The position numbers and the translations under genes were made by a program. Under the pieces are notes generated by a model. The model searched no databases. It was not told the origin of the DNA and worked only from the letters and a program-made list of their open reading frames with translations. From Caldilineaceae bacterium (GTDB taxonomy: Bacteria > Chloroflexota > Anaerolineae > Caldilineales > Caldilineaceae): a stretch of 35,915 nucleotides of DNA. Positions 1 to 35,915 of this stretch are shown here, piece after piece. Numbering within the stretch: the first letter of the stretch is position 1; the number at the start of each line of letters is the position of its first letter. The stretch is taken from NCBI GenBank assembly GCA_026705565.1, contig JAPPAJ010000191.1:1-35915 (forward strand), given 5' to 3'.

Positions 1-484
1 TGGGCGGCCAGGTCGGCCGTCGGCAGATGCGGAGACCCGTAAGACGGACTGCGGTTCGCACGGTCGGCGAAGCATCCACCAGACCGCCGAGCACGCGATA
101 CCGACAGGTATTGCCGGATCGGCATAGGTTCTGGAGACCGGTATGTTGCCCAGTCGAGGCTAGCCCAGGGGGCTGCTGTTTCCGGCGTTGGGTTGGCCGA
201 TGGGGGGTACGGGCGCGATGGGCGGGACTCCGGGGTTGGTGAAGATGACGCAGCCGGACAGTTGCCGCGGCAGTGTCACGGGAGGGCGCATCAACGCGGC
301 ATGCGCGGCCCTTGCAACGTGACGGGAGGGCGAGGCCGCAGGCCGCAAACGGGGCGTGAATCCGGCTCAACCGCGTCCAAACCGTCCCGTGGGAATCGAG
401 GAACAACCCGGTTCAACGGCTGTCATGTTGTCTCCGGCTCCGGACAGGACTGCGCTGCTTTCGTCGGCCCCGTGTCGGCAGGCA

Positions 485-1825
485 TTACGCAAGCTGTTCC
501 GGTTTCAATCCTCTCCTGATCTGCACGTGGCGGCGTACCGTGGCAGGTTCGTGATCCGTGAACGATCCGGCATCCCGCTGGGCCAACGTGTCCCTCAGGC
601 AGACATGGTCCAGTTCCGGAAGAGAGGACTTGCTGCGCACGGCCAGGGCGGCGGCCACCCCCGCGGCTTCGCCCATCGCCATGGCCGTGGTCGCCACGCG
701 CGTGGAACTGGCTGCCAGCTGGGTGGCCGAATGGCACCGGCCGGCGACGAGGAGATTCGACACCTCCCGGGGCAGAAGCGATCGGTAGGGGATGTCATAG
801 GGGGTTGGCTGGACCTTGGGCGTGTCCTGCGCCGATCCCACGGTGGCCCGGTTGGGGTGTTGATCCAGGTACCAGCATCCCGTGGCGATCGCGTCGTCGA
901 AACGGCAGGACTTGGTGATTTCTTCCTCGGTGAGTACGTGCTGCCCGACGATCCGGCGGGTTTCGCGCACGCCAATGTACGGTCCGCTGTCAATGAAGTG
1001 GGCATCGGCAAATTCCGGGACCTCCGCCTTCCAGGCCTCGAACATCGCCCAGGCATCCTCCCGGCCCTGTACTTCCGCCGCGGTCAGTTGATGCGGATCC
1101 GTGGCGTCCGCGGCCACCCGGATGCCATGCACATACACTTCGTCGTCCGCGAACATGAAGCTGACTCCCGGACCGTAGAACATGGGCAGCTCGCCCCGTT
1201 CATGGGCCCGAATCACGGCGGCACGGCAACGGCCAAAGACCTCGGGGGTTTGCTTTACGTGTCCAACCCGGAAGTGCAGCGACAGGGGTTGCAGTTCGGC
1301 ATGCTTTTCGGTGGGGGCTCCGGACCAGGCAGCTACATCGGCGTCTCCGGTGCAGTCCACCACGACCTTGGGCTTGACGGCCAGCAGGCCCGCCTTGTTG
1401 GCGACGATCACGGTGTCGATGCGGTCGCCGTCGCGTTCAACCCCGCACACAAACGAGTGGTACAGGAACGACAGTTCGGGTTCGGCCCGCAGCATGCGAT
1501 CCAGCAGCAGTTTCAGGGCTTCAAGGTTGTTGACCACCGGGTTGTGGGGATGGATGTGCGTGGCATCGGGTTCACATCCCCCCATGCGCACGAACAACTC
1601 GAGGGGCACGCCCCGCGTGACGATGCGATCCGAACCGATGTCGGCGATGCCGTCGAAGTAGGGCAGGCCGACAGCCGTCAGGATGCCTCCGGCAAATCCC
1701 GCCCATTCCACCAGCAAGGTACTGACACCGGAACGCGCGGCACCCAGCGTGGCGCCGATGCCGGCGCAGCCGCCTCCGCAAACAAGCACATCGGGTGTCA
1801 GCGTGCCTTGGTATTGCAAAGTCAT
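485..1825 (-). CDS. FAD-dependent oxidoreductase (FAD_oxidored-like flavoprotein)
   Basis: 446-aa ORF; N-terminal dinucleotide-binding motif VLVCGGGCAGIGATLGAARSGVSTLLVEWAGFAGG; C-terminal NLLVAGRCHSATQLAASSTRVATTAMAMGEAAGVAAALA typical of FAD oxidoreductases. Confidence 0.85.
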   Translation of the reverse strand: MTLQYQGTLTPDVLVCGGGCAGIGATLGAARSGVSTLLVEWAGFAGGILTAVGLPYFDGIADIGSDRIVTRGVPLELFVRMGGCEPDATHIHPHNPVVNNLEALKLLLDRMLRAEPELSFLYHSFVCGVERDGDRIDTVIVANKAGLLAVKPKVVVDCTGDADVAAWSGAPTEKHAELQPLSLHFRVGHVKQTPEVFGRCRAAVIRAHERGELPMFYGPGVSFMFADDEVYVHGIRVAADATDPHQLTAAEVQGREDAWAMFEAWKAEVPEFADAHFIDSGPYIGVRETRRIVGQHVLTEEEITKSCRFDDAIATGCWYLDQHPNRATVGSAQDTPKVQPTPYDIPYRSLLPREVSNLLVAGRCHSATQLAASSTRVATTAMAMGEAAGVAAALAVRSKSSLPELDHVCLRDTLAQRDAGSFTDHEPATVRRHVQIRRGLKPEQLA

Positions 1826-1934
1826 GTCGGGTACCTCGTTTGTTTGAATCGCATGTGGTTTTGGGAACGGAGTTGGCGTAGCCGCCTCGGTCCCATGCGG
1901 TGCTCCCGATTACCGCCAACATCCGGCCGTGTTG

Positions 1935-2741
1935 CTATGTTCCCGACTTCGCGAGGTTGCCGTTCCAAGTCTCGCAGCCCGTGAAGGGCATGTGTTGCCC
2001 GGAACGAAACCTGGGCCATGGAAGGTATTCGTTGATCCCGGGCACGGCGGAACCCCGCAGCAGGAACTGGGACCCTTGGGACTGATCCAGGACCCGGGTC
2101 CCGGCAGAGATATAGCGGATGGCCACGGCCTTCCGCCACTGGTCCGAACGATTGGCTTCCGACCCGTGCACGATGGTCACGTCATGCGCCGAAACATCCC
2201 CCGGCCGCAACTCAAGGTCCACCGCGTCGGCTTCATCGACAACGGACTGGTCCATGCCGGTCAGCATCTCGTCCTCCTGCGCAGCGAGGTTTTCGTCGCG
2301 CGCCTGCATGGGCAGCCGGTGGGTGCCCGGAATGACGCGCATGCAGCCGTTGGCCGGGGTTGAGGCGGTGATGGCCACCCATAGGGTCAGGGCTTCCATC
2401 GGTTCCAGGGGCCAGTAGCCTCCGTCCTGATGCCAGGCTACGGCCTTGCCGTCACGGGGCGGCTTGCACAGGAAATGGGCTCCGTACAGGGCGATGTCCG
2501 GTCCCAGAAAGGCGGTGGCCAAATCCAGCAAGCGCGGGTCCGCCACCAGCCGTATCAGGAAAGGCTCGTGTCGGGTCAGGGGCGAGTTCAGGTTTTCGGG
2601 ACGCGTATCGGGATTGCGGGCCAGGATCCAGTCCACAAACCGGTCCGCCTCCCGCATGAGCGAAGGCTCCAGAACTTGGCGCCAGATGGCATAGCCGCGG
2701 TCATGGTACTGGCGCACCGCGGAAGCATGGGAGTTGGTCAT
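1935..2741 (-). CDS. Phytanoyl-CoA dioxygenase (PhyH) family Fe(II)/2-oxoglutarate-dependent protein
   Basis: Start taken at MTNSHASAVRQYHDRGYAIWR rather than the longer ORF start; HxD motif AWHQDGGYW, distal H in DVTIVHGSEANRS and downstream R in KAVAIRYIS; 8 bp downstream of the permease gene. Confidence 0.85.
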   Translation of the reverse strand: MTNSHASAVRQYHDRGYAIWRQVLEPSLMREADRFVDWILARNPDTRPENLNSPLTRHEPFLIRLVADPRLLDLATAFLGPDIALYGAHFLCKPPRDGKAVAWHQDGGYWPLEPMEALTLWVAITASTPANGCMRVIPGTHRLPMQARDENLAAQEDEMLTGMDQSVVDEADAVDLELRPGDVSAHDVTIVHGSEANRSDQWRKAVAIRYISAGTRVLDQSQGSQFLLRGSAVPGINEYLPWPRFRSGQHMPFTGCETWNGNLAKSGT

Positions 2742-2749
2742 GGGATTCG

Positions 2750-3643
2750 CTAGCCTTTCATGCCGGTCAGGGCAACGCCCTGAATGAAATATCGCTGGAA
2801 CAGCGCAAAGAGGATGAGGATGGGTGCCGTCATCATGGTGGCGGCCGCCATCATCTGGCCCCAGTTGGTCGTGTCCTGGTAGGCCCGGAAATAGTAGAGG
2901 CCCACCGCCAGTGTGCGCATTCGCTCCTTGTTGAGGTAGATCAGCGGATCGACGAAGTCGTTCCACTGGCTTTGGACCGCGAAAATGGTAATGACGGCCA
3001 GGGCCGGTCCCGACATCGGCATGAAAATCCGGTACAGGATCCCGATTTCCGAGGCGCCGTCCATGCGCGCCGCATCGGCAAGTTCCTCGGGGAAGGTGCG
3101 GAAGTACTGGCGCAGCAGGAAAATGAACAGCGGCGACCCGAAAAAGGCGGGCAGGACCATGGGCAGATAGGTATTGAGAAACCCCAACTGCCGGAACATG
3201 AGGTAGGTGGGAATCAGGCGCACCACCCCCGGCAGCATGATCGTCGCAATCAGGACGATGAACAGAAAATCGCGGCCCGGGAAGCGAATGCGGGCGAAGG
3301 CATAGGCAATGAGGGGACAGGAAAGCAATGTGCCGATGACGAACAGAACCGTAATCGTCAGCGAGTTCAGGGTGTAGCGGACCAGGGGCAGAAATGCGGC
3401 GGCATCCGGGTAGTTGCGCCAGACAAAGGGCTGGGGGATCCATTCGGGGGGCCAGGCGGCCTGCTGGGTCAGCGACTTGAGTGACGTTGACACCATCCAC
3501 AGCAGGGGAAGGAGAAACAGGAAGCCTGTGGCGACCAGGGCCAGATGCACCGCGCTCATGCGCAGCACCTGGCGCGTCGAACGGCGATACCGCCACGACG
3601 GACTGTCCTGTGCCAAGGGACTAGCGCTCTCCACCGCTCTCAT
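2750..3643 (-). CDS. Carbohydrate ABC transporter permease (MalG-like)
   Basis: Six hydrophobic segments; EAA-type loop EELADAARMDGASEIGILYRIFMPMSGPALAVI; C-terminus QRYFIQGVALTGMKG. Confidence 0.93.
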   Translation of the reverse strand: MRAVESASPLAQDSPSWRYRRSTRQVLRMSAVHLALVATGFLFLLPLLWMVSTSLKSLTQQAAWPPEWIPQPFVWRNYPDAAAFLPLVRYTLNSLTITVLFVIGTLLSCPLIAYAFARIRFPGRDFLFIVLIATIMLPGVVRLIPTYLMFRQLGFLNTYLPMVLPAFFGSPLFIFLLRQYFRTFPEELADAARMDGASEIGILYRIFMPMSGPALAVITIFAVQSQWNDFVDPLIYLNKERMRTLAVGLYYFRAYQDTTNWGQMMAAATMMTAPILILFALFQRYFIQGVALTGMKG

Positions 3644-4553
3644 AGTAGACCCAACTTGAACTGGACCGGAACACCACGACCGTTAGTGCCAACACCAGCA
3701 GGAACAGAATCCAGGCCAGGGCCGAGGCATAGCCCAGCTTGAACTCCTCAAAGCCGTAGCGGTACAGGTAGAGGACATAGAACAGGGTTGAATTGAGAGG
3801 TCCGCCCTGCGTGGCCACATAGGCGGTCACAAACACCTGGAAACTGCCGATGATGCCGATGATCAGGTTGTAGAAAAGGGTCGGGGTCATCAGCGGGATG
3901 GTGATCACCAGGAAGCGCCGCATCTCGGTCGCCCCGTCGATCTCGGCGGCTTCGTACAGGTGCTGGGGAATGGACTGGAGGCCGGCCAGGTAGATGATCA
4001 TGCCGCCCCCCACGCCCCATAGGCCCATGATCACGATGGCGGGCTTGGCCCATTGCGGCCGGCCCAGCCAATTCGGGCCCTCGAGCCCCAGCAAGTCCAG
4101 GGCGAAGTTGATCAGTCCAATTTGGGGGTGGAAGAGCCAGACGAACAGCAGGACGGCGGCCACCTGGGGCACGATGGAAGGCACGTAGAACGCCGTGCGG
4201 AACAGCGTTTGGCCGATCAGGCGCGTGTTCAGGGCGACCGCCAGCAGAAAACCGATCACGGTGCTCAACGGCACCGAGAGGGCCACGAAGTACAGCGTGT
4301 TGCCCAGCGTGGTCAGGAACAGGCGATCATTCGTGAAGATGTCACGGTAGTTCTGGAGCCCGATCCAGGTGGGTCGTCCGAAAATACCGTATTCCATGAA
4401 CCCCAGGCCGAAGACGGCCAGGATGGGAAAGAGCGTGAAGGCCAGCAGGCCGACCAGCCAGGGGCTCAGGAACAGGTAGCCCAGGAACGTACGGCGCCGA
4501 GCCTGTCCCAGGCGCGCCCACCAGGCGGCGGGCGACGGGGCGGAAACGGACAC
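3621..4553 (-). CDS. Sugar ABC transporter permease (MalF/UgpA-like)
   Basis: GTG start; hydrophobic; EAA loop HLYEAAEIDGATEMRRFLVITIPLMTPTLFYNLIIGIIG; overlaps the next permease by 23 bp and shares 1 bp with the upstream SBP stop codon. Confidence 0.93.
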   Translation of the reverse strand: MSVSAPSPAAWWARLGQARRRTFLGYLFLSPWLVGLLAFTLFPILAVFGLGFMEYGIFGRPTWIGLQNYRDIFTNDRLFLTTLGNTLYFVALSVPLSTVIGFLLAVALNTRLIGQTLFRTAFYVPSIVPQVAAVLLFVWLFHPQIGLINFALDLLGLEGPNWLGRPQWAKPAIVIMGLWGVGGGMIIYLAGLQSIPQHLYEAAEIDGATEMRRFLVITIPLMTPTLFYNLIIGIIGSFQVFVTAYVATQGGPLNSTLFYVLYLYRYGFEEFKLGYASALAWILFLLVLALTVVVFRSSSSWVYYESGGER

Positions 4554-5896
4554 TAGGCGAAGATGGCTTCAACCTCCCCCTGGGCCCAGGACAGGGCGTC
4601 TCCCACCGAATCGACTTCGAGCATGACGCGCTCAAAGGCTTCCCGCAGGATGTTTTGCGCGGTGCCCAGCTTGTCCGACACGGGCAGGCTCACCTGCGTG
4701 CCGTTCAGAACCTCCAGGGCGTCGTCCCAATAGGGATTCACTTCCCGCGCCTTGGCATCGTGGGGGGCCATGTTGTAGTCCCGAATCATGGCCGGCCGGC
4801 CCTGAATCTCCACCATGAACTTGAGGTGGCCTTCCCCGCGGGACAGGTACTTGGCCAGGGTCCAGGCCGCGTCCGGATTCTGGGCATTGGTGGGTATCAC
4901 CATGTTCCAGCAGGCCTGGATCAGATCCAGATGTTCGCCGTTGGGGCCATGGGGATACTTGCCCAGCTTGTAGGGCAGCTCGGGATTCTGGTTGTTGATG
5001 ACGTTCACGGTGAAGATCCCGGACCGGATGGAGGAGGCGACGCCGGCGATCATGGGGTTGCCCAGTTGCTGATTGCCCCAGCCTTCCAAGGCCGCGCCGA
5101 CCGAATCCCAGCCGCCGCCGCGGGCATAGAGGTCGACCACAAACTCAAGGGCTTCCTGTGACAGGGGATGATCGATGGCAATGCCGTCCGGGGTCGCATC
5201 GCCGTACCAGTCGTGGCCGTTGCGGTAGGTCCCCATCATCCATTCGACCCAGCCGCCCGGCACAAACCCCAGATGGTCGATGTTGCCGTCGTCGTTGAAG
5301 GTGCTGAGCTCGCTCATGACATGCCGCAGATCGTCCCAGACCAGGGCACCGGCCTCGGGATCAAGTCCGGCTGCGGCGTAGTCGTCCATATTCCAGTAGA
5401 AGAGCTGCAGGAAGTTGCCCACGAAGGGCACGCCGTACGTCGCGCCTTCCCATTGGGTCATGTCCCAGATGCCCGGATACCAGGCATCGCTGGACACGTC
5501 GTCCGCGGCCAGTCGATCGTCAACACTTTGGAGGGCGCCCTGCGCGGCGGCCGGGGCGAACTCGACCGTGTAGATCATGGTGAGGTCCGGCGCGTCGCCC
5601 GCCAGGGCCGTCACAATCTTGTCGGCGTAGCCCGGGTTGGGCAGCAACAGCGGTTCCACGATGATCTCGGGGTGCGTCGCCCCGAAATCATCCAGCACCG
5701 TCTTCAACTGCTCGTCGCGCACGCCTCCCCATATGTGCCAAAAGGAAATCGTGGCGGGTTCCATGGCGGGCGCATCGCCGGTTTCCGCGGGTGCCGAGGT
5801 TGTGGGAACGGCACATGCAGCCAGCACGGCCAGTGCGCTGCCGCCGGCGGCCCCGCGCAGAAACTGTCGTCTGCCAATTGGATTCATGTGGCGCAT
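4553..5896 (-). CDS. Sugar ABC transporter substrate-binding lipoprotein (family 1) with Tat-like signal
   Basis: Start taken at MRHMNPIGRRQFLRGAAGGSALAVLAAC: twin-arginine motif plus lipobox LAAC; body ATISFWHIWGGVRDEQLKTVLDDFGATHPEI typical of SBP_bac_1; adjacent permeases. Confidence 0.92.
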   Translation of the reverse strand: MRHMNPIGRRQFLRGAAGGSALAVLAACAVPTTSAPAETGDAPAMEPATISFWHIWGGVRDEQLKTVLDDFGATHPEIIVEPLLLPNPGYADKIVTALAGDAPDLTMIYTVEFAPAAAQGALQSVDDRLAADDVSSDAWYPGIWDMTQWEGATYGVPFVGNFLQLFYWNMDDYAAAGLDPEAGALVWDDLRHVMSELSTFNDDGNIDHLGFVPGGWVEWMMGTYRNGHDWYGDATPDGIAIDHPLSQEALEFVVDLYARGGGWDSVGAALEGWGNQQLGNPMIAGVASSIRSGIFTVNVINNQNPELPYKLGKYPHGPNGEHLDLIQACWNMVIPTNAQNPDAAWTLAKYLSRGEGHLKFMVEIQGRPAMIRDYNMAPHDAKAREVNPYWDDALEVLNGTQVSLPVSDKLGTAQNILREAFERVMLEVDSVGDALSWAQGEVEAIFA

Positions 5897-5950
5897 GATC
5901 GCGTCTCCCGAGAATTTGGATTGGCACCCGGCACCCGAATAAGATCCCGA

Positions 5951-5972
5951 GTTGTTCCGGGTGAAGAACAAC
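5951..5972. promoter_or_regulatory. Inverted repeat GTTGTTC-N8-GAACAAC next to an AT-rich promoter-like region upstream of the SBP operon
   Basis: Perfect 7-bp arms read directly; about 55 bp upstream of the SBP start (5896); borders an AT-rich block (about 5973-6060) in an otherwise GC-rich window. Confidence 0.45.
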
Positions 5973-6477
5973 CCAATCCTATATCTTTTTTGGGTTTTGC
6001 ACAATTGGCGGCAATATCTTTATTCTACGGATATAATATGATTTTATCGACCAATATTTCGTGTCTCATCTGCAGATCGGCACAGACTTTGGATGAAATG
6101 GCATTTTCTCTGGACTGCTACTTAACACAAACAAGGGGATGCACTTGAATTGGTCCCGGAGCAACTGCCCGGGAGCCCGCCCCGGAGTTCCTACTGGATG
6201 ACACCGGTTCGGGTACTCCCGGACGCGCGGAACTGCCCGGTGATCTTCATCCGCAGTTGCGTCGTTCACCGACCCTGGCCGGTTGTGATGTTGGTGCGCA
6301 GATCGTTTTGTCTTCCAGGAAGCGCAGGTGCTCAACCCGCCGCCGGTCGAACGGAAAGGCCGGTTGCGGCCGTCCTTCCCCCGATGGCGCCGCGTGGGGG
6401 CGGGCCGGCTCCGATGTCGCCGATGGTTTCCGCCCCGGGTTGCAGGCTGGAGTGTTCTTGCCCCATCCTGCCGTTGC

Positions 6478-7719
6478 CTATCTGCCCAGGGAGGCGAGTT
6501 GGTCCTGGAAGCTGCCGGTGAGTGACGCAACCGGCTCATCGGTGTTGACCACGGCCAGCATCAGTTCGTCGATGACCTCCGTCACCTGCGGCCAGTTGGG
6601 CAGGCGCGGCAGTTCCCGGGCCACGGCGTGCAGCGACTCCATGTCGCGATAGAAGGGAATCTGTTGGTTGACGTCCGCATCCAGCCAGGTGGAACGACGA
6701 CAGCCAATGCCACCGCCCAGAGTCAGGTTCTTGTCTTCGGCAGGCGACGCGCAGTGCCGCATGAAGCGGTAGGCCAGATCCGCGTTCGGACAACCGGCGG
6801 GAATCGCCAGGACCCAGTAGATGTTCAGGGACGTGCTTTCATTGCCGGTGGCCGACGGCAGTGACGTAATGGCCACTTTCCCCTTGACCTTGGATTCGGG
6901 GATGGTTTCGCACATGCTGGCGAACCCGAACCAGTTCACCATCATGGCAATGCGACCCCGGGCGAATTCCAGTCCGGAGGCCACGGAGTCCAGCTCGCGC
7001 GATTGGGGATGGATAAGCGAGTCGTCCTGCATCAGGTCCCGGTAGAAGTTCAGGGCCGCCACGGCTTCCGGCGTGTCCAGTTGGACCTCTCCCCCGTCCG
7101 TCAGGACGGACCCGCCCCGCGTCCACACCTGCAGGTGGAAGTCGTAGATGGTGTTGTGGGCATCCGGATACCCGGCCAGCACGGTGCCGTACAGGCCGGC
7201 TTCCGGGTTGTGGAAGTACCGCGCGGTGTCCACGAAGTCATTCCACGTCCGAGGCACGGTCAGGGACCGGCCGTACTCACTGCGAAAGGCTTGCTGGTGC
7301 ACCGGATCGTTGAACAGGTCCGTCCGGTAGATCAGGCATTCGGGACCGTCGTGATAGGGAAGTCCCAGCACTGCGTCGCCGAACACCTGCATTTGCAACA
7401 GGGATGGAGCCCAGCCGTTCGGGTAGTCCTGTGGTGGGGACTGGGCAATGTAGGGGGTCAGGTCGACCAGGAGGTTGTCCGCATGCAAGGCGGCCAGCCA
7501 GTCGGTGGGACAGAAGGCAACGTCCCAATCCCCATTGCAGGCTTCCTGTTGCGTCACGAGGGATTCGTACAAGGGGTGTAGATCCAGCGAGACGGCTTCC
7601 AGTTCGACGCCATCGATGCCTTCGGCATTACAAAAGCCGGCCCAGGCATGTTCCATCGCAAGGGAGAACGGTTCGAATTGGCGAACTGCGACACGGAACT
7701 TGCGGTTGCGCTCGGACAT
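6478..7719 (-). CDS. Extracellular solute-binding protein family 1-like protein, no recognisable signal peptide
   Basis: Start taken at MSERNRKFRVAVRQFEPFSLAMEHAWAGFCNAEGIDGVELEAV; internal SBP hallmarks (GDAVLGLPYHDGPECLIYRTDLFND, PRTWNDFVDTAR); the N-terminal extension of the long ORF only overlaps the upstream gene. Confidence 0.8.
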   Translation of the reverse strand: MSERNRKFRVAVRQFEPFSLAMEHAWAGFCNAEGIDGVELEAVSLDLHPLYESLVTQQEACNGDWDVAFCPTDWLAALHADNLLVDLTPYIAQSPPQDYPNGWAPSLLQMQVFGDAVLGLPYHDGPECLIYRTDLFNDPVHQQAFRSEYGRSLTVPRTWNDFVDTARYFHNPEAGLYGTVLAGYPDAHNTIYDFHLQVWTRGGSVLTDGGEVQLDTPEAVAALNFYRDLMQDDSLIHPQSRELDSVASGLEFARGRIAMMVNWFGFASMCETIPESKVKGKVAITSLPSATGNESTSLNIYWVLAIPAGCPNADLAYRFMRHCASPAEDKNLTLGGGIGCRRSTWLDADVNQQIPFYRDMESLHAVARELPRLPNWPQVTEVIDELMLAVVNTDEPVASLTGSFQDQLASLGR

Positions 7720-7801
7720 GGTGTTTACCTTCCGGTGACGGTGGGTTATGAAGCAGGACTTCCAGGTGGCGGAGGACGGACTTCGGTACGCAATTGGAAA
7801 G

Positions 7802-8884
7802 TTACGCAGCTGCCGGCTGGACGGAACCCGATTCGCTGCTCCGGCACGCCGCATCGGCCACGGCCATGGTCCTGAAGGCATCCGCGACCGAGGTCGGCAG
7901 TTCCGTGTCCTCACCGTTCACAAAGCGCATGAGGCTGCCCATGCTACCGATGAAGGCGTCGGGAAACCAGCCGGCCTCCAGTGCCAGGGAATGCCATTCG
8001 GGTTGGGCGGCTCCGGGAGCGGAAAGGCAGTAGTCAAACCGGTCGGGCACCCCTTCGGGATAATTCATGAGGATGCCCAGGGTAGCCTTGATGGCCCCGG
8101 ATGTTCCCTCCCATTTCACATGGGCTTCCTGGTGCCGCAGGCCGTACCGGTGGAAGTGGTTGGTATCGATATGGACGCGCAGCATGGGGTGATAGTCCAG
8201 CGCGATCAGCGACCGGGAACTCGTCATGGCCGGCAGATTCGGATGCGAGACGGACAGTCCCTGCACGCCTGCGGGTTCGCCCAGGAAGGAGCGGACCAGG
8301 TCGATGTGGTGGATGCTGTGGTAGTAAATCTCGGCATGCGGCAAGCCCTGGAGAAAGGGCCACATGTGCCAGGGGGTTTCGACGCAGACCCGAATCTCCA
8401 GATCGACGATGTCACCGATCGCACCCTGGTCGATCAGGCTGCGGGCCGCCAGTACGAAGGGAGCCCACCGCATCTGGAAGTTGACGGCCGCGATCATGCC
8501 CTTTTGATTGCAAATGTCCCGGAGGATACGGGCCTGTTCCAGGTTGTCGCCAAGGGGTTTCTGGATGAGGACGGGGCTCCCATTGGGCAGCTCGGGCAGG
8601 ACCGACGCGATGTGGGTCGCGGGCACGGCCACGTCGAATACAGCATCGGCCGGTGCCTTGCGGACCGCTTCGGCCAGGGAGGCATGAACTGTTGGCACCC
8701 CGAACTTGCCCGCCATGTACTCGGCCCGGTCGGTCCGGGGATCGAAGAGGCCCGCCACCGGGTAGCCGGCCTTGGCATAGGCTGGATAGTGGGCATCGTG
8801 CACGATGCCGCCGGCCCCGATGCTGACAATCGGCCGCGGTGTGCACGGTCTGGGTATGAACTGGTTGACGGTTGGCGATGGCAT
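7802..8884 (-). CDS. Gfo/Idh/MocA family oxidoreductase
   Basis: N-terminal Rossmann IVSIGAGGIVHDAHYPAYAKAGYPVAGLFDP; VLIQKPLGDNLEQARIL (EKP-like motif); HSIHHIDLVRSFLGEP. Confidence 0.9.
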   Translation of the reverse strand: MPSPTVNQFIPRPCTPRPIVSIGAGGIVHDAHYPAYAKAGYPVAGLFDPRTDRAEYMAGKFGVPTVHASLAEAVRKAPADAVFDVAVPATHIASVLPELPNGSPVLIQKPLGDNLEQARILRDICNQKGMIAAVNFQMRWAPFVLAARSLIDQGAIGDIVDLEIRVCVETPWHMWPFLQGLPHAEIYYHSIHHIDLVRSFLGEPAGVQGLSVSHPNLPAMTSSRSLIALDYHPMLRVHIDTNHFHRYGLRHQEAHVKWEGTSGAIKATLGILMNYPEGVPDRFDYCLSAPGAAQPEWHSLALEAGWFPDAFIGSMGSLMRFVNGEDTELPTSVADAFRTMAVADAACRSSESGSVQPAAA

Positions 8885-9204
8885 GGGGCTGGCTCCGGAT
8901 TTCGCTCAAATCTAGCAGATGGTTGCGGTGTCGCGCACTTCCGCCGTTGCTCGACGGAAATCCGCGGCAGGAACCGGACACCGTCCGGCCCGATGTGGGT
9001 TAAAATCGGCGGCCGGGCCACGGGCCTTGGGCACGGTCTCCCGCACGCCAGGACTTTGGCGGCGCACTCAATTCCATTTTCCACTTGGCGAACAGCTTTG
9101 TACCGGTCCGGGCACGACTTCAGCCACAAGCACCATTCATCCTGCAAGCCGGCTTCCCAATGGCCTTGTTCGGCTTCGCCGGCAAGCACCACCTCCCCTG
9201 AAAC

Positions 9205-10449
9205 ATGATCTTCGGTGAAGTCATCCGCATCGCGCTGCGCGCGCTGACGGTCAACAAGCTGCGCAGCCTGCTCACCATGCTGGGCATCATCATCGGCATC
9301 TCGACCGCCACCGTCCTGATCTCCGCCGGCCAAGCCGTGGAGCGGTACATCTACGACCTGTTTGCCGGGATCGGAACCAATGTTCTCTTCGTGGTGCCGG
9401 GCCAACTGACGGAAAACCAGGATCCGACCGCTGAACCGCGGTTTGGGGAGTTGACACTGAGCGATGCGCGTGCCCTCTCCAATCCCCTGCTGGTGCCGGA
9501 CATGGTCATGGTCGCGCCCGAAGCCAACGCCAGGGCAACCGTCGTGCGCGGTGATGACTCCTTGGACATCGACCTGATTGCCATTGCACCGCAGCACAAG
9601 GACATTCGGGGCTGGGACACCCAACTCGGGGAATTCTTTTCACAGGTTGATATGGACGGGCGCCGCAGAGTGGCCATCCTGGGCCAGACCGCATTTCAAA
9701 GCCTCTATGAGCCCAATGAGAACCCTCTGGACACACAAATCCGGGTGGATGGAGTGGTGTTTACCGTCATCGGTGTCATGAACGAAATCGGCATAAGCCA
9801 GTTCGGCAACCGCGACAATTCCGTCTTTCTGCCGTTTACCACCGCCATGGAACGGGTTTTGGACTGGAAGACCACGCGCGGCGACTACAAGGTGACGCAG
9901 ATCCTGGTGTCCGTCTCCTCCGAGGACCGGATGGCCCAGGCCCAAATCGACATTGAGGAGGCGTTGCGCGAGCGCCACCGCATCGACTACTTCGAGGAAG
10001 ACGACTTCTCTGTCATCAGCCAGACCGACTTTATCGGCGTGTTTGGGGACATCACGGCCGTGGTCACGGTGTTCCTGGGCGCGATTTCATTCGTGTCGCT
10101 GTTGGTGGGCGGCATCGGCATCATGAACATCATGCTGGTCAGCGTGGCCGAACGCACCCGCGAAATCGGTTTGCGCAAGGCCATCGGGGCGCGCCGCCGG
10201 GACATTCTGCAGCAGTTTCTGGCCGAGGCTGTCTTCCTGTCCGTGCTGGGCGGAATTTTCGGCATGGTACTGGGCGCCTTGGTCATGCGGGCGGCCGACT
10301 CCCAAATCACCGCCCTGCAGTTGACCCTGCAGGTCAGCACCGTGGCGGGGGTGGTGGCGTTTTGCATGGCAACCGGGATCCTGTTTGGATTCTGGCCGGC
10401 CGTGCAGGCCAGTCGGCTCAGTCCCATTTCCGCGCTGCGTTCGGAATGA
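9205..10449 (+). CDS. ABC transporter permease, MacB/FtsX type
   Basis: MIFGEVIRIALRALTVNKLRSLLTMLGIIIGISTATVLISAGQA (MacB_PCD N-terminus); C-terminal FtsX domain GGIGIMNIMLVSVAERTREIGLRKAIGARRRDILQQFLAEAVFLS. Confidence 0.94.
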   Translation: MIFGEVIRIALRALTVNKLRSLLTMLGIIIGISTATVLISAGQAVERYIYDLFAGIGTNVLFVVPGQLTENQDPTAEPRFGELTLSDARALSNPLLVPDMVMVAPEANARATVVRGDDSLDIDLIAIAPQHKDIRGWDTQLGEFFSQVDMDGRRRVAILGQTAFQSLYEPNENPLDTQIRVDGVVFTVIGVMNEIGISQFGNRDNSVFLPFTTAMERVLDWKTTRGDYKVTQILVSVSSEDRMAQAQIDIEEALRERHRIDYFEEDDFSVISQTDFIGVFGDITAVVTVFLGAISFVSLLVGGIGIMNIMLVSVAERTREIGLRKAIGARRRDILQQFLAEAVFLSVLGGIFGMVLGALVMRAADSQITALQLTLQVSTVAGVVAFCMATGILFGFWPAVQASRLSPISALRSE

Positions 10450-10542
10450 GCCCGCGGGCTGTTGGTCTGGCACGATAGGGACCGTCGGCCGACGGGTTTC
10501 CGGCTGCCGTACATCGCACCGTCCCCAACGGAAGCATCTGTT

Positions 10543-11580
10543 GTGAGCACACTTCTTGAACAATTGTCAACCCTGCGCACGGAAGCTGCCGAGGACATTC
10601 GGCAGGCCCGGGACGAGGAGGCGCTGGCCTCCGTCTTCAGTGCGGTGCTGGGCCGGCAGGGCCGTCTGACCCAAATCCTGCGCGGCCTGGGTTCCCTGCC
10701 GCGCGAGGAACGGCCGGAGGCGGGCCGGGCCGGCAACGAGTGCAAGCGGTTCCTGGAGGATCTCCATGCCGAGCGGCGCGGCGAATTGGCGGATCTGGCC
10801 ATCAGCGAGGAGCTGTCTGCCGAGGGGATTGATGTCACGCTGCCGGGCCGGCAGTGGACGCTTGGCAAGCTGCACCCGTCCACGGTGGCGCTGCGGGAGA
10901 TCTATACGATCTTCCGGGGGCTGGGCTTTTCAATCTATGAAGGGCGTGAAGTGGAGAGCGACGAGTACAACTTTGAGTTGCTGAACATGCCGCCCGGCCA
11001 TCCGGCCCGCGACATGTGGGACACGTTTTATACGACGGAACCGGGCATCATCCTGCGCACCCACACCAGCCCCGGGCAGATTCATGCCATGCGGGAATAC
11101 GCCCCCAATCCCATCCGCATCATCCTGCCCGGCAAGGTCTACCGGCACGAGGACGTGACGGCGCGCGCCGAATCGCAGTTCTACCAGGTGGAAGGCCTGG
11201 TCGTGGGCCGGACCATCAGCCTCAGCGATCTCAAGGGCACCGTGCAGCACTTTGCGGACCGCATCTATGGCAGCGGGCGCAGGGTCAGGTTCCGCAAGAG
11301 CTACTTCCCCTTTACGGAACCGAGCGTGGAGGTCGACATTGATTGCATGTTGTGCGAGGCGCAGGGCTGCCGCATTTGCAAGTACACCGGCTGGCTGGAG
11401 ATCATGGGGGCCGGCATGGTGCATCCCAAGGTGCTGGCCAACGGCGGCTACGACCCGGCCGAGTGGTCCGGCTTCGCCTTCGGCATGGGACCCGAACGGG
11501 TGGCCATGCTCAAGTACGCCATCACCGACATCCGTCTGTTCTACACCAACGATGCCCGTTTCCTCGAGCAAATGGTGTAG
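10543..11580 (+). CDS. pheS: Phenylalanine--tRNA ligase alpha subunit
   Basis: GTG start (VSTLLEQLSTLRTEA); LHPSTVALREIYTIFRGLGFSIYEG; RTHTSPGQIHAMRE; GKVYRHEDVTARAESQFYQVEGLVVG; class II motif 3 GFAFGMGPERVAMLKYAITDIRLFYTNDARFLEQ. Confidence 0.96.
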   Translation: MSTLLEQLSTLRTEAAEDIRQARDEEALASVFSAVLGRQGRLTQILRGLGSLPREERPEAGRAGNECKRFLEDLHAERRGELADLAISEELSAEGIDVTLPGRQWTLGKLHPSTVALREIYTIFRGLGFSIYEGREVESDEYNFELLNMPPGHPARDMWDTFYTTEPGIILRTHTSPGQIHAMREYAPNPIRIILPGKVYRHEDVTARAESQFYQVEGLVVGRTISLSDLKGTVQHFADRIYGSGRRVRFRKSYFPFTEPSVEVDIDCMLCEAQGCRICKYTGWLEIMGAGMVHPKVLANGGYDPAEWSGFAFGMGPERVAMLKYAITDIRLFYTNDARFLEQMV

Positions 11581-11632
11581 GACCTGCCGAGGGAAGCTGC
11601 AACGGGTGCCCGTTCAACCAGTTTGTCCAAAT

Positions 11633-11658
11633 GGTCCGGTGCCGCGCGGTGCCGGACC
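11633..11658. terminator. Possible hairpin between pheS and the aldehyde dehydrogenase gene
   Basis: GGTCCGG ... CCGGACC arms (7 bp) around a 12-nt loop; no T-tract. Confidence 0.25.
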
Positions 11659-11687
11659 CTGATCAAGCCAACCAAGGACCTGCAACC

Positions 11688-13100
11688 ATGAAGATGTACA
11701 TCGGCGGCGAATGGATCGACGGGGACTCCACGATGGATGTCCTCAACCCCTATGACGGTTCGGTGGTGGACACCGTGCCGCGCGGCACGCCCGCGGACGT
11801 GGACGCGGCCCTGGCCTCGGCGGTGCGCGGGGCGGAGGCGATGCGCGACCTGACCGGGTTCGAGCGTTACCAAATCCTGCACCGGGCCGCCGACCTGATT
11901 GTGGAGAACCAGGAGGACCTGGCCCGCACGATCACGATGGAGGAAGGCAAGATCATTGCCGAGGCCCGCATCGAGGCGGAACGGGCGGCCGAAATCATCT
12001 ACCTCTCGGCGGAGGAGGCCAAGCGGCTGTACGGCGAGGTCATTCCGGTTGACGGTGGGCCGGGCGTGACCGGCAAGTTCGGTTTCACGGTCCGGGTGCC
12101 CTGCGGCGTGGTGGCCTGCATTTCGCCGTTCAACTTCCCGCTGCACCTGGTCTGCCACAAGGTGGGCCCGGCCCTGGCGGCCGGCAACGCGGCCGTGCTC
12201 AAGCCGGCCTCGGACACGCCGCTTGTGGCCCTGAAGTTCACGGAACTGCTGCTGGAGGCCGGCGCGCCGCCAGAATCCATCCAGTGTGTGACCGGCAGCG
12301 GGGCCGTGATTGGCGACGTACTGGTCTCCGATCCGCGTGTGCGCAAGATTTCCTTCACCGGCAGCCGGGACATCGGCGAGCGGATTTGCCATCAGGCCGG
12401 AATCAAGAAGGTGACCATGGAGCTCGGCTCCAACGCCCCGGTCGTTATCCTGCCGGATGCGGACCTGGACAAGGTGGCAGCGGCCTTGCCCACGACGGCC
12501 TACAGCAACGCGGGCCAGGTGTGCATCTCGGCCCAGCGCGTGCTGGTCAGCAACGACATCTACGGCGACGTACTGGACGCCCTGATGCCGGCGGTCGAAG
12601 GTTTCACGACTGGCAACCCCTTGGATGAAAGCACCAAGCTGGGACCCATGATTCGCCAAAGCGACGCGGAGCGGGTCAGCAGTTGGGTGTCGGAGGCCCA
12701 GGACAACGGTGCCACGCTGCTTACGGGTGGCGGCTTGGATGGGCAGATGCACCAGGCCACCCTGCTTACGGATGTCAAGCCGGAGATGAAGATCTCCTGC
12801 GATGAGGTGTTCGGTCCGGCCATGGGCATCACGAAGGTGGACACCGTCGACCAGGCGATTGCCATTGCCAACGACACGAACTACGGCTTGAGCGCCTCGA
12901 TCTTCACTCAGGACCTGGACTCCGCCATGCAGTACATCCAGCAGGTGGAGTCGGGCAACATCCACATCAACTGGGGCACCCAGTGGCGCGTCGATCTGAT
13001 GCCGTACGGCGGCCTCAAGGACAGCGGCTACGGAAAGGAGGGTCCCAAGTATGCGGTCGAGGAGATGACCGAGACCAAGATGGTGGTAATCCACCAGTAG
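11688..13100 (+). CDS. NAD(P)-dependent aldehyde dehydrogenase
   Basis: Start at MKMYIGGEWIDGDSTMDVLNPYDGSVVDTVPRG; catalytic regions MELGSNAPVVILPDADLD and NAGQVCISAQRVLV; PYGGLKDSGYGKEGPKYAVEEMTETKMVVI C-terminus. Confidence 0.95.
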   Translation: MKMYIGGEWIDGDSTMDVLNPYDGSVVDTVPRGTPADVDAALASAVRGAEAMRDLTGFERYQILHRAADLIVENQEDLARTITMEEGKIIAEARIEAERAAEIIYLSAEEAKRLYGEVIPVDGGPGVTGKFGFTVRVPCGVVACISPFNFPLHLVCHKVGPALAAGNAAVLKPASDTPLVALKFTELLLEAGAPPESIQCVTGSGAVIGDVLVSDPRVRKISFTGSRDIGERICHQAGIKKVTMELGSNAPVVILPDADLDKVAAALPTTAYSNAGQVCISAQRVLVSNDIYGDVLDALMPAVEGFTTGNPLDESTKLGPMIRQSDAERVSSWVSEAQDNGATLLTGGGLDGQMHQATLLTDVKPEMKISCDEVFGPAMGITKVDTVDQAIAIANDTNYGLSASIFTQDLDSAMQYIQQVESGNIHINWGTQWRVDLMPYGGLKDSGYGKEGPKYAVEEMTETKMVVIHQ

Positions 13101-13123
13101 CCAGTCTTGTCGGTCAGCAAGTG

Positions 13124-13153
13124 CCGGGGCCCCGCACGCACGCGGGGCCCCGG
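13124..13153. terminator. Strong hairpin between convergent genes (bidirectional terminator candidate)
   Basis: Perfect 12-bp stem CCGGGGCCCCGC / GCGGGGCCCCGG with 6-nt loop ACGCAC; lies between the ALDH stop (13100, +) and the ctaB stop (13168, -). Confidence 0.7.
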
Positions 13154-13167
13154 TTGGTTTCGGGGAG

Positions 13168-14082
13168 TCAGGGCAGGAACGGCAGCCCGCGGTCCAGTGC
13201 CAGGGCCGCGAACACGAGGGCCAGGTACAGCATCGAGAACTTATACACGGCCAAGGCGTCCGGCCGGGTCACCACCCAGGATGGCGATGTCTTGGCATAC
13301 AGTTGCGCCATCTTGACGACCAGCAGGCCGTTCAACAGAACGACCGCACCCAAGTAGGACCAGCCGGCCTCCCGCAGCACGAAGGGGGCCAGAGTGGTCA
13401 GGACCGTCAGGACGGTGTAGAGCATCATCTGGCGCAGCGTGCGCTGGGTTCCGATGACGGCCGGCGCCATGGGCACGCCCACGGCCGCGTACTGGTCGCT
13501 TACCAGGAAAGCTAGGGCCCAGAAGTGCACGGGCGTCCACATGAAAATCAGCAGGAACAGAATCCAGGCCATCCAAGGGAGGGAGTCGGTCACGGCGGCC
13601 CATCCCAGCAGGGGCAGGACCGCACCGGCGGCCCCGCCGATCACGATGTTCTGCCACGTGGCCCGCTTCAGCCAGGCCGTATAGACCAGCACATAGAAGA
13701 GCAGGCCGGCCCAGGCTAGCAGGGCCGTCAACAGGTTGGTTGTCAGTAGCAGGACCACGAACGAGCCTGCGCTGAGCAGGCCTCCAAACACCGCTGCCTG
13801 TGGCACCGAGATGCTGCCGGTCACGAGCGGCCGGCGTTTTGTGCGCCGCATCCCGGCATCGATGTCCCGGTCCAAAATCATGTTGAAGACGCCGGCTCCG
13901 CCCGTGGACATGTAACCGCCCACCAGAACTCCCAACAGGGCCCATGGGTTCGGCAGGCCGCCGGCAGCAACGAACATGGCACCCACAGCCGTAAACAGCA
14001 GCAGGGACACCACCTTCGGTTTGGTCAGGGCGAGGTATTCGCGCCAGATGGCAGGCGCCGCGGCCGGGAGCGAGGTGCTCAC
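13168..14082 (-). CDS. ctaB: Protoheme IX farnesyltransferase (heme O synthase)
   Basis: GTG start VSTSLPAAAPAIWREYLALTKPKVVSLLLFTAVGAMFVA; UbiA signature GGAGVFNMILDRDIDAGMRRTKRRPLVTG; 4-bp overlap with ctaA. Confidence 0.95.
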   Translation of the reverse strand: MSTSLPAAAPAIWREYLALTKPKVVSLLLFTAVGAMFVAAGGLPNPWALLGVLVGGYMSTGGAGVFNMILDRDIDAGMRRTKRRPLVTGSISVPQAAVFGGLLSAGSFVVLLLTTNLLTALLAWAGLLFYVLVYTAWLKRATWQNIVIGGAAGAVLPLLGWAAVTDSLPWMAWILFLLIFMWTPVHFWALAFLVSDQYAAVGVPMAPAVIGTQRTLRQMMLYTVLTVLTTLAPFVLREAGWSYLGAVVLLNGLLVVKMAQLYAKTSPSWVVTRPDALAVYKFSMLYLALVFAALALDRGLPFLP

Positions 14083-15086
14083 GCGGAGACCGCCTCGCGG
14101 CTGCGCCAAGGCAAATTGCCGGGTGTGCGAACGGGGCCCGGCGCGGTCAGGACGATCCAGGCCACCAGCGTCCAGAGGCAAAAGACGCCGACCGCCACGG
14201 CCAAGTGTGTCAACTGCAGCATGATCGGCCCCAGCAGCGACAGGTTGACGGCGCCAATGACCAGTTGCACGGCGTAGGCCCACAGGAGCAGACGGCGCCA
14301 CGGCCCTGCTTCAGGAATGGGCCTGAGCCATCCGGTCACGGCATGGATTGCCCAAAGATAGATCCCGACTGCGATGGCCAGCAGCGGGTGGAGGATGCGC
14401 AGCCGGATGAGTGGATGGGACGCGGTGCTGAAATCCTCGGACAAGCCGGCCTCCAGGGACTCGGGCGGAAACATGGTGTTGCCCATGGCCGCGATGCCGC
14501 CCGAGAACATGACCACCATCATGCCCAGGAGCCCCAACCCGACCAGCCACCCCAAACCGGACCGACCATGCCAGCCCGGAGGCCAGGGCTGATCGGCATG
14601 GGCATGATGGACCGCCAGTGACAGCGAGCCCATGAGCCAAAGGGAGTTGAGGAGGTGGAAGGCGACAAGCAGGCCGCGTGCCACCGACACGTTGTCACCC
14701 GTCAGGCCAGACAACACCGTAGCCGCGCCGATCAGGGCCTCGATGCCCAGGAACGTCGTGGAGGCTACCGTCCAGGCCAGCAAGCCGGGATTTGCTTTCC
14801 GCAGGCGAAAGGCGCGGATGAGCAGCCAAACCCCCATCAACAGGGCCACGCCCGACAAGGCGCGGTGGGAATACTCGATCCAGGTGGCAAAGCCATGGTC
14901 CAGCGGCAGGAATTCCCCTTGGCAACGCGGCCAGTCGCGTCCGCAGCCGGCACCGGAGCCGGTAGCCCTGACCACCGCGCCCTGCAGGATGACGATTCCG
15001 TTGACTGCAAAGGTTGTCCAGGCAAGAGCCGCGGTCGTGATGCCCCGGGGCTGACCTTCTTTGGCCGGCACGGATGGTCTGGACAT
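14079..15086 (-). CDS. ctaA: Heme A synthase (COX15/CtaA family)
   Basis: WTTFAVNGIVILQGAVVRATGSGAGCGRDWPRCQG; EYSHRALSGVALLMG; HPLLAIAVGIYLWAIH; HLAVAVGVFCLWTLVAW. Confidence 0.94.
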   Translation of the reverse strand: MSRPSVPAKEGQPRGITTAALAWTTFAVNGIVILQGAVVRATGSGAGCGRDWPRCQGEFLPLDHGFATWIEYSHRALSGVALLMGVWLLIRAFRLRKANPGLLAWTVASTTFLGIEALIGAATVLSGLTGDNVSVARGLLVAFHLLNSLWLMGSLSLAVHHAHADQPWPPGWHGRSGLGWLVGLGLLGMMVVMFSGGIAAMGNTMFPPESLEAGLSEDFSTASHPLIRLRILHPLLAIAVGIYLWAIHAVTGWLRPIPEAGPWRRLLLWAYAVQLVIGAVNLSLLGPIMLQLTHLAVAVGVFCLWTLVAWIVLTAPGPVRTPGNLPWRSREAVSA

Positions 15087-15315
15087 AAAAAGGGTTTGCA
15101 GGGATTTGGCACCGGGGATTCCGCGGACTCGGTATTATGCCCACAATTCCGGGCTGGGCTGCCGTTTCCGCACCCGTCGCTTGGCGGAACCCGATGTCGA
15201 ACGGTACCGGGTTCGACGATGCCGTCTGCGCACACGGGCATTGGAATCCGGAGTGGGTGTCAAACCAAAGCCCGAGTTCGCATTATGTTCCATTCCGTAG
15301 CTCCTTGACCTTTCC

Positions 15316-16266
15316 ATGACGCTTTCCTTGGTAACCGGCGCCTGGTCCTATCTGGGTCGGAGCATCGCGTCCGAACTGCTGGCCCGCGGCGGTCGGGTGC
15401 GCACCCTGACCTCCCGCCGTCGTCTGGAGGCCGATCCCTTCAACAGAGCCGTGGATAGTTGGCCGCTGCAGTTTGCAGCAGGTTCCGAACCCGCTCCCGG
15501 CCTTCTGGAGGCGCTGGCGGGAGTGGACACGCTGTACAACACCTACTGGGTGCGGCACGACCGGCCGCCGCGCGGTCAGCGTGGAACCTGGATAGCGCAT
15601 CCCGAGGCGGTCCGTCGTTCCTGTCAGTTGATCGACGCGGCCAAGATGGCAGGCGTACGGCGGGTGATTCAGTTCACCCACACCCGTACCGACTTGGCTC
15701 CCGACCTTCCCTACTTCGCCGGCAAGGCCGCCGTGGAACGGCACCTGCGCGACAGCGGTTTGTCCCATGCCATATTGCGACCCAATTCCCTATTCGGGCG
15801 CCGGGACATCATCATTAACAACGTCGCGTGGGCGGTGCGCCGATTCGCGGTCTTTCCCCTGCCTGGCCCGTTGGGCTATCGGGTGCGGCCAATTCATGTC
15901 GACGACTTGGCCGCTGCCGCCTGCGACCTGGGTGCGGACAACAGGAACGTAACGCGGGATGCCTGCGGCCCGGAACAGTACGCCTTCGACGACCTGGTTC
16001 GGTGGCTTGGCCGTACCTTGACCGGCCGCGCCCCGATCGTGCTGCCTTTGCCGCCAAGGGTGTGTCAACCGCTGTTTCAAGCCACGGGGTGGGTACTGGG
16101 TGACACCATCCTGTCCTGGTCCGAGATCAAAGGCTTGGTCCTGGACCTGCTGAGTTCCGACGAGGAGCCTCTGGGTTCCAGGGCCCTGTCCGACTGGGTG
16201 CATGAACACCGCGAGGACCTGGGCAGGGAGTTCCGGCTGTATCCCTATCGGTTGCAGCAGCGCTGA
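15316..16266 (+). CDS. NAD(P)-binding SDR / NmrA-like protein
   Basis: MTLSLVTGAWSYLGRSIASELLARGGRVRTLTSRR Rossmann; LPYFAGKAAVERHLRDSGLSHAILRPNSLFG; VRPIHVDDLAAAA. Confidence 0.82.
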   Translation: MTLSLVTGAWSYLGRSIASELLARGGRVRTLTSRRRLEADPFNRAVDSWPLQFAAGSEPAPGLLEALAGVDTLYNTYWVRHDRPPRGQRGTWIAHPEAVRRSCQLIDAAKMAGVRRVIQFTHTRTDLAPDLPYFAGKAAVERHLRDSGLSHAILRPNSLFGRRDIIINNVAWAVRRFAVFPLPGPLGYRVRPIHVDDLAAAACDLGADNRNVTRDACGPEQYAFDDLVRWLGRTLTGRAPIVLPLPPRVCQPLFQATGWVLGDTILSWSEIKGLVLDLLSSDEEPLGSRALSDWVHEHREDLGREFRLYPYRLQQR

Positions 16267-16339
16267 CGGGGCGCTTCGGTCCTTCAGAAGTGCACGGACG
16301 AGAGAGGGCCGCGCCTTCTGTGGGTTTTTGTGGGGCAAC

Positions 16340-17386
16340 TCATGGGGCTTCCGCCAGCCAGTCGGTGTTGAACCGGGCCAGGGTGAGGGTCTCGTAGGGC
16401 CCGTCAATCCCTCTTTCGTAGAGGCACAGGGCGGTTCCCTCGGCCGAAACGGCCAAGTCGCTGTACGCAGCTGGTCCAGCGTGGAGCAGCTTGGCTTGCG
16501 GCCAGGAATGCCCCTCGTCCGCGCTGAGTCGAACAGTCATCCGGATTCGGTCGGTGGCGGATGCCGGATTGGCGAACAGCAGGCCGTTGGTGGCCTGGGG
16601 CCAGCGGACGATGCTGGCCTGACAGACAGGTTCGACCAGAGCTTGGTCCCACCGAAACTCCTCGAAGGAGGAACCGAGATCCCGGCTGATGGCGACGGCC
16701 CGTTGGCTTCGTTGCGCGTAGTTGCGGCAGTTGATCATGACGTCGCCGTTCAGCAGTTCCACCACCTCGCATTCGTTGGTTCCGTCCCTGACAATGCCGC
16801 CAATGTGCCAAGTGATGCCGCCGTCGTCGCTGTAGACGACATGGGAATGGTAGGGATCCCTGGTTCGGTCCAGGTGAATGCCGACCATGTGATCACAGGG
16901 CACCACCATGCGTCCCGATTGCAGCTGGATGCCGTGGCCCGGCCCGGTCGCGTACCAAGTCCAGTCGGGCCGCATCACCCTGTCGGTCATGTCGACCGGC
17001 TCACTCCAGGTTTCCCCGTCGTCCAGGCTGTGGGTGAGCCAGACCGTGCGTTTGGCCTTGCCCTGAACGATGAGTCCTTCCCCGCCTTCAGCGGTGTTCT
17101 TGCAGAACCAGAGCCAGATGGTACCGGTGGCACTGTCCTGGACCGGACACGGATTGCCACACGTCATGTCATCTTCCTTGACCACGACCCGGAGGTCGGA
17201 CCAGGAGGCGCCATGGTCATGGCTGTGGCGCAGGACCAGTTCGATGGTGCCTGCATCACCGGGTCCGTGGACGCGGCCTTCGGCAAAGGCCAGCACGCGT
17301 CCACTGCTCAACGTCAGCAGGGCCGGAATGCGGAAGGTGTGGTACCCAAGGGTTCCGCTCTGGAACAGTACTTGCTCAGCCAGCAT
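16340..17386 (-). CDS. Exo-alpha-sialidase-like protein (GH33/BNR repeat)
   Basis: FRIP-type motif YHTFRIPALLTLSSGRVLAFAEGR; Asp-boxes SHDHGASW, SLDDGETW, SDDGGITW, SADEGHSW; no N-terminal signal peptide visible. Confidence 0.85.
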   Translation of the reverse strand: MLAEQVLFQSGTLGYHTFRIPALLTLSSGRVLAFAEGRVHGPGDAGTIELVLRHSHDHGASWSDLRVVVKEDDMTCGNPCPVQDSATGTIWLWFCKNTAEGGEGLIVQGKAKRTVWLTHSLDDGETWSEPVDMTDRVMRPDWTWYATGPGHGIQLQSGRMVVPCDHMVGIHLDRTRDPYHSHVVYSDDGGITWHIGGIVRDGTNECEVVELLNGDVMINCRNYAQRSQRAVAISRDLGSSFEEFRWDQALVEPVCQASIVRWPQATNGLLFANPASATDRIRMTVRLSADEGHSWPQAKLLHAGPAAYSDLAVSAEGTALCLYERGIDGPYETLTLARFNTDWLAEAP

Positions 17387-17490
17387 GATGGCGTCGTCTC
17401 CGGACTTTGGTTGGGGGGTGGCCGGGATTCTGCCACCGGCAGGGACTTGAGAATCCTACAAGCATGGTCCGCCATGCCGGACGGGATGGT

Positions 17491-18294
17491 CTACGCGCCG
17501 TCCCGGGACTCAAAACCCAGCGCCTGCCGCGAAGGTTCCAGGTCGACCCAGCGATGCCGATTGTCCGAAATCCCGTAGCAGATGTGGAAACAGGGCGATG
17601 CGGTCGCCTGCAGCGCGAGTTCGATGATGTTGGCTACGTCCCGCTGGCTGCACCAGAGGGAATCGGTCCAGCCAAACAGGCTGCGGTCCTCCTTGTTGAC
17701 GGCCCCGATGCGCAGGCACACGGTGGCGATGTCGTGGGCATCGTGGTAGGTCCGGCAAATGCCTTCTCCCCAGACCTTGCTGGCCGAATAGGGTTCGGTG
17801 GGACGGGGCGGATCCGCAGGCGTAATTAGGGGAATATCCTCCGGTACATCCTCAAAGCGCTCTTCGCGGATGGCGTTGTAGGGTTCCTGATAGTAGAAGT
17901 AACCCATGGTGGCCATGACGGAACTGGCATATACCAGGCGCTTGACCCCGGCTGCCCGACAGGCTTCCAGCATGTTGTAGGTTCCGACCACGTTGCTGTG
18001 CAGCACGTCCTCGAACGAGGCCGCGGGGTCCGGCACCGCCCCGATGTGCAGTACGGCGTCCATGCCGGCGATGGCTTGCATCATGGCATCGGCATCCCCC
18101 AGATCGGCCTGCACGAAGTGCGTGTCCGGCAGCCGTATCAGTGAATCGGCATCGGCCCGGGTGGAACTGGCGGAACGGCGGCTGCTGCCGTGGACGTCAT
18201 AGCGTTCCGGTTGTCTGTTGAGATGGCCGTAGACAAGATTGCCGATGAGGCCGTACACGCCTGTAATGTGCACTTTCAGAGGATTGTTTGACAT
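17491..18294 (-). CDS. NAD-dependent epimerase/dehydratase family protein, uronate-dehydrogenase-like
   Basis: Start at MSNNPLKVHITGVYGLIGNLVYGHL; MDAVLHIGAVPDPAASFEDVLHSNVVGTYNMLEACRAAGVKRLVYASS; PYSASKVWGE; CLRIGAVNKEDRSLFGWTDSLWCSQRDVANIIELAL resembles Udh C-terminal motifs. Confidence 0.8.
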   Translation of the reverse strand: MSNNPLKVHITGVYGLIGNLVYGHLNRQPERYDVHGSSRRSASSTRADADSLIRLPDTHFVQADLGDADAMMQAIAGMDAVLHIGAVPDPAASFEDVLHSNVVGTYNMLEACRAAGVKRLVYASSVMATMGYFYYQEPYNAIREERFEDVPEDIPLITPADPPRPTEPYSASKVWGEGICRTYHDAHDIATVCLRIGAVNKEDRSLFGWTDSLWCSQRDVANIIELALQATASPCFHICYGISDNRHRWVDLEPSRQALGFESRDGA

Positions 18295-18441
18295 AAGGTT
18301 CTCCGATATGCAAGTGGGTGGATTCCGATGGGGCTCGCCCATCGGTTTGGGATCTGCGCGGCCGGGCAGCTACTGTCTTTGCTCCGGGATTGCGCGACGA
18401 GACACGGATCGGCCTCGTCGCGCAAGTGTCGTCCTTCCCGG

Positions 18442-19854
18442 TCAGGCGCGCACGCGCAGGAAGATGCTGTCCCCCCGCACTTCGACGGGATAGGTTTGCA
18501 GGCTACCGCAGGCAGGCGAGCGGACCGCATCGCCGCTGACGATGTCGAAGCGTCCGTTGTGGAGCGGGCACTCGATGACGCCATCGAAGACGATGCCGTC
18601 GGTCAGGTCGGCGTATTCATGGGTGCAGAGGCCGTCGGTGGCATGGTAGGCATCCCCTTCCAGACGGCACACGGCGAAAAACCGGCCGCCGTGGTCCACG
18701 CGCACAACATCGTTTTCTTCGAGTGCGCCCACGGGACAGACTTCGATCCACTCGCTGTCCGCAGTGGCTGCGGCCACGGATTCCACTTCTGCAGACTTGC
18801 CCTGTTCCGTGGGGATGGGCCGCATGATCTGGTAGCTCGCGTCTTCCGTCGCCTGCTTGATCAGCGCCGGAATCATCTCCTTGTACACCGCCCATAAGTT
18901 CGGGTAGGCGGGCGGCATCTGATCCTTCACTGCTTCATGGAACCGGCCCAGCGCGTGGTAGGGAACCATCGGCACGGAGTGGTGCTCGATGTGGTAGTTC
19001 ATGTTCATGTACAGATAGCGGTAGACCGGGTTGACAAACACGGTGCGGGTGTTTTCGCGGTGGTCGTGCGTGTCTTCCCCGAGACCTGCGTGCTGTGTCA
19101 GGCCAAGCAGCTGATGCAGCCATCCTCCGTAGAACCGCGGCAGGAGGACGAACATCATGGGCAGAAAGCTCCAGATCGCAATCGACCAAATGGCGAAGCC
19201 GACGATAATCGCCACGTAGACGCGACTCGACCAGTACATCTTGTTCCGTTCGGACTCCGGCACGAAGTGCCGCACGTCCGGACCGGGTCTGCCAAACGCA
19301 TTGCGCACCACGCGCCAGACTTCGGGTGGCCCGCTCCGCAGGTAGAGGAAGTCCATCACGATCTTCAGCAGATCGGCGGGCCGCTGCACCTGAATTTCGG
19401 GATCGAGGCCCACGAAGTAGGTGTCCGTATGGTGGCGCGAATGGCTCCAGCGCCACATGTATGCCTCCCGCAGGGTCAGAAACGAACTGATGTGGTAGAA
19501 GAGTTCGTTCAACCACTGGGTTCGGAACGGTGTTCCGTGCCCGCACTCGTGCCATCGGGCATCCGACGACGAATAGATGGTTCCGTAAATCAGGAACGCG
19601 GGAATGGCCCACCATGTCCCCCAAGCGGATACCGCCCATGCGGCGCTGGCGGCGAGCAGCACAAACCAGAGGCCGAAATGCACCAGGGCAGGGCCGTCGG
19701 TGCGTTCCATGAAGGCGCGCATCTCCTGGCGCGGCAGCGTGGGCTTCCACCAAACGCCGTCCATCCGCGACTCGATGTCGAAATCGTCCAAGGGAACGGC
19801 TCGCTCGGTGACTCCGGTGAGCGAATAGTCCCTTGGCATTGCCTGTACGCTCAT
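18442..19854 (-). CDS. Fatty acid desaturase/MocD-like di-iron oxygenase fused to a C-terminal Rieske [2Fe-2S] ferredoxin domain
   Basis: His boxes HECGH, HSRHH, HIEHH plus TQHAGLGEDTHDHRENTRTVF; C-terminal Rieske ligands CTH-x16-CPLH (CTHEYADLTDGIVFDGVIECPLHNGRFDI) in one uninterrupted 470-aa ORF. Confidence 0.92.
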   Translation of the reverse strand: MSVQAMPRDYSLTGVTERAVPLDDFDIESRMDGVWWKPTLPRQEMRAFMERTDGPALVHFGLWFVLLAASAAWAVSAWGTWWAIPAFLIYGTIYSSSDARWHECGHGTPFRTQWLNELFYHISSFLTLREAYMWRWSHSRHHTDTYFVGLDPEIQVQRPADLLKIVMDFLYLRSGPPEVWRVVRNAFGRPGPDVRHFVPESERNKMYWSSRVYVAIIVGFAIWSIAIWSFLPMMFVLLPRFYGGWLHQLLGLTQHAGLGEDTHDHRENTRTVFVNPVYRYLYMNMNYHIEHHSVPMVPYHALGRFHEAVKDQMPPAYPNLWAVYKEMIPALIKQATEDASYQIMRPIPTEQGKSAEVESVAAATADSEWIEVCPVGALEENDVVRVDHGGRFFAVCRLEGDAYHATDGLCTHEYADLTDGIVFDGVIECPLHNGRFDIVSGDAVRSPACGSLQTYPVEVRGDSIFLRVRA

Positions 19855-20136
19855 GATCTTGTCCTGATTCCTGATTGGATGCCGGTTCGGAACAGCGCGG
19901 CACCTGCAAGTGCCGACGTTCGGGCGGGGCGCACTCGACGCATGGATCGCTTGCGGGGCCGACCAACGATTCTAACCGGCCCCGCCAAGGTGGCTTTTCC
20001 ACCTCTTGCGTGGCGGTACCGCGGCTCGGTCAGAAGGGCTACAGCCTGGGTACCGCGTATCTCAGTGGATCGCCGCGTGGCTTGAGCACTGCAATCCACC
20101 TGTGGCTTCTCGTTGCAGCGCAGCCGCTCGCAAGTC

Positions 20137-21405
20137 TTACAAGCCGGATCTGAGGGCCTGGCGCCATTTGACCGGCATGCGTCTGCCCAGCTTGATGCGT
20201 TTCGCGCCCAGGAATGTTCCCAGATCCCTCATCGTCCGGACGAGGCAGTCGGCGAGGTGCAGATCCTGCTTCCGGCCCTCTTCGAGATAGAGAGCCTTGA
20301 AGTGCAGTTCGTACCGCTTACGGTCCATCTCGGTGTCCACGCGCCCGAGCATTGAGTCGCCAGCCAGGATAGGTAGGACGTAGTACCCGTAGCGGCGCTT
20401 GACCACCGGCACGTAAATTTCGATTGTGAAGTCAAAGCCAAACAGGGGCAGGTTGCGTCTGCGGTCGCAAATCAGGTTGTCGAACGGGGACAGCAGCACG
20501 GTACGGCCCTCCCAGTTCGAGTCGGCCTCCAGGCGCTGCAGCATCTCGGCATCCTCGGCATGGACCATCCACGAGCCGGGCATGGTCCTGTTGTCCGAGT
20601 CCACCAGTTCGACCGGTAGGATGGTTCCATCCGCTGCCAGGGATGCCAGGACCGACTCCAGGTCGGGATAGGCGCGGCGCATGAAGTGTTGCCTGATGTC
20701 CCGGGCCGTACCAGTGCCCAATGCCTTCAGGGCGAGTGGCACGGCCCGGCGGCAAAACTCGTCCGGGGTCATGGATGTGCGATCGGCCCACGGCGGCAGG
20801 AACTCGTCGGTGAGGTGCCAGACCTTGCGGTTGCCGGAGCGCTGCGCCACCATCAACTCGCCGCGGAAAAACAGGTGGTCCAGCATGCGCGGCACGCTGC
20901 GTCCGCTCGTCCAGCCGGTGGAGTGCCAGGGCACGTGTGGCACGTCCACCGTGATGTCCTGTGAGGCCAACGGGCCGCGTGTCCGGAACTCCTCCCTGAT
21001 TTGTGCCAACAGGGCTCCGTTTTGCTTCACCCATTGGGCCGTGCGACTGCCGTCCGTCTCGCTGGTCGCGGCAAAGGCCTGCATCCGGTGGTGGAACAAC
21101 GGGTAGTCGTCCATCAGGCAGATGGAGGCGCAGTGGGCCCAGTTTTCGAAGAAGAGCCTGTCGGTGTAGAGCAGTTCGTTGAGCAGTCCCGGATCGAAGT
21201 TGCCCAGGCGGCTCCACAGCGCCAGCAGTTCGGTTCGTTCCACGGCCCGGATCGGATCAATCTGGATGCAGCGGAGGGCCTCCAGCACCTTGCGAATGGC
21301 CCGTTTGTCGGTCTCGGACCGAAGCAGTGCGTGGCTGTCGAGCAGTTGTTTGTGGATGGCGAGGCGCCGTGCCGCCTTGAGCGGGATCTTCAGGGGAGAA
21401 GGCAT
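20137..21405 (-). CDS. Winged-helix DNA-binding protein of the YcaQ/AlkX (HTH_42) family
   Basis: Start at MPSPLKIPLKAARRLAIHKQLL; RCIQIDPIRAVERTELLALWSRLGNF; FENWAHCASICLMDDYPLFHHRM; LLSPFDNLICDRRRNLPLFGFDFTIEIYVPVVKRRYGYYVLPILAGDSMLGRVDTEMDR. Confidence 0.85.
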   Translation of the reverse strand: MPSPLKIPLKAARRLAIHKQLLDSHALLRSETDKRAIRKVLEALRCIQIDPIRAVERTELLALWSRLGNFDPGLLNELLYTDRLFFENWAHCASICLMDDYPLFHHRMQAFAATSETDGSRTAQWVKQNGALLAQIREEFRTRGPLASQDITVDVPHVPWHSTGWTSGRSVPRMLDHLFFRGELMVAQRSGNRKVWHLTDEFLPPWADRTSMTPDEFCRRAVPLALKALGTGTARDIRQHFMRRAYPDLESVLASLAADGTILPVELVDSDNRTMPGSWMVHAEDAEMLQRLEADSNWEGRTVLLSPFDNLICDRRRNLPLFGFDFTIEIYVPVVKRRYGYYVLPILAGDSMLGRVDTEMDRKRYELHFKALYLEEGRKQDLHLADCLVRTMRDLGTFLGAKRIKLGRRMPVKWRQALRSGL

Positions 21406-21424
21406 GTCGACGTCATTCCGCAGG

Positions 21425-22660
21425 TCAAACCGAGTCGAGCGCTTCCAGGACCGTATCCACTTCGTCCTCGGTGTTGTAGTGGGCAAAGCCAATACGGAGC
21501 ACGCCCCCTGACTGTTCCACGCCCAAGGCTTCGGCGACGGCCAGGGCGTAGAAGTTGCCGTCCCAAGCAAAGATGTTGCGTTCGGCCAGGTGGACGGCCA
21601 GCTGCCGGGGTGTGGTTCCTTCCCGCCGCAGGGCAAAGGTGGGCACCCGGTCGGTGGCGGAGGGTAGGCCGTAGAGTCTGTAACCGGCCAGGTTGCGGAG
21701 TCCCTCCAGGAAGCGGTTCATCAGGTTTCGCTCGTGCTCCCGGATCAGTCCGAACGCAGTCTCAATCATGTCGCGCCGGGAGGCGGAGATGAGCAGATCG
21801 GGATCGCCGGCTGCCAACGACGAAATGTACTGGATGCAGGCGCAGAAGCCGGCCAGCGCCTCGAAGTTCGAAGTGCCAATCTCGAACTTCCCGGGCAGCG
21901 ATCCGTCGTGGGCCCTGACCTGATAGGCGGGGAGCCGGTTGAGATGGCGCTCCTTCCCGTACAGGATGCCCAGGTGGGGCCCGAAGTGCTTGTAGGCGCT
22001 GGTCACCAGGAAGTCGCAGTCCAGGGCGCGCACGTCCAGCAGGCCGTGGGGCGCGTAGTGCACCGCGTCCACATACACCATGGCGCCGGCGGCACGGGCC
22101 CAGGAGGCGATGTGGGCCACGGGATTGATGGAACCGGAGAAGTTGCTGGCCAGGCCCACCGCAATCAGGCGCGTGCGTCGGCCAATCAGCGACCGCAGCT
22201 GCTCCAGGTTCAGCGTGCACGTTTCCCGGTTGATCCGCGCCCAATGGACGACCAGGTTGCGCTCCTCGGCCATCTGCAGCCAGGGCGCGATGTTGGCCTC
22301 GTGGTCCAGTTCCGAAATGATGATTTCGTCCCCGTGGCTCAGGGTGCGGCCCACGCTGCGGCTGATCAGATAGGTCAGGCTGGTCATGTTGGCGCCGAAC
22401 ACGACTTCCTGCGGGGCACAGTGCATGAAGTCGGCGGCCAGCCGATGGGCTTCCGCCACGACTTCGTCCGTGGCGATGCTGGTTGCGAACTGGCCCCCCG
22501 TGTTGGCCATGAAGCGACCCAGGTACTCCTGCATGGCCATGACCACGGATTCCGGCATCTGTGAGCCGCCCGGACTGTCGCAGAACACCGCGGGCACGCC
22601 GTCATAGTGCTCTTGGAGCGAAGGGAACTGGCTGCGGACATGGTTCAGTTGCAGAGGCAC
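21425..22660 (-). CDS. Aminotransferase class V, cysteine-desulfurase-like protein
   Basis: FCDSPGGSQMPESVVMAMQEYLG; VYVDAVHYAPHGLLDVRALDCDFLVTSAYKHFGPHLGILYGK (PLP lysine region); GVLRIGFAHYNTEDEVDTVLEAL. Confidence 0.9.
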   Translation of the reverse strand: MPLQLNHVRSQFPSLQEHYDGVPAVFCDSPGGSQMPESVVMAMQEYLGRFMANTGGQFATSIATDEVVAEAHRLAADFMHCAPQEVVFGANMTSLTYLISRSVGRTLSHGDEIIISELDHEANIAPWLQMAEERNLVVHWARINRETCTLNLEQLRSLIGRRTRLIAVGLASNFSGSINPVAHIASWARAAGAMVYVDAVHYAPHGLLDVRALDCDFLVTSAYKHFGPHLGILYGKERHLNRLPAYQVRAHDGSLPGKFEIGTSNFEALAGFCACIQYISSLAAGDPDLLISASRRDMIETAFGLIREHERNLMNRFLEGLRNLAGYRLYGLPSATDRVPTFALRREGTTPRQLAVHLAERNIFAWDGNFYALAVAEALGVEQSGGVLRIGFAHYNTEDEVDTVLEALDSV

Positions 22661-22712
22661 GGCTGGGTTGTTTCCTTGGTTGGACGGGGTTGGGTAGACC
22701 GGCTGGGACAGG

Positions 22713-22738
22713 CGGCCAGGACGCGCGCGTCCTGGCCG
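22713..22738. repeat. Perfect 26-bp palindrome (no loop)
   Basis: CGGCCAGGACGCGCGCGTCCTGGCCG is its own reverse complement; intergenic, about 50 bp upstream of the aminotransferase start. Confidence 0.9.
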
Positions 22739-23182
22739 ACAGTGTTGGTTCCAGGATTCCCCATTGTGTCAGCAAATCTGTCGGTATGGGAACCTTGGAA
22801 CGGCAAAATGGGCTCAACCAACAAGGCTGGTGGCTCGCGGACGCCAGTATGGCCGGATTTTGTCATGCCCGAGGATCGGTATGCAGCGGATCCGGTTTCC
22901 GGGCTTCACTTTGGGGGACTTCAGGCCTGTCTGCTGGTTGCCCCACCGGGATTCGGTGCAGTGGGGACCCCGGTCGGAGGGGACGCCCCGGCGCATGGTC
23001 CACGCTTATCCGGACCGGTGGATGTGGTTGCATGGTACCGTCGGCTTCGGCTGGACCAACAGGGGGTCCATAATGGATACGGGGTGTTCCGTGGCCTCCC
23101 GGAGAAAGTTCCCCTTGGGTTGGCCAATCGAACCGCGGAGCAGTGATTCCGGATCGGTCGAAGTCCATCAGCGAGGTATTCC

Positions 23183-25144
23183 ATGGCGAAACGAGTGTAT
23201 GCATTTGGCATGGACGGCCTCATTCTGCCCATGGTCCGGCACTTTGCCCAAGAAGGCTCCCTGCCTGCGTTTGCCCGTCTCATGGCGGAAGGCACCTACA
23301 ACCAGACCTTCTGCTCCTTTCCGGTCTGGACGCCTACCAACTGGGCCACGCTGTCAACCGGTGCCCATACGGGGACCCATCAGGTGTCCACTTGGGAAAC
23401 CACGCTGCCTTCGGGTGAGGACATCGATAGTTTCGACGGGCGCAGCAACCGGGCCGAGCGGATATGGAACGCGCTGGAACGGGCCGGCTTGAAGGGCACG
23501 GCCCTGCACTACCCGGGGGCCTTCCCCTCGGGCTCCGAGGCCAGCACCATCCTGGACGGGCTGGGGCACCCCGGCCACGCCCACACCGAGTTCGAGGTGG
23601 CCGCCTGCCAGGCCTACGTTACTGGCGCCGGCAGCGACGACTTCATGATCGGCCATGACGGTGCCCCGGTGGCCGGTTCCAGGAGCATTCAGGGCATCGC
23701 CGGTCTGACCATGGCGGTCGACTGGCGGAATCTGCCGCCGAGTCACAAGCCTCCGCTGGAGACGGAAGTCGAGATCGTGTCCCGGTTCGGCAACACCGCG
23801 CAGCGTTATTCCCTGTTGGTGACCGCGTCCGCCGAGGAGTACGACCGGGTTCACTTGGCGCGGGGCAAGGATGGCAACCTCATTGTGGCTTCGGGCAGAA
23901 CCCGGGAATGGACGGACTGGCTGGTGGACGACTTCGCGGTGCCGGACGGCAGCGTCGAGGCGGCACTGCGGTTCAAGGTCATGGAACTGGACCCCGGCGG
24001 CCATCACCTCAAGATCTACCGCAGTCAGGTCACCCACGTGCACGGCTACAGCTACGGGGATCCGGAACTGGAGGATCTGTTGCGGGAGCGGTTCGGTCCG
24101 TACCAGGAACATGCCTCGATGATCCCTTATACCTCGGGCATGACCGACTTCGCCACGGCCCTGGAGGAGTGCGAGTACCAGGGCAACTGGTTTGCGGAGG
24201 TGGGCCACTACATGCTGACGGAAAGGGATAGCGCCTACTTCACCTGCCACTGGCATCTGTACGACTACCTGAACCACATCCACCTGGCGGATGTCGATCC
24301 GGTCTGCCCCGGCTTCGATCCGGCCCGCAAAGAGGAGCACATGGAGATGTTCAGGCAGGCGTACCGGGTTGGGGATCGGATCATCGCCCGGATGCAGCAG
24401 ACCCAGGCGGAACTGGCCGGGGACGACGTGTACGTCGGCGTGCTGGCCGACCACGGGGCCTACCCGGACGTGCGCGTGGTCAACATACGCAAGTTCCTCT
24501 GCGACACGGGTTTCCTTGTGCTGCGGGACGGCCCAGCGGCGGTGGCGGAGGATCAGGATCGGCTGGCGGACGACCAGATCGACTGGACGCGCACCAAGGC
24601 GCATCTGCGCCGGCGCGGTTTCGACATCACCATCAACGCGGAGCGCGGCTCCGACCGGTTCAACGACATCGAAAGGGAGTTGCTGACGGCCCTTCGCACC
24701 TGGGTGGACGAGGAGACCGGACAGACGGTGGTGGCCATCGCCCTGCCCAGGCGGGACGCCTATATCCTGGGCCAGTGGGGAGACCAGTGCGGCGATGTGG
24801 TTTTCGTGTACGAACACGACTACGTCAGCGGCTACTACCCCCAATGGAAGGGCATTGTCGGCGGTGGCAACGTGGGCGCACCGCTGGAGTTCGGTGCCCA
24901 CCACGGCGGTTTCCTGCCCACGGACAACGGTTTCTCGTCAACCTTCGGGTCGTTTCTGATCGCGGGCTCCGGTCTCAAGCAGGACTATGAACGAAACATC
25001 GAAGAGCTGGGATACATTCATGCGGCGGACGTGGTACCCACGCTGTGCCGTATCCTGGGGATCGAGCCGCCGCAGCAGTCCCAGGGGACGGTCGCCCGCG
25101 ACCTCTGGGAGCGATTTGACATGTCCACAGGCATTGGAGGCTAA
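23183..25144 (+). CDS. Alkaline phosphatase superfamily / type I phosphodiesterase-nucleotide pyrophosphatase-like protein
   Basis: N-terminal metal Asp AFGMDGLILPM; nucleophile region FPVWTPTNWATLSTGAHTGTHQVSTW; HWHLYDYLNHIH, VLADHGAYPD, FGAHHGGFLPTDNG metal ligands. Confidence 0.85.
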   Translation: MAKRVYAFGMDGLILPMVRHFAQEGSLPAFARLMAEGTYNQTFCSFPVWTPTNWATLSTGAHTGTHQVSTWETTLPSGEDIDSFDGRSNRAERIWNALERAGLKGTALHYPGAFPSGSEASTILDGLGHPGHAHTEFEVAACQAYVTGAGSDDFMIGHDGAPVAGSRSIQGIAGLTMAVDWRNLPPSHKPPLETEVEIVSRFGNTAQRYSLLVTASAEEYDRVHLARGKDGNLIVASGRTREWTDWLVDDFAVPDGSVEAALRFKVMELDPGGHHLKIYRSQVTHVHGYSYGDPELEDLLRERFGPYQEHASMIPYTSGMTDFATALEECEYQGNWFAEVGHYMLTERDSAYFTCHWHLYDYLNHIHLADVDPVCPGFDPARKEEHMEMFRQAYRVGDRIIARMQQTQAELAGDDVYVGVLADHGAYPDVRVVNIRKFLCDTGFLVLRDGPAAVAEDQDRLADDQIDWTRTKAHLRRRGFDITINAERGSDRFNDIERELLTALRTWVDEETGQTVVAIALPRRDAYILGQWGDQCGDVVFVYEHDYVSGYYPQWKGIVGGGNVGAPLEFGAHHGGFLPTDNGFSSTFGSFLIAGSGLKQDYERNIEELGYIHAADVVPTLCRILGIEPPQQSQGTVARDLWERFDMSTGIGG

Positions 25145-25200
25145 TCCCTTCACAAGTTCACATCAGGCAACCAGTCGCCCACATCGGGCCGAGGAATCCC

Positions 25201-26499
25201 ATGAAACCGAAACTCTCCTGCTGGTCCCCGCTTGGAACTTCGGACCTTGTGCACAAGGTCTTGGAAACGCCTCTCTGCGATACCCATGAGCACCTGCAGC
25301 GCCATACCGATTTCACACCGGAAAGGGTGGACATTCTGGGCGCGCTCTTCGAGAACTACGTGATCGCGGACCTGGTCGTGGCCGGTGCCAGCCAGAAGGC
25401 CGTCGACGACCTGTTCAATCCGGAGGCAGGCTCGGTGGCGGAGCGCTTCCGCGCCGTGGAGGAAGCGTGGGGCCATTGCCGGCACACCGGGTACGGCGAA
25501 GCGGTGCGGTTGGCGGCCGAGCACTTCTACGGATTGGAGGAGTTGACTCCGGAAACCCTGACGGATGCCCAGGGCACTCATGCCGATCTGATGCGAACCC
25601 GGACCCGCTTGCAAATCCTGCAGGAGGACGCGCATCTGGATCACGTCCAGATTGACGACTTCACGATGGAGATCGTGACCGACGAGGAGGATGCGGACTA
25701 TTTCCTCTACGACATTTCACTGTGGGACCTGGTGGTCGGTAAGCCGGATCCAGAGGCTCTCGGACGGCTCACGGGCGAGGAGGTCACGGACCTGCGGTCG
25801 GCGGAGGCCGCGGTTGCCAAGTTGTTCGAACGTTTTGGGGCGGAGGCCGTGGCTTGCAAGACGCAGCATGCCTACGTTCGCACGCTCGCTTGGCAGAAGA
25901 GGGACGGAGACGACGCGGCCCGTCTATTGGACCGGTACTTGGGAACACCAGAGGATTTGACCCCTGAAGAGCACAATCTCCTGGGCGACTGGTTCTTGGA
26001 TGTGTGTTCCGGCCTTGCTTCCGAACACTCGCTGCCAATCAAGATCCACACCGGCTACTACGCCGGCCACAGCCGCATGCCGCTGGACTTCATCTCCTGC
26101 GAGCACCTGTGCGGACTGCTGGCGGCCCATCCGGACACGGACTTTGTGCTCATGCACAACTCCTATCCGTATTCGATGGAGTTGGCGGCCCTGGTCAAGC
26201 ACTATCCGAATGCCTACGTGGACATGTGCTGGGCCTGGAGCATCAATCCGTTGGACGCGTCGCACTTCCTGCGCCACGCCATCCACTCGGTTCCGGCCAA
26301 CAAGGTGTTCGTGTTCGGGGCCGACACGTCCTGGCCGATTGCGTCGTATGCCTACGCCATGCAGGCCAGGTACTGGCTGACCAAAACCCTCCGGCAGGAA
26401 GTCGATGAGGGCCACCTGTCGGAACGGGAGGCGATGGCCTACGCTGAACGGGTAATGCATGGCAACCAGTACGATTGCTTTGCAAGATTACAAGGTTGA
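25201..26499 (+). CDS. Amidohydrolase-superfamily (amidohydrolase_2-like) metal-dependent hydrolase
   Basis: CDTHEHLQRHTDF (HxH), LPIKIHTGYYAGHS, DFVLMHNSYPYSMELAALVKHYPNAYVDMCW, VFVFGADTSWP. Confidence 0.75.
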   Translation: MKPKLSCWSPLGTSDLVHKVLETPLCDTHEHLQRHTDFTPERVDILGALFENYVIADLVVAGASQKAVDDLFNPEAGSVAERFRAVEEAWGHCRHTGYGEAVRLAAEHFYGLEELTPETLTDAQGTHADLMRTRTRLQILQEDAHLDHVQIDDFTMEIVTDEEDADYFLYDISLWDLVVGKPDPEALGRLTGEEVTDLRSAEAAVAKLFERFGAEAVACKTQHAYVRTLAWQKRDGDDAARLLDRYLGTPEDLTPEEHNLLGDWFLDVCSGLASEHSLPIKIHTGYYAGHSRMPLDFISCEHLCGLLAAHPDTDFVLMHNSYPYSMELAALVKHYPNAYVDMCWAWSINPLDASHFLRHAIHSVPANKVFVFGADTSWPIASYAYAMQARYWLTKTLRQEVDEGHLSEREAMAYAERVMHGNQYDCFARLQG

Positions 26500-26850
26500 G
26501 CGGAAATTGGCCGAGGAGGCAGTCTGAGGCGATGGTGCAGGTTCCAGGCGTCCATTCTTGCGCCAGACAACAACGGTCCCTGCTCCGGGGAACTTCATTT
26601 CCCAACCCCTCGTGATGTCCCGGGCCTGGGTTCCTTGGAACGGTCGCTTCCTCGCCGACGGTCGGAGCCTTGACCCTGTCATTCCCGCCGTCCGCGTTTC
26701 CCGCCACTGGTGGGAGCCCTGTTCAGCGACCGTGACGGTTTGCCATAATAGGCCACTGCCCCATGCCTGTACGGTGTTGTCGCTGAACCGCTTGGTTCGG
26801 CGCACCTGCGATCCTTTGGGGCGGTTCTTGCAAGAGTTTCGGGAGACGCA

Positions 26851-28200
26851 ATGAACACCAAGAGAATGTCGAGACGCGGTTTCCTGCGCGGGTTGGCCGG
26901 TGCCGGTGCCGCGTCGGCGTTGATGGCCTGTGTACCGGCGGCTCCGGCCGCTCCGGCGAGCGATGCCGCCGGGATGGCACCGGCAGACGAAGCGGTCGTC
27001 GAGATCGTGATGTTCGACCGCAATGTGGTTCAGGATTTGGAATACCGCAAGGAATTGGCTGAACGATTCAACGCGGATCAGGAAGGCATACAGGTCACCG
27101 TGGATGTCATCCCGCAGGGGTACGACCAAACCATCATGGCCCGCATCGCGGGCGGGACCGCAGGCGATGCCTTCCGTCACGCCTCCCACTTCGGGATGAG
27201 CAAGTTCACCACCCGCGGGCTGTTGCAGGAACTGGACGAGTTCGTGGCCCTGGACGACTACGACCTGTCCGTCTTCATCGAAGGGCCGCTCAGTTCCAAC
27301 CGGGTGAACGGCAAGCTGTTTGCCCTGCCCGTGAATGGTCATGCCGGCCACGCCGGCCTCTACTTCGCCCCCGAAATTTTCGCGGACGCGGGCGTGGATC
27401 TGCCCACGGAGGACTGGACCTACGACGACCTGCGGGACGCCGCGGCCAGGTTGACCCGGGACACGGACGACGACGGCAAGTCGGACAGCTGGGGCATTTG
27501 GTTTGGCGCCTGGTACCAGGCCAATCTCACGCTGATTTCCGCCCATGACGGATGGCCCCTGAACGACGACGGCTCCGAGGCCACCTGGGCCGAACCCGGT
27601 GCGGTCGCCGGCATGCAGTGGATCCAGGACATGTACCACGAAGTCGAGGCCTTGCCGGTAATGGCCGATTCCGCGGCCAAGCAACAGCTCTGGTCCTCCG
27701 GCAAGCTGGCTACGGCCCTGTCGGGCGTGTGGGAAGGGGCCTATCTGGGCGACATTACGCCGGAAGGCCTGACCTTCAGCCTGGTTCCGGGTCCCAAGGG
27801 TCCCACCGGGAAACGCGGTGGCTTCGCCGGATGCAACAACTTCCCCATCTGGAGCTCCAGCGAACATCCCTACGAAACCTTCCAGTGGATCAAGTATCTG
27901 TCGAGTCAGGAAGTGGGCGTCGAGGGCATCGGCCGCATTGGCGAACCCGGATTGCGGTATGACGTTTTTGAGGATCCGAGCGTGGCCAACGATCCCCTGA
28001 TCATTCCGCATTTTCAGGTTCTCAAGGATGTCAAGCCTTTCCCGGCTCCCCATAACGGACGTGATTCGGAAGTGATCCAGGCCACTGCGCCATTGCTCGA
28101 GGGCATCTATCTCAACGAGCTCGGTGCCCAGGAAGGGTGTGAACGATTGCAGGAGGCGATCCAGGAAATCCTGGACATGCCGCCCGTCGAAGCTGCCTGA
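26851..28200 (+). CDS. Sugar ABC transporter substrate-binding lipoprotein (family 1) with Tat-like signal
   Basis: MNTKRMSRRGFLRGLAGAGAASALMACVPAAP (twin Arg + lipobox LMAC); ERFNADQEGIQVTVDVIPQGYDQTIMARIAGGTAGDAF; adjacent permeases. Confidence 0.92.
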   Translation: MNTKRMSRRGFLRGLAGAGAASALMACVPAAPAAPASDAAGMAPADEAVVEIVMFDRNVVQDLEYRKELAERFNADQEGIQVTVDVIPQGYDQTIMARIAGGTAGDAFRHASHFGMSKFTTRGLLQELDEFVALDDYDLSVFIEGPLSSNRVNGKLFALPVNGHAGHAGLYFAPEIFADAGVDLPTEDWTYDDLRDAAARLTRDTDDDGKSDSWGIWFGAWYQANLTLISAHDGWPLNDDGSEATWAEPGAVAGMQWIQDMYHEVEALPVMADSAAKQQLWSSGKLATALSGVWEGAYLGDITPEGLTFSLVPGPKGPTGKRGGFAGCNNFPIWSSSEHPYETFQWIKYLSSQEVGVEGIGRIGEPGLRYDVFEDPSVANDPLIIPHFQVLKDVKPFPAPHNGRDSEVIQATAPLLEGIYLNELGAQEGCERLQEAIQEILDMPPVEAA

Positions 28201-28287
28201 TCGCCATTCCATTGGTTCGCCACACCGGTTGAGGGTTGTTGCCGCCGCAAGGTGTGCAGCAACCCTCGGTTCCCGCTTGGGTGCTTG

Positions 28288-29217
28288 ATGATTGCCCGCT
28301 ACCGTTCGCGTAGCCGTGTGGCACGCGTTGAGGAGTTGTGGGGATTTCTGCTCATTTCCCCTTGGGTTGTCGGGTTTCTGCTGTTCACCGCAGGTCCGAT
28401 GCTGGTGTCCCTGTACTTCAGCTTTACCGAATATGCCTTTCCCTTGAAGCCGGCCTGGATCGGTTTGGCCAATTACGTCAGGGCATTTGCCAGGGATGAG
28501 CTCTTCGGCATGTCGCTCTGGAACACGTTGTATTACGTGGGATTGGCGGTTCCCTTGGGAGTATGCCTGTCGCTGATGCTGGCCCTGCTGTTGGATCGCA
28601 GAATTTCGGGTCGCGCCGTATGGCGGACCATCTATTACCTGCCTTCCATCGTGCCGGTGGTGTCGGCCACCTTCCTGTTTCTGTACATATTCCAACCCGA
28701 CTACGGCTTGATCAACGGGTGGCTCTGGAAGCTGTTTGAAGTCGAAGGCCCGGGCTGGTTCAATTCCCGCGTCTGGGTCAAGCCCACCTTCATCCTGCTG
28801 GCCCTGTGGAGTGCCGGCGGCCCCACCATGATCATCCTGCTGGCGGGCCTGCAGAACGTGCCGGGCGAAATGTACGATGCCGCCAAGGTGGATGGCGCGG
28901 GCCGGGGGCGCCGCTTTCGCCACATCACCCTGCCGCTGCTCAGCCCCACCCTGTTTTTTGTGTTGATCACGGGGTTGATCGCGGCCTTCAAGATTTTCGG
29001 GGCCGTGTATGTCTCCACGCAGGGGGGCCCCTTCTACGGCAGCTACTTCTATGTGCTTCACCTGTTTACCCAGGCCTTCAGCCACTGGCAGCTGGGATAT
29101 GCATCGGCCCTGGCCTGGATCCTGTTCGTCATCGTGCTGGTGTTCACCCTGATCCAATTCCGGTTCAGCGGCGGCTGGGTGCACTACGAGGGTGAAACGG
29201 ACAACCGGGCCTCATGA
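28288..29217 (+). CDS. Sugar ABC transporter permease (MalF-like)
   Basis: MIARYRSRSRVARVEELWGFLLISPWVVGFLLFTAGPMLVSLYFSFTEY; EAA loop EMYDAAKVDGAGRGRRFRHITLPLLSPTLFFVLITGLI. Confidence 0.93.
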   Translation: MIARYRSRSRVARVEELWGFLLISPWVVGFLLFTAGPMLVSLYFSFTEYAFPLKPAWIGLANYVRAFARDELFGMSLWNTLYYVGLAVPLGVCLSLMLALLLDRRISGRAVWRTIYYLPSIVPVVSATFLFLYIFQPDYGLINGWLWKLFEVEGPGWFNSRVWVKPTFILLALWSAGGPTMIILLAGLQNVPGEMYDAAKVDGAGRGRRFRHITLPLLSPTLFFVLITGLIAAFKIFGAVYVSTQGGPFYGSYFYVLHLFTQAFSHWQLGYASALAWILFVIVLVFTLIQFRFSGGWVHYEGETDNRAS

Positions 29218-30104
29218 CGGCCGGTGACGCCGCGCCTGCCAGAGGCGCACGCGGTCCCATCCAGGCATGGGACGTCTTCACCAACATCCTGACGGTGGGG
29301 TTGGCCTTTGTGTTTGGCTTTCCCTTGTTCTGGGCGGTGTCCAGCGCCCTCAAGCTGCCCATCGAGCTGAATGTCATTCCTCCCCTGTGGTTTCCCCCTG
29401 CCCCTCGGTGGCGCAACTTCATGGAGGTGAATGATGTCCTGCCCTTTTTCCGGTTCATGGGCAACACCGCGGTCATCACGGTTGCCTCGACGGTGGGCGG
29501 GGTGTTAACGGCATCACTGGTTGCCTACGGCTTCTCCCACTTTCGCTTCCGGGGCCGGCAGGCCATTTTCATCCTCATGCTGTCGACCCTGATGCTGCCT
29601 ATAGAAGTGACACTGATCCCCACCTATCTGATTTTCAATGAACTGCGGATGGTGGATACCTTCTGGCCTCTGTTCCTGCCTGACTGGTTTGGGGGAGGTC
29701 CGTTCGCGATTTTCCTGTTCCGACAGTTCTTCCTGAGCATTCCGCGCGATCTGAGCGATGCCGCCAAGATCGACGGGTGCCATGTCATGCGTTTCTACCG
29801 GAGCATTCTGGTGCCGCTGTCGGTGCCGGTGATGATCACCCTGTCCATTCTGTTCTTCCAGGGGTCCTGGAACGAACTGATGCGGCCGCTCATCTATCTC
29901 ACGAGCATGACCAACTACACGGTATCGGTGGGATTGATGTTTCTGCGTACCCAAATCCTGGCCAACGTGGCCCAGCGCGGCGAACCCACGGAACATCTGC
30001 TGATGGCAGGGTCCGTCATTTCCATGATGCCTTCGCTGATTCTGTTCTTTGTCCTGCAACGCTACTTCATCCGCGGCGTCATCATGTCGGGCATCAAGGG
30101 TTGA
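29214..30104 (+). CDS. Carbohydrate ABC transporter permease (MalG-like)
   Basis: 4-bp overlap (ATGA) with preceding permease; RDLSDAAKIDGCHVMRFYRSILVPLSVPVMI; C-terminus QRYFIRGVIMSGIKG. Confidence 0.93.
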   Translation: MTAGDAAPARGARGPIQAWDVFTNILTVGLAFVFGFPLFWAVSSALKLPIELNVIPPLWFPPAPRWRNFMEVNDVLPFFRFMGNTAVITVASTVGGVLTASLVAYGFSHFRFRGRQAIFILMLSTLMLPIEVTLIPTYLIFNELRMVDTFWPLFLPDWFGGGPFAIFLFRQFFLSIPRDLSDAAKIDGCHVMRFYRSILVPLSVPVMITLSILFFQGSWNELMRPLIYLTSMTNYTVSVGLMFLRTQILANVAQRGEPTEHLLMAGSVISMMPSLILFFVLQRYFIRGVIMSGIKG

Positions 30105-30268
30105 GTCGGTTTGACCCAACTTGACACGGGTTGCCTCCTGCGGGGTGCGGGACGTGTCCTGCCCACCGGAGTTCGATGGGCTTCGGTCTCGGGCGCAGGT
30201 GTACGCCAAAGTGTCAACCATGCCGCGTGCCGGCCAGGGGTTCTGAACCGAGACGCAACGGGAAGTTG

Positions 30269-30287
30269 AGCGGGGGCGGCCCCCGCT
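30269..30287. terminator. Hairpin, terminator candidate downstream of the second ABC operon
   Basis: AGCGGGGG-CGG-CCCCCGCT perfect 8-bp stem, 3-nt loop, about 165 bp after the permease stop; no clear T-tract. Confidence 0.45.
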
Positions 30288-30395
30288 GTTGCGATGCGCA
30301 GGTTTGACTGGTCGCTGCCCTGTGGCTGCCCGAGTGCAATCACGGGTTGGCCGGCCGGGTAAAATGGGGCCTTGGCACAGATGCGGGAGGTAAGG

Positions 30396-31646
30396 ATGAA
30401 CACAGCGGTGCGGGAACGGATACCGGCACCGGCGGTGTCCAACGGACGCGTGTGGGAGCCGCACCCCATTGCCGACCCGACCATGACGCGGGCGGCGCGG
30501 GCCGCGCGGATCGCGTGGCGGCTGGAGCACCTCGACGAATGGCAGCGGGCGCTGGAAGACCTTGACCATTATGAACCGTGGTATTCGTACGATGTCGCCC
30601 ACGAGTACGAGGATGATTGGACGACCGATCCCAACTACGGTCCCTGGAGCGTCCAACTTTGTGAATTCGACGAGGATGGCGTGCAGCACTTCGACGACGA
30701 CCGACCGCAGGCCATCGAGCTGTACATGCGCGACACCGCCCAGGATCGGGTCGGCTACCGGGTAACGTACCAGACCCGTTACAGTTTTGTGCCGGAGATC
30801 GCGGAACGCCTGGGGCTGCGGACCCGGCAGGGCCGCCCGGCGAATACGGTGAAGCCCGATCTGACAGTGATGCCCTCGGAGGAGGATTTGGATCCGGCGC
30901 GGCAGCCGGAGGACCGCCTACCGCGTCCCGACGATGCCGTCCCGGAGCTGGTGCTGGAAATCCTGTCGAAGTCCACGGCGGCGCGGGACCTGGGCAACAA
31001 GCTGCGGTTGTACGAAGCCTTGGGGGTCCATGAGTACCTGCTCTACGACCTGGGTGGCAAGCGCCGGGACGATTCGCCGCGGGAACTGTTGATGTATCGG
31101 CTGGAGGACGGAGCCTATCGGAGGGTGCCGGCCGATCCCGTGCTGTCCGAGTCGCAGATGCAGGCCTTTTGGAGCGAGGTGTTTGACGCCCACATCCGCA
31201 TGATGCTGGCCGCACCGGAAGCGAGCGGGGAGTCCCGCAGCTTACCGGAAGGGCTCCGGCCGGTTCCGCGGTTCCAGTGGCGCGACGCGGCACAGGGCCG
31301 CTGGCGCGACCGGGAGACCGACGAGCGGTACCGCCAGGACAGGGAAAAACAGGAGGCCGAGGTACGCGGTCGGCAGGAGGGCCGGGAAGAAGGCCGGGAA
31401 GAAGGCCGGGAAGAGGGCATGGCCCTCGGCCGGGAGGCGGAACGGACGGATATGGCCATCGATCTGCTGCACAAACTCCTGTCCGACCGCCTGCCTGCGC
31501 AGGACTGCGATTACATAGCAGCACACTGGCGGGAGCACGGCCCGCCGACAGCCCCGGTGGACCGCATTCTGGCGGTGCGGGAAACCCCCAACCAATGGCG
31601 GTCCCTACTGCAGGTCCCGGACAACGAACCCGGTCGCGGTCGGTAG
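30396..31646 (+). CDS. Uma2/DUF820 family (PD-(D/E)XK nuclease-like) protein with charged repeat tail
   Basis: Start MNTAVRERIP preceded by GGGAGG; KPDLTVMPSEEDL, PELVLEILSKSTAARDLGNKLRLYEALGVHEYLLYDL; C-terminal GREEGREEGREEG. Confidence 0.85.
   Translation: MNTAVRERIPAPAVSNGRVWEPHPIADPTMTRAARAARIAWRLEHLDEWQRALEDLDHYEPWYSYDVAHEYEDDWTTDPNYGPWSVQLCEFDEDGVQHFDDDRPQAIELYMRDTAQDRVGYRVTYQTRYSFVPEIAERLGLRTRQGRPANTVKPDLTVMPSEEDLDPARQPEDRLPRPDDAVPELVLEILSKSTAARDLGNKLRLYEALGVHEYLLYDLGGKRRDDSPRELLMYRLEDGAYRRVPADPVLSESQMQAFWSEVFDAHIRMMLAAPEASGESRSLPEGLRPVPRFQWRDAAQGRWRDRETDERYRQDREKQEAEVRGRQEGREEGREEGREEGMALGREAERTDMAIDLLHKLLSDRLPAQDCDYIAAHWREHGPPTAPVDRILAVRETPNQWRSLLQVPDNEPGRGR
31380..31415 (+). repeat. 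Three tandem 12-bp units GGCCGGGAAGAA/G within the Uma2-family CDS
   Basis: Read directly: 31380-31391, 31392-31403, 31404-31415; encodes repeated GREE. Confidence 0.9.
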
Positions 31647-31942
31647 CGCGTGAGACTGTCTGTCACCAACCGGCCACGGTGCAACAATACGCGGATGCCT
31701 GTCGCCGGATGCTGTGCTCCGCTTGGCCGGACACGCAGAAACCACCGCTTGGGATGTCTTCAAGGAGTGGCAGGCATGCGTTGATTGCCCGGGAGTATTC
31801 TGAAATTCCGCGGTTGTCGGACGATGTTCGGTCGAAAACCGGGCCACGGGCTCATTCGCGGTGGAGAGTGCACCCGACATCACGCGTGCGTGGAGCTCCG
31901 CAAGACGGACTCTGGTTGGCACGGTTGTTGGGATGTGTATGG

Positions 31943-33988
31943 TTAGAGATTGGCCAGCAGTTCCTGTACGGTGTGAACCGGTGCCTGGCATGTCCGGTTT
32001 TGGCAGATCCAGGCCGCGGGTCGACCATCCGGCATGGACTTGCCCGCCAACAGAGGCAGATCGGCTCCATGGTCCGCCTCCACCTCGACCACGATCCGGT
32101 TCGGGTGGTACATGCGCCGGGCCTGGTTTGCCAAGTCCGACTTGACAGGATCGGCGGGATCGCCGGTGATGACGATTTCCTGTGGGGTCGCCTGCCAGGC
32201 CTGCAAGGCGGCGAGCATGCGGCCGGCAGCAGTCGGGTAGCCCGACAGCAGACTTCCCGCAAACTGGAACACCCGCTGGGCGGCTGCCCGGTACCGGGCT
32301 TCGTCCGTGACCCAGGCCAGTCGGATTAACAGTTCGGCTGCCATGCTGTTGCCGCTGGGGATGGCGTTGTCCTGGATGTCCTTGCGTCGCATGACCAGAT
32401 CCTCGTGGCTGTGCCCCGTCTGGAAAAACCCTCCGGGATCGTCCCGGTCCTCGAACTCCGAGAGCATCGTCTCGGTGATCGCACGGCAGCGTGACAGCCA
32501 CTCCATGTTCCCTTCAGCCTCGAACAGAGCCAGCAGCGCACGCCCGTAGGCGGCGTGGTCCTCGAGGTACCCGCGCAGGTGCGACGTGCCGTCCTTCCAG
32601 GTGCGGAGCAGCGTGCCGTCCGGGCTCCGCATGTGGTTCCAGACAAAGTTCGCGGCATTGCGGGCCGCCTGCAGCATGTCCGGATTGCCCAGCACCGAAC
32701 CGCACTCGGCCAGGGCGTGGATCATCAGGCCGTTCCACTCGCAGAGGATTTTGTCGTCCGTATCCGGATGCACCCGATGTTTCCGAACCTCAAAGAGGGT
32801 TTGCATGGCCTGATCCAGGACGGACTGCAATTTGCGCGGCTGCAGGCGCAGGCGCCGGCATGCCTCCTCGGGCGCCACGGGACGGTGGAGGATGTTATGG
32901 CCCTCGAAATTGCCGTTCTCCGTAACACCAAATACGGTGGTGACAACGTGTGCCTTCTCCTCGGACAGCGCTTCCTCGATTTCCTCCTGTGACCACACGA
33001 AGAACTTGCCTTCCTCCCCTTCGCTGTCCGCGTCCTGGGCGCTGAAGAAGCCGCCGCTTGGATGGGTCATCTCCCGCCGCAGCCATTCAAAGGTTTCGTT
33101 GATCACGCGCAGGTAGTCGCTGTGTTCGGTCAGCTGCCATGCGTGTAGGCAGGTGCGCATCAACTGGGCGTTGTCGTACAGCATCTTTTCGAAGTGGGGC
33201 ACCAACCACACCGCATCCACGCTGTAGCGGTGGAAGCCGCCCCCCAACTGGTCGTAGATGCCTCCGTTCAACATCCGGGTCAGGGTGTGTTCGGCCATGT
33301 GCCGGTCGGCAAGGTTCTGCTGTTCCCAGCTGTAGGCAAGCAGGAAGTCCAGGGTCATCGGCTGGGGAAACTTGGGCGCGCCCCCGAACCCTCCCGCTTG
33401 GCTGTCGAAGGTATTGCGCAGTTGACGGACGGCCTTGTCCAGAATTGCGGCAGGCATGTCCGCATCGCCTGCTGTCCGGTCCTGCGAGGACTGCATGAGC
33501 GCGACCAGCTTCCGACCGTGTTCGGTCAGATCGTTGCGGCGCTTGCCGTAGGCATCGGATACGGCCTGGAGGACCTGCCGGAAGCTGGGCATTCCCTGAT
33601 GGGGAATGGGCGGGAAATAGGTGCCGCCGTGAAAGGGGGTGCCGTCCGGCAGCAGGAACACGCTCATCGGCCAGCCGCCGTGCCGGGTCATCAGCTGAAC
33701 CGCCTCCATGTAGATGGCGTCCAGGTCCGGCCGCTCCTCCCGGTCGACCTTGATGTTGATGAAGCCGGCGTTCATCACCGCCGCCGTCTCCTCGTCCTCA
33801 AAGCTCTCCCGTTCCATGACATGGCACCAGTGGCACGCGCTGTAGCCGATGCTCAGGAAGATCGGCCGGTCGTTGGCCTTGGCGGTGGCCAGCGCCTCCT
33901 CGCTCCAGGGATACCAGTCCACCGGGTTGTGGGCATGTTGCCGAAGGTAGGGCGAGGTTTCGTGGATCAGGCGGTTGGTGTGGGTCAC
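31943..33988 (-). CDS. DUF255 thioredoxin-domain protein (SPATA20/YyaL-like)
   Basis: GTG start [108 protein letters not shown]. Confidence 0.95.
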
Positions 33989-34144
33989 GGTGGGATTGCT
34001 TCCGGTGGGATTGGTGGCTGGGGAGAGGTGCAGGCCGGCCAGTAGCGGCGCCTGGAATTTACCGACGGGCGCGGTTGGCCTTTCCCGTACAGAATGCCTG
34101 ACGCGGACAACCGCTTGCGATTGGCCTGGCCGGTTCGGTGCCCG

Positions 34145-34186
34145 CGGGGACTGTGATCCCCGGAACCCGGATGACCACACCCGGGT
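34145..34186 (-). terminator. Two consecutive hairpins just downstream of the lipoprotein gene
   Basis: CGGGGA-CTGTGA-TCCCCG (34145-34162) and ACCCGG-N10-CCGGGT (34165-34186); immediately after the stop at 34197 in the minus-strand sense. Confidence 0.35.
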
Positions 34187-34196
34187 CCCGCTCCGG

Positions 34197-35582
34197 CTAG
34201 TTCAGCGCCTCGCAGTAACGGCCATCGTTGTCCCGATCATGGCTGGCCGGCTTCTCCCGGCCGGCGTAGAACGCTTCGTACTGGGCCCGGGTGTCGAAGT
34301 CGTTGCAGTATCGGCCCTGCCTGCGCGGCGGCGGGAATCCGGACTGGGACGCGTCGACAGGGGGAACCGGCGTTGCCTGTGCCGGCTGGACCGGCTGGAC
34401 CGGCGGTACGTAGGGTTGGCCCGTGCAGGTGTCCAGCATGGAAGACAGGGCGGATTTCTCGGATTGGGTTACCAGCAGGCTGTACTTGTGCTTGACTTCG
34501 ATCCAGTCCTGCGCATACCGGCACCAGGAAGCCTGTACCGGAGGCTTCCACTCGTCGGGCGCGCCGGCGCTCTTGGTGCGGTTGACCCCGCTCTCCGTGG
34601 CCTGCAGCGCCGACGCCAGGGCCAGGTCGTTGGCGTAGGCCCGTTTCCGGCTTCGGCTCCAGGCATGACCGCCGGAGATGTGGGCGTTGTAGAGCGGCAC
34701 GTGGTGATCGATGTCCACCTGGCTGGCCTGGGTGAATGTCCGTCCGCCCCAGGGGCCCACCCAGAGGCCCGTATCGACGGTGCAGCCGTTGGAACGGTAG
34801 GTGACGGCCCTTCGGCTTTCGGCAATCAGGACCTCGGCCCGGGCGTTCTCGCAGTCGCGGTCGTCATCGACCCAATGGTCCCACTCGTCCCTGTCGTAGG
34901 TGTCGTGGTGGGAGCGGTTCCCGACCGGAAGTTGCGCGAGCATGTTTCGGTGGATATCCCCGGACGGCACTGCCGCAGTCCGGGGAGCGGGTGTGCTGGT
35001 GGGCGGAGCTTGGGGAACGGGTGTATCTGTGGGTGGAATCGGTGTAGGTGGCAGGGCGGCCACCGGCAGACCCGGTGGGGCGTGGTCCACCAACTGGGCC
35101 CAGATCCAGACCCCCGAGTCCAGTTGCAGCCAAGTCCCGTCGCTGTTTTGTGCAACCGGCCGGACCAGCGCGCCGGCCGCAAGCTGACCGGCGAGGGGGA
35201 AATCCGTCCCCGGCCCGCGGCGCAGGTTCGAGGTGGTGTTTGTGACCGCTGCCGGCGGCGGTGGTTCGGGCGTGGCGGTGGGCAGGGGAACCGGTGTGGC
35301 CGTGGGCTGTGGCGCGACCGTTGCCGTCGGCTCCGGAGCCGCAGGGGTGTTCGTCGGCTGTGGGGGTACGGGTGTGTCCGTGGGTTCCGGGGGTACATCC
35401 GGGGTTGGGGTGAGGGTGGGTTCCGATTCGGAGTCCGCCGCCACCGGTGTGGGCGGCATCGGGGTCGGTTCCGGCGGTTGGTTGCGATTGCCGTTGCATC
35501 CCGCCAACGTCAGGCCAAACACGGTGAACAAGGTCAGGAGGAGGCTTGCGTATCGCGTTTGGGAGCGGATCCCGAGAAACAT
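34197..35582 (-). CDS. Lipoprotein with SH3b domain, DUF1524/GmrSD-type HNH nuclease-like domain and C-terminal Excalibur motif
   Basis: [31 protein letters not shown] (lipobox LAGC); SH3-like [43 protein letters not shown]-like [52 protein letters not shown]-terminal [13 protein letters not shown]. Confidence 0.85.
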
Positions 35583-35829
35583 CAATCGTTCCTTGGTTGC
35601 AGATGGAGGCACGATGGAAGGATACGTCCGGATTCGGCCGAACCATGGTCGCGCGTGCGGTTGGCCTTGTGCAGATCGCATAATGCCTCTTGGGCTGGAT
35701 GCACAGATCCTTTCGGCGGATGTTGCCGCCATGCCTCAAAAAGCCTGGGGCCGAGGTTCGGACCCGGCCGGGCCGCGCGCGGCGGTCCGGATTTTAGAAC
35801 CATGTGCCGGCTTGGCCTATACTGTGGGT

Positions 35830-35915
35830 ATGAACGCCAAGCACCATTGGTACGGCATTCTGAGTAACCCGACCACGAACCTTGATCCGGCAAGCTCTCG
35901 ATCAGCCCGACAAAC
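35830..35915 (+). CDS. Possible 5' end of an ORF running off the window (hypothetical)
   Basis: ATG at 35830 stays open to the window edge (MNAKHHWYGILSNPTTNLDPASSRSARQ); TATACT -10-like hexamer at 35818-35823; weak evidence. Confidence 0.2.
   Translation, partial: MNAKHHWYGILSNPTTNLDPASSRSARQ

Follow-up and report, generated by a model that had tools for sequence, protein, structure and literature searches.

A fused MocD-MocE-like protein of Caldilineaceae as a candidate Rieske-fed membrane di-iron O-demethylase

We analysed a 35,915-nucleotide stretch of DNA from a Caldilineaceae bacterium (contig JAPPAJ010000191.1, assembly GCA_026705565.1), referred to as the window, and found on its minus strand a fused mocDE-like gene (18442-19854, ATG start) encoding a single protein of 470 residues with conserved full-length relatives, in which a MocD-like di-iron oxygenase domain is followed by a MocE-like Rieske ferredoxin domain. 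The reading that we favour, at a probability of roughly 0.6, is that this protein is a Rieske-fed membrane di-iron monooxygenase, whose most probable reaction is the O-demethylation of methylated cyclitols or sugars.

Results

Domains and metal-ligand motifs

An initial annotation of the window had described one 470-residue open reading frame carrying a full set of His boxes together with a CTH-x16-CPLH motif, and this was confirmed by Pfam searches and motif scans, in which the PF00487 and PF00355 matches both exceeded their gathering scores. The FA_desaturase-fold membrane di-iron oxygenase domain spans residues 80-322 (18889-19617, PF00487 E = 1.5e-33; this and all other features of the fusion lie on the minus strand). 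It contains His box 1 (HECGH, residues 102-106, 19537-19551), His box 2 (HSRHH, residues 138-142, 19429-19443) and His box 3 (HIEHH, residues 288-292, 18979-18993), each located by motif scan and alignment. Two further residue pairs are nearly invariant: QH at 254-255 (19090-19095, within QHAGL at 254) is likely part of the di-iron site, and DH at 264-265 (19060-19065, within DTHDH at 261) may have a role there as well. The MocE-like Rieske [2Fe-2S] ferredoxin domain occupies residues 368-456 (18487-18753, PF00355 E = 1.7e-17), where the ligand motifs CTH (residues 410-412, 18619-18627) and CPLH (residues 429-432, 18559-18570) keep the spacing CxH-x16-CxxH. Neither metal site is lost on alignment, the ligand motifs being intact and the His-box histidines showing almost no variation across 30 sequences. 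By far the top NCBIfam match of the C-terminal domain was the MocE family TIGR02377 (113 bits over residues 368-465, under the membership cut-off of 136 bits).

An AlphaFold2 model, for which an alignment of 30 sequences was used with the plasmid-record rows and two three-module proteins (see below) excluded, had a mean pLDDT of 84.7 and a pTM of 0.84; confidence was low at the N-terminus and in the interdomain linker (residues 351-367, 18754-18804), with pLDDT <50 at 351-360. In a fold search the Rieske part matched well and the oxygenase part loosely, and the solved structures most similar to the C-terminal domain were the Rieske ferredoxins of NDO, CarAc and BphA3. At ranks 19 and 22 of the same search stood long, loose matches (TM ~0.45-0.58) to one chain of the chloroplast FtsHi motor complex (8xqw_M, 8xks_K).

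The fusion is genuine and under selection

Relatives from separate genomes aligned to residues 1-468 free of stops. Matches running stop-free through both domains were present in 4 of 4 genomes of the window's genus and 17 of 17 genomes of a sister genus within Caldilineaceae, and three of the fusion-bearing genomes of the family are single-contig chromosomes. Purifying selection acts strongly on each of the two domains (dN/dS = 0.045-0.074 for the desaturase domain, residues 35-350, and 0.068-0.122 for the Rieske domain), and dN/dS of the linker, where computable, was above that of either domain; linker length also differs among fused relatives. An alternative is that an assembly error or a frameshift joined two genes, and one relative within the fused clade (L023) is indeed split by a short gap, indicating that the boundary can break or be in error. 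This explanation, which we regard as having virtually no chance of being correct, was ruled out by the recurrence of the fusion in many separate assemblies, the three single-contig chromosomes among them, and by the low dN/dS flanking the open linker on both sides. The natural fusion proposed in the initial annotation thus stands. The split copy itself (L023:3062-4546) comes from a MAG named Bacteroidetes, and a frameshift or binning error is possible there.

Distribution and history of the fusion

A scan with a single genome for each species recovered full-length fusions in three further Caldilineales MAGs (92-97% identity) and, at 64-75% identity, in many members of the Caldilineaceae as well as some Chloroflexota outside that family. 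Many sister-genus genomes carry two tandem fused copies, and in some a third is present, more divergent and with its two domains farther apart in the linker. Frequencies were then estimated at a threshold of E <= 1e-60 in genomes sampled per phylum or class. The phylum sample (n = 400) gave two further genomes with the fusion. In the class of Phyllobacterium, 14 of 385 sampled genomes had a MocD-like match, and among the matches listed none extends into the Rieske domain; in the class of the spirochaete relative, 9 of 347 had a match, at least three of them fused. The only match among 369 genomes from the class of Leeia was Leeia itself, where the genes are split, and the only one among 345 from the class of the Bacteroidales MAG was that MAG, where they are fused.

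The desaturase-domain tree comprised 58 rows; its rhizobial MocD members carry homology-based annotations, and the set did not extend to the genetically studied MocD of S. meliloti L5-30 or to lipid desaturases of known function. The window sequence belongs, with strong support, to a clade made up of fusions from Caldilineaceae and Anaerolineae, outside which the nearest sequences are split genes of Acetobacteraceae, Trinickia and Caballeronia. Its desaturase domain clusters with mocD genes adjoining mocE or mocF and not with general desaturases; three further desaturase-family proteins from this bacterial family are set apart by a long branch with full support. The fused state occurs in four separate clades and requires five changes, the fifth being the split L023 within the fused clade. 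Since such counts cannot separate gain from loss, four independent fusions would be the simplest, though not the only, reading; the Rieske-domain tree was too short to settle how many fusions occurred.

Split mocD-mocE-mocF relatives

Among two-gene relatives, the nearest are neighbouring mocD and mocE genes of Proteobacteria, with a reductase gene next in several cases, and this, together with the grouping in the tree, upholds the identification of the two halves as MocD and MocE. Plasmid records contain 462 relatives, each at <60% identity, and the annotated ones among the matches listed have adjoining desaturase and MocE/Rieske genes. Rhizobial mocD-mocE pairs showed 44-47% identity to the fusion. 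In R. etli CIAT 652 the annotated mocD, mocEa and mocFa genes are accompanied by a divergent LacI-family gene and a sugar-epimerase gene, an arrangement that has been discussed for mocDEF (PMC3538637); in Leeia, a LacI-family gene, mocD, mocE and a gene for a mocF-like reductase are grouped. In Rhizobium sp. Q54, mocDEF sits in an inositol catabolic cluster, where its neighbours are annotated as inositol 2-dehydrogenase, 5-dehydro-2-deoxygluconokinase, an ABC transporter, a rhizopine-binding protein and Gfo/Idh/MocA proteins; the first of these passes TIGR04380 above its cut-off, and support for the rhizopine-binding label is weak (39.6 of 420 bits with the curated model). The mocDEF genes have been reported as a rhizopine-inducible catabolic unit (PMC10107442), and MocD has been described as the oxygenase turning 3-O-MSI into SI (PMC2593844). 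Right after mocDEF in both R. etli and S. meliloti lies a gene for a PanB-like hydroxymethyltransferase (L054:11694-12503; L100:10873-11673), which might process a one-carbon product.

Genomic neighbourhood

The fusion is followed, 147 bp downstream on the same strand, by an SDR/epimerase-family dehydrogenase (17491-18294, minus strand), whose best NCBIfam match was the glucose-6-phosphate dehydrogenase Azf (135 bits, cut-off 400), and then by a BNR-repeat, sialidase-like protein (16340-17386, minus strand). The order fusion-SDR-BNR is kept in two other species (L004 and L005), where the SDR gene again comes directly after the fusion; in L031 it lies ~2.8 kb off. A scan for promoters and terminators detected sites no more numerous than in shuffled sequences, so that a transcription unit is unproven. 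Upstream of the fusion is a gene for an AlkZ-like DNA glycosylase family protein (20137-21636, minus strand). The genes adjacent to the fusion are those for the SDR and the BNR protein, and the locus contains no inositol or rhizopine catabolic genes; no clear inositol or formaldehyde-handling genes were found among the window's own neighbours, and a weak Gfo/Idh/MocA protein is encoded 10 kb from the fusion, at 7802-8884. The SDR and BNR neighbours do not fix the substrate.

Elsewhere in the host genome, on another contig, is a full-length IolD above the cut-off. IolD was considered as a marker of fusion carriers and rejected, being near-universal in the bacterial family; in sponge-associated Caldilineae, genes for the greater part of the pathway of inositol degradation have been reported (PMC6306507).

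Around relatives, the sister-genus fusions are followed by genes for Gfo/Idh/MocA, IolE-like TIM-barrel and SDR proteins. Compared with their counterparts in Q54, the Gfo/Idh and SDR proteins showed only 28-30% identity and the downstream TIM barrel no useful similarity, so the two clusters appear alike in kind, and orthology would go beyond the evidence. Genes for a corrinoid protein, MtaA/CmuA-like proteins, a methyltetrahydrofolate:corrinoid methyltransferase and methylenetetrahydrofolate reductase surround a three-module fusion (L092:2258-12549), and the L093 relative adjoins a URO-D/MtaA-like gene. Next to the L038 relative is a zinc alcohol dehydrogenase similar to formaldehyde dehydrogenases; this dehydrogenase and an esterase there are under the equivalog cut-offs for formaldehyde enzymes.

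Reductase and three-module relatives

That no ferredoxin reductase is encoded in the window, as first noted from its reading frames, was borne out by genome-wide profile searches: PF14759 and PF00175 gave no match in the host genome (96% complete), and none of the PF07992 matches listed lies on the window's contig. As candidates for a ferredoxin reductase, the PF07992 proteins examined resemble dihydrolipoamide dehydrogenase, a glutaredoxin/thioredoxin-reductase-like protein and an FAD oxidoreductase, and none clearly fits. A MocF-type NAD(P)H-ferredoxin reductase, which would make the locus a MocDEF member, was not found near the fusion. Of the self-delivering hydroxylase suggested by the initial annotation, the tethered ferredoxin of its own is therefore retained, whereas a reductase would still be needed and none of MocF type was found in the genome. 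On another contig of the host (C98:3852-5223), a gene for a 595-residue Rieske-domain protein adjoins that of a glutaredoxin/thioredoxin-reductase-like flavoprotein.

Two Chloroflexota encode three-module fusions in frames of 764 and 773 residues (L087:4429-6711 and L092:6284-8566), in which FA_desaturase, Rieske, FAD_binding_6 and NAD_binding_1 domains are combined; the C-terminal part of the L087 protein passes the NqrF model TIGR01941 (331.5 bits, cut-off 295). This was the most telling of the comparisons: because such a relative joins a reductase to the same two domains, a single electron path is suggested, in which the MocD-like, MocE-like and NqrF-type modules would form one chain.

Discussion

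Proposed mechanism and alternatives

In the mechanism that we propose, neighbouring mocD and mocE genes would have fused, and the product would be a non-haem di-iron monooxygenase, presumably membrane-bound, to which its Rieske ferredoxin is tethered. Electrons from NAD(P)H would enter through a separate reductase, reach the Rieske cluster and pass from there singly to the di-iron centre. That centre may then activate O2 and hydroxylate a small cyclitol or sugar at the carbon of its O-methyl group, and the unstable hydroxylated product would lose formaldehyde to leave a free hydroxyl for ordinary inositol or sugar catabolism. The O-methyl bond is the probable target because of the reported role of MocD (PMC2593844) and the neighbour genes in relatives, and with this backing from relatives O-demethylation by the fusion is plausible. 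Counting against it are the score of the Rieske domain, which falls under the MocE cut-off, the failure to find a MocF-type reductase in a 96%-complete genome, the unspecific neighbours in the window itself, the near-universal presence of IolD in the family and the sub-threshold scores of the L038 dehydrogenase and esterase.

Other FA_desaturase-fold enzymes hydroxylate very different molecules, varied polar substrates among them, and the fused enzyme might instead act on a different small polar compound, by simple hydroxylation or by N-demethylation. Such an activity would be compatible with a weak similarity (19.6 bits) to GntB, the arginine hydroxylase of guanitoxin synthesis, and with the window's SDR and BNR neighbours, neither of which is specific to methylated sugars, but the inositol, sugar and methyl-transfer genes that surround relatives and a much closer kinship with MocD proteins make it unlikely. 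An acyl-lipid desaturase with a Rieske ferredoxin captured to supply its electrons is an identity that we consider decidedly improbable for the protein: although its fold and Pfam name belong to fatty acid desaturases, the curated lipid desaturase model DesB gave only 25.9 bits against a cut-off of 500, sugar and inositol genes adjoin relatives, and the desaturases of the same family branch outside in the tree, which holds no characterised lipid desaturase. The O-demethylase reading could be extended, tentatively, into a broader one: MocD-type oxygenases may have repeatedly absorbed their carriers, the Rieske ferredoxin first and an NqrF-type reductase in two Chloroflexota relatives, to become self-contained O-demethylases of methylated sugars or cyclitols, the window's lineage being one found in sponge-associated bacteria. 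If the guess about the substrate is true, sponge symbionts would use methylated sugars or inositols. The fused protein, and above all its three-module relative, offers a handle on how a Rieske cluster feeds a di-iron site, and also one for assaying MocD chemistry in vitro.

Comparison with known systems

The closest known system is MocD and MocE, with MocF, of rhizobial rhizopine and inositol catabolism, which has the same two domains in the same order but in adjacent genes; the fusion, by contrast, is one polypeptide, with no mocF next door, and no reductase of the MocF type was found in the genome. Covalent linkage of a membrane di-iron monooxygenase to its donor is likewise seen in AlkB-rubredoxin (AlkBG) and ferredoxin-reductase-AlkB fusions (PMC8918992, PMC10113152), though there the donor is rubredoxin, or ferredoxin with a reductase, and not a Rieske protein, and the substrates are alkanes. 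One AlkB-rubredoxin fusion structure has been solved, and the AlkB fusion structure 8f6t gave a marginal sequence match to the protein described here (E = 0.0037). Cytochrome b5-fused desaturases and hydroxylases also have a tethered electron donor (PMC8918992), but it is haem b5 in place of a Rieske cluster, and these are lipid enzymes. The Rieske ferredoxins of ring dioxygenases are separate proteins, and they feed Rieske oxygenases, not di-iron membrane enzymes. A 2022 review, citing Sperling and Heinz 2001, stated that no ferredoxin-fused desaturase had been found (PMC8918992). In the literature that we searched, no fusion of a Rieske domain to an FA_desaturase-fold enzyme was found, and sequence databases may hold it unremarked. 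Rubredoxin and cytochrome b5 fusions are thus what is known, and the Rieske-tethered version appears to be a new variant.
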